64,000 bases of DNA from Marivirga arenosa (lineage in GTDB: Bacteria; Bacteroidota; Bacteroidia; Cytophagales; Cyclobacteriaceae): assembly GCF_030503895.2 (NCBI RefSeq), contig NZ_CP129970.2, positions 622,001 to 686,000 on the forward strand, read 5' to 3'. The notes under the pieces were generated by a model. The model was not told where the DNA came from and did not search any database. It saw only the letters and a list, made by a program, of their open reading frames with translations. A program made the translations under genes and the position numbers. Each line of letters starts with the position of its first letter. The stretch's first letter is position 1. This document shows, in pieces, positions 1-64,000 of the stretch.

Positions 1-4
1 GAGA

Positions 5-32
5 ATTGTAAAGAAAAATAATTCTTTACAAT
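5..32. repeat. Perfect 11-bp inverted repeat (hairpin)
   Basis: ATTGTAAAGAA and TTCTTTACAAT are separated by AAATAA. No T-run follows on the plus strand, so a terminator for an upstream plus gene is not obvious. It could instead be an operator for the gene that starts at 91. Confidence 0.5.
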
Positions 33-90
33 CTGCCTGTATCATTATTTGCGAAACAAATTGATAATTCCGTAAAGCAATTTTAAAAAC

Positions 91-597
91 ATGAGTCAGT
101 TGGTTTCAAATACTAATAAAGAATTACTTTCTGCATTAGATAGTGATGAAGACCAAATCATTGTAGAAGGTTTTATGGAAAGATATTCCGTTGACCGAGA
201 AGAAGCCGAAGAAATTCTTCAAGAAACCAAAAAATGGTTATGGTTAGCTTCTGAAAATATAAAGGAGAAAAAGGGGTTTCGACTTTTTATTGATAATTCA
301 TTACTGATAATCGATGAGATGTGGCATACATTTATTTTGCACACCCGTCTTTATCAAAAATTTTGTCATGAGAAACTAAATTTATTCATTCATCATGAGC
401 CTACTCCTGCTTCAGAGAAAATAATAGGGTTTGATAGCGAAATAGAAAAGCAAAAGTTTGAAGAATCACAAGGAGAGAAATTGTCACAGCAACTTTCATA
501 CATTTATGATAAATTGGGGCCAGAAACAGTAATTAAATGGTATGACGAGTTCCCAGTAAAGTTTAGTCAAAAGAAGATTCATTCTATTAAGAAATAA
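91..597 (+). CDS. GRDP-like (glycine-rich domain protein-like) protein, function unknown
   Basis: A 168-residue soluble protein without signal peptide or membrane segment. Residues 73-88 read IIDEMWHTFILHTRLY and residues 99-104 FIHHEP. The pattern D-x-x-WH-x-x-I/L-H-T/S-x-x-Y followed by F(I/V)HH.P is characteristic of the GRDP-like family, known from plant glycine-rich domain proteins and from short bacterial homologues. The bacterial role is not established. The gene stands alone: it is followed by a strong terminator and then by a histidine kinase gene on the same strand. The family call rests on motif recognition; no biochemical role is claimed. Confidence 0.7.
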   Translation: MSQLVSNTNKELLSALDSDEDQIIVEGFMERYSVDREEAEEILQETKKWLWLASENIKEKKGFRLFIDNSLLIIDEMWHTFILHTRLYQKFCHEKLNLFIHHEPTPASEKIIGFDSEIEKQKFEESQGEKLSQQLSYIYDKLGPETVIKWYDEFPVKFSQKKIHSIKK

Positions 598-614
598 ATT
601 GCTATCGTAATTTT

Positions 615-657
615 CAAAACGGCATTAGTAATTCTTTTTACTATTGCCGTTTTTTTA
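615..657 (+). terminator. Intrinsic terminator
   Basis: ACGGCA-T-TAGTAA, a TTCTTT loop, then TTACTA-T-TGCCGT form a long stem with one mismatch, followed by seven T. It ends the transcript of the GRDP-like gene. Confidence 0.85.
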
Positions 658-746
658 TTCTCAATCCAAAAACCCTACGTCAAAAAATCTAATAATTCTC
701 AGATTATTTCAATATATTTCTATTTCAGATATTTTGGAAAACCAAT

Positions 747-3700
747 TTGAAAAAGAATTTCACCTATATTATAGCATCCTCCTCAATTCGAAAGATATTT
801 TTCTTTCTTATAATAATTTTGTTTCCAAAATTATTTAATTCAAAAGCGATTAGTCAAACCTATTTTTCACCCCCAATGCAGCATTACTCTGCTAAAGATT
901 ATAAAGCAGGCGTTTCAAATTGGGATATGACTCAGCTAGATAATGGGTTAATGTTTTTTGCTAATTTAAGTGGAGTTTTAAGATTTGACGGGATTGAATG
1001 GAGACTCATTGATATAAAAGGAGGTAAACTTGTTCGATCCATACATAAAGATTCAAATGAAAGAGTTTTCATAGGTAGTAATGATGAATTTGGATTCTTA
1101 GATCTTGATACCTTAGGTAATATTTCTTACACAACTTTGCGTTCAAAATTAAATAAAAACAGAATTGGCCAAATATTACAGATAGTTAGTATCAAAAATG
1201 ACGTATATTTTTTAACAAGAGATTTTCTGATTCGATACAATCAATCGGGTCTTAAAACTTGGGAAACCAACAGAGCATTTGGGGCTTTTACTTATAATAA
1301 TTTCCTATATGTTAAACAAAATGATCAGCCCCTATTAAAATTAAAAAATGATACTCTAGTTCCTCTTTCAAATCTTAATGAAAAATCTCCAGCATTGATA
1401 CGGAATAATATTGTTAATGGAGTAAAACCGAATGAGAAATTTTTAATTAGTATTCGAGAAAATCAAGGATATATCTTCAAAAATGATTCCTTGTTTAGTA
1501 ATGGTAATAGTTATCCTTTTGGAAATTCAATCTTGTCATTAACAAAAGAAAACTATAAAAACAATTCCTTTTGGGTATCAACTGTAAATAATGGGATTTT
1601 TAACTTTAACTATAACGATTCCATTTTCAATCAGCTTAACATCGATAATGGCTTACCAACCCAAATTAATATTAATATAAATTCCGATAAGCAATTTGGT
1701 ATTTGGTCAATGCATCAAAAAGGAATAACCAGAATTCAATCGAACAAACAAATAATGTATTGGAGTGAAAAACTCGGAATAGATGAGCCTATAAATAATA
1801 TTCTTAATATTAATGGGCAGCTCTTTTTAGCAACTTTTAATGGACTCTATACATTTGACGACCACAAAAAGCTTTATTTAATTGATAAATCAGAAGGAAG
1901 ACTTTTTAATCTAATAAATAATGAAAGTAACCTTTATGCTTTTGGAGATAATGGTATTTATAAATTTAATAACACCTCATTAACTAAAAAAATACCAAGC
2001 TTAGGTATTTCAAACTCATTTAAATCAAGTAAAAACAAATTATTACTCACATCCTACAGAGATGGAATAATTAAATATAATACACAAACTGAAGAATCTG
2101 GCAATTATATACCTGATATTAATGGGATTTGTAACAGCATACTAAGCCTTGACTCTATACATTGGTTAAGTTACAAATCTGAAGGAATCTATTTGATTAA
2201 TGAGAATAATGGTCATCCAAAATGGGAATTTTTCAATCAAAAACACGGATTACCAGATGTTAGTGGGATCAATATATTAAAAACTCTTGATGATGAAATC
2301 TTATTTTCTACCACAAAAGGCTTTTATACTCTTAATGCAAGACCGAAGGCTGATTCAAGCGATTTATTTGTTCCACATACAAAAATTACCTCTGAGAAAT
2401 TAAACATCAACAATATTGATCAGGACAAATTCGGTAATTACTGGATTACTGTGATTGAAGAATCACAAAAACAATCGGTAATAAAATATGAGCGACAAAA
2501 AGACGGTAGTTATTTAAAAATCACCCAAGCATTAAAAGCAATTCCAAATCAAACTTTTTCAACTATATATGTTGACGAAATTGAAGATAGTATTATTTGG
2601 ATAGCTGGAAATGAAGGATTGTATCGATTCAATGATAGAATTAGAGTAAACTACAATATCCCATTCAATACTTATATAAAGGAAGTAAGCCTAGGAGATT
2701 CTATTATTTCAACAGGCTTATATAAAACCTATAGAACCAGTGATTCTATTCCAACACTCACAATGGTGCAGAATGAAAATAATACACTGGAAATTCCTTT
2801 TCATAACAATAACATAAAATTTGGTTTTAGTGCATTATTTTATGAGCAACCTAAAAGAAATCAATACTCATATAAATTAGAAGGGTTTGACAAAAAATGG
2901 TCTAGCTGGACCTCAATAAACAATAAAGAGTATACCAACTTACCAGCAGGTAATTACACCTTTAAGGTTAAATCTAAAAACTTATATGATGTAGAAGGAG
3001 CCACAGCTACTTATACATTTAGTATTCTTCCACCCTGGTATCAAACCACCTGGGCATATCTAATTTTTAGTGTTATAACTGTAGGTATTATCTGGTTTTT
3101 AATGTTAGCTTATACATATAGAGTTCGTCAACACCGAAAAAAGCTAAAACTCATTGTAGCCGATAGAACATTTGAAGTAATGCAGCAAAAAAGGGTTATT
3201 GAAAAGCAATTAGTCAAAATGCAAAATTTAAATGAAGAAATAAGCCAGCAGCGTGATGACATATTAGAAAAAAATGAAGAATTAGAAAGCTCGCAGCAAA
3301 AAATAATCACCACCAATGAGAAACTTCAAGAACTCAACCATGCTCTTGAAGAACGAGTTGAAAAGCGAACAGCAAAAATTAAAGATACAATAAGAAAGCT
3401 TCAGCAGACCAATAAAGACTTAGACACTTTCACCTATAAAACTTCTCATGATTTAAAAGGCCCTATAAGTAGGATTAAAGGGATTTTAGCTCTTGCAAGA
3501 TATGAAAACCCTGAAGCCAAATCTGATAAATATTTAGATTTAATTGAAAAAACAACCAAAGAGATGGATATTCTCTTAGCTAAACTTACGCAAGTCCATA
3601 ATATTTATAATTCAAAAATTGAATATAATAGTATTGACATTCCTACAGTATTTAGAGATGTTATGGATAGAATTAGTCCATTGGTTGAACAATCTCAATT

Positions 3701-4082
3701 TAAATTTAAATTTGATTTACAAAATGAAAATGAGTTGAAAACTGATGTAAAAATGTTAGAACTCATTTTACTTAATTTGTTAGAGAATGCCTTAACCTAT
3801 TTTGATGACGATAAACCACAAAAAGAAATAAAACTTAGTACAATAAGAAAAACAAACACTTTTTATCTTTCTATTGAAGATAATGGTATAGGAATACCTG
3901 AAAAACAACTTCCTAAAATATTTGAAATGTTTTACAGAGGTTCTGAAAAATCGATTGGTAATGGGCTTGGACTTTATTTAGTTAAAGTAGCCGTTGAAAA
4001 AATAGGAGCAAAATTAGAATGTGAATCGGAAGAACACAATTTCACCAGAATTATTATCAAATTTCCGTTGAACAAAGAATAA
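747..4082 (+). CDS. Propeller-type membrane sensor histidine kinase
   Basis: An 1111-residue sensor. A signal peptide (about residues 1-38) is followed by a large periplasmic region of WD/Reg_prop-like propeller repeats, then a Y_Y_Y domain (near residues 690-760, YSYKLEGFDKKWSSW). One transmembrane segment lies at about 763-790, then a long coiled coil, then HisKA and HATPase_c domains. The phosphoacceptor is H901 in SHDLKGP; the N box is LLNLLENAL, the G1 box DNGIGIP and the G2 box GNGLGLYLVK. Unlike the Bacteroides hybrid sensors of this architecture it has no receiver or AraC domain, and no response regulator lies next to it, so its partner is elsewhere. The start is TTG; no in-frame ATG precedes a clean signal peptide. 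The ligand is unknown. Confidence 0.85.
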   Translation: MKKNFTYIIASSSIRKIFFFLIIILFPKLFNSKAISQTYFSPPMQHYSAKDYKAGVSNWDMTQLDNGLMFFANLSGVLRFDGIEWRLIDIKGGKLVRSIHKDSNERVFIGSNDEFGFLDLDTLGNISYTTLRSKLNKNRIGQILQIVSIKNDVYFLTRDFLIRYNQSGLKTWETNRAFGAFTYNNFLYVKQNDQPLLKLKNDTLVPLSNLNEKSPALIRNNIVNGVKPNEKFLISIRENQGYIFKNDSLFSNGNSYPFGNSILSLTKENYKNNSFWVSTVNNGIFNFNYNDSIFNQLNIDNGLPTQINININSDKQFGIWSMHQKGITRIQSNKQIMYWSEKLGIDEPINNILNINGQLFLATFNGLYTFDDHKKLYLIDKSEGRLFNLINNESNLYAFGDNGIYKFNNTSLTKKIPSLGISNSFKSSKNKLLLTSYRDGIIKYNTQTEESGNYIPDINGICNSILSLDSIHWLSYKSEGIYLINENNGHPKWEFFNQKHGLPDVSGINILKTLDDEILFSTTKGFYTLNARPKADSSDLFVPHTKITSEKLNINNIDQDKFGNYWITVIEESQKQSVIKYERQKDGSYLKITQALKAIPNQTFSTIYVDEIEDSIIWIAGNEGLYRFNDRIRVNYNIPFNTYIKEVSLGDSIISTGLYKTYRTSDSIPTLTMVQNENNTLEIPFHNNNIKFGFSALFYEQPKRNQYSYKLEGFDKKWSSWTSINNKEYTNLPAGNYTFKVKSKNLYDVEGATATYTFSILPPWYQTTWAYLIFSVITVGIIWFLMLAYTYRVRQHRKKLKLIVADRTFEVMQQKRVIEKQLVKMQNLNEEISQQRDDILEKNEELESSQQKIITTNEKLQELNHALEERVEKRTAKIKDTIRKLQQTNKDLDTFTYKTSHDLKGPISRIKGILALARYENPEAKSDKYLDLIEKTTKEMDILLAKLTQVHNIYNSKIEYNSIDIPTVFRDVMDRISPLVEQSQFKFKFDLQNENELKTDVKMLELILLNLLENALTYFDDDKPQKEIKLSTIRKTNTFYLSIEDNGIGIPEKQLPKIFEMFYRGSEKSIGNGLGLYLVKVAVEKIGAKLECESEEHNFTRIIIKFPLNKE

Positions 4083-4099
4083 CTTCCTTTTTTAGAGTA

Positions 4100-4543
4100 T
4101 TAGCTTTTCTTTTTAGCTATTAATTTTTTCTCTTTTTCTACTAAAGTCTTGAGTGTCTGATTTTTAAAAATCTTAACGGTTTCATTACGCACTTTTAGAA
4201 AAGCCTCTCTTATAGAGCAGGTTTCTTCATCTTTGCATTCTTCACAGCGTTCGTAAAACTTAAAAGTAACGCAGGGTAATAAGGCTATAGCCCCATCAAA
4301 CAAACGAAGAACTTGAGCTAAATTCACGTTTTCGGGTTCTCTTCTTAAATAGTAGCCTCCCCCTTTGCCTTTTTTGCTTCCTAATATCCCATCATTCTTT
4401 AATTCTAACAGTATAGCTTCTAAGAACTTTTGAGGAATATTTTCTTCTTCAGCTATAGTGCTAATGAGAATAGGACCACCCCCGTACTTTCTTCCTAAAT
4501 GCACTAAAGCATTAATTGCATATTTAGACTTCTTTGAAATCAT
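4100..4543 (-). CDS. Rrf2-family transcriptional regulator with a cysteine cluster
   Basis: A 147-residue winged-helix regulator. The Rrf2 features are visible: MISKKSKYAINALVHLG at the start, the recognition region IPQKFLEAILLELKNDG, then the wing KKGKGGGYYL. Four cysteines (C91, C100, C103, C109) lie where IscR- and NsrR-type members carry their Fe-S ligands, so an Fe-S or redox-sensing role is plausible but not shown. It is transcribed convergently with the histidine kinase. A TATATTTG -7 element ends six bases before the ATG, which would give an almost leaderless mRNA. The target is unknown; a sulfur-oxidation island lies about 6-13 kb away. Confidence 0.85.
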   Translation of the reverse strand: MISKKSKYAINALVHLGRKYGGGPILISTIAEEENIPQKFLEAILLELKNDGILGSKKGKGGGYYLRREPENVNLAQVLRLFDGAIALLPCVTFKFYERCEECKDEETCSIREAFLKVRNETVKIFKNQTLKTLVEKEKKLIAKKKS

Positions 4544-4548
4544 GATGG

Positions 4549-4556
4549 CAAATATA
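4549..4556 (-). promoter_or_regulatory. Candidate -7 element of the rrf2 promoter
   Basis: The minus strand reads TATATTTG, an exact match to the Bacteroidota TAnnTTTG element. No clear TTG is found at the -33 position, so this is a partial match. Confidence 0.45.
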
Positions 4557-4625
4557 CACTTTGATTATAAAAAGGAAGGTGTTTTTACAAAAACAATAAC
4601 AATTGAATTGAGCATTCTTATATAA

Positions 4626-4654
4626 ACAAGCGATACTGAATTAGTATCGCTTGT
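4626..4654 (-). terminator. Hairpin terminator of the DUF2892 gene
   Basis: ACAAGCGATAC, a 7-base loop, then GTATCGCTTGT form a perfect 11-bp stem immediately after the stop of the minus-strand gene. The U-tract is short. Confidence 0.65.
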
Positions 4655-4658
4655 TTGA

Positions 4659-4862
4659 TTATGATTTCTTCCGGGTTGATATTCCAAATGGTAAATAAAG
4701 TGGACAGAAACTGATAAAGCTAGTAGCTATAAAAATGATAGCCAATACTCCTAGAATTATAGCTAATGTACCCGAAATAACTCCAAAATAATATAAAATA
4801 CCCACTGTGATAGCTAATAAAATTCTGATTGCTTTATCAGCCGTTCCCATATTTGCCTTCAT
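4659..4862 (-). CDS. DUF2892 inner-membrane protein
   Basis: A 67-residue protein with two hydrophobic helices. The N-terminal MGTADKAIRILLAI and the C-terminal SFCPLYLPFGIST match the DUF2892 pattern (N....R..R...G......G..L....G......CP.Y...G). The same fold is the membrane tail of rhodanese YgaP. Such proteins often accompany rhodaneses and sulfur-handling genes, but no rhodanese is adjacent here. It is probably a single-gene transcript, with its own hairpin terminator. Function unknown. Confidence 0.8.
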   Translation of the reverse strand: MKANMGTADKAIRILLAITVGILYYFGVISGTLAIILGVLAIIFIATSFISFCPLYLPFGISTRKKS

Positions 4863-4929
4863 AATAATTAGTGTTTTGTTATATCCTAATATACGATTTT
4901 CTTGAGTTTCTCACCTAATAAATTTAAAA

Positions 4930-6417
4930 TCAAGAATTAATCATGAGTTCCACAGCCTTTTTCATTGCATCTAATTGCTGTTTGGCTTCATATACATAAG
5001 GTTTGGCAGCTCTTTCTTTGCAATCATACAGTGGACATGTCTCACAAGTCTCATTTACAATTCTAATCGGAATCGTAGGATCATTATGAAAACTTATTCT
5101 TTTCTTCATTTGAGGAGTGATTAACAAACCAATGGAAACGCTACTATTTTGACCTATATTTTTATTGCTTGACTTGGCTAAGCTTATGATCAAATATTCA
5201 TTATCTGAATTAACATATTTACTTTTCTGAACTTTACATCTAACAGTATCTTCAGCAACAACATTGTCATTTTGAAGCTCTTTGAGAATTTCTATTGATG
5301 CCCATCTTCTACAATAGTGTTGGTCCAGAGCAGTACCATGTGGATTATGCAATCCAGACAGATGCATTTCTTTGGTGAGCTTAAAAGTTTGATTATCGGA
5401 AGTGCTAAACCTTAAAAAGAACAACTCTTTAACCCCAAACTCTTTGGGTAATAGGTTTGTGATCCGATGCATCAACATTTCTGGTGTACATCTATACTTT
5501 TCTAAAATATTATATATTATTTCAGAATTACATTGTGGCTGTGAAATAAATGATTTTAAATCATCAGTAAATTCTTTCGCAGGGAGTAAGAGAGCGCAAG
5601 CAAAATAAGAAGCCTTATAATTATTCAACATCTCCTCAAAAGAGTTAACAGAAACCCAGCTTGAGGTAAAAGGTCGCGGATTTAATTTCAAAAATTGATA
5701 TCCTAATTCTTTAGCCATCGTAAAAACCTGTTGCTGCTCTGTCAATTTAGGATTCATTAATAACTGCGGCTTTTCTCCTTGAATAGTCATGGATCTTAAG
5801 GCTTTTAACTCCTGATGATGTTCTAACCCCTTTGGCCAAACTTGATAATTAAACTGTTCATTCAAAATTTCATATAATTGCTCATAGCTAAAAGGGAAAG
5901 TATGCTTCGATAAATATTTCTCCTTAAAAGCTATCACTTCATCCTCTAAAGATTGGAAATAATTATCATGCATTTCCTGATAGGATCGTAGCATATTCAA
6001 ATACAAGCTTTCCACTCTTAAACCGTAATTTCTGCTGATCTCAATAAGAGTACTAATGAAAGCACCAAGTTTTGCAGGAGCATTACTTAATAAATCTAAT
6101 AAATGAGCTGGTTCTATCCCTAGAAGCTCTAGAGGTAATTCTTTAAATAAATTAGATTGTAATAATTCACCCAAAGGAGCTAGCTTCTTACTTAATTGTA
6201 AAGAAACTAAATCATCGAAATTGATTTCAAGCGCATCAGAAAGTATATTTATTTTCTCAATTTTCGGATATTTTTTACCCTTCTCTATTTCATTTAAATA
6301 GGAGGCTGATAAACCCGTAAGTTTTGATAATTGAGTAAAAGAAAGCCCTTTTTCAATTCTTAATTGCCTTACTTTCAATCCAAAAATTAGCTTTACATTT
6401 TCTTGAGATACTGACAT
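4930..6417 (-). CDS. RamB/ScfR-like XRE-family regulator (HTH + IrrE-like + DUF2083)
   Basis: A 495-residue regulator. Residues about 10-68 form a Cro/CI-type helix-turn-helix (LRIEKGLSFTQLSKLTGLSASYLNEIEKG). The central region resembles the IrrE/DUF955 domain, here without a clear HExxH, and the C-terminus has a cysteine cluster (C458, C461, C466 in CETCPLYDC) typical of DUF2083. This architecture is that of the short-chain fatty acid regulators RamB, PrpR and ScfR, which control acetate and propionate genes including isocitrate lyase in actinobacteria. Here it is divergent from malate synthase and isocitrate lyase, with palindromes in the shared 207-bp spacer. Control of the glyoxylate shunt is therefore a strong inference. 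Whether it activates or represses cannot be told. Confidence 0.85.
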   Translation of the reverse strand: MSVSQENVKLIFGLKVRQLRIEKGLSFTQLSKLTGLSASYLNEIEKGKKYPKIEKINILSDALEINFDDLVSLQLSKKLAPLGELLQSNLFKELPLELLGIEPAHLLDLLSNAPAKLGAFISTLIEISRNYGLRVESLYLNMLRSYQEMHDNYFQSLEDEVIAFKEKYLSKHTFPFSYEQLYEILNEQFNYQVWPKGLEHHQELKALRSMTIQGEKPQLLMNPKLTEQQQVFTMAKELGYQFLKLNPRPFTSSWVSVNSFEEMLNNYKASYFACALLLPAKEFTDDLKSFISQPQCNSEIIYNILEKYRCTPEMLMHRITNLLPKEFGVKELFFLRFSTSDNQTFKLTKEMHLSGLHNPHGTALDQHYCRRWASIEILKELQNDNVVAEDTVRCKVQKSKYVNSDNEYLIISLAKSSNKNIGQNSSVSIGLLITPQMKKRISFHNDPTIPIRIVNETCETCPLYDCKERAAKPYVYEAKQQLDAMKKAVELMINS

Positions 6418-6520
6418 TTATTCAAATATTTTCCTTTTGATATCCTTCACCAGTTAAGCGAACAAACTTTTTTCATTTTTTTTTATCTAGCTATTTCTAA
6501 GTATAGCCCTTTCTTTATCA

Positions 6521-6580
6521 TTCGCTAATATAGCGAATAATTTCTTACAGCGAATATTCGCTTGTAAATTAATTTTCGCT
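6521..6580. promoter_or_regulatory. Operator cluster of the glyoxylate regulator
   Basis: Two palindromes share the half-site AGCGAA/TTCGCT: TTCGCTA-ATA-TAGCGAA (6521-6537) and AGCGAATATTCGCT (6549-6562). A single half-site TTCGCT lies at 6575-6580, and another, AGCGAA, at 6457-6462 nearer the regulator start. The second palindrome touches the -33 TTG of the aceB promoter, and the 6575 half-site lies between -33 and -7. They are the obvious binding sites for the divergent RamB-like regulator (inference). Confidence 0.7.
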
Positions 6581-6592
6581 AACCTACATTTG
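6562..6592 (+). promoter_or_regulatory. Promoter of aceB-aceA
   Basis: TTG (6562-6564), 20 bases, then TACATTTG (6585-6592) match the Bacteroidota consensus TTG-N17-23-TAnnTTTG. The predicted start is near 6598, leaving a short leader before the ATG at 6625. Confidence 0.7.
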
Positions 6593-6624
6593 AAGCATCG
6601 ATCATTTAAAAATCTGATAATCAA

Positions 6625-8220
6625 ATGGAAACATCAATCGAACAATTACAGAGCAGAAAACCGAAGCAAAAAGAATTTAATCTTTTAACTGATGAGGCAA
6701 TCTCGTTTTTGAACAGACTACATGAAAAGTTTAGTGATAATAGGTATGAATTGATTGGAAAACGTGAGCAAGTTTATGACCAACTAAGAAACGGTAAAAA
6801 CTTAAATTTCCCTAAAACTACTGAGGACATCAGAAATGATCCTAATTGGTCAATCGATCCATTACCAAAGGATTTACAAAATAGAAAAGTGGAAATCACA
6901 GGACCTGTTGACAGAAAAATGATCATAAACGCTTTGAATTCTGGCGCTAAAGTTTTCATGGCTGACTTTGAAGATGCCACCAGTCCAAGTTGGAAAAACA
7001 TAATGGAGGGTCAAATAAATCTATATGATGCAATAAGAAATCAAGTAGATTTTACTGCACCTAACGGTAAAAAATATAAACTGAATAAGGATAGAGCAGT
7101 TTTAAAAGTTCGCCCAAGAGGATGGCATCTCTCCGAAAAAAACTTCTTGGTAAATGGCGAACCTATATCTGCTTCATTGTTTGATTTTGGCTTATACTTC
7201 TTTCATAATGCACACGAATTAATCAGACAAGGTAGCGGTCCATATTTTTATCTTCCCAAACTCGAAAATCGATTTGAAGCTAGATTATGGAATGAAGTGT
7301 TTGAATTTGCTCAAAATGAATTAGGTATTCCCAATGGAACCATAAAAGCTACTGTTCTAATTGAAACCATTACTGCTGCATTTCAAATGGAAGAAATTAT
7401 TTATGAACTGAGAGAGCATATGGCTGGATTGAATGCAGGAAGATGGGATTACATTTTCAGTTTCATTAAAAAATTCAGACATAAACCAGATTATATCCTT
7501 CCCGATAGGAATCAAGTGACAATGCAAGTGCCTTTTATGAAGGCTTATGCTAATTTATTAGTGAAAACCTGCCATAAACGTGGCGCCCATGCTATAGGTG
7601 GGATGTCTGCTTTCATCCCAACAAAGGATAAAGAGAAGAATGAAAAAATATTTGATACCGTAAGAAATGACAAAACTGAAGAGGCTCTAGCAGGATATGA
7701 TGGCAGCTGGGTAGCCCATCCCGCATTAATCCCAAGTGTAGAAGCAGTATTTGATCAAATCATAGGCGATCAACCACATCAGAAACATATTTTAAGAGAA
7801 GAGTTTTCCACTTCAGCATCAGCTTTAACATCTCCTCAAGTAATGTATGGTGAAATTACAGAAAAAGGAGTAAGAATGAATATTAATGTTGCTCTGCTGT
7901 ATATAGAATCATGGTTACAAGGCATAGGAGCAGCTGCCATTTACAATTTAATGGAAGATGCAGCCACCGCTGAAATTAGCAGAGCGCAACTATGGCAATG
8001 GTATCATCACCAAGTATCTCTGAAATGTGGTAAGATATTTAATAGAGCCTTATTCTGTATGCTCCTTGAGGAAGAAACAGAAAAAGTAAAAGAATTATTA
8101 GGCCAGGAAAGAGTAGAAAGTGGAAAGCTAGCTATTGCCAGAGATTTACTTAAAAAGCTAGTGAAAAGTGAAGAATTTGAGGACTTCTTGACCTTGAAAG
8201 CATACCCTCATTTACAATAA
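6625..8220 (+). CDS. aceB: Malate synthase A (glyoxylate shunt)
   Basis: A 531-residue enzyme of normal malate synthase A length. It condenses acetyl-CoA and glyoxylate to malate in the cytoplasm. The family signature REHMAGLNAGRWDYIFS lies at about residues 262-278. Other recognisable stretches are VFMADFEDATSP, RPRGWHL and the C-terminal ISRAQLWQW. It is first gene of an aceB-aceA operon, 26 bases ahead of isocitrate lyase, behind a clear promoter overlapped by the AGCGAA palindromes. Together with aceA it allows growth on acetate or fatty acids. Confidence 0.97.
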   Translation: METSIEQLQSRKPKQKEFNLLTDEAISFLNRLHEKFSDNRYELIGKREQVYDQLRNGKNLNFPKTTEDIRNDPNWSIDPLPKDLQNRKVEITGPVDRKMIINALNSGAKVFMADFEDATSPSWKNIMEGQINLYDAIRNQVDFTAPNGKKYKLNKDRAVLKVRPRGWHLSEKNFLVNGEPISASLFDFGLYFFHNAHELIRQGSGPYFYLPKLENRFEARLWNEVFEFAQNELGIPNGTIKATVLIETITAAFQMEEIIYELREHMAGLNAGRWDYIFSFIKKFRHKPDYILPDRNQVTMQVPFMKAYANLLVKTCHKRGAHAIGGMSAFIPTKDKEKNEKIFDTVRNDKTEEALAGYDGSWVAHPALIPSVEAVFDQIIGDQPHQKHILREEFSTSASALTSPQVMYGEITEKGVRMNINVALLYIESWLQGIGAAAIYNLMEDAATAEISRAQLWQWYHHQVSLKCGKIFNRALFCMLLEEETEKVKELLGQERVESGKLAIARDLLKKLVKSEEFEDFLTLKAYPHLQ

Positions 8221-8246
8221 ACAAATAACCTTTAAATCTTAAAAAT

Positions 8247-9521
8247 ATGAATACTCAAGAAAAAATTAATAAACTAATTGCAGAATGGGATACTAACCCA
8301 AGATGGAAAGATGTGGAAAGGACTTATACTGCAGAAGAAGTAGTTAAGCTTGCTGGTACTGTAAAAATTGATCATAGCTTAGCACGTTTAGGAGCAGAAA
8401 GATTATGGAATCTGTTGAAATCGGAAGATTATGTGGCGGGATTGGGTGCCTTAACTGGTAATCAAGCAGTACAGGAAGTTCAAGCTGGATTAAAAGCAAT
8501 CTATTTAAGTGGATGGCAAGTAGCGGCAGATGCTAACTTGGCCGGACAAATGTATCCTGATCAAAGTTTATATCCTGCGGACAGCGTACCAAATGTGGTG
8601 AAAAGAATCAATAATGCTCTATTAAGAGCAGATCAAATTCAATCTGTTAGTGGAGAAGGTGATATCCACTGGATGGCGCCTATCGTTGCAGATGCTGAAG
8701 CTGGTTTTGGTGGCAATTTAAATGCTTTTGAACTGATGAAAGGCATGATAGAAGCGGGTGCTGCAGGAGTTCATTTTGAAGATCAATTATCATCTGCCAA
8801 AAAATGTGGTCATTTAGGAGGGAAAGTATTAGTACCAACACAAGAAGCCATAAATAAATTAATTTCAGCTCGCCTAGCAACAGATGTGATGGATGTGCCA
8901 ACGCTCATCATTGCTAGAACAGATGCTGATGCTGCTAACCTTTTAACTTCAGATGTTGATGAAAGAGACCGTGAATTCTTAACGGGTGAGCGATCTTCTG
9001 AAGGATTCTTTGGAGTAAAAAATGGATTAGAACAAGCGATTAGCAGAGGTTTGTCCTATGCTCCTTATGCGGATTTGGTATGGTGTGAAACTTCACATCC
9101 AGATTTAGGAGAAGCCCGAGAATTTGCTCAAGCGATAAAGGAAAAATATCCTGATAAAATGTTGGCCTACAATTGCTCCCCTTCTTTCAATTGGGCGGCT
9201 AAGTTAACAGAAAATGAGATGCTAGAATACAGAGAGAAATTAGCTGAAATGGGGTATAAATTTCAGTTCATTACTTTAGCTGGATTCCACGCTTTAAATA
9301 CCGCCATGTTCGAATTAGCTACTGCCTATAAAAATAAAGGCATGGCAGGTTACTCTGAATTACAACAGAGGGAATTTGCGTTACAAAAACAAGGCTTTAA
9401 AGCCGTTAAACACCAAGCCTTTGTAGGTACAGGATATTTTGATGCGGTTCAAAATGCCGTAACACAAGGAAAGGCTTCAACAACAGCTTTGAAAGGTTCC
9501 ACTGAAGAAGCTCAGTTTTAA
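8247..9521 (+). CDS. aceA: Isocitrate lyase (glyoxylate shunt)
   Basis: A 424-residue enzyme cleaving isocitrate to succinate and glyoxylate. The catalytic motif [10 protein letters not shown] is present at about residues 187-196, preceded by VHFEDQ and followed by [13 protein letters not shown], which binds substrate and Mg. The N-terminal [10 protein letters not shown] and [21 protein letters not shown] are also typical of the family. It is the second and last gene of the aceB-aceA operon and is followed by a hairpin and an intrinsic terminator. Confidence 0.97.
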
Positions 9522-9548
9522 AACTAATTTAAATTTCGTTTCCGTAGT

Positions 9549-9564
9549 CCACAGTTAATTGTGG
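9549..9564 (+). repeat. Small hairpin after aceA
   Basis: CCACA-GTTAAT-TGTGG, directly upstream of the terminator. It may protect the 3' end of the aceBA mRNA. Confidence 0.4.
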
Positions 9565-9572
9565 TTAATATT

Positions 9573-9605
9573 AAAAGACTTCTTAATTGAGGTCTTTTTT
9601 TTTAC
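9573..9605 (+). terminator. Intrinsic terminator of aceBA
   Basis: AAAAGAC, a short loop region, then GTCTTTT followed by a long T-run. Confidence 0.75.
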
Positions 9606-9739
9606 ACTATCTTCTTTAGGTTCCCAAAATAGATGTAGGATATGAAAGCTTATTTTAAATAATTATATATGGAAATTACTGCCTTTAAAAGAATTATATC
9701 CTATATGTTACAAATGATACAAATAAATATTATATTATT

Positions 9740-9759
9740 GTGCAATTTATATTTTGCAC
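9740..9759. promoter_or_regulatory. Inverted repeat at the start of the following small gene
   Basis: GTGCAA (9740-9745) and TTGCAC (9754-9759) with an 8-base centre end directly at the ATG at 9760. In RNA this could form a hairpin at the translation start; in DNA it could bind a regulator. Both are inference. Confidence 0.35.
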
Positions 9760-10122
9760 ATGAGTTACAAGGTTAAGATAGCAATTTTATTAATCTACAT
9801 TTTTGTAGGAAAGTCATTGGCGGTAGACGCCAAAGGGCTTAATAATTTGCTTGACCCTAGTATCATTTCTTTTTACAATCCTTACTGTAAAAAGGTTAAC
9901 AACATAAAATCTTCTCACAAACCTATTCAAATTAATCAAAATGAGACTCAGAACTCTCAATCAATTATTATATTAAGTTTTTGTAATACTGAATTTAAAT
10001 TCGAATTCTCTACCTTAAAATTTTATGTTTTTAAACATGTTAAGTCTTTTAATAAATTCATTATTTCGAGACTACTTTACCTCTATTTAGATCAAGACTC
10101 TCCTCCACCACGGCTTTTCTAA
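9760..10122 (+). CDS. Small hypothetical exported protein ending in PPPRLF
   Basis: A 120-residue protein from ATG 9760 (a TTG two codons earlier also fits). It begins with a hydrophobic signal-like stretch (MSYKVKIAILLIYIFVGKSLA), has no recognised domain and ends in QDSPPPRLF. Short exported Bacteroidota proteins with a terminal proline run are common, often near sensors or efflux systems, but this one could not be placed. It lies between the glyoxylate operon and the DsrE/SoxB-like pair and may be a separate transcription unit. No function is proposed. Moderate confidence that it is a real gene: length and signal peptide favour it, composition is very AT-rich. Confidence 0.5.
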   Translation: MSYKVKIAILLIYIFVGKSLAVDAKGLNNLLDPSIISFYNPYCKKVNNIKSSHKPIQINQNETQNSQSIIILSFCNTEFKFEFSTLKFYVFKHVKSFNKFIISRLLYLYLDQDSPPPRLF

Positions 10123-10370
10123 CAATTTTTATTCTAAGTATTGCTCATTTCTCAGTTTTGAATTTGATGTAAGTTTATTGCATAAAATCAAATTCAGATT
10201 TACACTGAAAACTAATCAAATTACATCTTATATCGGATGTATTTCTGCTTAACGGAAAAATGCGTGATGCTCACTCAATTATTTATAAAATTAAATAGGG
10301 AAATCTGCCTATTTAAAATCAAACTATTACCGGTTAAATTCTTAATAGAATGAACCAAAATACAATAAAC

Positions 10371-10796
10371 ATGAAAAATTACATATTTAGCTCCTTACTT
10401 ATTTTAACTATACTTTTTGGAGCCCACAATTTAAATGCTCAACATTCAGGAAATGAAGATAAAATCAACTATGTGGTGATAACCAAAAAAATACCACAAC
10501 TCCAACCGATACTTCTTACTGCTGAAGCTCTCAAAGCAGAAGATGGAGAAAACTTTGGGGAATTTAAAATTATAATCTGCGGGAAGGAAATTGGAGATAT
10601 TACTGATTCTGATAAAATCAATAAGTTTATTAAAAAAGCGGATAATGCAGGCGTAAAAATTATAGCATGCGGATTTTCTCTCAACAAATTCAAAGTAGAT
10701 AAAACCAAAATCCCTCAAGAAATAGAAACGGTTGAAAATGGTATTCTTTACAATTTTCAACTTCAGAAAAAAGGATACAAAAGTATAACTCTATAA
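10371..10796 (+). CDS. DsrE-like sulfur-relay protein, exported
   Basis: A 141-residue protein from ATG 10371; an upstream in-frame ATG at 10350 adds seven residues but gives a poorer signal peptide. Residues 1-23 are a signal peptide (MKNYIFSSLLILTILFGAHN, then LNA). The mature part has the DsrE/DsrF-like layout: a beta strand, FKIIICGKEI with one Cys, a helix with FIKKADNAGVKIIACGFSL with a second Cys, then the terminal pattern IETVENGILYNFQLQKKGYKSITL. Such proteins bind or pass sulfane sulfur. The gene is four bases upstream of a SoxB-like gene, and both face the sulfide-oxidation operon, so a periplasmic sulfur role is likely though untested. Confidence 0.75.
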   Translation: MKNYIFSSLLILTILFGAHNLNAQHSGNEDKINYVVITKKIPQLQPILLTAEALKAEDGENFGEFKIIICGKEIGDITDSDKINKFIKKADNAGVKIIACGFSLNKFKVDKTKIPQEIETVENGILYNFQLQKKGYKSITL

Positions 10797-10800
10797 GTAT

Positions 10801-12462
10801 ATGAATATGGAAACGATAATTAATAAATTAAGTAAGTCATTATTCTTAATCGGAATTATGGCATTAACATTTGCTTGCAATAATAAATCAGGCAATAAAG
10901 AAAATAGTACAGCGAAGTCCGATACTTTAAGTATAACCATTTTACAAACTGCCGATATACACGGCCAGCTTGATCCACATCCAGAATTATTCTGGGAAAA
11001 TGAAGAAATAAAATTCAAAACGCGTGGTGGAGTAGCTAATATCAAAACCTTATTTGAGAAAGAAAAAGCAAAAAATCCAAATCGTACCTTAATAGTAGAT
11101 GGTGGAGACCTGATTCAAGGTAGCGGTTATGCTGCTTTATCTGAAGGTCAGGTAATGTCTGACATCATTAGTAAAATGGGATATGATGTAATCATTCCTG
11201 GCAACTGGGAAGTGGTTTATGGTAAGGAAATCATGATGAATGTGATGAATAGCTATAATACTGATGTGATTGCACAGAATATGTATCATGAGGAAACCAA
11301 AGAAAACTTATTCCCAGCTTATACTGTAAAAGAAATTGAGGGAGTACGAATTGGATTTATAGGAATAAATGATCCTGCCGTTCCAATCAGACAAAACCCA
11401 ATATTCAGTGAAGGAATTGCTTTTAGTGGCTTAAATGCTGATTTGAAGAAAATGGTAGATGAAACTAAAGAGAAAGAAAATATAGATGTTCTGTTCTTAG
11501 TTACGCACTTAGGTGTGTTTAAACAATTAGAATTGGCTAGCAATCCAATTTCCGAGCATGTGGATTATGTATTAGGTAATGACACTCACGAACGAGTTAG
11601 AGAACCAATACAAGGTAAATATGCAAAGGTTACTGAACCTGGTGCATTTGGTTCATTTGTGGGTAAATTAACATTGCATTTTGTAGAGGGCGAATTAGTT
11701 GGGGATGATTATGAATTGCTAGATGTTGATCCAGAAGTTTATGCTGCTGATGAAGAAATCCAAGCACTAGTAGACAAAAACAAGGCTCCATACAAAGAAA
11801 ACCTTGAAACTGTAATTGGATATACTAGTACTCCAGTTTACAGATACCTAACAGTTGAAAATCCAATGGATAATATGATTACGGATGCTGCTCGTTGGAA
11901 AACAGGAGTTGATATTGCGATTTCAAATGGCTTCAGATTTGGCAATCCGATTGTCCCTGAAAATGGCAAGCCTGCCCCTATCACAAGAGCAAACCTTTGG
12001 AATATTCTACCTGTAAATGAACCTGTTAAAACAGGTAAGGCAACAGGAAAGCAAATCAAAGAATGGTTAGAACAAGAGATGCATAATGCATTTGCTAAAG
12101 AGCCTAGTGATCGATTCGGAGGCTGGTTAGTTCGTTTTTCAGGCATGGAAGTGAAATTCAATGTAGAAAATGAAAAAGGAAATAGAATTGAGAGTATAAC
12201 AGTTAAAGGTCAACCTATGCAAGATGACCAGTATTATTCAATTTCAGCTTGTTTACGCCCTGGCGATCCTCTTGATAGATTATGTAGAATGGACGGAGTA
12301 ACGGATGTGGATACAAAGGAATACACGATTCATGAGGTAGTTGAAGAATATTTAGCAGAGAATTCACCTATTGCACCAAAACTTGACGGAAGAGCATATA
12401 GTGATGCATTAGGTACTTATTCATTTTCTACCGTACCAAGTACTAATTATGTTTTCCAGTAA
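10801..12462 (+). CDS. SoxB-like lipoprotein of the 5'-nucleotidase/metallophosphatase family
   Basis: A 553-residue protein with a lipobox (LTFAC, C26). Metallophosphatase motifs follow: TADIHGQLDPH (51-60), DGGDLIQGS (100-108), GNWEVVYG (134-141), THLG and GNDTHE. A C-terminal 5'-nucleotidase domain contains NPMDNMITDA and ISNGFRFG. Ordinary 5'-nucleotidases have GNHE at the third motif; the tryptophan here recalls the GHWE of the thiosulfohydrolase SoxB. The neighbours (DsrE-like gene four bases upstream, YeeE/TsdA/SQR operon opposite) make a thiosulfate-related hydrolase plausible. A nucleotidase with altered metal site remains possible. A second ATG at 10807 could be used. A strong terminator follows. 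Confidence 0.75.
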   Translation: MNMETIINKLSKSLFLIGIMALTFACNNKSGNKENSTAKSDTLSITILQTADIHGQLDPHPELFWENEEIKFKTRGGVANIKTLFEKEKAKNPNRTLIVDGGDLIQGSGYAALSEGQVMSDIISKMGYDVIIPGNWEVVYGKEIMMNVMNSYNTDVIAQNMYHEETKENLFPAYTVKEIEGVRIGFIGINDPAVPIRQNPIFSEGIAFSGLNADLKKMVDETKEKENIDVLFLVTHLGVFKQLELASNPISEHVDYVLGNDTHERVREPIQGKYAKVTEPGAFGSFVGKLTLHFVEGELVGDDYELLDVDPEVYAADEEIQALVDKNKAPYKENLETVIGYTSTPVYRYLTVENPMDNMITDAARWKTGVDIAISNGFRFGNPIVPENGKPAPITRANLWNILPVNEPVKTGKATGKQIKEWLEQEMHNAFAKEPSDRFGGWLVRFSGMEVKFNVENEKGNRIESITVKGQPMQDDQYYSISACLRPGDPLDRLCRMDGVTDVDTKEYTIHEVVEEYLAENSPIAPKLDGRAYSDALGTYSFSTVPSTNYVFQ

Positions 12463-12506
12463 GAAAAAAATAATTAGATATCATAAATCATTATTATGAT
12501 TAATAA

Positions 12507-12540
12507 AAAAACCGCATCAATACCAGATGCGGTTTTCCTT
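12507..12540. terminator. Bidirectional intrinsic terminator between convergent sulfur genes
   Basis: AAAACCGCATC, a 7-base loop, then GATGCGGTTTT, with A and T runs on the two sides. It can serve the soxB-like gene and the minus-strand SQR gene. Confidence 0.85.
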
Positions 12541-12573
12541 TGAATAAAAATTACAGAATAAAAACTAAAAATA

Positions 12574-13836
12574 TTAAGCTTTACCTCTCAACATTAAGTT
12601 CCAATACATAAAAGGTAAACCATATTTTTTCAATATCCACATACTCCACTGCTCTTTGGTAGTATCGACAAATTTTGATAAAAATGGATCACTATCTCTT
12701 TCATTTCCATACTTAAATTCAGCCAATACCATTTTACCATAACCTGTAACTAATGGACAAGAAGAATATCCCTCATAACTAGCTAAACCAATTTTATGAT
12801 TCTTCATCATTTCTAAAAGGTTTTCAACCAATACTGGAGCTTGTTTACGCACCGCAGCGCCTGTTTTAGCAGTTGGCAAAGCCGCAACATCACCCAGTGC
12901 AAAAATATTTGCAAATCGCTTATGTTGTAAACTATGCTCATCAACATCTACCCAGCCTTTATTAGCACCTTCTTGTATTGAAACCTGACTATCCTGAATA
13001 AATTTAGGAGCCGCTTGAGGTGGAGCTAAATGAAGAAAATCAAAAGGCATTTCTATCTCTGTTTCAGATACTAGACTTTCATTAATAGGATTATTCTCCT
13101 CAACTACGCATCCTCCCTCAATATTATGAGTATACTTAAAATAGATTTTCTTAGCATCTGCATCTATTCTTACTGGTGCATAGTAGGGTTTAAATATAAT
13201 ATCACGTTCTGCAATAATTTTATTTAATGTTCTCGCAAATTCCTTAGTTCCAAAAATAACAGTACCTGGTGTTGCAAAGATGACATTAGATTTATCTCTC
13301 AATCCATGCTTTCTTAAATAATGTTCTGCTAAATACATGATTTTTTGAGGAGCACCCCCACATTTAATAGGAGTAGTGGGCTGAGTAAAAACCATATTCC
13401 CTCCCTTAAATTCTTGCATTTTCTTCCAAGTATGCTCAGGATCAGTGTAGTTACTACATACGACTCCTTTTTCCATAGCTTCAGGTAAGCCTGGTAATAA
13501 TTCAGGAGCCATCACCAATCCAGGTGCTACAATTAAATATTCGTATTCTACATCCCCAGACTTCTCTGTGGTTACCGTATTCTTTTCAGGAAGAATGTTA
13601 GTAGCTTTATCTTTAATCCATTCCACACCTTTAGGAATGTAGTCAGCCTCTTTTCGGATAGTCTTTTGATAATCAAAAGTACCAGCGCCAACAAGAGTCC
13701 ATGCGGGCTGATAATAATGTTTATCAGACGGTTCGATGATAGCAATATCAAGTTTTTTATCCTTTCTTTTGAGTTGTGCGGCTACCGTAATGCCTGCAGT
13801 TCCTCCTCCGATTATTAGGATTTTATGCTTTGCCAT
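12574..13836 (-). CDS. sqr: Sulfide:quinone oxidoreductase, type II (SQOR-like)
   Basis: A 420-residue FAD enzyme oxidising sulfide with electrons to the quinone pool. ATG 13836 places the dinucleotide-binding motif ILIIGGGTAG at residues 5-14; an upstream in-frame start would only add a basic 17-residue tail. The two cysteines of the mitochondrial-type enzyme are present: C159 in PIKCGGAPQKIMYL and C360 in YSSCPLVTGYGKMVLAEF. A further FAD-binding stretch is NIFALGDVAALP. It is last in the run YeeE-YedE-TsdA-porin-SQR, 161 bases after the porin gene, with its own candidate regulator site at 13927-13940. C-terminal aromatic and basic residues fit membrane attachment. Confidence 0.92.
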   Translation of the reverse strand: MAKHKILIIGGGTAGITVAAQLKRKDKKLDIAIIEPSDKHYYQPAWTLVGAGTFDYQKTIRKEADYIPKGVEWIKDKATNILPEKNTVTTEKSGDVEYEYLIVAPGLVMAPELLPGLPEAMEKGVVCSNYTDPEHTWKKMQEFKGGNMVFTQPTTPIKCGGAPQKIMYLAEHYLRKHGLRDKSNVIFATPGTVIFGTKEFARTLNKIIAERDIIFKPYYAPVRIDADAKKIYFKYTHNIEGGCVVEENNPINESLVSETEIEMPFDFLHLAPPQAAPKFIQDSQVSIQEGANKGWVDVDEHSLQHKRFANIFALGDVAALPTAKTGAAVRKQAPVLVENLLEMMKNHKIGLASYEGYSSCPLVTGYGKMVLAEFKYGNERDSDPFLSKFVDTTKEQWSMWILKKYGLPFMYWNLMLRGKA

Positions 13837-13926
13837 GATTCCAAATTTTTTAGTTTTCGTTCGTATAAAAGCTGATATCTCCTTCAACTTTCACTATAAA
13901 AAAAAGCAATTATTTCGACTTTTGGA

Positions 13927-13940
13927 GTGACTTAAGTTAC
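13927..13940. promoter_or_regulatory. Candidate regulator site upstream of sqr
   Basis: GTGAC-TTAA-GTTAC, an imperfect palindrome with the same half-site spacing as GTAAC-AAAT-GTTAC upstream of the YeeE gene (17547-17560). Together they suggest one Crp/Fnr-type regulator for the sulfur genes (inference). Confidence 0.45.
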
Positions 13941-13997
13941 ATAAAATATCTAAAAGCAGAAAGACAAATCAATTAATAAAACCTGTGGAAAAAAATC

Positions 13998-15341
13998 CTA
14001 AAAATTATAGTTGATTATTGCATTAATCATGAACAGATTAACCTTATTGATTACTAATGCAGGATTTTCAGGAATATCTTTAGTTAATATTTTACTCGTT
14101 AATAAAATTTCTGGCTTAAAACCCTTTAAATTATCATTCTCATAGAATAAATCTAGATTAATGTGCATGTAATTCGGTAAGGCATATTTACTTAATTCAG
14201 CCATTGTTACATCAGGAGTCCAATGATGCCCAACACTAATTGCGGATTTAAAATCATGAACATCTCTCGTATAATGATGTAGGTAGTTAAATACTACTGC
14301 CTGATTATCTCCAAAACCCTCGCTTCGCTCTCTTTTCTGAAAGCTAAAAAGAAACTCTCTCCCCCATTCTCTTGGAAATAAATAACGTCCCTGATCAGTT
14401 ATATAATTATAGGATAGGCTTAATTTACCATTTTTTACTGTTCTTGATAATTGAATTCCAAAAAGTTGAGCTAATTCATCCTGAACATATCTATATTCGT
14501 AGGTTTCATTCCCCCCATTCCCCACTCGATTTTGAAGCAACCATTCCGCTGAAAATTGAAAGTTTGAATCTGAAAAGGTATAAGATGGTTTAACATAAAC
14601 CATATTAAAAAGATTATCAGCATAATAATCCCAAACTACAACATTTAAATTGTTCAAATTGTATTCAAAATTCAAAACTCCTATATAATCAGATTCTGTA
14701 TTTCCTCTATATTGGCTTGCCTGACCATTCACATCTCTACCTACAGGATAAATCCCGATACTTTCTCCAATATTTTCGAAGCCATCGTAACTTCTGGGTG
14801 CAATTCTATTAATTGCACCTAATTGGAACTTAACTTTATCTTTTTCCTCATATTTATAAAAAGCGCCCTCAAATAAAGTAGGTATCATCCGGCCATCTTG
14901 ACCATTTAAGAAGGGGGATTTAAAACCTTGTCTACCAATCTTAATTTGGTGGTTATCTTGCTTATATTGAAGATATAACTCTCCTGGAAAGGCAATAATT
15001 TTTTGCGATAAATCCTGACTATTAAAAAGACCTGAAACATACCTGCTACCTCTACCAGTTGTAAGATCTAAAACTTCTACATTGCTTAATCCAGTATTTA
15101 TACTGCTATATAGAGCACCGCCTACTTGCCAATTATCATTAAAATTGTATTTATATGACAACTTAAGGCCTGTAGCTAATCCATACCAGTTTTGAAGATC
15201 ACCTTCATTAAATGTATGTAAATAATAATTTCTCCATTGACCACTAAAGTCCCCTTTCTTTACTTCCTCCTGATTATTATTGTCCTGAGCAAATAAAGAA
15301 AAGGGAAATAGAGCTATCAATACTAAGACAGTAATTCTCAT
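13998..15341 (-). CDS. OprD-like outer-membrane porin
   Basis: A 447-residue protein with signal peptide (about residues 1-18, ending LFAQ) and alternating beta-strand composition ending in an aromatic residue (IINYNF). The stretch IKIGRQGFKSPFLNGQDGRM followed by PTLFEG resembles the OprD family (GR..l..P.l...D.R..P..feG). It overlaps neither neighbour but starts directly after the stop of the TsdA-like cytochrome (no gap), so the two are co-translated. It probably lets a sulfur compound or another small anion enter the periplasm; substrate unknown. Confidence 0.75.
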   Translation of the reverse strand: MRITVLVLIALFPFSLFAQDNNNQEEVKKGDFSGQWRNYYLHTFNEGDLQNWYGLATGLKLSYKYNFNDNWQVGGALYSSINTGLSNVEVLDLTTGRGSRYVSGLFNSQDLSQKIIAFPGELYLQYKQDNHQIKIGRQGFKSPFLNGQDGRMIPTLFEGAFYKYEEKDKVKFQLGAINRIAPRSYDGFENIGESIGIYPVGRDVNGQASQYRGNTESDYIGVLNFEYNLNNLNVVVWDYYADNLFNMVYVKPSYTFSDSNFQFSAEWLLQNRVGNGGNETYEYRYVQDELAQLFGIQLSRTVKNGKLSLSYNYITDQGRYLFPREWGREFLFSFQKRERSEGFGDNQAVVFNYLHHYTRDVHDFKSAISVGHHWTPDVTMAELSKYALPNYMHINLDLFYENDNLKGFKPEILLTSKILTKDIPENPALVINKVNLFMINAIINYNF

Positions 15342-16376
15342 TTACTTCGTTTTCTTGATTTGATAAACGCTATCGTAATACTGAACAATTGGTTTAAATG
15401 GACCATATTTGTGCTGCTCCGCTGGGAATGGATCATCCCAGGGTCCGTAAGCAGTTGAAACTGGTTTTAATTTTAAATCAGGGAAATCATTTTCCGGATT
15501 ATCTTTTTGAGGTCTTTCAAAGCTATTGATATAAGCCGCAACATGAAAAGCTTCCTCATCCGTTAACTTAGGATTAGCTTTTGTAGCTATTAAATGAGGC
15601 ATATTCGCTTTGATAAATTGGGCTGCAGTCAAAACTCTATGCATACCAGCACCATGATTAAAACTATCTCCCCCCCATAATGGCGGATATTGATATCCTT
15701 TTCTAGCATCATCTAATCGAGTTCCTTGTCCGTCTTCTCCATGACAAACCTGACATTCATTTACATAGACTTGTTTTCCTACTATAGTATCTGCTTTAAA
15801 TTCTGGTATTTTTACTGAAGTAAACCCTTTAAACCATTTTGCAGTATCTTCAGGAACTCCTTCACTCAACCATTCCATATAGGCAACTAATGCCTGCATC
15901 TGCTCAGAATCTTCAGGTAGTGCTTTACCATTCATACTTCTTTGCATACAACCGTTAATTCGCTCTTCAATAGTACCAATTTTGTTTTCTCTGCCTCTAA
16001 ACTGTGGGAATCTGTTAGTAACTCCAACCCAAGATGCTGCTCCTGGCTTAGTTCCTGCTTCCAAATGACAGTTTTGGCAGGTTAAATTGTTACCTGAATA
16101 AAGTCTTTCATCCTTATTGATCACCTGAGGTCCCATCCATTTCGGTGATTCGGTTGTAAGAAGATATCCGAATTTAACTAAATCACCTCTTTTACCTTCT
16201 GGCAAATCCTTGTCAAGAGATGGAAGGTGCCATTCTTTATCTGCTTTAGAAGACGAGACCCCAATCCAGTCAGGAGCCTCGTCCATAAATACAACCGCCA
16301 TGAAAAGAGTTATTACAACTGCCAGGATTCCAAACATTACTGCTGCTGTCATCCTGATTAATTTCAAAAAGTCCAT
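15342..16376 (-). CDS. Membrane-anchored dihaem cytochrome c, TsdA-like thiosulfate dehydrogenase
   Basis: A 344-residue protein with one N-terminal membrane segment (about 8-31) and two haem c sites, CQNCH (100-104) and CQVCH (208-212). The region after haem 1, VTNRFPQFRGR, then IEERINGCMQRSMNGKALP, matches TsdA-type thiosulfate dehydrogenases, including a Cys (C143) at the place of the unusual axial Cys ligand of TsdA. That enzyme couples two thiosulfates to tetrathionate. A function as thiosulfate dehydrogenase or a related cytochrome is a good inference. It lies between the YeeE/YedE pair and the porin in one operon, 42 bases after the YedE half. Confidence 0.82.
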   Translation of the reverse strand: MDFLKLIRMTAAVMFGILAVVITLFMAVVFMDEAPDWIGVSSSKADKEWHLPSLDKDLPEGKRGDLVKFGYLLTTESPKWMGPQVINKDERLYSGNNLTCQNCHLEAGTKPGAASWVGVTNRFPQFRGRENKIGTIEERINGCMQRSMNGKALPEDSEQMQALVAYMEWLSEGVPEDTAKWFKGFTSVKIPEFKADTIVGKQVYVNECQVCHGEDGQGTRLDDARKGYQYPPLWGGDSFNHGAGMHRVLTAAQFIKANMPHLIATKANPKLTDEEAFHVAAYINSFERPQKDNPENDFPDLKLKPVSTAYGPWDDPFPAEQHKYGPFKPIVQYYDSVYQIKKTK

Positions 16377-16418
16377 TATACTAAGTCTATTTAATATGGC
16401 TAAGTTATATCTATACTC

Positions 16419-16832
16419 TTAGTGAGGAAGCTTATCTTTAAGCTTTCCATAAACAAAAGTTCCTAATACAGCTGATAGGATTACTACCAAAATAACGCCA
16501 ACACCATTACCTACCAAAATGAACATTGGTCCTGGACAAGCCCCAGTCATAGCCCAACCTAAACCAAAGATTGTACCTCCAATTAAATATCTTGCCCAGC
16601 TAAATGCTTTCGGTGGAATATTAATTGGTTCACCGTCAATCGATTTTAAGTTGTTTCTTTTAATCAATTGAATTACAATAATACCCACTACTACAGCTGA
16701 CCCAATCACTCCATACATATGAAATGATTGAAATTTAAACATTTCATAAATTCTAAACCAAGAGATTACTTCAGCTTTTGCCAGTGTAATCCCAAAAATT
16801 GCGCCTATTAATAAATATCTTAAAAATTTCAT
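16419..16832 (-). CDS. YeeE/YedE-family transporter subunit (C-terminal half)
   Basis: A 137-residue membrane protein with about four helices. GWAMTGACPGPMFILVGNG carries the conserved Cys (C99) of the YeeE/YedE family, whose members such as TsuA move thiosulfate through a line of cysteines. It corresponds to one half of the usual full-length protein; the other half is the gene 30 bases upstream. The two-gene form is common in Bacteroidota and proteobacteria, often with SQR or persulfide dioxygenase genes. Substrate here is inferred as thiosulfate or another reduced sulfur species. Confidence 0.85.
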   Translation of the reverse strand: MKFLRYLLIGAIFGITLAKAEVISWFRIYEMFKFQSFHMYGVIGSAVVVGIIVIQLIKRNNLKSIDGEPINIPPKAFSWARYLIGGTIFGLGWAMTGACPGPMFILVGNGVGVILVVILSAVLGTFVYGKLKDKLPH

Positions 16833-16862
16833 TTCTTCGTTTCAGTTTAATTTTGATAAAAT

Positions 16863-17438
16863 TTACATTACAAGTAAGTAGGGTAAGATAAAGTAGGTCA
16901 TGATTAAACCTCCAATAAAGAAACCGATAACAGCCACTAATGAAGCAGGCTGAAGATCACTTAGTCCAGATATTGCATGACCTGAAGTACATCCTCCTGC
17001 GTATCTGGTACCAAAACCTACTAGAAATCCACCTACTACCATAAAGATGAATCCTTGAACTGAAAGTAAATTTTCCCAATTAAAAATTTCTGTTGGTACT
17101 AAAGTCTCACCAGGATTATTGATTCCTAATGCTTGTAATTCTGTAATAGTAGTTTCAGAAATATTGGCCGCAGGCTCATATCCTAAATATAAGTGCGAGA
17201 TTAAACCTCCTAATACTAAACCAAGAGCAAATACCAAGTTCCATGTTTGGGTTTTCCAGTCAAAATCAAAAAACTCACATGATTTACCTGCTCCTAAAAT
17301 TGAGCACATAGTTCTTAAATTTGCAGATAGCCCGAATGATTTCCCGAAAAATAGCATTGAAAACATTACAAGAGCAATGAGTGGGCCTGCAACGTACCAT
17401 GGCCATGGTTGACTAATCCATTCTAAAATATTGTTCAT
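16863..17438 (-). CDS. YeeE/YedE-family transporter subunit (N-terminal half)
   Basis: A 191-residue membrane protein with about five helices. The family motif GFGTRYAGGCTSGHAISG is at residues 141-158, with C150 as the conserved cysteine. It is the first gene of the sulfur operon. Upstream on the minus strand is a -7 element and a GTAAC-N4-GTTAC palindrome centred about 42 bases before the predicted start, the place of a class II activator site. With the next gene it should form a split sulfur-compound transporter in the inner membrane. Confidence 0.87.
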   Translation of the reverse strand: MNNILEWISQPWPWYVAGPLIALVMFSMLFFGKSFGLSANLRTMCSILGAGKSCEFFDFDWKTQTWNLVFALGLVLGGLISHLYLGYEPAANISETTITELQALGINNPGETLVPTEIFNWENLLSVQGFIFMVVGGFLVGFGTRYAGGCTSGHAISGLSDLQPASLVAVIGFFIGGLIMTYFILPYLLVM

Positions 17439-17516
17439 AAAATACTTTTTTTAGTTTAATTCTAATTAATTTAATTCTTTAATTTAAAAGTCCGTTCTTT
17501 TCCTAATATGATGTTA

Positions 17517-17560
17517 CAAAATTAAACGTAGAACATTCCGAAAGGCGTAACAAATGTTAC
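17517..17560 (-). promoter_or_regulatory. Promoter and activator-type palindrome of the sulfur operon
   Basis: On the minus strand the -7 element TAATTTTG occupies 17524-17517. The perfect palindrome GTAACAAATGTTAC is at 17547-17560, its centre about 42 bases before the expected start. No TTG is found at -33, which fits a promoter needing an activator of Crp/Fnr type (inference). No such regulator gene lies in the window. Confidence 0.55.
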
Positions 17561-17633
17561 CTATTTATTGCTAAAATGTCAGCTGAAATACTTAATAGGG
17601 CTTATACATTGATTTTAAAGGAGTAAACTATAA

Positions 17634-18209
17634 ATGATGGAAGAATTTATTTCTGATAATTTATTTGAAAATATTGAAGCAAGTGAAGCCAATTTCAAAT
17701 TGGCTGAATATGATAATTGTACATTTAAAAACTGTAACTTTCAAAATTATGATTTAAGAAATTTTAAGTTTATTGATTGTCAATTTGATGCATGCAATCT
17801 ATCCTCAGTAAAAATTCATAACACTTCATTTCAATCTATTGAATTTACTAATTGTAAAATATTAGGAGCTCATTTTGATCAATGCAACGATTTTGGTCTT
17901 TCAATCAATTTCAAAACCTGTATTTTAGATCAATCTGTATTCTATGGTATGCAATTAAATAAAACCAATTTTGTAAACTGTAAACTTATTGAAGTTGATT
18001 TTACAGAATGTAATTTAAAAGAATCTAATTTTAACCAATCTGATTTATCAGGAGCAGTATTTGAAAATTGCGATTTACAAAAAGTGGATTTCAGAAATGC
18101 AGAAAACTTTAATATTGATCCAGAGATCAATAAAATCAGAGCTGCCAAATTTTCAAATAATGATTTAGCTGGCTTATTAATGAAACATCAAATTAAAGTA
18201 GAATACTAA
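17634..18209 (+). CDS. Pentapeptide-repeat protein
   Basis: A 191-residue protein made almost entirely of A(D/N)LXX-like repeats, e.g. CTFKNCNFQNYDLRNFKF, NCKILGAHFDQC and ADFTECNLKESNF-like units ending SDLSGAVFENCDLQKVDF. This forms a right-handed beta helix. It is the length of Qnr-type DNA-gyrase protection proteins, and the final segment AAKFSNNDLAGLLMKHQIKVEY resembles the Qnr-like C-terminal helix that mediates dimerisation. A role in gyrase protection is possible but not shown. Two adjacent ATG codons open the gene; GGAG lies 11 bases upstream. It ends inside the remnant of a convergent antiporter gene. Confidence 0.8.
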   Translation: MMEEFISDNLFENIEASEANFKLAEYDNCTFKNCNFQNYDLRNFKFIDCQFDACNLSSVKIHNTSFQSIEFTNCKILGAHFDQCNDFGLSINFKTCILDQSVFYGMQLNKTNFVNCKLIEVDFTECNLKESNFNQSDLSGAVFENCDLQKVDFRNAENFNIDPEINKIRAAKFSNNDLAGLLMKHQIKVEY

Positions 18210-18370
18210 TATAATTTACTCTCCTTATTATTTTAATTTTAGATTGATGTACAAATATCTTTATCGTTAAGCCTTGAACTAAAATTGAAAATACAACCGA
18301 ATAAATAGCGTAAAGAATAATATTTTTAGCATCAAAATCATATTGTGCCATCGCTCCTCCTTTAATTGCT
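18193..18370 (-). pseudogene. C-terminal remnant of a CPA1-type cation/proton antiporter
   Basis: Reading the minus strand from about 18370 gives AIKGGAMAQYDF, then NIILYAIYSVVFSILVQGL and TIKIFVHQ, to a TAA at 18193. The pattern VVFSILVQGLTI is typical of the last transmembrane helix of Na+/H+ antiporters of the NhaP/CPA1 type. An in-frame stop precedes it and no upstream antiporter sequence is seen, so only about 55 C-terminal codons survive. It overlaps the last codons of the pentapeptide gene by 17 bases. Confidence 0.6.
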
Positions 18371-18727
18371 TAACATTAATTGATAAAGTTTTGCAAAAAA
18401 CCTCAACATCACAACCATTTATACTTCCATAAAATCAAACCCTCAGAAAATAGAAATGCTAGGTATAATATTTCGGGAACTTAATAGACTGAGAGGAGAA
18501 TCTATACTGAAAGAACTAGGGCAATAATCATCAGTCCTATAGTGGAAGGGAGATTTGTAAAATTTACATTTATGAATGTAAAAACTGCTGCTCAGAATAT
18601 GAATAGTTTGGTTAAATCTAATTCAACCATTATGATTTAGATTACCAATTTATGTTTGAATTTAAATTAGCAATTACAATCAACTAGAATAAAATAAATA
18701 TTATTTTATTGGGATATACCTAATACA
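18371..18727. other. Intergenic region without recognised gene
   Basis: About 360 bases. It holds the short palindrome TTTACATT-TATG-AATGTAAA (18563-18582) and no open frame worth calling. It may be decayed sequence left from the loss of the antiporter gene. Confidence 0.5.
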
Positions 18728-18762
18728 AAAAGAGACCGCAGTGAATAACTGCGGTCTCTTTT
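18728..18762 (-). terminator. Intrinsic terminator
   Basis: AAGAGACCGCAG-TGAATAA-CTGCGGTCTCTT, a perfect 12-bp stem with A/T runs on either side, just past the stop of the minus-strand outer-membrane gene. Confidence 0.85.
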
Positions 18763-18784
18763 ATATTTTTAGAATAATAATATT

Positions 18785-19834
18785 TTATCTTCCGAAGGCT
18801 TCTACGTTATAATCAAGTTTTGTACCGTACATTGGGAAAGTTATTTTAAGCATTCCATAAAAACCTCTTTTTTGTAAACCTGGTCTCAACCCAATTTCAG
18901 CACCATAACCCCATCCTAACGTTCTGTTGAAATGGCCATCAATACCTAATCGACCACCAAACATGAAAGTATTGATTGTAGAAGCATCATATTCAAAGAA
19001 CTGAGTTGCTCCTGCGGGTTGGTGAAAGAAGTTTTCAACTGTTACCATTGGGAAAATGAATAAATCTAAGAAGGTAGAAAACACATGATCATCCACTAAC
19101 TCTTCATAGGTTTTATCTGGTTTAGCAGCAAAGTTTTTGATCCACGTAAAACCACCTCCAACTGAAACACCAGCACCTAAAACATTACCGAATACTGCTC
19201 CACTATCTTCACCCGTAATTGAGTTGTCCGATTGTTCAGTTTCTCCAACTGGATTTACTACCACTCCTTGAGAACCGATAGCTCTACTTAATTCAGAAGT
19301 AGTTTCATAATATACACCACCTAATCTAGCGAATAAAATCTCTCTTCTTTTATTAGGTATCGGAGCTCTTTTAGGAACTTTTGCTGCCCATTCTGCACCT
19401 TGATAATTCTTAGAATATAAAGGTATTAAACTTTCAGATTCCTGCTCTTTATCCCAGATATGATAAGAGGCACTTGCTTCAGCGAAGAAATACGTTCTGG
19501 CCCTTGATTGAGGATCAAATCCATTTTTCTGAGCAGAGTTTCTTGCAAAATCACTTCCAATAAAATAAGGAGTTCTAGCATGTGCTTTAAAATGCATCTT
19601 ATCCTTAAGATAATAAGTAGCATCTAAGCCAAAACCTGATGTTATGTTGGTTACATGTATATCACCATATGCTGGTGTAATCCCAATAAATAGTTTATTT
19701 ATATCATAAGGATCGTTATACATTTCTTCATATGTAACGGTCTTATTATCAGATCTTCTTCTAAACTGTGCATCCGCAGTGAATACAAAAGTATAAGATA
19801 TTAAGATGACAAGAATAAGTCTAACTAGCTTCAC
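18785..19834 (-). CDS. Hypothetical outer-membrane protein
   Basis: A 349-residue protein with signal peptide (residues 1-22, ending TADAQ) and a strand-rich mature part with aromatic and glycine alternation (GFGLDATYYLKDKMHFKA, GVSVGGGFTWI, FGGRLGIDGHFNRTLGWGYG). It ends in a beta-rich segment. No family was recognised. The composition fits a beta-barrel or barrel-like surface protein. It lies 123 bases after hemL on the same strand and has a strong terminator of its own; it could be transcribed separately. Confidence 0.6.
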   Translation of the reverse strand: MKLVRLILVILISYTFVFTADAQFRRRSDNKTVTYEEMYNDPYDINKLFIGITPAYGDIHVTNITSGFGLDATYYLKDKMHFKAHARTPYFIGSDFARNSAQKNGFDPQSRARTYFFAEASASYHIWDKEQESESLIPLYSKNYQGAEWAAKVPKRAPIPNKRREILFARLGGVYYETTSELSRAIGSQGVVVNPVGETEQSDNSITGEDSGAVFGNVLGAGVSVGGGFTWIKNFAAKPDKTYEELVDDHVFSTFLDLFIFPMVTVENFFHQPAGATQFFEYDASTINTFMFGGRLGIDGHFNRTLGWGYGAEIGLRPGLQKRGFYGMLKITFPMYGTKLDYNVEAFGR

Positions 19835-19957
19835 TATAATTCTATTTTTTACAGCTGTAAATATAATAATTAATTAGGACTACAATAAATGTAGTTCCTA
19901 ATTGAGGCAAAACCTCAATAAATTATGGAAAAATAGCAATTATTTATAATAATAGCC

Positions 19958-21253
19958 TTATCCCACTAAATTTTTAAGCACTTTTTCGTGTGATTTAACA
20001 ATATGATCAAGATCTTCAGCTGATAATGAAGTAGATAAAAACCATGATTCAAATTGAGCAGGTGGTAAATAAACCCCTTCATTTAACATACCTTGAAAAT
20101 ATTTTCCAAACATCTCGGTATCGCATTTTTTCGCCCCTTCAAAGTCATAAACTTGCTCATTTGTAAAGAATACACTAATCATAGATCCTAATTGATTGAT
20201 CGTATAATCCTTACCTAAAGCTGTATTTACTTTGGCTAATTCTTTAGCTAAATATTGACCAGAAGCTCCAATTTGCTCATATACTTCGTCATGATCATTC
20301 AAATAACTTAGTATAGCGTAGCCTGCCGCCATTGCAATAGGATTCCCAGACAAAGTACCTGCCTGATAAACTGGGCCTTGCGGAGATACAAAATCCATGA
20401 TTTCTTTTTTACCTCCATAAGCACCTACAGGCATACCTCCACCAATAATTTTACCTAAGGTGGTAATATCTGGTTTTATGTTGAAGATTCCCTGAGCGCC
20501 TGCTTTGGATAATCTGAAACCAGTCATTACTTCATCAAAAATTAATACGATTCCATTTTGGTCACAGATTTCCCTTAAGCCTTGTAAATAACCTTCCTTT
20601 GGAAGAACACAGCCCATATTACCAGCGACTGGCTCAACTATTAAAGCCGCAATCTGATCTTTATTTTGTTCTACAATATTTTTTACTGCATCTAAATCAT
20701 TAAATGGAGCTGTTAAAGTATCTTTTGCAGTTCCTTGTGTTACCCCTGGAGAATTAGGAGTACCCATGGTTGCTGCTCCACTTCCTGCTGCAATTAAGAA
20801 GCTATCACCATGGCCATGGTAACAGCCTTCAAATTTCAATATTTTTTCTCTGCCCGTATAACCTCTAGCTAATCGAACTGCTGACATAGTAGCTTCAGTA
20901 CCCGAGTTTACCATCCTAACTTTTTCAATGGATGGCACCATATGGGTTATTAATTCAGCAATCTCTATTTCTTTTGCTGTAGGAGCACCAAATGAAAGTG
21001 ATCTTTTTAAAGCATCCGCTACTGCTGCTTCAATAGCTCCATTTCCATGACCTAAAATCATAGGCCCCCAAGAATTGATTAAATCAATGTATTTATTTCC
21101 ATCTTCATCATACATATAAGCACCTTTAGCACTTTTTATGAAGATGGGATCACCCCCAACTGCTTTAAATGCCCTAACAGGTGAGTTCACACCACCTGGA
21201 ATAAAATTTTGTGCCTTAGTAAATAAAGATTTGCTTTTGGACTTATCCAACAT
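19958..21253 (-). CDS. hemL: Glutamate-1-semialdehyde 2,1-aminomutase
   Basis: A 431-residue PLP enzyme converting glutamate-1-semialdehyde to 5-aminolevulinate in the C5 pathway of haem synthesis. PLP lysine K268 lies in [28 protein letters not shown] at the N-terminus and [15 protein letters not shown] are diagnostic. Length is normal. It is the third gene of a guaA / TPR-binding protein / hemL run, 27 bases after its upstream neighbour. Confidence 0.97.
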
Positions 21254-21280
21254 AAATAGTTTGCTTTTTGTATTTGAAAA

Positions 21281-23092
21281 TTATTCTTTGAAAACAGAAG
21301 GATTCTCTTCCTCTTCTTGCTCATAATTGAGCATCTTCAATTTTAAATCCTCCATTTTCATGATTGGTACTACTTGATTATCATTCGCATTTGTATAATC
21401 AAACCCAAAGTATAAATAGCCTTCCTGAAACCCTTCTTCATAAAGACCATACTGGAAATAATTACCATATTGAATTAATTTAGCTCCAAAAAATCTCATG
21501 GTTTCATATCCGTCATAACTATACTGTGAAGGCAATTTGTTATAACTTTCTTTATAGGAATCTTTAAAATCTACTACTTCTGCAGACGTAAAATCGAAAT
21601 AATTCTGACCAATCATTATTACGCCCATTCTTTGTAATTGATCAAATGAAATTTGATTAAATTCCATCCATTCATCATATCCAATTAAAGGAATACTATC
21701 TCTTCTTGTATCAATCGCACTCAAAACATTAGATACTAATAAATTATCCGAAGAAGCTAGCATGATATGACCTATGGTATCTCGTGACATTATTAAAGAA
21801 TCCTCTTCACTTACTCTCACTTTAACTGTATTACTAACATAAACTTTACCATCAGTATAGGTAGTGTCAGGATCAAATACCTCAGTTAAAGACCGTAATA
21901 TTTCAGTACTAGAAACTGCAGAGCGAGATGCGGCCATCCAAGTAATATTAAATGAATCCTTTTCTAATTCTCTTTTGTAGGTATAAGCAAAAATAGAATC
22001 TTGTGATTTGCTTCCATATAAGATAGTAGCATTTTTTGACTCCATATTATTTATAGCAAACCTAGCTGCCATTTTAGCTCGTGTTTCAGGAGTCGCCTTA
22101 GTCAAAAAGGAATAAGGATTCGTGGCAATTGTCTCAGAATTCGTAGATAATGGATTAACCATATTTATTTTATGCTCATAAGAATAGGCTCTTATCATTC
22201 CTGCTGGAATAGGATATAAAGGTCCAATAATCATATCCATTTGTAACAACTCACCACTTTCAATGATCTCTGACGTGGTTAAACTATCTCTTTTGGTATC
22301 ATAAGCAAAAAGCTCAATCTTCTTTCCATTTGCATTCAATTCATTCGCTGCTATTTCAATGCCTTGATAAATATCCAATACAAACTGATTTCCTTTGTTT
22401 CCCTTAGTAGTAGTAAGATTATCAGTTAAAAAAGGTAATAAAACCGCAATTCTGTATTGGTCTTTCTTTTCAGAAACACTTTTATCAACAAAATCGAAGC
22501 TTGCTCTATTTAAATTGAATGAATCAATCAAGAATTCCATTAACTCAACCTGTCTATCTACTATGGGTTGTTGATTAATTTTCATGGCTAAATGCTCAGC
22601 CAGAATCTTATCATAAGGGTTTAATTCTAAAGCTTTCTGGAGTTGAGGAATGCTATCATAGTTAACCAAAGTGTAACGCTTGATCTTCTGAGCAACGGTA
22701 TCTAAGTCCCTATTTTCGATACTGTTTAAAACATTAAGTCCTTTGAGAAGATCACCTTCTTGCAATAACATTTTGCCATACCAAATATTAGCCTCATCAA
22801 TTTTATCCCATTCAGGATGTGTAGTTCTTATTCTTCCTAACACTTCCATGGCTCTTTCTTTATTGCCTGTTTCATAAGCTGAAATTGCATAGAAATAGGA
22901 AGCATAAAGATAAAATGGATTATTCTCGTTAAGATCTAACAGATTTACAAAATGATTTTGAGCTCTTTGATAGTTAGCCTGTTTGAAATAATTCTTTCCA
23001 GACAAGTATTCTGATTGATAATTTACTTGTGCATTTAGCTGAAAGGCACAAAACATTATCACTCCAAATATAATAATTGGTTTTAATCGCAT
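21281..23092 (-). CDS. TPR plus type-1 periplasmic-binding-fold protein (LpoA-like architecture)
   Basis: A 603-residue protein from ATG 23092, where a signal peptide begins (MRLKPIIIFGVIMFCAFQLN); a start at 23149 would overlap guaA and spoil it. Residues about 25-190 are TPR-like (YFKQANYQRAQNHFVNLLDL). The C-terminal part (from about 215: YRIAVLLPF, QGIEIAANELNANGKKIELF, MIIGPLYP) is a type-1 periplasmic binding fold as in amino-acid binding proteins and LpoA. Helical repeats plus this fold recall LpoA, an activator of peptidoglycan synthase, but no lipobox is present. Ligand and role unknown. Confidence 0.7.
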   Translation of the reverse strand: MRLKPIIIFGVIMFCAFQLNAQVNYQSEYLSGKNYFKQANYQRAQNHFVNLLDLNENNPFYLYASYFYAISAYETGNKERAMEVLGRIRTTHPEWDKIDEANIWYGKMLLQEGDLLKGLNVLNSIENRDLDTVAQKIKRYTLVNYDSIPQLQKALELNPYDKILAEHLAMKINQQPIVDRQVELMEFLIDSFNLNRASFDFVDKSVSEKKDQYRIAVLLPFLTDNLTTTKGNKGNQFVLDIYQGIEIAANELNANGKKIELFAYDTKRDSLTTSEIIESGELLQMDMIIGPLYPIPAGMIRAYSYEHKINMVNPLSTNSETIATNPYSFLTKATPETRAKMAARFAINNMESKNATILYGSKSQDSIFAYTYKRELEKDSFNITWMAASRSAVSSTEILRSLTEVFDPDTTYTDGKVYVSNTVKVRVSEEDSLIMSRDTIGHIMLASSDNLLVSNVLSAIDTRRDSIPLIGYDEWMEFNQISFDQLQRMGVIMIGQNYFDFTSAEVVDFKDSYKESYNKLPSQYSYDGYETMRFFGAKLIQYGNYFQYGLYEEGFQEGYLYFGFDYTNANDNQVVPIMKMEDLKLKMLNYEQEEEENPSVFKE

Positions 23093-23139
23093 GATCTCTT
23101 TATTATCCTGATAGAAAGCATTAATAAGTTTAAAATTAA

Positions 23140-24669
23140 TTATTCCCACTCAATTGTAGCTGGGGGCTTAGAACTAATATCATAAACAACTCTATTAACA
23201 CCTTTTACTTTATTTATAATTTCATTCGATACATCACTTAAGAATTCATAAGGCAGATGAACCCAGTCTGCAGTCATACCATCTACACTCGCTACAGCTC
23301 GCAATGCCACTACTCTTTCGTAAGTTCTTTCATCTCCCATTACTCCTACAGATTGGATTGGAAGTAAAATTGATCCTGCTTGCCAAACATCATCATAAAG
23401 TCCTCTTTCTTTCATCATTCCTATAAATATCGCATCTACTTCTTGGATAATATGGACTTTTTCAGGCGTAACATCTCCCAAAATACGAATTGCCAAGCCT
23501 GGACCTGGGAATGGGTGACGACCTAATATTTTTTGATCGATTTCTAATGCTTTTCCTACTGAACGAACACCATCTTTGAATAGTGTTTTCAGTGGTTCTA
23601 CCACCTTTAAATTCATCTTTTCTGGAAGACCGCCCACATTGTGATGTGATTTAATAGTTGCAGAAGGTCCTTTTACGGATACTGATTCAATAATGTCAGG
23701 ATATATTGTTCCTTGCGCTAACCATTTCACATCCTTAATAGCATGAGCTTCTTGATCGAATACTTCTATAAATGTTTTACCAATTTCTTTACGTTTTCCT
23801 TCAGGATCAGAAACCCCTGCTAAAGCTTTATAAAATTGGTCTTTTGCATCAACCCCTTTTACATTAAGTCCCATGTGTTTGTAGGATTCTAAAACCTCTT
23901 CAAACTCATTCTTCCTCAATAGACCATTATCTACAAAAATGCAATATAAGTTTTTACCAATTGCATGATGGATAAGCATTGCTGCAACTGATGAATCAAC
24001 ACCACCTGACAACCCTAATACTACTTTATCATTACCTAATTGTTCTTTTAATTCCGCAATCATGCTATCAGCAAAAGCTTCTGAGGTCCAATCTTGGGCA
24101 CAGCCACAGATCTTCACTAAGAAATTTTCTAACAGCTGCTTACCTTCTAAAGTGTGCGTTACTTCTGGGTGGAATTGAATGCCATAGGTAGGTTCATCAT
24201 CTAGTTTAAATGCGGCAACTTCTACAGAGGGAGTGCTTGCAATAATTTTAAACCCGCTAGGTAATGTTTTTATAGTATCGCCATGTGACATCCAAACCTG
24301 CGATCCTTTGGTTAGGTTTTTTAGCAAATCATTATTTTCATCAAAACTAGTAAGTTTTGCTCTACCGTATTCTCTTATTTCTGAAGGCAAAACCTCTCCT
24401 CCATTATTTTGGGCTAAATATTGCGCTCCATAGCAAACTCCTAAAAGCGGAACTTTTCCACGATATTTTGAAAGATCAATCTTTGGGCAATCCTCATCCC
24501 TTACTGAACAAGGGCTACCTGATAAAATGACTCCCTTTACATCAGGGGTTAATTCTGGTGCGTCATAGAAAGGATGGATTTCACAATAAACGTTAAGTTC
24601 ACGTACTCTTCTTGCTATTAGTTGAGTGTATTGTGAACCAAAATCTAGAATAATAATTTGCTCTGTCAT
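23140..24669 (-). CDS. guaA: GMP synthase (glutamine-hydrolysing)
   Basis: A 509-residue enzyme making GMP from XMP, ATP and glutamine. The class I amidotransferase domain has the nucleophile C79 in LGVCYGAQ and the His/Glu pair in [11 protein letters not shown]. The ATP-pyrophosphatase loop is [13 protein letters not shown], and the C-terminal dimerisation domain ends [14 protein letters not shown], the usual terminus. A TATTTTTG -7 element ends five bases before the ATG. It heads the run with the TPR-binding protein and hemL. Confidence 0.98.
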
Positions 24670-24673
24670 GCTG

Positions 24674-24681
24674 CAAAAATA
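24674..24681 (-). promoter_or_regulatory. Candidate -7 element of the guaA promoter
   Basis: The minus strand reads TATTTTTG, matching TAnnTTTG, five bases before the ATG. No -33 TTG is seen at the expected place. Confidence 0.4.
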
Positions 24682-24811
24682 ATAGGATGATTCAGTTAAG
24701 CATAGAAAAAACTAAATTTGCTTTTAAATAACTGAAAAATAGAGTTTTACATTCTTGAAATATCTAACTAAAACACAAGAAAGTAACATTTAAGAAAAGT
24801 ATTGATGAGAT

Positions 24812-26854
24812 TTAGTTAAAAATCCTAAATCCCCACACCAAAATATCATCAACTTGTTCTTGATCTTTTTTCCACTCATCGAAGGTTTCCTTAATAATTT
24901 CCTTTTGTGTATTCATCTTCTTCATATGAATCCTTAACAATAATTCTCGGAAATTCTTAATCATATATTTTTTGTTATTTAGACCTCCAAATTGATCTAC
25001 ATAACCATCAGAGAAGAGATAAAAACAAGTATCATTAGTAATCTTTATTTCATGAACATCGAAATCCTTAACTTTTTTATCATGATCAAGCCCGATGGTG
25101 GTTTTATTTCCTTTTAGCTGATGTAATTGCTTATTCTGAATATAAATCAATTCATGATTAGCACCAGAAAACTGTACTTTTTGTTCTTTTTTATCCCAAA
25201 CGCATATAGAAATATCCATCCCATCCCTATTGCCTGTTTGCTTTTGCCTTAGGAGATGCGCCACACTCAATTTTAGCTGCTTTAATATTTCTGCAGGATT
25301 AATAACATTTTTAAAATTAATTATGTGGTTAAGGAGATCATGACCAATAAAACTCATAAACGCACCGGGAATTCCATGACCCGTGCAATCGGCAACAACA
25401 ACAAAAACCTTATTTTCGGTTTCATTAAACCAATAAAAATCACCACTCACAATATCTTTTGGCTGATAGTAAATAAAGAAATCTTCTAATTCTGCTGATA
25501 TTCGAGTGTGAAAAGGAAGAAGAGCCGTTTGGATACTTTTAGCATAATTCATGCTATCGGTAATATTTTGATTTTTCTCCTGAATTAACTGATTTTTATG
25601 AATGACATCAGTATTAATGGCTTTGAGTCTTTCCGCTTGTGTTTCGATTTCCTCCCGTTGCTGAAGAATTTCTTCGTTTTGTAATTTAAGCTGGATATTA
25701 GCTTTCTGCTTTTGGTTTTTAGCTCTGAAAGTAAGAATTGCAAAAACTATTATAATTACCAAAACACTTACAATTACAATATTCAGAACTCTTTGTTGGT
25801 AAATCGTTTTCTGCTTTAACTCTTTATCAATTCTTAAAATTTCATTCTCTTTCTCTTTCTGCTCCGTTTCATAAATAATTCTAAGGTTTGAAATTTGTTT
25901 TTGTTTCTCTTCATCAAGCAATTTACTTTTACTTATATCGGCAGAGTCTTTGTATTGAAAAGCTTTTCTAAATTGACCTTTTTTATACAAGATTTCGGAC
26001 AAATTCTCAAAAGACTCAATCTTCCATTTTAAAGAATTAATTTGGCGTGATAAGTCTAAAGCAGAGTTTACATTCTCTTCAGCAGCAGCTAAATTTCCGG
26101 TTGTGATGTATATCCCTACCAGAAAATTTAAGTATTCAACGGCTCCTAAGAAATCCTGGCTTTCAATTAAAAGATCTAGCGTTTTTTTTGTGTTTTGAAT
26201 TGCTTTGGCTTCTTTACCTTCATTTAAATAAACTTTTGCCTGTACCCCTAAAGCGTAAGCCATGCCATTAACATCTTCGAGCGCTTCAAAAATTTCGTAG
26301 GCCTCCCTTTCTAACTTTAAAGCATTATTATTTTCCTGGGTGGCCTGATAAACTTCTCCAATATTTAATTTGTAAACACCAACTGCTACAGGATATTCGG
26401 CAGAATCAACTAAATTTAAAGCCTTTTGGTAATACTTTTTGGCATTTTCATAATCATGATGATTAAAATATAATACTCCCAAACTATTGGAAGAATTTGC
26501 CACTCCTTTAGAATACCCCAGTATTTCATAATTCCGTAACGACTCTTGCAATAAAGACACTGCTCTATCGTATTCTCCCAGCACATTATAAATAGCACCT
26601 AAGATATTAAGAGACTCCGCTTTGATGTAATAGAAATTGCTTTTGTTAGCAAAACCTAATGCATCATTTGCAAATTCGAGTGCTTTTTTTGGATCAATTG
26701 TACGATAGGCTACTGCTATATCCAAATAGATATTAGCCTTAACACTATCATTGGAGTTTTGAGCTAGGTTGTATAAGCTATCAATCTCAGATTCCTGTGT
26801 GTATCCTAAAAAAGGAATTATACTTATAAAAAGGATTAGGAATATATTTTTCAT
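24812..26854 (-). CDS. TPR-domain membrane protein with SpoIIE-type PP2C phosphatase
   Basis: A 680-residue protein. After a signal peptide (ending GYTQ) comes a periplasmic TPR array (about 25-330), one transmembrane helix (about 352-374), a coiled coil with repeated EEILQQREEIETQ-like text, then a SpoIIE/PP2C domain (about 455-680). The phosphatase shows GDFYWF, VVADCTGHGIPGAFMS with metal-binding Asp, and LFSDGYVDQFGG. Such proteins in Bacteroidota are thought to act on anti-sigma-factor antagonists in partner-switching systems. No such partner is adjacent. Divergent from the D15-type gene. Confidence 0.85.
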   Translation of the reverse strand: MKNIFLILFISIIPFLGYTQESEIDSLYNLAQNSNDSVKANIYLDIAVAYRTIDPKKALEFANDALGFANKSNFYYIKAESLNILGAIYNVLGEYDRAVSLLQESLRNYEILGYSKGVANSSNSLGVLYFNHHDYENAKKYYQKALNLVDSAEYPVAVGVYKLNIGEVYQATQENNNALKLEREAYEIFEALEDVNGMAYALGVQAKVYLNEGKEAKAIQNTKKTLDLLIESQDFLGAVEYLNFLVGIYITTGNLAAAEENVNSALDLSRQINSLKWKIESFENLSEILYKKGQFRKAFQYKDSADISKSKLLDEEKQKQISNLRIIYETEQKEKENEILRIDKELKQKTIYQQRVLNIVIVSVLVIIIVFAILTFRAKNQKQKANIQLKLQNEEILQQREEIETQAERLKAINTDVIHKNQLIQEKNQNITDSMNYAKSIQTALLPFHTRISAELEDFFIYYQPKDIVSGDFYWFNETENKVFVVVADCTGHGIPGAFMSFIGHDLLNHIINFKNVINPAEILKQLKLSVAHLLRQKQTGNRDGMDISICVWDKKEQKVQFSGANHELIYIQNKQLHQLKGNKTTIGLDHDKKVKDFDVHEIKITNDTCFYLFSDGYVDQFGGLNNKKYMIKNFRELLLRIHMKKMNTQKEIIKETFDEWKKDQEQVDDILVWGFRIFN

Positions 26855-26991
26855 CTACAATATTAGAATGAATGCTACAATTATGCTTCAGTATTTTCTT
26901 TATATATTTCGGATCATTTGAAAAAATTCCATACAAAATACTCTTTTACTTACTGTTATACAAAACTTTAATTTTAGTGAATCGAAAATTC

Positions 26992-28128
26992 ATGAAAGAA
27001 TCCTCAAAAAACTTATTTTATTCATTTTTAATTACCCTTTCCACAATTCCTATTTTAAGTGAAAATGTAATAGCGCAGGACCAGCTCGATGAAGATACAG
27101 TTGAATTAGACTCCACTATTTATGAGACTGACAAAAACTCTTTATTTCCATTACCTGTAGTTTATTACACTCCTGAATCCGGCTTATTTTATGGAGCTAG
27201 CATCTTATATAATTTCTTCACCGAGCGAAAAAAGCCAATTATAGCTAGTCAAATTCAATTGGCTGCAGGATATACTACCAAAAACCAAACGCTAATTTTT
27301 CTTCCATTTCAAATCTATTGGGATCAGAATAAATGGAGAAGTATAGGGGAGCTTGGCTTCTATAATTATGCTTATCCTTTTTATGGCATAGGGAATAATG
27401 GACAACCTGATCAGTTCTCTACCTATAGAGCCATATTCCCAAGGGCGAGAATATTTCTGCTAAAACAAACGATCCCTAATTTATTCATCGGTGGTCGATA
27501 TTGGTTTGAAAATTACGATATAATTGAATGGGATAATACGGGAAGTTTTCAGCAAGAGGATTACTCAGGTGGTCTTTATAATAGAACAAGTGGTATTGGA
27601 CCTGCTTTAATTTATGATACCCGAGATGGAGTTTATTATCCTAGAGAAGGACATTATCTAGAGAGTTATACTGAGTTTAACCATAGCCTGACAGGGAGTA
27701 CACATAATTATGGAACTGTATCGCTAGATTACGCCTATTATAAATCGATCACAGATAAAACGGTTTTAGCCAGCAATGCATTTGTGGTCAACAACTTTGG
27801 AGATGTCCCTTTCAACAGATTGGCGCAACTCGGAGGAAATAAGAAAATGCGTGGCTATTTTCAGGGGTATTTTCAAGACAAAAACTTACTATTAGGACAA
27901 TTAGAAATTAGACAAGAGCTATTTTGGAGATTTGGTTTAGCGGTTTTTGGATCAGCTGGTCAAACCGCAGCCAATTGGGGAGATTATGGCATGGGTAGAT
28001 GGAATTATGCGGGTGGAGCGGGTTTAAGATTCGTTTTTGATAAAACCAAACATATAAATGTTAGACTTGATTATGCAGTAGGAAAAGAAAGTAGTGGCTT
28101 TTACATTGCCTTTAATGAAGCTTTTTAG
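26992..28128 (+). CDS. BamA/TamA-like (D15-type) outer-membrane barrel protein
   Basis: A 378-residue protein from ATG 26992, chosen because it opens a signal peptide (MKESSKNLFYSFLITLSTIP, cleavage after NVIAQ); the frame extends 40 codons further upstream. The barrel part resembles the bacterial surface antigen domain: GIGPALIYDTRDGVYYPREG, the conserved RLAQLGGNKKMRGYFQGYFQDKN segment (VRGY/F motif), and the aromatic C-terminus IAFNEAF. POTRA domains are absent, as in many short Bacteroidota members. Role unknown. Confidence 0.8.
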   Translation: MKESSKNLFYSFLITLSTIPILSENVIAQDQLDEDTVELDSTIYETDKNSLFPLPVVYYTPESGLFYGASILYNFFTERKKPIIASQIQLAAGYTTKNQTLIFLPFQIYWDQNKWRSIGELGFYNYAYPFYGIGNNGQPDQFSTYRAIFPRARIFLLKQTIPNLFIGGRYWFENYDIIEWDNTGSFQQEDYSGGLYNRTSGIGPALIYDTRDGVYYPREGHYLESYTEFNHSLTGSTHNYGTVSLDYAYYKSITDKTVLASNAFVVNNFGDVPFNRLAQLGGNKKMRGYFQGYFQDKNLLLGQLEIRQELFWRFGLAVFGSAGQTAANWGDYGMGRWNYAGGAGLRFVFDKTKHINVRLDYAVGKESSGFYIAFNEAF

Positions 28129-28130
28129 TA

Positions 28131-28168
28131 AAAAGCCTGCTAATTTAAATTGGCAGGCTTTATTTTTT
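28131..28168. terminator. Intrinsic terminator between convergent genes
   Basis: AAAGCCTGC and GCAGGCTTT enclose a 12-base AT-rich loop, followed by T-rich sequence. It serves the D15-type gene and possibly the DUF547 gene on the other strand. Confidence 0.75.
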
Positions 28169-28956
28169 CATTTTAGTTCAGTAAAATTTCCTAGATCGAG
28201 AGTCCAGTCATAATCCTTATAATTAACACCAGGACTAGCATCTTCGGGAATACAATCATACTTCTTCAAGTATCCAATAACTCCGCCCTGCTCAGAGAAA
28301 TCTCCTTTAAACCAACTGAATAAAGTAGTGACATAAACTTCTTCTTCATTTTCATCATATCGAATTGTTCTTTGAAGAAATTGTCTGGCAATTTGATTTA
28401 ATTCATTTTCTAAATCATGAGCACTATAAACCGCTACATAAGGACAAGAAGTAGCACCGCAGTTTAAAGCAAAATGGATTCTACCATCAGTCTCGTCAAC
28501 TCTAAATTCTTTTTCTAGTTTACTTGCAAAAGGATCTTTCAAAAAACCCATTGATAATTTTACCTTTGATCCTCTAATGATTCCATGTTCTATAAAATCA
28601 AAGCTTAGCATTTCTCCTCCTACATTGATTAAATCTGATTTAAAGAACGAACCTCTATCTTCAAACAATGATGGCTCCTCAGAAAGTAGAATTTGTACAT
28701 AGGCATTATACGTATTGATCCAAAATGCTTTGGTTTTTTCATCAGTATCTAATGATTGAGCTAATTCAGAAAGAGGTAATGCTTTATATTCATCTACGTA
28801 TTTTTGGTAATCCTCTTTGTTTTTAACAGCAGAAATCAATTTCATACTAAGTTTGACAAATTCATTTGGTTCATTATCAATTTTATTCTGACCGTTAGAA
28901 GGAAAACTAAAAATTGTTAAAGAAATGATAATTATTAGGAGGCTAAATCTTTTCAT
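28168..28956 (-). CDS. DUF547 secreted protein
   Basis: A 262-residue protein with signal peptide (1-22, ending SNGQ). It carries the DUF547 hallmarks: KTKAFWINTYNAYV at about 80-93, IEHGIIRG, and RIHFALNCGATSCPYV with two conserved cysteines. DUF547 proteins are widespread and uncharacterised; the fold is thought to be related to cysteine-protease-like hydrolases. It is divergent from the glycosyltransferase gene 52 bases away. Confidence 0.85.
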   Translation of the reverse strand: MKRFSLLIIIISLTIFSFPSNGQNKIDNEPNEFVKLSMKLISAVKNKEDYQKYVDEYKALPLSELAQSLDTDEKTKAFWINTYNAYVQILLSEEPSLFEDRGSFFKSDLINVGGEMLSFDFIEHGIIRGSKVKLSMGFLKDPFASKLEKEFRVDETDGRIHFALNCGATSCPYVAVYSAHDLENELNQIARQFLQRTIRYDENEEEVYVTTLFSWFKGDFSEQGGVIGYLKKYDCIPEDASPGVNYKDYDWTLDLGNFTELK

Positions 28957-29008
28957 TATTGTTATTTCGTAGATGTTTCAATCAATTACGCAATTATAAT
29001 CTTTATAG

Positions 29009-29737
29009 ATGTCCCATACACAGAATAATAAAATATCTGTCATTATACCGACACTAAATGAGGCCGAAAACATAAGTACCCTAATTCAGCATTTGAAAGC
29101 CAATAGTGGGCATAGTGATATAGAAATAATCGTAAGTGATGCTAAAAGCGAAGACCATACTGCTGAAATTGCTTCAAAATTGGGAGTAATAACAATCAGC
29201 ACAAAAAAAGCTTCTAGAGCACATCAAATGAATGAAGGAGCTAAAATTGCAAAAGGTGATATTTTATATTTTGTACATGCCGATGCAAAACCTCCCAAAA
29301 GTTTTGTACAAGATATCCAACAGTCAGTACATTCAGGAAATGATTTTGGATGCTATCGTTTTAAATTTGATTCTAAAAGTCCTTTTCTTGCTGTGAATTC
29401 CTGGTTTACCCGATTTAAAGTCTTGTGGTGTAGAGGTGGCGACCAGACTCTTTTCATTAAAAAATCAGTCTTTGATCAAAATCACGGATTTGATGAAAAG
29501 TATGTATTAATGGAAGACTTTGAATTAATCAAAAGAATATGGAAAAAACATCAATTTGGAATTATACCAAAATCTGTATTAGTCTCTGCAAGAAAATATA
29601 AGTATAATAGCTACTGGCGAGTGAACCTCGTTAACCTAAAAATATTTCGAATGTTTATGAAAGGAGTTGAACCTCAAATCTTAAAAAAGAAATATTTTCA
29701 GTTATTGAAACACCCGAAAGACAATAAAGTAAGCTAG
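29009..29737 (+). CDS. Family 2 glycosyltransferase (TIGR04283-type)
   Basis: A 242-residue GT-A glycosyltransferase: SVIIPTLNEAENI at the start, then EIIVSDAKSEDHT, SRAHQMNEGAKIAKGDILYF with HADA as the metal motif, GGDQTLFIKKSVF and VLMEDFELIKR. This combination is that of the TIGR04283 family, found near radical-SAM and selenium-associated genes in other bacteria; none is present here. It has no membrane segment. Substrate unknown. Its stop overlaps that of the convergent metalloprotease by four bases. Confidence 0.85.
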   Translation: MSHTQNNKISVIIPTLNEAENISTLIQHLKANSGHSDIEIIVSDAKSEDHTAEIASKLGVITISTKKASRAHQMNEGAKIAKGDILYFVHADAKPPKSFVQDIQQSVHSGNDFGCYRFKFDSKSPFLAVNSWFTRFKVLWCRGGDQTLFIKKSVFDQNHGFDEKYVLMEDFELIKRIWKKHQFGIIPKSVLVSARKYKYNSYWRVNLVNLKIFRMFMKGVEPQILKKKYFQLLKHPKDNKVS

Positions 29738-32700
29738 TTTACAATAAACCTTAGTACTCTAGTAGAATTATTTAATCGTACAAAATATAATCCAGAACTA
29801 AGCTGAGTAACATTTATTCTAGTTACTTTTTCCTTTACTGGAGAAATTAACATAAGCTTTCCATTAGTATCATATATATAAATGAATTTTGAATCGCCTG
29901 TATGAAAAACCTTTAAAAATTCAGATGATGGATTAGGAAAAACCACAAACTCAGAATTTGAGATCTCCCTTAATGAAGTTACACTCCCAATTTCATAGCT
30001 TTCTTCTACACTACATCCATTATCATCCGTAATAATTACTGAATAATTCCCTACTGGAATATTATCATTTAAAGCCGTTGTAGCTCCATTACTCCACTCA
30101 AAATTATATTCTCCAGTTCCACCTGAAACGGTTAATTCAATAGAACCATTATCTGAGAACCCTTCTGCATCTGTTATTTGTGCAGAAACTTGTAGGGGTT
30201 GGGGGTTTTGAATTATTACAGTATCTGAAATTGAGCAGTCCTGAGCATCCAAAGCAGTAATTATATATTCCCCCTCTGCTAAGCCTTCCCAAATATTGGT
30301 CTCAACTGCTACTCCATTATTAAGTATATAGCGATAAGGTTTTATTCCTTCTATTAGATTTACTTCAATTGAACCATCATTTGCATTATAGCAGCTAATA
30401 TTTTCTACAATTATATTTTCAAATGTGAGATCTTCACAAGGGTCTTTTATCACTTGGAAGCTAATTGTGGCAGTATTCGCCTTATATTCATCATTACCAT
30501 CTTGAGTTACTCTAACAGTTACTTCACCGGGAATTCCACTTAAAGCAACAATTGAGTCTCGAATACTGGCGGGGCCAGATATTTCGTATCTCAAAGGCAA
30601 TTCGCTTGTTGTTGAAGCTGTAACTACAAAATCAGCATCCGTTGTTAACTTATCAGGAATAGTATTAATAGTAATTGTCTGGGATAATTTATCAACTGTT
30701 AAAATTTTATTTACTACAGGAGCAGCAATAAAACTATCATTACCTGCTTGACTCGCACTAATAGTAGTTTGTCCTGCTCCAGTAATAGTTACAATATCAC
30801 CTTGTATAGTTGCTACAGCATGATTACTTGAGTTATAACTAACTTCCAGTCCACTGCTAGCAGTAGCATTCAATGCAAAATCTAGATCATTCACTTTTTT
30901 GGATTCCAAATCTGGGAAGTTAATGATTTGAGTGTCTCTACCATTTGAAATCTCCCATTCAAAACCTGAAGTACTGTAAGTATCATCCCATACTATATAT
31001 ATGGTTTGATTTTGACTCAAAGTAATTCTTAATTCAGATTGTAATCCTTCAAAATCATCATTCTCTGCAATAATTGAATTGCAATCCCTATATAATTTTA
31101 AGTCTGTATTTACTGTGGTATAGCCAACTGAGCTGATGATATATTCTCTTTCTTCAGGTGCTGTAAATTCATAAATAGCAGGAGAACTAGCTAAAGTATT
31201 AATCCCAAAAGAAGCTATTGAAGCATTATTGCAATCTATTTGAGGACTTTGCTCAACACAAAAAGAAGCTGATAGACTACTGCCAAAATCGGAACCAGTT
31301 AAAATTTCTGCTCCATTTGAGTCTGTTAAGGTAAATGAACCTGTCCCAAACTGGCAACAAATACCATCATCTTGGGAATCATAGATTGTAAACTCATAAT
31401 TTCCATCTCCAAAATCAAAAGTCTCTACATATTCAGTATTATCATTATAGGTGATTGAATCTTTTTGAACAATTTCACCATTTAGCGATAATTCCCAAGT
31501 AGTTTCACTTCCGAAATCATCAGTATTGAGGGTAAATTGTATTGGCCCAACATAGCAACCTAACGTATTAAAATTGAATACATCAGAATACTCTCCTTTT
31601 GATCCTGTAGCACATATAGGAGCTACTCTGATTTCATAATTTGTCCCAGCTTGTAAATTTGATAATTCAATGGAATTCACATCTGAATTAATTGTAAAAC
31701 CATTATACCACACTTCATAGCTTGATGCATCAGTTACTGCAATCCAACTTATATTCAAAGAAGTTTCAGTTCTATTAACTAAAGATATTTCTGATGGAGG
31801 TGCTAAAGTACAATCTTCATAAACCTGACCTAAATTTTCTCTGAAACCACCCGTTTCGAATAAAGCCTGAGAGCGTAACTTTTGTCCTTCCGTAAACATA
31901 TTCATGCAATCATCATCCACATAATCCATATAATTCATGAACATATCACTAGTGCTTGTCGTATTTTCACTGCAAGACTTGGAAGGATAGGATGGGCATC
32001 CAACATTTGAACTTCCTGCTATTGGAGTGTCCTCTACTTCATCATCCACAGAACAACCACCATCACCCCATATATGAAATAAATTTAAATAATGACCGAT
32101 TTCATGGGTGGTAGTTCTACCCTTGTCGAAAGGCGCTCCTAAATAAAAATCATTATTGTTATCATAATCAGAACTTCCGAAATAGTAAGGGCTCACCACA
32201 ATTCCATCTGTAGCATAGTCCCCACCTGGAAATTGAGCGTAGCCTAGTATATCACCCACTAATGGAACCACCCAAATGTTGAGGTGTGTTTCTGGCGTAA
32301 TCGCATCAACACCACCTGAAGATGAACTTTTCATTTCATCATTAGTATTCCATGCGGTAACTGTAGAAGCCTTTCGGCTAATTCCTTCTAATCTGAATGT
32401 TAAACGATAATCCGTAACTAAATTTTTGAACTCGGCTGGGACATTCGCTGTATCGCTGTTTAAAGCTCTAAAATCTTCATTTATTACTGCAATTTGCGAA
32501 GCAATTTGTTCATTACTTATATTTTGATCTAATGAATCTTGATCATATATAACATGAACATAAACTGGTATCTCTCTGTAAGTATTATTTTGAGTAGTTC
32601 TTGAAAATCTTCTTGATAATAAAAACTCCTCAGTTTGTTTCTGAATTGTTAAAAACCGATTTTCATAGGTTGGATTGGATAAAAGCTTTTGATTATGAAT

Positions 32701-32799
32701 TGTTTGAGCAGCACAATTTCTAGAAGGTAGTAATTGAGATTGGGCTTGGAAACTCAATACCGTCAAAAAACAAAATACTGTGAAAAATATACTTCTCAT
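29734..32799 (-). CDS. Secreted M43-type zinc metalloprotease with SprB-like repeats and T9SS tail
   Basis: A 1021-residue protein: signal peptide (1-21), M43/pappalysin-like catalytic domain with HExxHxxxxxH at H232, H236 and H242 (HEIGHYLNLFH), and a fibronectin III domain (about 328-412). Then come a CUB/PPC-like stretch, a bacterial Ig-like region (about 625-790) and SprB-type repeats with GGTGEYNFEWSNGATT. The end is a type IX secretion signal (FPNPSSEFLKV to the terminal LRFIVN). It is exported through T9SS and either released or surface-attached. Its C-terminal half is closely similar to that of the gene at 33406. No M43 pro-peptide boundary could be defined. Confidence 0.88.
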   Translation of the reverse strand: MRSIFFTVFCFLTVLSFQAQSQLLPSRNCAAQTIHNQKLLSNPTYENRFLTIQKQTEEFLLSRRFSRTTQNNTYREIPVYVHVIYDQDSLDQNISNEQIASQIAVINEDFRALNSDTANVPAEFKNLVTDYRLTFRLEGISRKASTVTAWNTNDEMKSSSSGGVDAITPETHLNIWVVPLVGDILGYAQFPGGDYATDGIVVSPYYFGSSDYDNNNDFYLGAPFDKGRTTTHEIGHYLNLFHIWGDGGCSVDDEVEDTPIAGSSNVGCPSYPSKSCSENTTSTSDMFMNYMDYVDDDCMNMFTEGQKLRSQALFETGGFRENLGQVYEDCTLAPPSEISLVNRTETSLNISWIAVTDASSYEVWYNGFTINSDVNSIELSNLQAGTNYEIRVAPICATGSKGEYSDVFNFNTLGCYVGPIQFTLNTDDFGSETTWELSLNGEIVQKDSITYNDNTEYVETFDFGDGNYEFTIYDSQDDGICCQFGTGSFTLTDSNGAEILTGSDFGSSLSASFCVEQSPQIDCNNASIASFGINTLASSPAIYEFTAPEEREYIISSVGYTTVNTDLKLYRDCNSIIAENDDFEGLQSELRITLSQNQTIYIVWDDTYSTSGFEWEISNGRDTQIINFPDLESKKVNDLDFALNATASSGLEVSYNSSNHAVATIQGDIVTITGAGQTTISASQAGNDSFIAAPVVNKILTVDKLSQTITINTIPDKLTTDADFVVTASTTSELPLRYEISGPASIRDSIVALSGIPGEVTVRVTQDGNDEYKANTATISFQVIKDPCEDLTFENIIVENISCYNANDGSIEVNLIEGIKPYRYILNNGVAVETNIWEGLAEGEYIITALDAQDCSISDTVIIQNPQPLQVSAQITDAEGFSDNGSIELTVSGGTGEYNFEWSNGATTALNDNIPVGNYSVIITDDNGCSVEESYEIGSVTSLREISNSEFVVFPNPSSEFLKVFHTGDSKFIYIYDTNGKLMLISPVKEKVTRINVTQLSSGLYFVRLNNSTRVLRFIVN

Positions 32800-32921
32800 T
32801 TAATAACTTAAGTACTTATGTTAACTTATAAAGTTAAAAATTTTAATATGGTTTAAAGTCTTATAAAACTGTAATTATAAAAATTTAGTTTCAACTGTAT
32901 GATTCGATAGGACTTAAAATA

Positions 32922-32955
32922 AAAAGAGCATTCGTTAGCTAACAAATGCTCTTTT
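32922..32955 (-). terminator. Intrinsic terminator
   Basis: AAAAGAGCATT-C-GTTAGCTAAC-A-AATGCTCTTTT, a long stem with one mismatch, after the small lipoprotein gene. Confidence 0.85.
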
Positions 32956-32976
32956 AGAAAAAATAATGATATAATT

Positions 32977-33393
32977 TTAATTCATCACGAATTCATAGGT
33001 ACCATATTCTCCTCTTCCTGTCTCCTCTTGATACACAATTACTAAAGTTAATATTCCATTATTAACATTCGCAGTAAATAATCTACCGTCTTCTCTTATA
33101 AACTCATCCTCCACTTCTGCATTCTGCACATCAAAAGTTCCACTTTGAGGCCATACTGGGCTACCATTTTCAGTGCTGTAGCTCTTATCAGTTATGGTAA
33201 TGCTGAAGTTTTCAAAGTCAGAAATCACAGTCTGGTCTTTTCTTACTTCGCTAGCCGTCCATGTTCCCTGCAAAGCCTCAATTACAGCATTTGCCTTTTC
33301 TTCGTCTATTTCTGATGCATCATCTGGGTTACATGAGAACATCATAATAGCCACCATCATCATTAGGATTGTATATTTAAATAGTATTTTCAT
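32977..33393 (-). CDS. Small lipoprotein, lipocalin-like
   Basis: A 138-residue lipoprotein (lipobox IMMFSC, C21). The segment ALQGTWTASEVRKDQTVISDF followed by regular beta strands resembles the lipocalin-like lipoproteins of Bacteroidota (LxGTWxxxx start). It is 12 bases downstream of the 838-residue T9SS protein and shares its transcript; the terminator at 32922 ends the pair. Possibly an accessory or periplasmic partner of that secreted protein, but this is only context. Confidence 0.6.
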   Translation of the reverse strand: MKILFKYTILMMMVAIMMFSCNPDDASEIDEEKANAVIEALQGTWTASEVRKDQTVISDFENFSITITDKSYSTENGSPVWPQSGTFDVQNAEVEDEFIREDGRLFTANVNNGILTLVIVYQEETGRGEYGTYEFVMN

Positions 33394-33405
33394 TTCTAAT
33401 ATCTT

Positions 33406-35922
33406 TTATTCTTTAATAAATCTGTAAAGCTGACTATCTCCATCCTTTTTAATGAAATACAAACCTGCTGGTAATTGACTTACATTGATTTCACTTTTCG
33501 ATCCATCAAGGTTCATCTCATTTAGAATTTTACCTCTTGCATCATACAATTGTATCAACTTAGTTTCTTTATCATGCTCGATTTGTATGATATCCTTTGC
33601 AGGATTTGGGAAAATGCTAATAGCTTTCGATAAAGTTTCAGCATTTGCCGTGACTCCACCAATTGTAAAGCTCTTTTCAATATTACAACCATTTTCATCT
33701 GTAACTGTAACTGAATATTCTCCCACTTCTAATTCTTCAATGGATGCGGTAGTAGCATCATTACTCCAGCTATAAGTATATTCACCTGTACCACCCGTCA
33801 CACTCAAACTAATACTTCCATTACCTAATATACTATTGCTATTTACTACCTCTGCAGTAACTACAATTGCATCTGGGCTAGTGATAGTAGCGGTTGTACT
33901 AGCTGTACAACCATTTGCATCCGTTACTAATACAGAATATTCACCTGGAGCTAAAGTTGTAAAGATATTTTCACGTACTGCATCAGCTTCATTTAAACTA
34001 TAGCTAAATGGAGCGGTTCCAGCTGTAGGATCAATAACAATAACTCCCTGGTCATCTCCTGCACACACTGAATTTGTTACTGTCGCTGTAACAGTAAAAT
34101 CTAAACAAGGATCTTCTGTAACATCAAAGCTTACTGATTCGGTAGCTGGATTAAAGTCATCATTTCCGGCTTGACTTACCGTAACTTCAACAGTCCCCAC
34201 AGTCCCATCTAATGTAATGCTTGTACCCTCGATTGTGGCAGGCCCACTCACTTCATAAGTTAAATCTAATTCACTAGTCGTACTCGCCTCAACATCAAAA
34301 GAAGAATCCGTTGTGAATTTATCAGATATTGATGTGATACTGATATTTTGATCAGCCTTATTAACAACCAAAGTCTGCTCTACAGGAATCGCTGCATCAA
34401 TTTCAGCATTTCCAGACTGAGAGGCAGTAATTACTGTTTCCCCTGCACCTAAAATAGTTACTATACTCCCAGAAATAGTTGCTACATTTTGATTACTAGA
34501 ACTATAACTTACAGCTAATCCAGAACTGGCAGAAGCAGACAATTCAAAATCATTATCTCCAAAAGTTTTCTCAGGTATAGAAGGAAATGAAATTTGTTGT
34601 CTTGAAGAATTGTAAACCTTCCAATCGAAACCATCATTATTATCAAATTGACCCGATTCCCAGTTTATTATAATTGTTTCATTAGCTACTAAATCAAGAT
34701 TAATTTCAGATTGATAAGTAGAGCTTCCAGCATCATCATTCTCTGCTCTAATTGTTCCTCCGCATGAATCAAAAATTTTCAAAATGGTGTCTTTATCACT
34801 TGACTCTACAGTAGATGAAATAACATAAGTTCCATCCTCAGTTGCCGTAAAACTAAACCACTGTGGCGTGAAATCAGCTTTGTGCTGTCCTTCCTCTACA
34901 ATTATTGGATCATTGCACTTATCCCCAGCTTCAAGATCGGTTAATAAAAGTTCCCAGTCAAAATCACCCCCATTAATATTATTAAACCTGAAAAAATAGT
35001 TTGTTTCAGGTTCTAAATCTACCGCGAAAACAGAACTGTCTCTTCTTTGAACGATATTACTATTTCCACAACCGTCTTTGGTCAAAATCATTTCAACTCC
35101 ATCTTTTACATTGGCTTGCAGTTTCTTTCCTGCCACATCAACTGGAGTAGTATATTTAAACCAATAAGGATTTAAGTCTGTAGCAGGCAGAGTATTGACA
35201 CCTAAGTTAGCTATATCTGGAACTGCACAATCTTCCCCTAATATTGGTATCTTAATTTCCCAATCAAAACTACTCTGCCCACTTATATCAATTTTAATGT
35301 AATATTGTTGATTTGGAGTAAATGAACCATTAACAACACCAGAACCTTTTAAAATATTTCTTTCATTTGTAAGATTATTGCAGTTTCCTTCATATAGTGT
35401 AAGGCTAGAATTATTAAGAAATGGCAAAATGAAATACACAACATCAGTATCAATATCAGGCATTGTGAAAATATACCAATATTGTCCACCACCTTCTAAA
35501 GGCATACTATTTGTGCCTTCCACTGCTTCAACAGCCGTTGAACATAATTCTCCGGTTACAAATTCTTCTACTTGAATCGACCAATCAAAACTCTCGGTAT
35601 TTCGAGCTTCGACTCTAACATACACAATATCATTAGGCTCAGCATCATAATATAGAACATCTCCAAATGATTGAGCCGTTAAAAAATCTGAAAATCCACC
35701 GCAACCACTGTATAATTCAACAACGATACCGTTTGGGGATGTGACCTTTAATTTACCACCACTGGAAGGCATTGTAAATTCGTACCACAAATAATTATCA
35801 TTTGGTGTGGCAGCTTGAGTTTGAGTTCCTTGTGTAATGGTAACAGCAGAAGCACAATCTGTTTGAGAATTGCCTAAAAAGCTATATAATATTAAGGTTG
35901 ATATTAGGTAAAGTTTTTTCAT
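33406..35922 (-). CDS. Secreted multi-domain protein with SprB-like repeats and T9SS tail
   Basis: An 838-residue protein with signal peptide (1-19), no protease domain, about four PPC/CUB-like modules (each around 90-100 residues, e.g. PYWFKYTTP and QWFSFTATEDGTYVIS), and a bacterial Ig-like stretch (about 440-600, SYSSSNQNVATISGS). SprB-type repeats follow (GGTGEYTYSWSNDATTA), and a T9SS sorting domain (ISIFPNPAKDIIQIEHD) closes it. From about residue 370 to the end it is a paralogue of the metalloprotease's C-terminal half. It may be an adhesin or matrix protein; ligand unknown. Confidence 0.85.
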   Translation of the reverse strand: MKKLYLISTLILYSFLGNSQTDCASAVTITQGTQTQAATPNDNYLWYEFTMPSSGGKLKVTSPNGIVVELYSGCGGFSDFLTAQSFGDVLYYDAEPNDIVYVRVEARNTESFDWSIQVEEFVTGELCSTAVEAVEGTNSMPLEGGGQYWYIFTMPDIDTDVVYFILPFLNNSSLTLYEGNCNNLTNERNILKGSGVVNGSFTPNQQYYIKIDISGQSSFDWEIKIPILGEDCAVPDIANLGVNTLPATDLNPYWFKYTTPVDVAGKKLQANVKDGVEMILTKDGCGNSNIVQRRDSSVFAVDLEPETNYFFRFNNINGGDFDWELLLTDLEAGDKCNDPIIVEEGQHKADFTPQWFSFTATEDGTYVISSTVESSDKDTILKIFDSCGGTIRAENDDAGSSTYQSEINLDLVANETIIINWESGQFDNNDGFDWKVYNSSRQQISFPSIPEKTFGDNDFELSASASSGLAVSYSSSNQNVATISGSIVTILGAGETVITASQSGNAEIDAAIPVEQTLVVNKADQNISITSISDKFTTDSSFDVEASTTSELDLTYEVSGPATIEGTSITLDGTVGTVEVTVSQAGNDDFNPATESVSFDVTEDPCLDFTVTATVTNSVCAGDDQGVIVIDPTAGTAPFSYSLNEADAVRENIFTTLAPGEYSVLVTDANGCTASTTATITSPDAIVVTAEVVNSNSILGNGSISLSVTGGTGEYTYSWSNDATTASIEELEVGEYSVTVTDENGCNIEKSFTIGGVTANAETLSKAISIFPNPAKDIIQIEHDKETKLIQLYDARGKILNEMNLDGSKSEINVSQLPAGLYFIKKDGDSQLYRFIKE

Positions 35923-36042
35923 AAAGTGATTTATTATTAACTAAACCACTAAAGTATATATAGAAAAGGTACAATCAAAAATTAAAAACTAAATATTTAA
36001 GTGTAGCGACATTTCATGTTCCACCAAATATTTAGACATAAA

Positions 36043-36074
36043 AAAAACCGATCCGGAATCCAGATCGGTTTAAA
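36043..36074 (-). terminator. Intrinsic terminator
   Basis: AAACCGATC-CGGAATCCA-GATCGGTTT after the large lipoprotein gene, with an A-run on the plus strand that gives U in the minus transcript. Confidence 0.85.
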
Positions 36075-36090
36075 ATAATTTCTATTCTAA

Positions 36091-38406
36091 TTAGAAGTTT
36101 CCTATTTTGTTACCAGTACCATAGTTGATATCAAGTACAAAGTTTTGTCCTTCATTTAAATTTCTTGTAGTAAAAATAGAACCTGATGAAACAAAGAATC
36201 CTTGCTGACCATTACCTAAATTTTGTTGATTTAGATCTTGTAAATAGCCTGAACCATTTTCAGTTAATGTAAGACCTCCACCCCATCTATAAGTTCCGTC
36301 TGCATTGAATGCTCCAGTTCCAAAATCAAATGTAGCACCTGTACCTGGAGCACCTTCTGCAGCTGGCATAATCATTCCACCGAATTTTTCAGTGTAACCA
36401 GTATTAGAGCCATTAGTAGCTGTTCCGAAATTGTTAGTAAAAATCCCTGAAACCTCACCATTCGTATTAATGTTTACACCCAAAGTAGGCGCAACTCCAG
36501 CTTGTGGATTCACAATAACAGCGTTTGGCATCACTGCAGCAAAGAAGTTAGTTTCGTTATTCTCTAAAGCATCTTGATAGACAATATCTCCATTTGCATC
36601 AACCTCTAATCTGCTTTGAATGCTTGCAGTAGTCTGGAAATTACCCTCTAAATCTAAAACTCTAACTGAAGTAGTAGAAAACTCTGTAGGATTTACATCA
36701 GCATTGAAATATTCAAAACTAATTCCTGGAACAGAACTATATGCCTCTGTATCCTCATTATTCAAAGCAAATGTCCATCTAGTTTCAAAAGCTGAAATAT
36801 CTATAACGGCTTGAGCTGTAGCGCCTCCACCTGAGAACGTAAAAGAAGGATTCGTTAAATTATCTCCTTGAAAAGCCATAGCTCTTATTCTTGACTTCAT
36901 TGATGTTATGTCTAAAATCGCATCATTAGCAGTAGGCACGGCTCCACCAGTTTGTAATCTTAAATTAACAGCTGCATTATTAATGAAGTTTAAATCATCT
37001 TGATCAAACCAATTATCTTCATTTTCGATAGCTTGTTCCAATGCTTGTTGAACTGCTGCTGCTGTAATTTCACCAGAAGCGTTAGTTGTTACAGTTAAAA
37101 TACTTCCCGCTACTAAAATATTTTCCGTAGTATCAACGTCATCTTCTGTAGCATCATAAAACGGAGAGTCATAACGGAAATCAAAATCAATATCAGTATC
37201 AGCAGGGAAACCAGATCCTGCCTGAGATAATGTTAAACCATTAATAGCAAAATCTAAATGCGCTTCAGCATAAAGGTTTTCTGCTCCAGTATTTGGATCT
37301 GTGATAGTTACTAAAGGAGATTCAACATAACCTGAACCTAAAGAAGTGAATTGGTACACAAAAGAACCTCCATCAGTTTTAGTAGTGTTATTTCCAACTG
37401 CAGTAAATCCAAAATCTCTTGGTACTCTTGCCCAAGAATCGATTACAAATCCATCTCCGCCACCGTTTGGTTCATCTACCATTACAATTGCACCATTGAT
37501 ACTTCTGATATTGTCTGAACTTGAATTAGGACCAAAGTTTGCCTCAACAGTTCTGTATTCTGGTCTATCTAATAAAACACCGTTTTCTCTATCTATAGCA
37601 ATTGTTTGATCTAAAGTTAAATCTGGAACAGTCATAGTAAAGTTAACATTAGCAGGAACTGTTAAAGTATAGTCACCTGTATTATTATCAACTGTAGTCT
37701 CTCCTAAGTTAAATTCGTTTCCAGAATTTGTAAAAAAGTAGCTTAAACTGAAAGATGAATTTCTATTTAATGAATTATTAAAATTAGCTCTGATAACTAA
37801 ATCCTGTGGAACCTCTGGAGTAGTATTAGTAACATCCGTTTCAATGTTAACCGTACCGCTTACTGTAGCAGTAGCAGCATTAGATGAAATAACTGTAATA
37901 ATAGCTGATTCTGTAACAGGTGTAGGTATTATTTGACCATCAATGATCTGATAATGTACACCTTGTTGAATTGAACCAAAATCTGCTTGTAAAGTAGCTG
38001 GAGTAATACCAGCACCTGAAATATTGATAGTATTACCACCAATAGCAACCCTATCAAAGTATACTGTACCGTTAACTGCAGATGTATCCGCTTGCTCATC
38101 TGCATCTCCACCAGCAGCTGCCCTTAAACTTACTTCTGCACCTTGAACTGGAGTACCATCTAAATCTACAATTGTTAATTGAAGACTTACTAATTCACCA
38201 GCGTTATTTAAAGCATCTAAATTTGCTTGTTTGTTTGCGTTATCAATGGAATCTTGTCTTGAGTTAGCCGCATTTTGTTGTTGTTGCTGAAGATCATATT
38301 GCGCTTGCAATAAATCCTCTTCCGTAAATTCATCTGCACAGGAAGAAATGATGACTGTCATCGCCAACATCCCTAAGCACATTTTAAGTAAATTGTTGAT
38401 TTTCAT
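36091..38406 (-). CDS. Large surface-type lipoprotein, unknown
   Basis: A 771-residue lipoprotein (lipobox ISSC, C23). Residues about 32-65 are Gln/Asn-rich (DLQQQQQNAANS) and likely coiled. Residues 75-130 resemble a carboxypeptidase-regulatory or Ig-like fold (TIVDLDGTPVQGAEVSLRA). The rest is beta-rich and Asn/Gly/Asp-rich, with repeated NGSGYLQD-like and GSGFPADTDID-like motifs that could bind calcium. No catalytic domain is seen. It is 51 bases downstream of a porin-like barrel gene and probably in one transcript with it; the two may act at the same outer-membrane site. Confidence 0.7.
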   Translation of the reverse strand: MKINNLLKMCLGMLAMTVIISSCADEFTEEDLLQAQYDLQQQQQNAANSRQDSIDNANKQANLDALNNAGELVSLQLTIVDLDGTPVQGAEVSLRAAAGGDADEQADTSAVNGTVYFDRVAIGGNTINISGAGITPATLQADFGSIQQGVHYQIIDGQIIPTPVTESAIITVISSNAATATVSGTVNIETDVTNTTPEVPQDLVIRANFNNSLNRNSSFSLSYFFTNSGNEFNLGETTVDNNTGDYTLTVPANVNFTMTVPDLTLDQTIAIDRENGVLLDRPEYRTVEANFGPNSSSDNIRSINGAIVMVDEPNGGGDGFVIDSWARVPRDFGFTAVGNNTTKTDGGSFVYQFTSLGSGYVESPLVTITDPNTGAENLYAEAHLDFAINGLTLSQAGSGFPADTDIDFDFRYDSPFYDATEDDVDTTENILVAGSILTVTTNASGEITAAAVQQALEQAIENEDNWFDQDDLNFINNAAVNLRLQTGGAVPTANDAILDITSMKSRIRAMAFQGDNLTNPSFTFSGGGATAQAVIDISAFETRWTFALNNEDTEAYSSVPGISFEYFNADVNPTEFSTTSVRVLDLEGNFQTTASIQSRLEVDANGDIVYQDALENNETNFFAAVMPNAVIVNPQAGVAPTLGVNINTNGEVSGIFTNNFGTATNGSNTGYTEKFGGMIMPAAEGAPGTGATFDFGTGAFNADGTYRWGGGLTLTENGSGYLQDLNQQNLGNGQQGFFVSSGSIFTTRNLNEGQNFVLDINYGTGNKIGNF

Positions 38407-38457
38407 GATTATTGATTTAAGTTAAAATTTAATTATTGTTTGTATTAAGGTTAAAAA

Positions 38458-39174
38458 TTATAAGTTAAAGATTGTCATTCCGAAATTTAACATAATGCTG
38501 TTGGTGTACACATCTCCCACATTTCCAATTCTACCAAATCCGACATTGTTCATTTGATTTAATCCCTGACGGTATATTACTTCGAGATATCCTTTTCTAT
38601 CTTCTTCTAAGTTGAAGTCTACGCCAAATCCACCTAGAAAATCAAAGTGATGATTAACATAATCACTTCTCACATTTTCTTTGTCATCAGAAAAAACCGC
38701 GTAAGTATCTACTCCAGTAACAGGGTTACCGAAAGTCTGTCTTAAATCTCTTCTTTCAATAGCTGACATATTAAATCCATAAGCAAAACCAACGGTTAAT
38801 CTCGGCTTAATTTCTGCCTCTTCCATTCCAGGAAAATAGATATTAACATAGATTGGCACCTCTATATTGTGAAATATAACTTGTCTGTCAACATACTCAG
38901 TTACAACATTGAGTCCTGGTGGTTGATCAAAATAATTTGGTCTTGCTCCACCCAATTGGTTGTAGCTTACTCCAGCTCTGGCATTTAAGAAGAGAATATC
39001 ATAAGATGCAAAAGCTCCAATATTCGCTCCCATATAAACTCCAGGTGAGTTTAATTGATTGATGTTAGTACCAGCACTAACTCCTAATCCGATTTGTGCT
39101 TTAAGACCATAGCCAACCAGCAAAAATGCTAAGACTAGGGAAAGCTTAATCGTACATTTGAATAAGTATTTCAT
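38458..39174 (-). CDS. PorT-like outer-membrane beta-barrel protein
   Basis: A 238-residue protein with signal peptide (1-25, ending LKAQ) and an eight-strand-like barrel. IGLGVSAGTNINQLNSPG opens the mature part and IEVPIYVNIYFPG is the conserved strand of the outer-membrane beta-barrel (PorT-like, OMP_b-brl_2) family. The C-terminal strand ends GMTIFNL. It is the first gene of a two-gene unit with the large lipoprotein. Function unknown. Confidence 0.75.
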   Translation of the reverse strand: MKYLFKCTIKLSLVLAFLLVGYGLKAQIGLGVSAGTNINQLNSPGVYMGANIGAFASYDILFLNARAGVSYNQLGGARPNYFDQPPGLNVVTEYVDRQVIFHNIEVPIYVNIYFPGMEEAEIKPRLTVGFAYGFNMSAIERRDLRQTFGNPVTGVDTYAVFSDDKENVRSDYVNHHFDFLGGFGVDFNLEEDRKGYLEVIYRQGLNQMNNVGFGRIGNVGDVYTNSIMLNFGMTIFNL

Positions 39175-39215
39175 ATTAAGCGGGTTATGTGTTAAAAATT
39201 TAATTTTAATGGTTT

Positions 39216-39246
39216 AAAATGTAATTTTCTATTCGAATTCGTACAA
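39216..39246 (-). promoter_or_regulatory. Candidate promoter of the PorT-like gene
   Basis: On the minus strand TTG (39246-39244), 20 bases, then TACATTTT (39223-39216), one mismatch from TAnnTTTG. The 337-base spacer up to 39511 also holds the hairpin TACCTA-AAAA-TAGGTA (39412-39427) and the aroF terminator, but no gene. Confidence 0.5.
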
Positions 39247-39458
39247 TATTACATAATTTTCTATACAAAAAAACAATTTTTTTAAATTTTTGCTCAAATT
39301 TATAGTTTACTATTGTGTTTTTCAAATATTTATTGTTCATTTTCAATAATTTGTATTTATCTTATTTTTGTAGGATAAATGCAATATTTCAAAACTTTTA
39401 CACAAATAAAATACCTAAAAATAGGTAATTATCAATTTAATATACCTACAATACAAAA

Positions 39459-39485
39459 AAAGGCAGTCTTTTATAGACTGCCTTT
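39459..39485 (-). terminator. Intrinsic terminator at the end of the trp-aroF operon
   Basis: AAAGGCAGTC-TTTTATA-GACTGCCTTT, a perfect 10-bp stem, with A-run on the plus strand giving a U-tract in the minus transcript. Confidence 0.85.
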
Positions 39486-39511
39486 AAGCTTAAAAAAATT
39501 AAATTTATACT

Positions 39512-40525
39512 CTAATTAATATTATTTCTTAATTCATAAGTTTGTTTCATTTTATGAATTAAGGCAGAACTTTCTTCAAAATATAAAGATTGTTGTCCAT
39601 CACTCATCGCTTTTTCAGGATCTGGGTGTAGTTCATAAATAACGCCATCCGCTCCTGCCATAATTCCAGCAAGGGCGACTGATTCAACATACTTTCTAAT
39701 CCCAATTCCATGAGAAGGATCTACTACTACTGGCAAATGAGATCTATCTTTCAATACTGGAATTGCATTTATATCCAATGTATTTCTGGTCATGTTTTCG
39801 AATGTCCTAATCCCCCTTTCGCATAAGATCAAATCCTCATTCCCACCACTGAATACATATTCTGCTGAATAAAGTAATTCTTCAATAGTGCCACTTACCC
39901 CTCTTTTAATCATAACTGGTTTATCTACTTTTCCTAATTCATCCAGCAAGTTGAAATTTTGAGTATTTCGTGCCCCTACCTGATAAATATCGATATAGTC
40001 ATACATTTCCTCTACTTGCGAAACTTGCATCACCTCTGTTATGATCTTAATGCCAGCATCTTTGGCTTTCTGATACCACATCTTTAAACCTTCCATACCC
40101 AGACCTCTAAAGGAATAGGGAGAAGATCGAGGCTTATACACTCCTCCACGCATGATTTTGACATTGTTCGCAACTAAGTGAGCGATTACCGCATCTACTT
40201 GCTCTTCATTTTCAATACTACATGGCCCAGCCATCACATTAAAATGGTTTTGTGAAATCACATCTCCATCTCTTAATTGAATCTCAGCAGGATTAACCTT
40301 CCATTTACGAGAAACCAATTGATAATTATCAGAAACAACATGCACGTCTTTTACACCTTTTAGATGACCGATCTCTCGGATATCAATGTCGCTTTTTTCA
40401 AGTGCTACTAAATAAAATCCTTTCTGAGTTTGTACTTCGCTCACCGATTTAGTGAATTGCCCCAATGAAGAAATTAAATCATTCTTAGCATTTCCGCTAA
40501 TATTTTTTTCTAGTTGTAATATCAT
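39512..40525 (-). CDS. aroF: 3-deoxy-7-phosphoheptulonate synthase (DAHP synthase)
   Basis: A 337-residue enzyme for the first step of aromatic amino-acid synthesis. An N-terminal ACT/ferredoxin-like regulatory domain (about 1-75) precedes a type I-beta catalytic barrel: MAGPCSIENEEQ, IMRGGVYKPRSSPYSFRGLG, TEVMQVSQVE, YQVGARNTQNF and VVDPSHGIGIRKYV. This is the Thermotoga/Bacillus-type enzyme. As last gene of the trp cluster it supplies the pathway from the same transcript. It is separated from trpA by 315 bases holding four repeat copies, and its start is preceded by the CTAAAATCT leader motif. Confidence 0.95.
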   Translation of the reverse strand: MILQLEKNISGNAKNDLISSLGQFTKSVSEVQTQKGFYLVALEKSDIDIREIGHLKGVKDVHVVSDNYQLVSRKWKVNPAEIQLRDGDVISQNHFNVMAGPCSIENEEQVDAVIAHLVANNVKIMRGGVYKPRSSPYSFRGLGMEGLKMWYQKAKDAGIKIITEVMQVSQVEEMYDYIDIYQVGARNTQNFNLLDELGKVDKPVMIKRGVSGTIEELLYSAEYVFSGGNEDLILCERGIRTFENMTRNTLDINAIPVLKDRSHLPVVVDPSHGIGIRKYVESVALAGIMAGADGVIYELHPDPEKAMSDGQQSLYFEESSALIHKMKQTYELRNNIN

Positions 40526-40624
40526 TTATTTTAAGATTTTAGAGTCCAGAATCTAGAGTCAAGATTTAATGTGATGCTTCTAGATTTTAGGTTTATTATA
40601 TTTTTAATTGTTATTGCATTTAAC

Positions 40625-40800
40625 GGTCTGACCTTCGGAGCTGACCTAAGCTTCCATTATATTTGGTAACTTTTACCGGTCTGACCTGCGGTTCTGACCT
40701 AAGTATCCATTTTGTTTCATAGCTCTTTGCCGGTCTGACCTTTGGTGCCGACCTAAGCGAGCATATTTATTTCAGGTCTAATCTACGGTACTGACCTAAG
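40625..40800 (-). repeat. Four copies of the trp intergenic repeat (aroF/trpA gap)
   Basis: 26-bp units at 40625-40650, 40678-40703, 40732-40757 and 40775-40800. On the plus strand the pattern is GGTCTGACCT-N6-CTGACCTAAG; single-base changes mark each copy. The start-to-start distances are 53, 54 and 43. No ORF runs through this 315-base gap. Confidence 0.85.
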
Positions 40801-40840
40801 CAAGCTACTCCACCCTTTGAGGGTTAGGAGACCTTTTTAG

Positions 40841-41614
40841 CTACGGCTTTATCTTTTTAATAAAGCCTTTAATACTTCCTTCCAGATCATCTGCATTCAA
40901 TGCTTTAATAAAAGCACTCCCAATTATACCTCCATCCGCAAATTGATTCACCATTTTTAATGCAGCGTGGTCGCTAATACCGAAGCCTACCATGCGCGGT
41001 GTTTTTAGATTCATGCTTTGAATTCTCTTTAGATATTCTAATCGCTCAGGACTATCTCCCCAAGAACCCCCGGTGGTGCTCGAACTACTTACCATGTAAA
41101 TAAACCCTCCTTCTTGCTCATCGACCTCTTTAATTCTCTCTTCAGATGTTTTTGGCGTAACTAAGAATACATTTTTAAGATTGTACTGATGGAAAATGGG
41201 CTTAAATTGTAATTTAAATTCATGCATAGGCATATCAGGTAGGATTAAACCATCAATACCGACCTCAGCACACTTTTGACAGAATTTTTCTGTTCCATAT
41301 TTCAATACATTATTACAGTAGCCCATAATGAAGACCGGCTTTTGAGTGATCTTTCTAAGGTCTGCCAATTGTTCAAAAAGTTTATTAAGGTTCATTCCAT
41401 TGGCTAAAGCCGTCATGCTACTTTTTTGAATAGTAGGACCATCGGCTAATGGATCTGAATAGGGCATCCCAATTTCAATGATGTCAACATCTGATTCATC
41501 CAGTGCTTTTAAAATTGTAGTGGTATCCTCCAAGCGCGGATAGCCTGCTGTGAAATAAATCGTAAGCTTTTCTTTTTCTTTCTGATGAAAAACTTTTTCT
41601 ATTCTATTAGTCAT
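40841..41614 (-). CDS. trpA: Tryptophan synthase alpha subunit
   Basis: A 257-residue TIM barrel that cleaves indole-3-glycerol phosphate. The catalytic residues are visible in DIIEIGMPYSDPLADGP (E47, D58), and the phosphate-binding end is VGFGISDHAALKMV. It acts with TrpB, the next gene upstream, but is separated from it by 291 bases of repeat-bearing DNA. Confidence 0.97.
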   Translation of the reverse strand: MTNRIEKVFHQKEKEKLTIYFTAGYPRLEDTTTILKALDESDVDIIEIGMPYSDPLADGPTIQKSSMTALANGMNLNKLFEQLADLRKITQKPVFIMGYCNNVLKYGTEKFCQKCAEVGIDGLILPDMPMHEFKLQFKPIFHQYNLKNVFLVTPKTSEERIKEVDEQEGGFIYMVSSSSTTGGSWGDSPERLEYLKRIQSMNLKTPRMVGFGISDHAALKMVNQFADGGIIGSAFIKALNADDLEGSIKGFIKKIKP

Positions 41615-41645
41615 TATTTTTTAGTTAGTATTAGAACCGATTCGA

Positions 41646-41769
41646 CTACTGTCTGATCTTGTTTCAAGCGATCTGACTATTGTCTGATCTAAGTGCTGTC
41701 TGATCTAGGTTAATAGATCTGACTATCGTCTGATCTAAGAGCTATGGTCTGACTATCGTCTGACCATGG
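41646..41769 (-). repeat. Variant trp intergenic repeats (trpA/trpB gap)
   Basis: Three 24-bp units of a diverged form: GATCTGACTATTGTCTGATC (41670-), GATCTGACTATCGTCTGATC (41716-) and GGTCTGACTATCGTCTGACC (41746-). Partial copies lie around 41646-41660 and 41697-41709. Two copies have GATC at both ends, the third GGTC/GACC, so the terminal pairing is preserved. Confidence 0.8.
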
Positions 41770-41813
41770 TGCTATACAATTCATTTAATGGTTTTGATTT
41801 TTAGAGTTATAAG

Positions 41814-41848
41814 TTTTAGGTTTTAGGTTTTAGGTTTTAGGTTTTCAG
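41814..41848. repeat. Tandem heptamer TTTTAGG
   Basis: Four perfect copies of TTTTAGG followed by one imperfect copy (TTTTCAG), between the variant repeats and the end of trpB. Low-complexity; probably slippage-derived. Confidence 0.8.
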
Positions 41849-41905
41849 TTTTTGGCAGTTACACAATGGATTAACTCTCTAAGACTAAAAACTAATTACC
41901 AAAAA

Positions 41906-43087
41906 CTAATAGTTGCCAAAATTGATATAAGTCTGTAAATCTTTATCGCCTCTTCCCGATAAATTGATTACCACTACATCCTCCTTATTAAACTTAAATT
42001 GATCTAATGCAGCTAATGCATGTGCAGTCTCCACTGCTGGAATAATACCTTCCATTTTGCTTAATTCTACACCAGCGTCCATAGCTTCTTTGTCTGTAAC
42101 ATATTTAAAAATCCCTCTCTTGCTTTCATATAAATGAGCATGAAGCGGCCCAATACCTGGATAATCTAAACCAGCTGAAATAGAGTAAGGCTCAGTAACC
42201 TGTCCGTCTTCGGATTGCATTAATAAAGTTTTGAAGCCATGTAAAACACCCTCACTACCTTTAGCTGTAGTTGCGGCAGTTTCCCCACTATCTACCCCAT
42301 GGCCTGCTGCTTCAACCGCAACCAATTTCACTTTTTCGTTATTTAAATAATGGTAGAATGCACCTGCTGCATTACTTCCTCCTCCAACACAAGCTATTAC
42401 ATAATCAGGGGCGTTTTTACCTTCCTGTTCTTGAAGTTGGTACATAATCTCCTCACTAATGATGGATTGAAATCTACTTACCATATCAGGAAAGGGATGA
42501 GGCCCCACTACTGAACCTATTATATAATGCGTATCATCAGGATTGTTGATCCAAAAACGCATAGCTTCGTTTGTAGCATCCTTTAGTGTTTTAGAACCTG
42601 AAGTAGCAGGTACCACTTTAGCCCCTAAAATTTTCATTCTTTCAACATTGGGCTTCTGACGTTCCATGTCAATTTCACCCATAAAAACTGTACAAGGCAT
42701 ATCTAATAATGCACAAGCAGTAGCTGTAGCCACCCCATGCTGACCAGCCCCAGTTTCAGCTATGATTTTCTTTTTACCCAAACGCTTGGCTAATAGTGCC
42801 TGTCCTATGGCATTATTTATTTTATGAGCACCTGTATGATTTAAATCCTCTCTTTTGAGATATATTTTTGCTCCGTATTTTTCGGACAGCTTTTTAGCCA
42901 GAAATAAGGGAGTGGGTCTCCCTACATAATCCTTTAATAAAGACTTAAACTCATTTTGAAACTCTTCCTCTTCGGATATTTTAAGATAATTGGCTTTTAG
43001 CTCTTCTATGTTAGGATGGAGAAGCTCTGGGATAAATGCCCCGCCAAACTTCCCATAATATCCGTTTTCATCTATTTTAATTTCCAT
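41906..43087 (-). CDS. trpB: Tryptophan synthase beta subunit
   Basis: A 393-residue PLP enzyme joining indole and serine to tryptophan. K89 in [11 protein letters not shown] is the PLP lysine; [14 protein letters not shown] binds the cofactor phosphate; the family start [14 protein letters not shown] is present. Standard TrpB1 length. It lies between trpF and trpA, with repeat-bearing gaps on both sides. Confidence 0.98.
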
Positions 43088-43190
43088 ACTTTAAATATTA
43101 AGTAGTGAGTATCTGGTATCAAGTACAGCGATACTCTCTTTATTTTTCTAATTATTTTTACTTTTTATAATCTTTGATCAATCAATTACC

Positions 43191-43216
43191 GGTCAGACCT
43201 TTGGTGCTGACCTAAG
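43191..43216 (-). repeat. Single trp intergenic repeat overlapping the trpF stop codon
   Basis: GGTCAGACCT-N6-CTGACCTAAG. The CTA at 43212-43214, part of the repeat, is the complement of the trpF stop codon TAG, so the element has entered the gene end. Confidence 0.8.
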
Positions 43217-43820
43217 TACCCAATACTTCTTGAACTTTAATCACATCCTTAAATCCGGGCTCCAATTCCAGTTTACTGTTGAAATCAAGTCCATATAAAT
43301 TTTTAAACTGACTTTTATCTATGTTAGTATCGTTCTCATCTAAGCCTCCACTTAAAAAGAATGGCTTATTAATTGCCGCTGAATTTAAAACAGACCAATC
43401 AAACTTTTCTCCGTTACCTCCTGGCAGCTTTCCTTTTGTATCAAACAAATAATAATCGGCTTTTTTATATGCTTTCAATTCTGATACATCAAAATCATCT
43501 CCTACCGAGAATACTTTTATCACTTCTAAACCTTCTGCTTTCAATTTTTCAACTTGTTCTGGGATTTCATTTCCGTGAAGCTGAACAATATCAAAAAAAC
43601 CTAAATCAGCATATTCTAATATTTTATCAAATGACTCATTCACAAACACACCTACTCTTTCTGTTTCACCAAAGTTCAATTTGATCAGCTCCTGCATTTG
43701 ATCTTTACCTACAAAGCGACTTGACTTTTCATAGAAAATGAAGCCCATATAATCAGGATTATATTCAAGTACATCTTTTACATTCTGAACCTCCCTCATT
43801 CCGCAAATCTTCTTTTTCAT
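43212..43820 (-). CDS. trpF: Phosphoribosylanthranilate isomerase
   Basis: A 202-residue TIM barrel isomerase. KICGMREVQNV gives the catalytic Cys (KICG) and GVFVNESFDKILEYADLGFFDIVQLHGNE holds the catalytic Asp region; FLSGGLDENDT is the phosphate-binding end. It is 28 bases downstream of trpC. Its last codon and stop lie in the repeat at 43191-43216. Confidence 0.95.
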   Translation of the reverse strand: MKKKICGMREVQNVKDVLEYNPDYMGFIFYEKSSRFVGKDQMQELIKLNFGETERVGVFVNESFDKILEYADLGFFDIVQLHGNEIPEQVEKLKAEGLEVIKVFSVGDDFDVSELKAYKKADYYLFDTKGKLPGGNGEKFDWSVLNSAAINKPFFLSGGLDENDTNIDKSQFKNLYGLDFNSKLELEPGFKDVIKVQEVLGT

Positions 43821-43848
43821 ATCTATAGATTTTAGTTGAAAATTTATA

Positions 43849-44664
43849 TTATGCTACTTCTCCCTGATTTGTAATTAGATTTTTCACTTGCTGACTAAAC
43901 CTTTGGCAAGCTTTAGCGGGCTGACTGCTTTTCATAAAGGTGGTGCCAATTAAGAAACCGTCAAATCCAGCTACTTTCATTCTTAAAACATCCTCTGGAG
44001 TTTTTAATCCGCTTTCAGCTATTTTAGGAACATCATTAGGAAGTTGATCCGCTAATTCTTTGGCTACCTCAAGGTTAGTATTGAAACTTTTTAAGTCTCT
44101 GCTGTTTATCCCTACTAAATCAGCATAATTACCAAAATGAGAATTTAACTCAGCATGGTTATGAACTTCCAATAAAACTTCCATTCCTAATTCATGAGCT
44201 AAAGATGCTAACTCCTGACATTGAGTTTTATCAATCATTGCGGCTATTAATAAAATAGCATCCGCTCCGTGAGCTTTCGCTTCATAAACCTGATAAGGGT
44301 CTAACATAAAATCCTTTCTCAAGATTGGGCAATAGTTGTATTTTCTTGCTGTTTCTAAATCTTTAAGACTACCTCCGAAAGAAGGCTCATCGGTTAAAAC
44401 AGATAAAGCACTAGAACCACTTTGCATATACCCAATTGACACCTCTTCAACTGAAATATTTGGATTAATCACGCCTTCAGATGGAGATTTCCTCTTTATC
44501 TCGGCAATGATACCTGATTTAGTTTCATCTAATATGTATGATTTCAAACTGACAGGCTTTGTTTTGTAATACAGCTTTTGCTTTAAAAATTCTACAGGAA
44601 ATAGTTTTTGTCTCTCTTTAACCTCTTCCTTTTTATATTCTGCTATTTGTTCTAATATGTTCAT
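43849..44664 (-). CDS. trpC: Indole-3-glycerol-phosphate synthase
   Basis: A 271-residue TIM-barrel enzyme. IIAEIKRKSPSEG (catalytic Lys), SVLTDEPSFGGSLKDL, PILRKDFMLDPYQV and LVGINSRDLKSF are the family motifs; IAESGLKTPEDV binds phosphate. Preceded by a 203-base gap that holds one good and one degenerate trp repeat plus a small hairpin; the CTAAAATCT motif lies just before its ATG. Confidence 0.97.
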   Translation of the reverse strand: MNILEQIAEYKKEEVKERQKLFPVEFLKQKLYYKTKPVSLKSYILDETKSGIIAEIKRKSPSEGVINPNISVEEVSIGYMQSGSSALSVLTDEPSFGGSLKDLETARKYNYCPILRKDFMLDPYQVYEAKAHGADAILLIAAMIDKTQCQELASLAHELGMEVLLEVHNHAELNSHFGNYADLVGINSRDLKSFNTNLEVAKELADQLPNDVPKIAESGLKTPEDVLRMKVAGFDGFLIGTTFMKSSQPAKACQRFSQQVKNLITNQGEVA

Positions 44665-44748
44665 TTTTATAAGATTTTAGATTCTAGATTCTAGAACCTT
44701 TCATATTTCTACTTTTTTTCTAATTTTTTCATTCTAAACCTAAATACA

Positions 44749-44858
44749 ATCTGACCTCTATTAATGACCTGAATTTTATAGTTTCCTGCCTTCGCAGGAA
44801 TGACGCAAGGAAATATTTAACGAATGTCTTTTAGGTCTGACCTTTGTCCTGACCTAAA
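44749..44858 (-). repeat. Trp intergenic repeats and hairpin (trpC/trpD gap)
   Basis: A good 25-bp copy at 44834-44858 (GGTCTGACCT, then CTGACCTAA) and a degenerate copy at 44749-44772. Between them is the palindrome TTCCTGC-CTTC-GCAGGAA (44783-44800) followed by TGACG, a REP-like hairpin seen in many genomes. Confidence 0.7.
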
Positions 44859-44867
44859 CTTTAAGCT

Positions 44868-45854
44868 TCACCCTAATAATTTTTTAAAAACCTGGTAGGC
44901 TTTCCCAGACTCTACAGCTTCTTTTGCCGCTTCTTTAGCTTCTGATAAACTTTCATATTTTCCAGCCGCTTTTAAGGCTAATGCGCTATTGGCATAAACC
45001 ACAGAATGCTGTGCTTGCGTTCCTTCTCCCTTTAATATATCAGTGAAAATTTTTGCAGCTTCTTCAATAGTTTCTCCACCATGAATCTCTTCCGATTTTA
45101 TTTTAGTCAAACCAAAATCTTCAGCTTTTACAAACTGTTCGCCTTCTGAAGAAAACACCTTAGTTTCTCCGGTTAAGGAGCATTCATCATAGCCTTCCAA
45201 GTCATATACTACACTGTATTTAGTATCGGTTTCCTGGAATAGGTAAGAATAAATTCTAGCCAGTTCATGACTGAAAACACCTGCTAACTGTTTTTTGGGT
45301 CTGGCTGGGTTAACCAAAGGCCCCAACATATTGAAGAAGGTCTTGACTCCTAGTTCTTTTCTGATTGGTCCTACAAATCGCATAGCAGGGTGAAATTTCG
45401 GGGCATGCAAAAAACAAATACCACTTCCTTCCAATTGTTTTTCCAAAACAGATTGCTCATTGGTAAATTCATATCCAAAATGCTCCAATAAATTAGAACT
45501 GCCGCATTTAGAAGAAACCCCATAATTTCCATGCTTCACTACATTTTGACCACAAGCTGCTACTACAAATGCAGATAGTGTACTGATATTAAATGTGTTT
45601 TTACCATCACCTCCAGTACCACATAAGTCCATACCGTCATAGGCAGATAAGTCAATAGGAACTCTCAATTCCATCAAGCCATCGCGAAATCCACTTAATT
45701 CTTCTACCGTTACTGGGCGAATCATAAAAAGCGTCATGAAAGCTGCCAACTCTGAATTGTTAAATTCACCCTGCCCTATTCTTAAAAATATGGCTTTAGC
45801 TTCTTCCTTGCTTAGCGTATTATATTGTGATAATCTATTAAGTAATTCTTTCAT
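44868..45854 (-). CDS. trpD: Anthranilate phosphoribosyltransferase
   Basis: A 328-residue enzyme adding PRPP ribose phosphate to anthranilate. The family motif MDLCGTGGDGKNTFNISTLS and the substrate loop KHGNYGVSSKCGSSNLLEHFG are clear, followed by GPLVNPARP. Normal length. It lies between trpG and trpC, each side with repeat-bearing gaps, and a 24-bp palindrome stands 15 bases before its ATG. Confidence 0.97.
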   Translation of the reverse strand: MKELLNRLSQYNTLSKEEAKAIFLRIGQGEFNNSELAAFMTLFMIRPVTVEELSGFRDGLMELRVPIDLSAYDGMDLCGTGGDGKNTFNISTLSAFVVAACGQNVVKHGNYGVSSKCGSSNLLEHFGYEFTNEQSVLEKQLEGSGICFLHAPKFHPAMRFVGPIRKELGVKTFFNMLGPLVNPARPKKQLAGVFSHELARIYSYLFQETDTKYSVVYDLEGYDECSLTGETKVFSSEGEQFVKAEDFGLTKIKSEEIHGGETIEEAAKIFTDILKGEGTQAQHSVVYANSALALKAAGKYESLSEAKEAAKEAVESGKAYQVFKKLLG

Positions 45855-45869
45855 AATTTAGATTTTTAG

Positions 45870-45893
45870 AGTCTTGAATCTAGATTCAAGACT
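45870..45893. repeat. Perfect 24-bp palindrome upstream of trpD
   Basis: Both arms read AGTCTTGAATCT, centred on TCTAGA. It is followed by six T on the plus strand. In the trp transcript it can form a strong 12-bp hairpin without a U-tract, so it is more likely a processing or stability element than a terminator (inference). Confidence 0.65.
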
Positions 45894-45969
45894 ATTTTTT
45901 CGTCTTTTATATCTCTATTTTATTTCATATTAAGGCTAAGTCTGGTTTGACTATTGATACCATAGATAT

Positions 45970-46103
45970 GGTCTGACCACTGGTACCGACCTAATCTACA
46001 AGATAAGTAAGGTCTGACCTTTGGTACTGACCTTATCAACCACATAAGTATGATCTGACCTTTGGTACCATAATTACGGTCTGACCTTGGTACTGACCTT
46101 ATC
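45970..46103 (-). repeat. Trp intergenic repeats (trpD/trpG gap)
   Basis: Copies begin at 45970 (GGTCTGACCACTGGTACCGA), 46011 (GGTCTGACCTTTGGTACTGA), 46052 (GATCTGACCTTTGGTACC, degenerate at its end) and 46078 (one base shorter). A weak copy lies near 45939. They end about 15 bases before the trpG stop codon. Confidence 0.82.
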
Positions 46104-46117
46104 AAATACATCTAACT

Positions 46118-46696
46118 TCAAGCTCTCAATATCCAATTCTTAAGTATTTTACCTCCTTCTGGGGTCATGACAGATTCAGGATGAAATTGTAATCCGCATA
46201 CATCATATTCTTTATGAGCAGCCGCCATAATTTGTCCATCTTCTGTTCTCCCCAGTATCTGTAAATCCTGTGGGAAATCAACTTCATCAATTACCCAGGA
46301 ATGGTAGCGACCCACATTGATTTCTTCATTTATTCCTTCAAACAAATAATGCTGTTCTAGTTTTGCTTTATTTTGAATACCGTGTTTTACAGGCTGAATA
46401 TTCAATAGCTTTCCACCAAACGCCTGACCTATGGCTTGATGACCTAAGCATATTCCCAAAATAGGTTTAGTAGGTGCATATTCTTTTATTAAATCAAGCA
46501 TGATACCTGCATTTTCAGGTACACTAGGACCAGGGGACAATAAAATTTTATCATATTTAGCCACCTCATCCAAAGTAATTTTATCATTTCTGATCACATC
46601 AATATTAATGGACAACTTTTGCTTTCTGATCACCTCCACTAAGTTGTAAGTAAAGGAGTCATAATTATCTAGTAATAATATTTTCATATCCTTCAC
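46118..46696 (-). CDS. trpG: Anthranilate synthase component II (glutamine amidotransferase)
   Basis: A 192-residue class I amidotransferase. LLDNYDSFTYNLVE, ILLSPGPSVPENAG, the nucleophile motif ILGICLGHQAIGQAFGG and GLQFHPESVMTPEG are all present. It supplies ammonia to TrpE, encoded six bases upstream. Confidence 0.97.
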   Translation of the reverse strand: MKDMKILLLDNYDSFTYNLVEVIRKQKLSINIDVIRNDKITLDEVAKYDKILLSPGPSVPENAGIMLDLIKEYAPTKPILGICLGHQAIGQAFGGKLLNIQPVKHGIQNKAKLEQHYLFEGINEEINVGRYHSWVIDEVDFPQDLQILGRTEDGQIMAAAHKEYDVCGLQFHPESVMTPEGGKILKNWILRA

Positions 46697-46702
46697 TTTT
46701 AA

Positions 46703-48106
46703 TTAGTGTTGATTAAATAAATACTCGGCCTTATCCATTGCTTTTCTCAAGGCAAATAACTTATTATGCACTTCTTGTAATTCACTTTCAGGATCGGACA
46801 AAGCCACAATTCCTGCTCCTGCTCTATAATTCAACTTATTCTTCTTACTCACAAAAGATCGAATCACTATGGCATGATTGAGGTTTCCGTTCAATCCAAT
46901 TAAACCTACAGCACCCCCGTACAAACCTCTACCCGTAGGTTCATACTTATTAATTAATTCTAAAGCTTTATACTTTGGAGCACCACTTAAGGTACCTGCT
47001 GGGAAGGTGTCAGCCAATAGTTGTACTGCTGATTTTTCAGGAACATCCGCTGTAACTTTGCTTACTAAATGGATTACATGAGAATAAAATTGAATCTCTT
47101 TATATACTTCCACTTCCACATTTTCACCATTTTTAGAAAGATCATTTCTCCCTAAATCAACCAGCATGGTATGTTCGGCATTTTCCTTTTCATCATTTAG
47201 TAACTGATCCGCTAATTTGGCATCCGCTGCATCATCCCCACTTCTGCGGTAAGTACCGGCTATAGGATTCACATATGCTTTTCCTGACTTCACCCCTACC
47301 TGAGCTTCTGGTGAAGAGCCAAATAGTTTATAATCTCCATAATCGAAATAAAATAAATAAGGCGATGGGTTTAGTGAGCGTAAAGCTCTATACACTGTAA
47401 ATTCATCGCCTTTGAATGATTGAGAAAAAGCACGGGATAGAACAATTTGAAATACATCTCCCAATTGAGCGTGCTCGATTCCTTTATTGATAATGCTAAG
47501 AAATTCATCATCCGTCATATTGCTTTCTTCCTCTCCTACTTTTTTAAACTGAAATTGAGGAACTGAACGATTTAATATGATCTGAACTAAGTCATTCAAT
47601 TTAAAATCATATTCTTTTTTAAGCTGATGTTCAAAAACATGCAATTCATCTTTAAAGTGATCAAAGACTAATACAAAGCGATAAAAATGATAACGAAGAA
47701 ATGGAATATCTTTATCTACCTTTTCAAAGTTGATATCCTCAAAATACTGCACCCCGTCAAAGCCAGTAGCGCCAAAGAAACCACTTTCTTCAAAATCCTC
47801 CTGAGGAAAAATTTCATCTGCTTCAAATTGATTGATGAAAGATTGTAGCTTATCAGGCAGTTCTAATTTACTTTTAAGTTCTTCAGTTTTTGTCTCTCCT
47901 TCAATTTCAGTATAAAAGCTATTTTCATTGGCTTTTACCTCCGCAACGGATTGTACTCCTATATATGAAAAACTGTTTCTTCTGGTATGATAATCAGAAC
48001 TCTCCATCAAAAAGGTATGCGGAAATTGATCTCTCAACCGTAAATAAAGTGCTACCGGAGTAAAGGAGTCTGCCGGTAGGGTGATATGTGATTTCTTTAT
48101 TTTCAT
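46703..48106 (-). CDS. trpE: Anthranilate synthase component I
   Basis: A 467-residue chorismate enzyme. The tryptophan feedback element LMESS is at residues 33-37. The catalytic C-terminal half shows FQIVLSRAFSQSF, SPSPYLFYFDYGDYKLFGSSPEA-like core, PIAGTYRR, DLGRNDLSKN and AGAGIVALSDPESE. It is the first structural gene of the trp-aroF operon, so it is subject both to the two leader attenuators upstream and, by homology, to feedback inhibition. Confidence 0.97.
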   Translation of the reverse strand: MKIKKSHITLPADSFTPVALYLRLRDQFPHTFLMESSDYHTRRNSFSYIGVQSVAEVKANENSFYTEIEGETKTEELKSKLELPDKLQSFINQFEADEIFPQEDFEESGFFGATGFDGVQYFEDINFEKVDKDIPFLRYHFYRFVLVFDHFKDELHVFEHQLKKEYDFKLNDLVQIILNRSVPQFQFKKVGEEESNMTDDEFLSIINKGIEHAQLGDVFQIVLSRAFSQSFKGDEFTVYRALRSLNPSPYLFYFDYGDYKLFGSSPEAQVGVKSGKAYVNPIAGTYRRSGDDAADAKLADQLLNDEKENAEHTMLVDLGRNDLSKNGENVEVEVYKEIQFYSHVIHLVSKVTADVPEKSAVQLLADTFPAGTLSGAPKYKALELINKYEPTGRGLYGGAVGLIGLNGNLNHAIVIRSFVSKKNKLNYRAGAGIVALSDPESELQEVHNKLFALRKAMDKAEYLFNQH

Positions 48107-48178
48107 TTATACTTTATTTTAATTTTATACTAGCTTTCTGTTTATAATTTATGTTCTGGATTCAACCCTTAAAAACAA

Positions 48179-48211
48179 AAAAGGCTTACCGGATGTCCGA
48201 TAAGCCTTTTT
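48179..48211 (-). terminator. trp attenuator 2: terminator hairpin
   Basis: On the minus strand GGCTTA-T-CGGA-CA-TCCG-G-TAAGCC followed by six U. The CATCCGG in its descending arm (48195-48189) can pair instead with CCGGATG (48243-48237) at the end of leader peptide 2, which would open the terminator. Confidence 0.9.
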
Positions 48212-48235
48212 CTCAATTGAGCATAGCAAATCTGT

Positions 48236-48295
48236 TCATCCGGGTTCAGATGTTATTAAGTGCCACCACCATGCTGAATTGAATTTATTAATCAT
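48236..48295 (-). CDS. trp leader peptide 2 (three Trp codons)
   Basis: A 19-residue open frame, MINKFNSAWWWHLITSEPG, with three consecutive TGG codons at 48271-48263. Its last codons and stop (CCC GGA TGA) contain the CCGGATG strand of the possible antiterminator. A ribosome stalled at the Trp codons leaves this strand free; one that reaches the stop covers it. It starts about 20 bases after the U-tract of attenuator 1, so it is made only when that terminator is read through. Confidence 0.85.
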   Translation of the reverse strand: MINKFNSAWWWHLITSEPG

Positions 48296-48314
48296 CTTTT
48301 TTTAATTTTTGGTC

Positions 48315-48342
48315 AAAAAAAAACCTCGCGACAGCGAGGTTT
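48315..48342 (-). terminator. trp attenuator 1: terminator hairpin
   Basis: On the minus strand AAACCTCGC-TGTC-GCGAGGTTT followed by a U-run. GCTGTC within it (48335-48330) is complementary to GACAGC (48368-48363), which lies just after the stop of leader peptide 1. Confidence 0.9.
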
Positions 48343-48370
48343 AAATATTTATATATACCAGTGCTGTCTT

Positions 48371-48421
48371 CTAAATTTTAGAAGTCCACCACCAACTGAT
48401 ATTTGTATTTCTTTTTTGCAT
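48371..48421 (-). CDS. trp leader peptide 1 (three Trp codons)
   Basis: A 16-residue open frame, MQKRNTNISWWWTSKI, with three consecutive TGG codons at 48394-48386. The codons after them lie in a hairpin CTTCTAAA-A-TTTAGAAG (48384-48368). GACAGC, which can pair with the terminator 1 loop side, follows three bases after the stop codon TAG. The ATG is six bases from the end of the -7 element, so the mRNA may begin at or next to the start codon. A GTG at 48430 is a possible alternative start. Confidence 0.85.
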   Translation of the reverse strand: MQKRNTNISWWWTSKI

Positions 48422-48426
48422 TTCCA

Positions 48427-48458
48427 CAAATGTATGTGCGAAACTGATATAAGCAAAA
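48427..48458 (-). promoter_or_regulatory. Promoter of the trp operon
   Basis: On the minus strand TTTTG (48458-48454), 19 bases, then TACATTTG (48434-48427): close to the full Bacteroidota consensus. It abuts the stop codon of the THX gene. Confidence 0.75.
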
Positions 48459-48683
48459 TTATTTGTCAGATTTTTCAGTTTTTTTCTTTGCAGTGGTTTT
48501 TTTAGCGGTTGAAGCTTTCTTAGTTGAGGCTGTTTTTTTTGCTGGCTCTGCTTTCTTTTTAGCTTTTGGCTTTTCCTTAGTTGCAGTTTCCGGACCAGAA
48601 GAAGCGCTTGGTCTTGGTCGGGTATTACCAAATGTTCCTCTCCAAATTTTTCCTTTTTTAGATTTTCTGTCTCCTTTTCCCAT
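48459..48683 (-). CDS. Small ribosomal protein THX with Lys/Ala-rich tail
   Basis: A 74-residue protein. The first 25 residues, MGKGDRKSKKGKIWRGTFGN then TRPRP, match THX (bS31), a small basic protein sitting in the 30S head. Thermus THX is about 26 residues long; here a further 48 residues rich in Lys, Ala and Thr follow (PAKKTASTKKAST-like repeats), resembling histone-like tails and typical of Bacteroidota versions. It lies directly upstream of the trp promoter on the same strand, without a terminator between. Confidence 0.85.
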   Translation of the reverse strand: MGKGDRKSKKGKIWRGTFGNTRPRPSASSGPETATKEKPKAKKKAEPAKKTASTKKASTAKKTTAKKKTEKSDK

Positions 48684-48821
48684 AGTTTTTGATTTATGAT
48701 TGTCTTTTTATTATTTTCTAAAATAAGAATAATTAAATTATTTTGGTAATAATTTATAATTCTAGTTTCCCAATAAGGATTCTTATATTATATTGATGTG
48801 TAAACATGTAAAAACCTCATT

Positions 48822-49793
48822 TTGGCATTATTTCTAAATACGGCTTTTATCATTTTAGGATTTATTCTTTTGATAAAAGGAGCTGATTTTATGGTCAGCG
48901 GTGCATCATCCTTCGCAAAAAAATTTAATGTCTCTGAAATCGCTATTGGATTAACTATTGTAGCAATGGGAACTTCAGCGCCCGAATTAGTGGTGAATTT
49001 GGTTTCAGGTTCTCAGGGATTAGATGATGTAGTATTTGGTAATTTAATCGGGAGCAACATCTTTAATTTATTCCTGATTTTAGGTATTGCCGGTACAATC
49101 CGGCCCTTAATCGTTCAATCCGAGACGGTTTGGAAAGAAATACCTTTTAGTATGGGAGTGGTGATCTTGCTCTTCATATTGGTAAATGATCAATTCTTTT
49201 TCGGTCAAGAATTTAATTCCGCAGGCTATATCGATGGTTTTATTTTATTACTCCTCTTTGTCAGCTTCATTTATTACGTTTTCTATAATGTAAAAAATAA
49301 TAACCATATTTTAGACATGCCTGATGAAACCAAAATTTATAATCATTGGGTGACTTTATTAATGATTTTAGGGGGGATAACAGGATTGGTATTAGGAGGG
49401 AAATTAGTTGTAGATAATGCAGTTGATATAGCCCGAAGCTTTGAATTAAGTGAAAAACTGATTGGTTTAACCATTTTGGCTGCGGGTACTTCTTTACCTG
49501 AATTAGCAACCAGTGCTGTGGCGGCTTATCGAAACAGAGCAGATATCGCAATTGGAAATGTAATTGGCTCAAACATCTTTAATTTAACCTTTATATTAGG
49601 GATTAACTCTATAGTGAAGCCCTTAAATTATAACACTCAATTGAATCTAGATTTTTACGTATTAATTGGTGGTTCCACATTGCTTTTCATCTTCATGTTT
49701 ACTCTGAAAAATAAAAAATTAGATCGATGGGAAGCTATTCTATTTTTGATAAGCTTTTTCGCTTATATGACCTATATTTTCATTAGGAAATAA
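48822..49793 (+). CDS. CaCA-family Na+/Ca2+ antiporter (YrbG-like)
   Basis: A 323-residue membrane protein of about ten helices. The two inverted alpha repeats are clear: VAMGTSAPELVVNLVSG with GNLIGSNIFNLFLILG, and AAGTSLPELATSAVAAYRN with GNVIGSNIFNLTFILG. The conserved GTSxPE glutamates are the cation-binding residues. It probably exchanges Ca2+ against Na+ or H+. The start is TTG at 48822; no in-frame ATG is available before the first helix. Stands between the divergent THX-trp unit and a hydrolase gene. Confidence 0.92.
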   Translation: MALFLNTAFIILGFILLIKGADFMVSGASSFAKKFNVSEIAIGLTIVAMGTSAPELVVNLVSGSQGLDDVVFGNLIGSNIFNLFLILGIAGTIRPLIVQSETVWKEIPFSMGVVILLFILVNDQFFFGQEFNSAGYIDGFILLLLFVSFIYYVFYNVKNNNHILDMPDETKIYNHWVTLLMILGGITGLVLGGKLVVDNAVDIARSFELSEKLIGLTILAAGTSLPELATSAVAAYRNRADIAIGNVIGSNIFNLTFILGINSIVKPLNYNTQLNLDFYVLIGGSTLLFIFMFTLKNKKLDRWEAILFLISFFAYMTYIFIRK

Positions 49794-49839
49794 GCTATTA
49801 GCTGAGTTAATTATCAATAAATGTCATAATTTATTATGC

Positions 49840-50766
49840 ATGCCTACTATTTTTTATATAATTTCAGGCATGCAATCAGAAAGTCTATTCATTAACAAAG
49901 AGCACTATAAGCTTCACCTCAAAAGATTCTGGAAACAGGAAAATGCCCCCTCTATATTGTTAATCCATGGCAGCATAGAAGATGGCAAAATATTCTATTC
50001 CAAATCAGGAAAAGGGTTGGCTCCTTTTCTAGCAGCAAATGGTTTTGATGTTTTCGTAGCTGATCTCAGAGGAAGAGGAAAAAGTACGCCTCATCCAAGT
50101 GCCAACCATAATTTTGGTCATGCATCTGCTTTTGAGGAAGACATACCTGATTTCATTGAAGAAATTAATAGAACAAAAGGACAGGGTCCCCATCATTTAA
50201 TTTCGCATAGTTGGGGTGGAGTTCATCTTATGGCTTATTTGGCAAAAAATGATTTAGAAGATCTTAAATCATTAGTCTTCTTTGGTAGTAAAAGAGATAT
50301 ACGAGTGAAAAGTCTGAAAAAATGGTGGACCGTAAACGTAATTTGGTTTGGCTTTTGCACATTCCTTGCCAAAACAAAAGGTTATTTACCAGCTAGAAAA
50401 TACAAAATAGGAAGTGCTGATGAAGCAAAGGACTATTTCTTGGAAGTGAACAAATGGGTTCGTTCTAAAGATTGGAAAGATCATCGAGATGGTTTTGATT
50501 ATGCAGCTGCACTACAAAGCAAAAACATTCCCCCTATTTTATCCATAACAGGTTCAAGTGATACTGAAATTGGTCATCCGGTGGACTGCAAGCGACTATT
50601 AAAAGAAATCGGAGATCAAGAGAACTTTGTTTTCAAAGTAATTGGCAAAAAGCAGGGATATCAACACGATTATGATCACATCAATTTACTAACACATAAA
50701 GATGCTAAAAATGATCATTTTAAAGAGGTTTTGGAATGGTTGAAAAACCCGAAAATAAAATCTTAA
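49840..50766 (+). CDS. Alpha/beta hydrolase
   Basis: A 308-residue protein, or 298 from the internal ATG 49870. SILLIHGSIEDGK is the oxyanion-hole strand, VFVADLRGRGKST follows, the nucleophile elbow is HLISHSWGGVH, a late Asp lies in ITGSSDTEIGH and the catalytic His in HDYDHINLL. Cytoplasmic. Substrate unknown. It is 46 bases after the antiporter gene and on the same strand, and convergent with the secreted hydrolase at 50794. Confidence 0.82.
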   Translation: MPTIFYIISGMQSESLFINKEHYKLHLKRFWKQENAPSILLIHGSIEDGKIFYSKSGKGLAPFLAANGFDVFVADLRGRGKSTPHPSANHNFGHASAFEEDIPDFIEEINRTKGQGPHHLISHSWGGVHLMAYLAKNDLEDLKSLVFFGSKRDIRVKSLKKWWTVNVIWFGFCTFLAKTKGYLPARKYKIGSADEAKDYFLEVNKWVRSKDWKDHRDGFDYAAALQSKNIPPILSITGSSDTEIGHPVDCKRLLKEIGDQENFVFKVIGKKQGYQHDYDHINLLTHKDAKNDHFKEVLEWLKNPKIKS

Positions 50767-50793
50767 GGGACAGATTTTATTTTCGAATATTCA

Positions 50794-51873
50794 TTATTGG
50801 GTTCTCTCATTTATCCATTCAGTAATGATGTCTAAAGCTAGTGGAGAAAATGTTTGTTCTATTGAGGCATACTCATTGGGCAAACCTGTCTCACTTTCTT
50901 GAAATAGGTGATTTAAGCCTTCTAACTCTTGGGTTTGGTAATCTTTATTAGCTCCTGCTTCTAAAGCCTTTTTTATTGCTGCTAAATTCTCTTTGGAAGG
51001 TACTTGAAGATCATTTGCTCCATTTAAAGCTAAAACAGGACATTTTACCTTTTCAAGGATTTCTTCAGGATCAAATTTTACAAAATCTGAAAACCAGGGC
51101 ATTGTCATTTGCTTTGCAATTGCTTCTACTTGCTTTTCAGGAATCATCCCTCCAAATTTATCCGTGAAATATTTTTTTAACTCTATTTGTATCTCTTCCG
51201 GCTCAGCAGCTAAATTTAATATAATATCGTAAGCTCCTTTCATATTATCCTGAGCCTGCAGCACCGCTGCTTCCGGCACTCCCATTTTTCGTTCAATGGT
51301 CGCTTTTTGTAAAAGCATTAATTCATCTCCCCTGATACCAGAGCCTGCTAATAATACAATAAATGCGACATCTTTTTCTCTTTCGGTTGCTACAATTGGC
51401 GCTATATTTCCTCCTAAACTATGCCCTATCAATCCAATTTGTTTCCTGTTAATCTTTTTATGGCCTTTCAGAAAGTCTAAAGCACTTTTAGTATCCGCTA
51501 CAAAATCATTAAGTCCACTTTCATTATAATTTCCTCCTGATTCGGCTGTTCCTCTATCATCTACTCGAAGCACGGCTATACCATTTTTGGTCAAATGATC
51601 CGCTATGACTAAAAAGGGCTTGTGATTCATAATTTCTGAATTTCTGTCCTGAGGACCACTTCCGCTAATCAAAATCACAGCAGGGAACTTGGAACCCTTG
51701 GCCGGATAGGTCAAGGTGCCGGCTAAAGAGATACCCTCTGTTTCATTCTTGAAAGTCACTTCTTCTATAGTGTAGCCGAAGGGTGGTTTAGGTTCTTGAG
51801 GTCGATTTACTTGACTATACGCCTCTATGCTGACGAATAATGCCGAAACTAAGAATATGAAATATTTTTTCAT
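50794..51873 (-). CDS. Exported alpha/beta hydrolase (dienelactone-hydrolase/serine-aminopeptidase type)
   Basis: A 359-residue protein with a signal peptide (1-20, ending EAYSQ). VILISGSGPQDRN forms the oxyanion region, VLRVDDRGTAESGG follows and the nucleophile elbow is IGLIGHSLGGNIAP. ALNGANDLQVP and LEGLNHLFQ hold the late Asp and the catalytic His. The pattern is that of the large alpha/beta hydrolase group often named after YqkD or BAAT-like esterases. It is the third gene of sdpR-sdpI-hydrolase, its start overlapping sdpI by ATGA, so it is translationally coupled. Confidence 0.85.
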   Translation of the reverse strand: MKKYFIFLVSALFVSIEAYSQVNRPQEPKPPFGYTIEEVTFKNETEGISLAGTLTYPAKGSKFPAVILISGSGPQDRNSEIMNHKPFLVIADHLTKNGIAVLRVDDRGTAESGGNYNESGLNDFVADTKSALDFLKGHKKINRKQIGLIGHSLGGNIAPIVATEREKDVAFIVLLAGSGIRGDELMLLQKATIERKMGVPEAAVLQAQDNMKGAYDIILNLAAEPEEIQIELKKYFTDKFGGMIPEKQVEAIAKQMTMPWFSDFVKFDPEEILEKVKCPVLALNGANDLQVPSKENLAAIKKALEAGANKDYQTQELEGLNHLFQESETGLPNEYASIEQTFSPLALDIITEWINERTQ

Positions 51874-52520
51874 TTTAATTGATTTTTAAATTTTTGGAAA
51901 GTCATATAAGAATAAATGATGGGCACCAGGCTAATGACCGCAGTGATTGAAATAAGCACCATAAAATTGATTTGCTTATCAAAAATCAAACTGGACAACA
52001 CTACAGCAATGCCTCCTATAAACCATAATATACCTGCCAGTTTATGGGTGGCTTTCCATACCTCTTCACTTTCGAGTGTCCATGGAGTTCTAATTCCAAT
52101 AAAATAATTTGCTTTGATCGTTTTGAAGTAGTTTCCTAAAATGAGATACAATACTCCCACTAGTAAAACTATATAGTTAGGATTGGCAACAGACTGATTG
52201 TTGGCAGAATAAATAATAAAAATAGTTATGGCCGAAATAAAAGTGATTAACATAAATCGGATGTTATCATATTTATTCCCCATTTGATGAAGTTTATTCT
52301 TGGGGTCAATTTTCGGAACAATTAAGAGTAATACATAAACCAAAACTGGGAGTACAAAAACTGCTAAAATTAATTCAGTTTTCTCACCAAAACGGTCTAC
52401 CTCTCCTTGCAAATTCCAGTGTAGTGGAACTTTATTTGGTAAATCATTCCAAACGTAAGCCAAATAGACAAAAGGCAATAATACAATCGCAATCAGGGGT
52501 AGTTCTTTTTTTAGCTTCAT
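51870..52520 (-). CDS. SdpI-family membrane protein (DUF1648 + SdpI)
   Basis: A 216-residue membrane protein of six helices. The first part is a DUF1648 domain (IVLLPFVYLAYVWNDLPNKVPLHWN, GEVDRFG); the C-terminal part is SdpI (LILGNYFKTIKANYFIGIRTPWTLESEEVWKATHKLAG). In Bacillus SdpI confers immunity to the SDP toxin and signals to the repressor SdpR. Here an ArsR-type gene is three bases upstream, giving the same pair. No toxin gene is seen, so immunity is not implied; a stress-sensing membrane role is likely. Confidence 0.88.
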   Translation of the reverse strand: MKLKKELPLIAIVLLPFVYLAYVWNDLPNKVPLHWNLQGEVDRFGEKTELILAVFVLPVLVYVLLLIVPKIDPKNKLHQMGNKYDNIRFMLITFISAITIFIIYSANNQSVANPNYIVLLVGVLYLILGNYFKTIKANYFIGIRTPWTLESEEVWKATHKLAGILWFIGGIAVVLSSLIFDKQINFMVLISITAVISLVPIIYSYMTFQKFKNQLK

Positions 52521-52523
52521 ATT

Positions 52524-52778
52524 TCATTTTTTTAAGGTCATAATCCAGTTCAATAAATCTTCCAGTATGGTGGTATTCAGTGAATACACCACAAACTGGC
52601 CTTTCTTTTCACTGCTAATTAAATCGGCCCTTTTGAGAATATCCAGATGATGGGAAATACTAGGTTTGCTCATATTGAATTTATCCGCAATCTGTCCTGC
52701 ATTCAAATCCTGATCTTTCAGTAGTTCAATGATTTCCCGTCTGGTTTCATCATTCAGGGCTTTAAAGATTGAATTCAT
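52524..52778 (-). CDS. ArsR-family autorepressor (SdpR-like)
   Basis: An 84-residue winged-helix repressor. NSIFKALNDETRREIIELLK and the recognition helix KFNMSKPSISHHLDILKRADL are typical ArsR/SdpR sequences, with no metal-binding cysteines. It heads the sdpR-sdpI-hydrolase operon. A perfect 20-bp palindrome lies 11 bases upstream and is the likely operator. Confidence 0.88.
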   Translation of the reverse strand: MNSIFKALNDETRREIIELLKDQDLNAGQIADKFNMSKPSISHHLDILKRADLISSEKKGQFVVYSLNTTILEDLLNWIMTLKK

Positions 52779-52788
52779 TTATTTAGTT

Positions 52789-52808
52789 ATTTAGATAAAT
52801 ATCTAAAT
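52789..52808. promoter_or_regulatory. Perfect palindrome, likely SdpR operator
   Basis: ATTTAGAT-AAAT-ATCTAAAT, 11 bases before the sdpR start codon. Position and symmetry fit autoregulation. Confidence 0.65.
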
Positions 52809-52874
52809 ATTATATTAGAAATCAAAATACCTCATCTGAATCGCATAAAAGCTATTATGAAATGAATTTGCGCA

Positions 52875-53921
52875 CTATTGCCCGTAGAGATATTCTGCAG
52901 CCGCTTCACTCATCGCTTTATAATCATGTCCTGTTCCGCGAACAATATGGGTGGTCCAATTGTAGGCTAAGTTCATTTCAGATGCTATTCTATGGGTTTC
53001 TTTATAAAAATATAGCCCTCTTGAAAAGCGACCTAAACCTTGCTGATCCACTTCGGGAGACCTTCTTAACTCTCCACGAGTTTCAGAAGCATTATCTAAT
53101 TCACCTAGGAAGAGCACCAGCTTTGAACTAAAGTCTAAGCGACTAACGGATTCTCGAATATTTCTGAGTCCTAAGGGAAAAATATCATCAGAAGTAGGAA
53201 GGGTATACCAGCCGGAATTAGCTGCTAAAATCCGGTTGGCCTTATTTTGAGGATGAAAAATGGCCATTCTGTGTAAAATTTGCCCACCCGCGGAATGCCC
53301 AAAGATGTCATAGTGTTCCGTACGGAATGCCAATTGCTGCTTTGCTAATTCAAAAAGGCGATCAAAATCCTGATACAGCCAACTTTCAGGGTCTTGATTT
53401 ACGGTAAAACTATCGATAGCGCTACGCTCTTCATTTAAGACCACATCCGAAAGCATGCCCGCTAAATTATAATTCCAAAAATCAGGATAGTATTCCTCTG
53501 AATACTCAAGACTTAATACTAATAAATTATAGCTTTCTGCTTTTTCAATCCAGGCATCTCGGTAATCGGCTCCATTTCGGCCTGCACCGGGCACTACTAT
53601 GATAACTTGAGAATCTTCCTCAAATCCTTTGGCTTTATAATAATGAACTATGATTTGCCGGTCTTGGTGGTAGCCCCCATCAATTAAAAAAGCTCCTTTT
53701 ACACTTTTAATTTTCACCTCATTGAGCACTAAGTTCTGAAGTGACTCTAGCTCCGATTTCTTGATCAGCTTCATATTACAGTGGGGACAATCGCCTGCTT
53801 TGGCAAAGCTCAATTGATCACATTCTAAATTACAGGGAGTACATACATATTCTTCTTGCGGACTTTGACATGCAGAAAAAAAGATAAGAATACTTATTAA
53901 ATACAAAAGTCGATAGTTCAT
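52875..53921 (-). CDS. Lipoprotein fusing a cysteine-rich metal-binding-like motif to an alpha/beta hydrolase
   Basis: A 348-residue lipoprotein (lipobox FFSAC, C18). Residues 27-48 hold five cysteines (C27, C30, C34, C45, C48) in CTPCNLEC, then KAGDCPHCNMKLI, which resembles the heavy-metal-binding zinc-ribbon-like domain of Bacteroidota (YxCPMH...PGxCPxCGMxL). The rest is an alpha/beta hydrolase: VVPGAGRNGADYRD is the oxyanion segment, FGHSAGGQILHRM the nucleophile elbow and GTGHDYKAM the catalytic His. The hydrolase part resembles polyhydroxyalkanoate-depolymerase-like lipoproteins. Substrate unknown. The metal motif at the lipid-anchored N-terminus is unusual. Confidence 0.78.
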   Translation of the reverse strand: MNYRLLYLISILIFFSACQSPQEEYVCTPCNLECDQLSFAKAGDCPHCNMKLIKKSELESLQNLVLNEVKIKSVKGAFLIDGGYHQDRQIIVHYYKAKGFEEDSQVIIVVPGAGRNGADYRDAWIEKAESYNLLVLSLEYSEEYYPDFWNYNLAGMLSDVVLNEERSAIDSFTVNQDPESWLYQDFDRLFELAKQQLAFRTEHYDIFGHSAGGQILHRMAIFHPQNKANRILAANSGWYTLPTSDDIFPLGLRNIRESVSRLDFSSKLVLFLGELDNASETRGELRRSPEVDQQGLGRFSRGLYFYKETHRIASEMNLAYNWTTHIVRGTGHDYKAMSEAAAEYLYGQ

Positions 53922-54215
53922 CCCGAAAGATATTAACTTCTATTCAAAAGTTATTAGATTTTGATATCAGAGAGCCAAAGAAGATGCAATCTTTATTTTC
54001 ACGATTAACTAATGTAATGAAGTTTGCATTGAGTTCGGATAATTTTATTAGTTAAATATTAAGATAATAAGTTAAAAAATACTAAGCCTGTATCTTCATT
54101 TAATAAACACAGATAGCTAAACCCAATAGATCTGAAAAGAAATAATTGCCCTTCTTAAACAAATTCATACATCCGTAGTTTCTTATGAATATTTTAAACC
54201 AAACCCTTAAAAGTT

Positions 54216-54800
54216 ATGATCAAATTAAATTTTATTTTATTGATGTTTGCTAACATTTTTTTGTTTGCTAACTCAAACGGCAATGCCAGTGGAAAAAATT
54301 ATTCTGAAAAAGATACTGACTGGAACAACTGTTACTTAACGCCACAAATTGTGCCCGGTGGTAATTGCTATGGAAGTGGTTCTGCCGGCCAGGCGGTTAG
54401 TGGTACACGATACACAGTTGCAGTTACAGCAGGATATAATGGAGCAGTAAATTACAATCGAACTATTGAATTAATGCTAAGCAAAGGTAGTACCATAATC
54501 GATGCTGCTTATGTCACCATTCCAGCGGGAGCAACCGTATCAAATAATCAAGACGTATTTCAAATTGCGAGTGAACGATATGGTGATGTAACCATTACAA
54601 TTGCTAATGTTAACGGTTCGAGTTCATCTGCTTGCTCATGGCGATCTACTACAAATAATGTTAGAAATTGCTATCATGATGATGGGAATTACTCTGGAGG
54701 TGGTCTTCCAGGAAGAGACCCAGAAATTCCGATAGAGCCAAATGATCCGACAGATCCAGAAGAGCCTTGTATAAAAGATGCTAATGGTAACTGCATTTAA
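54216..54800 (+). CDS. Hypothetical secreted protein with Pro/Glu-rich tail
   Basis: A 194-residue protein with signal peptide (MIKLNFILLMFANIFLFAN). The mature part contains six cysteines, a beta-rich middle (RTIELMLSKGSTIIDAAYVT) and a tail GGLPGRDPEIPIEPNDPTDP leading to CIKDANGNCI. No family was recognised. The acidic proline tail suggests an extracellular or wall-exposed protein. It has a terminator of its own, and 294 bases without a gene lie upstream, where nothing beyond AT-rich sequence was seen. Confidence 0.6.
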   Translation: MIKLNFILLMFANIFLFANSNGNASGKNYSEKDTDWNNCYLTPQIVPGGNCYGSGSAGQAVSGTRYTVAVTAGYNGAVNYNRTIELMLSKGSTIIDAAYVTIPAGATVSNNQDVFQIASERYGDVTITIANVNGSSSSACSWRSTTNNVRNCYHDDGNYSGGGLPGRDPEIPIEPNDPTDPEEPCIKDANGNCI

Positions 54801-54806
54801 AGTTCT

Positions 54807-54842
54807 TAAGTCAATTTGGGCAACCAGATTGACTTTTTTATT
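54807..54842 (+). terminator. Intrinsic terminator
   Basis: AGTCAAT-TTGGGCAACCAG-ATTGACT followed by six T; an inner TGG/CCA can extend the stem. Confidence 0.85.
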
Positions 54843-54858
54843 TTTCTTCAAAAAACGA

Positions 54859-55293
54859 TTATAGTAGTTTTATGGAATTATTGAAGTTTAATTCTATAAC
54901 ATCTAAATAGCCTAAAAGACCTAAGGTCAGCAATATAATACCCACCACTACCAAAATGCGAGGTAAAATCTCCAATCTAAATACGGAATCGATTCCCACT
55001 TCCTCAGGATTTTCTTGATTATAGATCAATCGAATTTTCTTCCCCTCTTCAAGGGCCGGATATTGTCCGATATCTAGTTCTTGGGTAATCCATTCTTGCT
55101 TTTCGGTTAAAAACCTGACTACTGGAAAATACAAACCCGTTTTATTATTAATACTCCCTTTATAATTATTTTTGAAAACAATACCCTCAGCCTTTTTACC
55201 ATTTCTAATTAACCTAATCCCTTTTTGCCATAGGTGAACTCCAATACCTAAGGGAACAATAGAAAAGAGGGCGATTAGGAGATTGTGGTTCAT
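54859..55293 (-). CDS. DUF3592-type membrane protein
   Basis: A 144-residue protein with an N-terminal helix (8-24) and a C-terminal helix (about 112-132). The soluble part has GKKAEGIVFKN, YFPVVRFLTEKQEWITQ, GQYPALEEGKKIRLIYNQEN and PEEVGIDS, the usual pattern of DUF3592 (GxVv...yyPvv.F.t.dG......G..p....G..v.v.Ynp.nP). Function unknown. It is convergent with the secreted protein at 54216. Confidence 0.7.
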   Translation of the reverse strand: MNHNLLIALFSIVPLGIGVHLWQKGIRLIRNGKKAEGIVFKNNYKGSINNKTGLYFPVVRFLTEKQEWITQELDIGQYPALEEGKKIRLIYNQENPEEVGIDSVFRLEILPRILVVVGIILLTLGLLGYLDVIELNFNNSIKLL

Positions 55294-55734
55294 TTGATTT
55301 AATTTTAAACTACGGAAATGACTCGACTTTTTTACTTTGCAATTTAATGGTTTTTAGAGAAGGTTTATTGGCATTTGAAGGTAGATATTATTTATAGACC
55401 ACCATTTAGAACATGTCGAGAACGGGGACTTTAAATCTTATTTGCATGATAATAAGGATTCAGAGCATAGCTCAAGTGGTTACATTCTTATGCGTACTGC
55501 TTTTCCATCACGCTATATGCTTAGTTGTTTTTTAGTGCGCATATTTACAAAGCAGGAAAATCCGTTATGCGTGAATTAAAAATTTGAAGTACGCATAATT
55601 TTTTTCAGCAAAATCGCCATGCGCATATTATTTTTCAGCAAAAAAAGATGTTAGTATAGAGGCACAAGCGGCACGCATGCGGCAAGCGGGAAAAACAACT
55701 GTAAACATTAGTCTGTAACATACTTATTAAAAGA
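55294..55734. other. 440-base intergenic region with inverted and direct repeats
   Basis: No gene was found. TTATGCGT (55565-55572) and ACGCATAA (55591-55598) form an inverted repeat. A 23-base segment ending TTTTTCAGCAAAA occurs twice, at 55591-55613 and 55621-55643. Further GCGCAT/ATGCGC motifs occur at 55480-55560. This may be decayed mobile DNA. Confidence 0.55.
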
Positions 55735-56451
55735 TTAATAGGATCTATAATATTTCCATCCTAAATCTTCATACTTTGGATTTGCTGAGAATTCTCCTGC
55801 ACCAATATCTAGATCTCCAGAATTAGGAATTCTCCTTACTCCCCAGTTGCATACTTTTGAGTCCGATGAGCCATACTCAGTCCATATCCCGATATGCTGA
55901 TTATTTTTGTAGTTATCTGAGTAGTTATTCACGTCATTGATATGAAGAATGCCATGCCTGTCAATTAACCACCAAATGATCATTTTTCCAGAAAATATAC
56001 CCACATGATTCTGACTTTGGTCTTCTTTGAATGTAAAATTCGCTATTAGAATACCTTGAGATTTAAAACCTGCGTCTTTATACATAAGATCGACTCCTAA
56101 TTCCATTCTTTTTGCTTCATGAATACTCTCAATTTCTAATTCACCCAAAAAATCACACTTATTGGTTCCTACTACAGAAACTCCTTTAATGAAATATTTA
56201 AAAGGGTCTACTGTATCCTGTTGAATAGAATTATAAAAGGTTTTAATTCGTCTATATTTTGATCCTATAAAGCCAAGAAAGTCTTGATTTGGAATAATCA
56301 ATCGAGTAAAATCATAGTCAATAAGTTTCTCTCTAATATCTTCCTGATGAAAATTTTTCTTAACTAATTCTACGTATTCAGTTGCATCAGATTGAGCAAA
56401 ACTGAACTGAGATATAACTGTTAAAGAAACTATTATTAATAATCTTTTCAT
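55735..56451 (-). CDS. Hypothetical exported protein
   Basis: A 238-residue protein from ATG 56451, chosen because it begins a clean signal peptide (MKRLLIIVSLTVISQFSFA, then Q); the frame is open 20 codons further upstream. The mature part is acidic and mixed alpha/beta (GVSVVGTNKCDFLGELEIES, MIIWWLIDRHGILHINDVNN) with a C-terminal VCNWGVRRIPNSGDLDIGAG. No family was recognised. It lies among other small genes on the minus strand with no operon signs. Confidence 0.55.
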   Translation of the reverse strand: MKRLLIIVSLTVISQFSFAQSDATEYVELVKKNFHQEDIREKLIDYDFTRLIIPNQDFLGFIGSKYRRIKTFYNSIQQDTVDPFKYFIKGVSVVGTNKCDFLGELEIESIHEAKRMELGVDLMYKDAGFKSQGILIANFTFKEDQSQNHVGIFSGKMIIWWLIDRHGILHINDVNNYSDNYKNNQHIGIWTEYGSSDSKVCNWGVRRIPNSGDLDIGAGEFSANPKYEDLGWKYYRSY

Positions 56452-56599
56452 ACTGTAAGTTGTATTATCATACTTAACTATCAACTGTATTGACAGGAAT
56501 TTAGAATTCAATCAGCTCTCCGCTTCAGCAAATTCGCGCCTTGATTCAAATGGAAAATTTAAGGTGGATTTCAAAGTTCCTCAATAATACATGATTCAT

Positions 56600-57049
56600 T
56601 CATGGCATTGGTTGGGCAGCATCTATTTCTGACTCAATTCTTTCAATCTCGGATTTCAGTATAAGTTTATGCTTAAGACCCTTTGTTTGCTTGAGATAAT
56701 TTCTAGCCTCTTCTAAATTTTTACGTTCAATCTCCATTGCCGCTAAGTTCAAGGTTACAATTGAGGTATCATTTTGGGTTCTTAAACCTAGACTTAATGC
56801 CGACTTCAGATTTTCATATGCGGAATCAAAGTTCTGTTTGTTCAGATCAATAAACCCTTTAGTGAAATGAAAGTAGCTCTTTTGCGATTTCTTTAAGAGT
56901 TCAGGTCTTCGAATCTTTGCGAGTAAATTTTCGACCTTTTCGTAATTCTCTTTCTTTAGTTCTTGGAATGCTAAGTATACTGTTCCGTTCTTGAAGTAAC
57001 CCCAAACAATTAGGCAAATAGTGCCAAGTAACAAATAGGTAATGGTCAC
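56600..57049 (-). CDS. TPR-type membrane-anchored protein
   Basis: A 149-residue protein with one N-terminal membrane helix (MTITYLLLGTICLIVWGYF) and about three TPR-like units (YFHFTKGFIDLNKQNFDSAY, ENLKSALSLG, AAMEIERKNLEEARNYLKQ). It probably displays a small protein-binding platform on the cytoplasmic or periplasmic face. Similar short proteins are scattered in Bacteroidota genomes. No partner can be named. Confidence 0.55.
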   Translation of the reverse strand: MTITYLLLGTICLIVWGYFKNGTVYLAFQELKKENYEKVENLLAKIRRPELLKKSQKSYFHFTKGFIDLNKQNFDSAYENLKSALSLGLRTQNDTSIVTLNLAAMEIERKNLEEARNYLKQTKGLKHKLILKSEIERIESEIDAAQPMP

Positions 57050-57150
57050 GTCCCGTTATGATGAAGCCTGTCCAAAGTGAAAGCATAAATTACAGGACAA
57101 CTGCAAAAAACTCACTATGAAATGAGTAAGCAAATAGGTTTTCTACCATG

Positions 57151-58149
57151 TTATGTACTTCTTTTGTTGGCAGCTTTACTTAATTCTACTATGCTTTTAG
57201 ATATTGAATCAATAGATTTATCAGTTATTTCTGAAACATTCTCAGAAGGATGCTTATTCTTTCTGATACTGGCCATAATATCATCAATTTCAATAAACAT
57301 AGAGGCAAGTTTTCTATTCACTTCACGTTTATTGGTGTCTTCTAGCCCAATTAATTCAGATAAAAATGTTGCCCCCCCACCTATAAAATTGTAAAGATGT
57401 GAATATTTTAAATTAATTAATTGGTAAATTCTATATTGATTAAATAGAAAAACTGAAGCTATTCCTAATGTTATAGAAATAGTGGCTCTCAAACTCCATT
57501 GGAGATATAAGTTTAATTTAGCTATTGATTCTAATGCAAAAGTAAATAATAAAAAGCATGGAATAATAAATAAGCTACCTATAAAAAGACCTAAAAAAAT
57601 ATTTTTAACCTTTCTAGATTTATTTTTCTGTTCTTTTATACTAACTGCAAAAGTATCTTGTAGCTTATACTCTGCTTTTAAATCAATCAAATCCTGAATG
57701 CCGCTGGACACTTGATTTTGAATTTCAGTAGATAGGTTATTGATATCTTGATCAATCTTATTAATCAGGTCTTCTTTTAGACCTTCTACACTATCACTAT
57801 GTTTATATTCTGGTTTTACCTGATCTACAAAATCATCTAATTCCTCAAACACCGTTTCTCCCTCATTGAAGAAACTAATCATTGAGTCTTTATTTTGTTG
57901 TCTTGAGACGGTGCTCCATTTTTGATTCCAATTACGAAATTCATTCTGGTCAAATTCAACCAACTTTTTATTTAATTCATTCCAAGTATCTTTACCTATA
58001 AATGGGGAATTTCTGACTTGATGAAAATAACTTCTTTTTTGATTAAATCTTTGCATAACTTCATTGCCCATTTTTTGCAACTCAGTTCCGTTTTTGTTTT
58101 CAAATTCTGATTCTTCAAATATATTCATTGGTTGAATTAAATTTTGCAT
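57151..58149 (-). CDS. Hypothetical coiled-coil membrane protein
   Basis: A 332-residue protein. Residues 1-180 are charged and helical with long coiled-coil propensity (KKLVEFDQNEFRNWNQKWST, LINKIDQDINNLSTEIQNQV). Two membrane helices follow (about 187-207 and 220-240), then a cytoplasmic-type tail with REVNRKLASMFIEIDDIMAS and a helical end. No signal peptide, no recognised family. The layout recalls membrane-tethered coiled-coil proteins of phage defence or cell-division type, but nothing specific supports either. Confidence 0.5.
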   Translation of the reverse strand: MQNLIQPMNIFEESEFENKNGTELQKMGNEVMQRFNQKRSYFHQVRNSPFIGKDTWNELNKKLVEFDQNEFRNWNQKWSTVSRQQNKDSMISFFNEGETVFEELDDFVDQVKPEYKHSDSVEGLKEDLINKIDQDINNLSTEIQNQVSSGIQDLIDLKAEYKLQDTFAVSIKEQKNKSRKVKNIFLGLFIGSLFIIPCFLLFTFALESIAKLNLYLQWSLRATISITLGIASVFLFNQYRIYQLINLKYSHLYNFIGGGATFLSELIGLEDTNKREVNRKLASMFIEIDDIMASIRKNKHPSENVSEITDKSIDSISKSIVELSKAANKRST

Positions 58150-58472
58150 AACAACTTTGTAAGATGTATTAATGCACTTTATACGATAAATACTGCGTAT
58201 AAAACAACAAGAGTTACTTTATACACGCTGCATCTTGAACCTAATCCCAGAAAAATAATTTGAAATTCGACTTTGGGTTTTGGTTGTTGATGAACCATAA
58301 ATGTATAGGATTTTATTTTAAATACATCCTAAGAATATAGGTGTTGGTCGAAAAATATCATTATTACCTGAAAAAATATAAGATAAGGCGCTTTAATTGG
58401 GTTGCACCACCCAATGCAAATTAAAAAAATCCGCTTGAAGTCTTACTCAACCGTTAGAAGCCGCTTTCTGCT
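58150..58472. other. Intergenic region with small hairpin
   Basis: 323 bases without a gene. It contains ATTGGGT-TGCACC-ACCCAAT (58396-58415), a perfect 7-bp stem downstream of the Fic gene, without a U-tract. Confidence 0.45.
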
Positions 58473-59069
58473 TTAATTTTTTGCAAACTCAATAAGTGGA
58501 TTTATATCACCATTATCAGCCTTCTTCAAGCAGGCTATATATTCATTTCGTGTTTGATCTGCCTTAACCATATTGGATTGTTGCCAGTGAAATGCTTCTT
58601 CACCAAATACTGACTCCATGATAATGTCCGACATCAGTCTGGAATGTCTACCATTGCCATTTGGAAAACAGTGAATTGAAACGATACGATGTTTGAATCT
58701 AATCGCAATTTCTTCGGGTGAAAAAGTGCTATTTTGAATCCAATATCTTGTATCATCGAGCAAATAATTCAATTCAATACCTATTTGAGTCCATTTAATT
58801 CCAATGTTTTTCTCAGAATTCCGGAATTCTCCTGCCCATTTCCAAACATCATCATACATTTTTTTATGCAAATCTTTAATAAACTTCTCAGTTAGTATTC
58901 TTTCTGCTTTGAATTTCTTGCTGATAGTCCACTCAATTGCTTTCTCAATATTTAGTTGTTCAAATTGATCAAGCTCTCCTTGAGTTGTTATTGATTTGAT
59001 TTTCAAACCCTCCTTTTCTTCTTCATTTAAAGGTGTTTGACCCTCTTGATATTCTAAGTCTAATCCCAT
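58473..59069 (-). CDS. Mobile mystery protein B (Fic-domain protein)
   Basis: A 198-residue Fic protein. The catalytic motif is HCFPNGNGRHSR at residues 133-144, where classical Fic enzymes have HxFx(D/E)GNGRxxR: the catalytic His and Arg are kept but the acidic Mg ligand is Asn (N137). ITTQGELDQFEQLNIEKAIE at the N-terminus is typical of the TIGR02613 family. Fic enzymes usually transfer AMP to a target protein. It overlaps the upstream HTH gene by 10 bases, which is the known A/B pair and behaves like a toxin-antitoxin or regulator-effector unit. The target is unknown. Confidence 0.88.
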   Translation of the reverse strand: MGLDLEYQEGQTPLNEEEKEGLKIKSITTQGELDQFEQLNIEKAIEWTISKKFKAERILTEKFIKDLHKKMYDDVWKWAGEFRNSEKNIGIKWTQIGIELNYLLDDTRYWIQNSTFSPEEIAIRFKHRIVSIHCFPNGNGRHSRLMSDIIMESVFGEEAFHWQQSNMVKADQTRNEYIACLKKADNGDINPLIEFAKN

Positions 59070-59521
59070 AAAGACCTTCTTACCTCACGTTTAATTTCAT
59101 CAGCAAGTTCCTTTACTATTTCGGTGATTTTTTCATCACCAATCCCCTGATCTTCTAGCTTCATATTTTGATTAGTCCTTAAAACTATCTTTTTTGCCAG
59201 TTTTTTAGCTTTTTTTTCTATTAAGTTATCGATTGTGCCATCAATGGGAATCAAGGCATATACAAGTTTCATATCCAGGGCTTTAGCTACTTCCTTCAAT
59301 GAATTAATGGCTATAGTACCATTAGCTTCTCTCTCTTCAATTTTATTAACCCCCTGTCTGGTAATATTGAGCTTAGTACCAAGCTGAGCCATGGTCATAT
59401 TTAGTGTAGTGCGAATCGTATGGATCCATCCTCTGTCTGGCAGTTGAATCATTCCCGCATTTTGAAAGGGACTTAGTTTCTGATCCAATTGCTCTATTAA
59501 GAGTTTCCGTTTGCTCCTCAT
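59060..59521 (-). CDS. Mobile mystery protein A (XRE-type HTH)
   Basis: A 153-residue regulator. The HTH is at about 30-80: WIHTIRTTLNMTMAQLGTKL, then NITRQGVNKIEEREANGTIA, as in the TIGR02612 family. The C-terminal part is helical and charged. It is coupled to the Fic gene by overlap. GTTTAC half-sites lie immediately upstream, suggesting autoregulation and a role as antidote or repressor of the Fic partner (inference). Confidence 0.88.
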   Translation of the reverse strand: MRSKRKLLIEQLDQKLSPFQNAGMIQLPDRGWIHTIRTTLNMTMAQLGTKLNITRQGVNKIEEREANGTIAINSLKEVAKALDMKLVYALIPIDGTIDNLIEKKAKKLAKKIVLRTNQNMKLEDQGIGDEKITEIVKELADEIKREVRRSLWD

Positions 59522-59537
59522 TATTGTAATGTTATTA

Positions 59538-59595
59538 GTTTACAAATTAATATAAATGTAAACATATTAAGTTACAAATTCAAACATATGTAAAC
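59538..59595. promoter_or_regulatory. GTTTAC/GTAAAC operator cluster of the mobile mystery pair
   Basis: GTTTAC at 59538-59543 and GTAAAC at 59558-59563 form an inverted pair with a 14-base centre; another GTAAAC lies at 59590-59595. All are in the leader of the HTH gene. Confidence 0.5.
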
Positions 59596-59627
59596 CTTTA
59601 AGTTGATACATGTTTTGGAAATATAAA

Positions 59628-60071
59628 TTATAATTTCTTATTATCTTGCTCCATAAAATATAAATCAAAGCCTTTTGCCCAGTAATCTTTTTTTACTTCC
59701 AGTAGATTGAAGTCCATTTTTTCATAATAGCCGTAGGCCAATTGAGAGGTTCTTACTATCACTTTTTCATATTGCTTTTGCGATCGAATATGAGCTAATC
59801 TAAAATCCATTAATGTTCTTCCTATTCCTTTTCCTTGCCAATCAGGATGAATAAAATCCCAAGAAATTACTGCTCGATCAGGATCGTAATTAATTCCTCC
59901 TGCCCCTATAATTTCTCCATTCTCCTCCACCACAAAATAATCTTCCCGTTTTTGCTGTAAATATTCTTCCAAATCTGCTTTTTCACTTTCAGCAAAATAT
60001 TGGGGTGTATTAAGATCAAATAGCACTAATACTTTTTGAAAATCAGCTGAATGATAAGGCCTTATATTCAT
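59628..60071 (-). CDS. GNAT-family N-acetyltransferase
   Basis: A 147-residue acetyltransferase. YFVVEENGEIIGAGGINYD gives the core strands, and the acetyl-CoA motif is HPDWQGKGIGRTLMDFRL (V/I-x-x-x-Q-x-x-G-x-G/A pattern). QLAYGYYEKMDFN is the C-terminal substrate-side element. Length is typical. Substrate unknown. It stands alone on the minus strand. Confidence 0.88.
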   Translation of the reverse strand: MNIRPYHSADFQKVLVLFDLNTPQYFAESEKADLEEYLQQKREDYFVVEENGEIIGAGGINYDPDRAVISWDFIHPDWQGKGIGRTLMDFRLAHIRSQKQYEKVIVRTSQLAYGYYEKMDFNLLEVKKDYWAKGFDLYFMEQDNKKL

Positions 60072-60208
60072 CGTTGTTATAATTATGAGGCAATGCTCAA
60101 TAGTGAAGTATTAATCTACATTAATATTGATTAAATATTTAAACTATTTTCAAACCTTTTTCAATATTGTATGTATATACATGTAATTTTACAACAAACA
60201 CTACTATT

Positions 60209-60559
60209 ATGACATTAAGAGAAAAATGCGAAGACATCTATAAGATGATAGGCGAAGGTAAATTATTAGACGCATTCGACAAGTATTACGGTGAGCCAGT
60301 GGTAATCACTGAGCCAAGAGGTACTTGGACTGGGAAAGCAGAATGCAGAAAGCACGAAGAAGAATTCTTAGGAATGATCGAAGAATTCCACGGTATGGAG
60401 GTAAAGGCGATTACTTCTAATGAAGAAGCAGGTATCGTAATGCATGAAACTACTATGGATGTTACATTCAAAGATGGTAACAGAGTAAACATGGAACAAG
60501 TAGGCGTTCAGAAGTGGGAAAACGGTCAGATCGTTCACGAAAGATTCTACTATCAATAA
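60209..60559 (+). CDS. SnoaL-like (NTF2-fold) protein
   Basis: A 116-residue protein from ATG 60209; an upstream TTG at 60167 would add 14 residues with no conserved features. LREKCEDIYKMIGEGKLLDAFDKYYGEPVVITEPRG and the strands MEQVGVQKWENGQIVHERFYY match the SnoaL-like polyketide-cyclase/NTF2 fold. Codons are mostly those of highly expressed genes in the window. Function unknown; such small NTF2-like proteins bind or process hydrophobic ligands. A good terminator follows. Confidence 0.8.
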   Translation: MTLREKCEDIYKMIGEGKLLDAFDKYYGEPVVITEPRGTWTGKAECRKHEEEFLGMIEEFHGMEVKAITSNEEAGIVMHETTMDVTFKDGNRVNMEQVGVQKWENGQIVHERFYYQ

Positions 60560-60585
60560 TATTAGTTTTCAAAAGGGAACATCAG

Positions 60586-60612
60586 AAGCAGGCTGAAAAG
60601 TCTGCTTTTTTA
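60586..60612 (+). terminator. Intrinsic terminator
   Basis: AAGCAGGCT-GAAA-AGTCTGCTT with one G-U pair in the stem, then a T-run. Confidence 0.8.
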
Positions 60613-60630
60613 TGTCTAATAAGATAAAAA

Positions 60631-61015
60631 CACCCTTATAATCCCCTCAAAGGGATAGATTAATGATGCAGGCTATGAAATGTTCCCACTTTGAAGGGGG
60701 TTAGGGGGATGTTAACATTAGAAAAAATTAAAATGATCAGCCATTTGTCGGACAAGCAATATGCTTCAATGCACAAGGCTAACGCTGGTCCTAACTTTTG
60801 TCATTCTCATTTAATTACTACCTGAAACCTGTCAGGTTTTGATAAAATATAGCTCATAAAGAAACTATTTTTTGCAAATTCTAAGTACTGGAAACCTGAC
60901 AGGTTTTATCAGCCTTAACTTTCTAATACAAGACACCCCTATAATCCCCTCAAGGGGATAGTTTGATAATGCATGCTTTTTAGGTTCCACCTTTGAAGGG
61001 GGCTAGGGGGATGTT
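60631..61015. repeat. Composite long direct repeat, copy A
   Basis: Nearly the same 385-base segment occurs at 62497-62880 in the same orientation. It begins and ends with a palindromic unit (ATCCCCT-CA-AGGGGAT, then CCCCCTTTGAAGGGGG-like, then GGGGGATGTT). Between the two units is a segment holding GAAACCTGTCAGG and CCTGACAGGTTTT palindromes. Bases 60822-60940 are identical to 62687-62805 (119 of 119). Confidence 0.88.
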
Positions 61016-61042
61016 ATATTTTTAATGAATCGAATAGAAAAT

Positions 61043-61100
61043 ACCTATTACCTAAAACTTATTACTTACAACTTATTACTTATTACCTAAAACTTAATAC
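61043..61100. repeat. Low-complexity TATTACCTAAAACTTATTAC-type repeats
   Basis: Several degenerate copies of ACTTATTAC and CCTAAAACTTA. A similar block stands at 62448-62480 and a weaker one at 63920-63960, each adjacent to a composite repeat unit. Confidence 0.6.
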
Positions 61101-61160
61101 TTACCACCTTTACTTCTATCAAAACCTGTCCAAGGCATAGCTTTTTATTACCACCATTTG

Positions 61161-61168
61161 TAGCTTTG
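61161..61168 (+). promoter_or_regulatory. Candidate -7 element of the methyltransferase promoter
   Basis: TAGCTTTG matches TAnnTTTG and ends nine bases before the ATG. No -33 TTG is apparent. Confidence 0.4.
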
Positions 61169-61176
61169 CATTTAAG

Positions 61177-62343
61177 ATGAAGGAGATGCAGCAGTTTTTT
61201 CAAGAAATGGAAAAATCCTTAAAAGAGGATTTATTTGTCAAGCTTACTTTAAGTAAACCCATTCGGAAGTCAGCAGACTTAGCGAACGTATATCTACGTG
61301 AAGTAGAAATTAAAAATGAGAAGCTCATCTCTTTTACCTATCGCTACAAAACCAATGATCAGGTAAAAAACTATACTGCCAAAGAAGCCATTCAGGAACT
61401 AGAAAAATTGTTGCAAGATGCTTTCCGCATCGCGACTTTATTTACGCTAGAGAAAGATGTAGCCCTTCGGATTAATAAAAAGGGAAAAGCTACGATAACG
61501 AATACCCCTCCTACCTTCAGCAATAAGCTTCCTGAGCATCACGACAAACAAAAAGTGAAACGTGCTGAAGAAAGTGAATTCTTAGTTCATTTAGGAATAA
61601 AAGATAAGCAGGGAAAATTGATCCCTAAAATGGCTGATAAGTTTAAGCAGATTAACAAATACCTGGAGATCATTGATGGGCTCATCAAATCTACTGATCT
61701 ACCTAAGCAAGTGAATATAGTAGATATGGGCTCGGGCAAAGGCTATTTAACCTTTGCGCTTTATGATTATCTACACAATACTAAAAACTTAGACGTAAAA
61801 GTTACTGGGATTGAGCTAAGAGAAGAACTTGTTAACTATTGTAATGATGTAGCCAACAAATGTGGGTACGAAAACTTATCCTTCGTTTCTGAAAGGATTG
61901 AAAATTACGAAAAGGATCAAATTGATATCCTCATAGCACTACATGCTTGCGATACGGCCACTGATGATGCGATTTATAAGGGCTTAGTTTCTAAATCATC
62001 TCTTATTATTTGTGCACCTTGCTGCCATAAGCAAGTTCGGCAAAGCGTAAAAGGAACCACTCAGGAAAATCCTATCCTAAAGTTTGGTATTTTTAAAGAG
62101 CGCCAGTTTGAGATGGTTACCGACACCATTCGTGCTTTACTTTTAGAGAAAAATCAATATAACACCAAAGTATTTGAGTTTATCTCTAATGAGCATACGC
62201 GTAAAAATGTAATGTTAGTCGGCAGTAAAGCGAGCAAAAGTCCAAACGTGGAAGCCATTAACGCCAAAATTGAAGGTTTAAAGCAAGAATTTGGAGTGGA
62301 AGAGCATTATTTAGAGACTATTCTAGAGAAGAAGGAGGAGTAA
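61177..62343 (+). CDS. Class I SAM-dependent methyltransferase (Methyltransf_32-like)
   Basis: A 388-residue protein. The SAM-binding motif is NIVDMGSGKGYLTFALYDYL at about 180-199, followed by VTGIELREELVNYC and LIALHACDTATDDAI. A cysteine motif, IICAPCCHKQ, lies near residues 276-285. This combination is typical of the Methyltransf_32 group, also found in GSTCD. The N-terminal 150 residues are a separate helical domain (LRINKKGKATITNT). The substrate is unknown, possibly RNA. A second ATG at 61186 could be used. The gene is bracketed by the two ~385-base direct repeats. Confidence 0.85.
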   Translation: MKEMQQFFQEMEKSLKEDLFVKLTLSKPIRKSADLANVYLREVEIKNEKLISFTYRYKTNDQVKNYTAKEAIQELEKLLQDAFRIATLFTLEKDVALRINKKGKATITNTPPTFSNKLPEHHDKQKVKRAEESEFLVHLGIKDKQGKLIPKMADKFKQINKYLEIIDGLIKSTDLPKQVNIVDMGSGKGYLTFALYDYLHNTKNLDVKVTGIELREELVNYCNDVANKCGYENLSFVSERIENYEKDQIDILIALHACDTATDDAIYKGLVSKSSLIICAPCCHKQVRQSVKGTTQENPILKFGIFKERQFEMVTDTIRALLLEKNQYNTKVFEFISNEHTRKNVMLVGSKASKSPNVEAINAKIEGLKQEFGVEEHYLETILEKKEE

Positions 62344-62363
62344 AACCTCATCCTTCTTTTAAT

Positions 62364-62447
62364 CAAAACCTGTCAGGTCTTTGCCGGCTATTTTAATTGA
62401 TAAAATCTAATATTAGATGAATAATTGTTCTGGAAACCTGACAGGTT
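62364..62447. repeat. AACCTGTCAGGT / AACCTGACAGGT hairpin pair
   Basis: AAACCTGTCAGGT at 62366-62378 and GAAACCTGACAGGTTTT at 62432-62447 enclose an AT-rich centre. It is a third relative of the middle part of the composite repeat, with different interior sequence. Confidence 0.65.
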
Positions 62448-62496
62448 TTCTATTACCTAAAACTTATAACTTACAACTTAATACTTCCTACTTTCA

Positions 62497-62880
62497 CACC
62501 CCTAAAATCCCCTCAAGGGGATAGATTGATGATGCCTGCTTTGGAGACTCCCCCTTCGAAGGGGGCTAGGGGGATGTTAAAATTAGAAAAAATCAAAGTG
62601 ATCAGCCATTTCTAAGACAAGCAATATGCTTCCATGCACAAGACTAACACAGGTCCTGACTTTTGTCATTACCATTTAATTACTATCTGAAACCTGTCAG
62701 GTTTTGATAAAATATAGCTCATAAAGAAACTATTTTTTGCAAATTCTAAGTACTGGAAACCTGACAGGTTTTATCAGCCTTAACTTTCTAATACAAGACA
62801 CCCCTAAAATCCCCTCAAGGGGATAGATTGATGATGCAGGCTTTGGAGACTCCCCCTTTGGAGGAGGCTAGAGGGATGTT
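62497..62880. repeat. Composite long direct repeat, copy B
   Basis: Second copy of the 60631-61015 element in direct orientation. Bases 62687-62805 equal 60822-60940. The outer palindromic units differ by several substitutions. The copy ends six bases before the stop codon of the minus-strand gene at 62886. Confidence 0.88.
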
Positions 62881-62885
62881 TAATT

Positions 62886-63248
62886 CTATCTAAACCTGAA
62901 ATTCTTTTTCTCCCACCAAATCCAGGCCCAGAAGCCGGCAGTTAATCCTAAAGAACCCAGTATCCAACTGATATGTAAATTCACTTTTAACCAAACAGTT
63001 TTAAAATCTGGTAAGCTAATATTGAAATTAATCAAGCTAGAATCATTTATAAATAGGGTGGTAATGATTAAAACCAAAAACACTATTGGAATTATATAAG
63101 CAATAATTGACCTACTTCCGCTCCTTACAAAACTTGGCTTGGATGCTTCATAGGCTTCAATTTTACGCATGGTTTTAGTAGAAAAACCATATGAAGGACC
63201 TTCTACATTATCATTCAATAACTCTTTAAATTCTTGCTCTTCCATCAT
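62886..63248 (-). CDS. Membrane protein overlapping the ECF sigma gene, anti-sigma-like
   Basis: A 120-residue protein: a short cytoplasmic N-terminus (MEEQEFKELLNDNVEGPSYG, FSTKTMRKIEAYE), a helix at about 48-66 and a second near 92-110. Its ATG overlaps the stop of the upstream sigma frame (ATGA). A cytoplasmic helix followed by membrane spans, encoded directly after an ECF sigma factor, fits an anti-sigma factor; no conserved ZAS motif is visible, so this is inference from context. The gene ends next to the composite repeat. Confidence 0.6.
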   Translation of the reverse strand: MMEEQEFKELLNDNVEGPSYGFSTKTMRKIEAYEASKPSFVRSGSRSIIAYIIPIVFLVLIITTLFINDSSLINFNISLPDFKTVWLKVNLHISWILGSLGLTAGFWAWIWWEKKNFRFR

Positions 63249-63817
63249 CTTATGCTTTCTAATTCATTCGGTAGCATTTGTTTTAAATGCTGCTCTAATC
63301 TTTTACGCGCTCGGTGCAATTGCACTTTTAAATTATTCTTATTCACACCTGTTATCTCTTCTATCTCCTTTAAATCTCATTCATTTTGATAATACAATGT
63401 GATTAAACTACTTTCCTGAGGATTCAATTTGTTCAACGCTTGCTTTATGAAGTCTTTTCTTTCCTGAGCCAGTAAATTCTGCATGCTATGATCGGAAACT
63501 GAAGTTCCAATTTGATCATCCTCTATTTCATCATTAAGCTTAAACTTTCTATTCGCTCTTAATTTATTAATACTATTATTATAAACAATGCGATACAGCC
63601 AGGTACTAAACTTTGAATCTCCTTTAAATGATTTGATTCTTTTATACGCTTTTACAAAACTATCCTGAGCTATTTCTTCAGCATCCTCTCTATTCTTAAC
63701 GATACGGAAAGCCAGATTATAGGCCTGAACTTCATGCGCAACAATAATAGCATTAAAAGCATGGTAATTCCCTCGCTTTACTTCTTCGATAATATTGTTC
63801 AGATGCTTTTCTTCCAA
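63245..63817 (-). pseudogene. ECF sigma factor interrupted by an in-frame TGA
   Basis: Residues 1-146 are a sigma-70 family protein: region 2 with AFNAIIVAHEVQAYNLAFRI, DAEEIAQDSFVKAYKRIKSF and KFSTWLYRIVYNNSINKLR, then the start of region 4 (LNPQESSLITLYYQNE). A TGA at 63377-63379 stops it. The same frame continues as DLKEIEEITGVNKNNLKVQL, then HRARKRLEQHLKQMLPN, the missing helix-turn-helix of region 4, and ends at 63245 overlapping the next gene. A single nonsense change explains this; full length would be 190 codons. The start is TTG. Readthrough, sequencing error and true inactivation cannot be told apart. Confidence 0.85.
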
Positions 63818-63968
63818 TTTTTAAGTTTTGATATGGTTTGGACAAGCCTAATCAAAGTATGGTTACAGAAATTTACGGATTTTTTAAAAGAATAATGAAT
63901 TGGTAAGTTTTAAACAAAACCTATTACTTATAAATTGATACTTATTACATGCTACTTTTCTTAATTCA

Positions 63969-64000
63969 CACCCCTATAATCCCCTCAAGGGGATAGCTTG
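63969..64000. repeat. Fifth partial palindromic repeat unit at the window edge
   Basis: CACCCCTATAATCCCCTCAA, then GGGGATAGCTTG: the left part of the unit that also bounds the two composite repeats. It runs out of the window. Confidence 0.8.

Follow-up and report, generated by a model that had tools for sequence, protein, structure and literature searches.

The trp attenuator of E. coli (Rfam family RF00513) comprises a leader reading frame with a run of tryptophan codons, hairpins designated 1:2, 2:3 and 3:4, and a strand 2 situated at the leader stop codon; translation of its leader peptide starts from a ribosome-binding site, and the operon is additionally repressed by TrpR. In Gram-positive bacteria, trp genes can be preceded by tandem T-box leaders, which sense uncharged tRNA-Trp twice in series but bind the tRNA directly, without a leader peptide or ribosome. 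The trpL gene of Sinorhizobium meliloti is a single attenuator, reported to have a transcript that starts at the leader ATG (PMC7298713), and its RNA and peptide act in trans as well. The mgtCBR leader of Salmonella, as outlined in PMC3641672, has two serial leader reading frames controlling one operon, which respond to two signals (ATP and proline) and have no hairpins resembling intrinsic terminators. Among the Bacteroidota, which PMC9723704 treats as organisms without Shine-Dalgarno sequences, the same account reports strong signs of leader-peptide attenuation ahead of amino-acid operons in F. psychrophilum, and a leader RNA with tryptophan codons, Bacteroid-trp (RF01692), was presented by Weinberg et al. 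2010 (PMC2864571) and is catalogued as a single element.

Whereas E. coli possesses only one such unit, Marivirga arenosa possesses two. The minus strand of the window (the whole stretch of 64,000 nucleotides that was analysed) carries, in this order, a TAnnTTTG promoter, leader 1, terminator 1 (T1), leader 2, terminator 2 (T2) and trpE (Table 1). Very probably these form two complete transcription attenuators of the ribosome-mediated kind, acting one after the other on a single trp transcript. In contrast to the two signals of mgtCBR, the Marivirga leader would sense one amino acid twice, each time with an intrinsic terminator. A preliminary description, which placed two units between the trp promoter and trpE, each with a leader peptide containing three consecutive tryptophans and its own terminator, agrees with the coordinates as read directly. 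A single Trp attenuator is the normal arrangement in Bacteroidota, and RF01692 already catalogues one kind of it, so that the tandem arrangement alone is the unusual and new part. No description of tandem ribosome-mediated trp attenuators was found among the matches listed (titles and abstract openings) from the open-access literature, outside which most subscription papers lie. The words "tryptophan" and "Bacteroid-" are absent from the available text of PMC2965389, and "tandem" and "in series" are absent from that of PMC1183508, in which the sensitivity of ribosome-mediated attenuation is treated theoretically.

Table 1. Features of the trp leader region of Marivirga arenosa, in window coordinates
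Feature	Position	Strand	Details
Promoter	48427..48457	-	-33 box TTTG 48457-48454; -7 box TACATTTG 48434-48427
Leader peptide 1, MQKRNTNISWWWTSKI	48371..48421	-	Trp codons 48394-48386; predicted 5' UTR of about 1 nt
Unit 1 hairpin 1:2	48355..48402	-	AUAUCAGU 48402-48395 with ACUGGUAU 48362-48355; predicted by minimum-energy fold
Unit 1 strand 2, GACAGC	48363..48368	-	plus GGU 48359-48357; pairs with terminator 5' arm and loop
Unit 1 strand 3, GCUGUC	48330..48335	-	within terminator 1
Terminator 1 (T1)	48321..48342	-	9-bp stem, loop of 4, U tract; from sequence and fold
Leader peptide 2, MINKFNSAWWWHLITSEPG	48236..48295	-	Trp codons 48271-48263
Unit 2 hairpin 1:2	48213..48282	-	region near GCAUGG (first Trp codon) with CUAUGC; predicted by minimum-energy folds
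Unit 2 strand 2, CCGGAUG	48237..48243	-	overlaps stop codon
Unit 2 strand 3, CAUCCGG	48189..48195	-	terminator 2 loop and start of 3' arm; pairing runs into 5' arm
Terminator 2 (T2)	48177..48212	-	16-bp stem, loop of 4, U tract; from sequence and fold
trpE	46703..48106	-	ATG at 48106; first gene of trpEGDCFBA (to 40841)

The operon genes trpE, trpG, trpD, trpC, trpF, trpB and trpA were assigned by their best NCBIfam matches; trpG, trpD, trpC, trpB and trpA scored above an NCBIfam curated cut-off, and trpE and trpF fell short of those set for their best-matching models. A DAHP synthase gene (window 39512-40525, minus strand) is located 3' of trpA and is followed by a terminator-like hairpin (39485-39459). 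On the other side, a small basic, lysine-rich frame (48461-48682, minus strand) ends just 5' of the trp promoter; it gave no match in NCBIfam and Pfam searches, and presumably resembles ribosomal protein bTHX. In some relatives (G361, G386 and G311), the trp leader lies directly 3' of the end of a lysine-rich frame, without a promoter box.

Each unit separately matches the Bacteroid-trp model from its first to its last position, with scores of 40.2 and 34.9 bits, which like those of all 11 related loci fall short of the gathering score of 49; unit 1 also matches the Trp_leader model RF00513 at 35.4 bits, below its gathering score of 41. Judging from these matches, both units would work like Bacteroid-trp RNAs while not being strict Rfam members.

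The predicted structures are more stable than chance would produce. Unit 1 (109 nt) folds 4.4 standard deviations below its dinucleotide shuffles and unit 2 (120 nt) folds 6.0 below, with none of 200 shuffles equalling either one; the entire 319-nt leader has a z score of -4.9, equalled by none of 100 shuffles, and among 60 shuffles of the strand-2 region none paired equally well with the terminator of either window unit. The motif TGGTGGTGG occurs at 79 places in the genome, compared with 64 for the reversed pattern, and being so common, a Trp run is little proof on its own. Conservation of the Trp runs together with the terminators in Marivirga, however, rules out a chance Trp run. Both leaders with three Trp codons and both terminators are present in all nine Marivirga genomes in which trpE was found (eight species, including that of the window), as would be expected from the preliminary description, which had proposed a comparison of the leader in related genomes; the tenth genome searched (G007, 86% complete) yielded paralogues only. 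The closest named genomes by trpE identity are those of M. sericea (89%), M. aurantiaca (78%) and M. atlantica (74%). The identical arrangement in nine genomes rules out an artefact of a single assembly, and the identity of 0.55-0.63 between unit 1 and unit 2 within a genome (four genomes compared) rules out a recent duplication in Marivirga.

As had been noted beforehand, each terminator has a base-pairing alternative, formed by GACAGC and GCTGTC in unit 1 and by CCGGATG and CATCCGG in unit 2; both pairings extend beyond these previously reported stretches, the extended duplexes having energies of -13.2 and -19.2 kcal/mol, respectively. The cross pairs between units have energies of only -5.0 and -4.4, and the two window units are insulated, good pairing of a strand 2 being limited to the terminator of the same unit. 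The 2:3 pairing was evaluated across 190 units from 171 regions (14 of the 185 surveyed regions, without a unit, were left out), with the segment between the Trp codons and the terminator taken as strand 2, and with the 5' arm, loop and first four bases of the 3' arm of the terminator taken as strand 3. The mean energy of the units' own pairs was -16.0 kcal/mol, lower than in all 2000 re-dealings of the partners (mean -10.5, standard deviation 0.21, lowest -11.2), and the result was unchanged without the non-trp locus G556 (189 units). In 188 of the 190 units the own pairing was lower in energy than the median for shuffles of that unit, and in 106 it beat all 60 shuffles. No permutation out of 5000 gave as low an energy for tandem unit 1 alone (n = 21) or for tandem unit 2 alone (n = 19).

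Within Marivirga, covariation is confined to unit 1, for which 80 of 5000 permutations among the eight species were as low, and in which double changes preserve the pairing as GACAGC/GCUGUC, GCAGU/ACUGC and AGGCGG/CCGCCU. Unit 2 is without covariation support within Marivirga alone (646 of 5000 permutations as low) because its strand 3 is almost invariant there. Automatic alignment misplaces the terminator in the two most diverged species. A few units pair little better than their shuffles: 42% of shuffles were as low for unit 1 of G083, 17% for both units of G163, and 15% for unit 1 of G088 and unit 2 of G002. Cross-pairing approaches or exceeds the own pairing of unit 1 in five of 19 tandem genomes (G163, G088, G268, G083 and the Marivirga genome G003, the last with -10.0 for cross-pairing and -10.7 for own pairing). 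The 1:2 hairpin is predicted for both units by minimum-energy folding; its own pairs have only a slight advantage over mismatched ones (median rank 0.23), and the motif C[TC]ATG[CT] is found at a constant distance in unit 2 of all eight Marivirga species. Elsewhere in the survey, locus L231 (genome G084) has a leader with separated Trp codons (VWHWYF) and a similar GAACAGCG/GCTGTTC pairing, which escapes filters that require two adjacent tryptophans (WW).

Strand 2 had been placed at or just past the leader stop codon and beyond the Trp codons, and this is where it lies: it starts at the third base past the stop codon in unit 1 and overlaps the stop codon in unit 2. A ribosome is stated in PMC3641672 to cover 12-15 nt from its P site, and in both units the start of strand 2 falls within the stretch so covered by a ribosome at the stop codon; classical ribosome-mediated attenuation therefore fits each unit. 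The antiterminator states that the preliminary description had put forward for checking were modelled by folding transcripts with ribosomes at defined positions. When the ribosome occupied the Trp codons and the transcript ended inside the terminator, both units were predicted to fold as 2:3; when the ribosome had reached the stop codon, 2:3 was impossible and the terminator formed, preceded by a small hairpin in unit 2; with no ribosome, the fold was 1:2 plus terminator. Once the whole terminator had been transcribed, however, it gave the lowest energy even when the ribosome was stalled, and so antitermination must be kinetic: according to these models, the decision must fall during transcription of the terminator. 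With frames, Trp runs, terminators and pairings conserved, and with pairing that co-varies between species (only in unit 1 within Marivirga), two tandem ribosome-mediated trp attenuators, as proposed from the start, are the best reading of the locus.

The two leaders differ in how their translation is likely to begin. The TAnnTTTG box of F. psychrophilum spans positions -12 to -5 according to PMC9723704, and the same spacing applied to the window predicts a start at 48422, one nucleotide before the ATG of leader 1, near what is reported for trpL of S. meliloti. Of the 21 tandem unit-1 leaders, 19 have an exact TAnnTTTG 4-10 nt ahead of a leader ATG. Among 170 promoter-proximal trp leaders, 126 match the consensus at five or more of its six bases in a box located 2-12 nt ahead of an in-frame ATG (at 7-8 nt in 76 of them), and the remaining 44 are without such a box; counted at 4-10 nt ahead of the leader, a box with five or six matches is present in 121 of 170 regions. 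When the upstream 60 nt were shuffled, such a box appeared in 33 of 171 regions (one non-trp locus included). Leaderless mRNAs are rare in the species mapped, being 5.5% of mRNAs in F. psychrophilum (PMC9723704), and about 3.7% of 5' UTRs are reported to be under 10 nt in B. thetaiotaomicron (PMC7366714), although most of the Bacteroidota trp leaders considered here appear, from their upstream sequences, to favour near-leaderless starts.

A box with at least five matches precedes 20 of 21 tandem unit-1 leaders, in contrast to four of 19 unit-2 leaders (none of them with all six bases), which is no more than the chance level given by the shuffles. Leader 2 of the window is preceded by an A-rich stretch, and would have to be initiated internally. 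Unit 1 might instead be a stand-alone gene for a small RNA or peptide ending at T1, as in rnTrpL/peTrpL of S. meliloti, with unit 2 serving as the trpE attenuator from a promoter of its own. In favour of this, the predicted 5' end of leader 1 is nearly leaderless, and termination at T1 would free an RNA of about 100 nt, comparable to the leaderless rnTrpL presented in PMC7298713; such an arrangement is nevertheless extremely unlikely, the promoter-like box before leader 2 being at chance level. A role in trans for unit 1 on top of attenuation could exist.

A wider survey covered 185 regions upstream of trpE, 109 from genomes that included the best trpE matches of the family and 76 from a named collection. 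The rest of the 109 were spread across genus groups (not all 84), and five were targeted tandem candidates, two of which were not trp loci; since the regions were chosen, the ratio of tandem to single leaders is not a frequency. Frames with WW numbered one in 150 regions, two in 28 (some distal frames being spurious) and none in seven, and as real leaders, for instance that of G084 with WHWY, escaped the filter, the counts of regions with zero leaders are upper bounds. Two leaders, each with a terminator, were present in 21 regions, 18 identified by script and three by reading (G279, G020 and G253): nine in Marivirga, seven in genus-level group g37, two in g80, one each in g12 and g75, and one in Maribellus maritimus. 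The tandem thus occurs in four genus-level groups of the family besides Marivirga, plus one Maribellus. The Maribellus maritimus locus (L131) came from outside the search of the window's family, and the run of its first leader is WLPWW.

Independently of leader detection, two TGGTGGTGG runs 100-160 nt apart are present in 89 of 390 family genomes, and in at least 15 of these the pair precedes trpE (the nine Marivirga genomes, G233, G268, G253, G020, G163 and G088); tandems with wider or imperfect pairs (G115, G220, G279, G261 and G083) were found by other means. A phylum-wide scan of 395 genomes, 75 of which had a match, gave no further convincing tandem by eye. In both scans, most of the other matches were judged by eye to be glycine-rich or other coding sequence. 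The candidate tandem of G556 was rejected as not a trp locus, neither G225 nor G556 having a TrpE-like frame downstream by reading; G556 (L201) was counted as one single unit in some pairing and promoter counts and excluded in others, with the same result. Loci L059-L062, from the same genomes as L013, L014, L016 and L017, were removed, and L043, too near a contig end, was replaced by L202.

Single units prevail among the relatives examined: of the 170 trp regions in which a unit was detected, 149 have just one (outside the listed tandem loci, only the leader closest to trpE was retained for this count). Within g37, 13 of the 15 species in the sample were compared, and seven have the tandem; the other six carry a single leader that resembles unit 1 (mean identity 0.73-0.76) more than unit 2 (0.62-0.66), which indicates that unit 2 can be lost. 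The unit 2s of the g37 tandem subgroups are 0.73 identical to each other, compared with 0.65 and 0.70 to unit 1 of the other subgroup, and the pattern weakly favours loss of unit 2 in g37; across groups, unit 2 is not consistently nearer to other unit 2s. For the identity comparison only, unit 2 of G279 and of G253, absent from the 190 units, were added by hand. A trpE tree with 57 rows requires at least six changes of the tandem state, of which well-supported branches force only one, and the tandem rows G020 and G083 are long branches of unsure placement; eight of the 126 TrpE frames lacked the expected motif and were left out (one from the family, G134), and G361, a fragment, was kept.

The prevalence of single units and the dispensability of unit 2 in g37 are what would be seen if only one unit worked, the other being a copy in decay or a terminator that acts constitutively and does no more than lower expression. 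This is very unlikely for Marivirga, because all nine genomes retain the frames, Trp runs, terminators and 2:3 pairings of both units at trpE identities down to 74%, and because both window units beat every shuffle.

With two working attenuators, a shortage of charged tRNA-Trp would stall the ribosome at the three Trp codons and break hairpin 1:2, whereupon strand 2 would pair with strand 3 of the nascent terminator and RNA polymerase would read on; a ribosome that reached the stop codon would cover strand 2 and let the terminator form. Leader 1 would be translated from a nearly leaderless 5' end, and leader 2 by a new ribosome, starting internally once T1 had been passed and having to arrive in time to keep in synchrony with transcription. 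As expression of trpE would require read-through at both units, the probabilities, if independent, would multiply and the relative sensitivities to tryptophan (the gain as defined in PMC1183508) would add, giving lower basal expression and a steeper response. The multiplicative or step-like control suggested in the preliminary description is in this sense a reasoned prediction.

The two units may instead be tuned to different conditions, such as leaderless as opposed to internal initiation or different tryptophan thresholds, so as to integrate two signals rather than multiply one. Their 5' contexts do differ, as does the distance separating the last Trp codon from the end of the stop codon (medians of 15 nt for unit 1 and 27 nt for unit 2 among tandem loci), and mgtCBR, as described in PMC3641672, offers a leader with tandem attenuators for two signals. 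Such tuning is nevertheless rather unlikely, given that the run of three tryptophans is the same in both units and nothing points to a second signal. It is conceivable, though doubtful, that attenuating trp operons in series is a design that recurs within this branch of the Bacteroidota, with leaderless ribosome loading reading the first switch and internal initiation the second, so that tryptophan is measured twice with a near-digital response and the state of leaderless translation is sensed too.

Two attenuators of one amino acid should make the on/off response of the Marivirga trp operon sharper and tighter than a single switch would. This natural trp leader with two attenuators in series, together with its one-unit relatives, provides a comparison for what a second attenuator contributes to basal level, gain and signal integration, and the near-leaderless starts predicted for trp leaders bear on how ribosome and polymerase may be synchronized in organisms without Shine-Dalgarno sequences.
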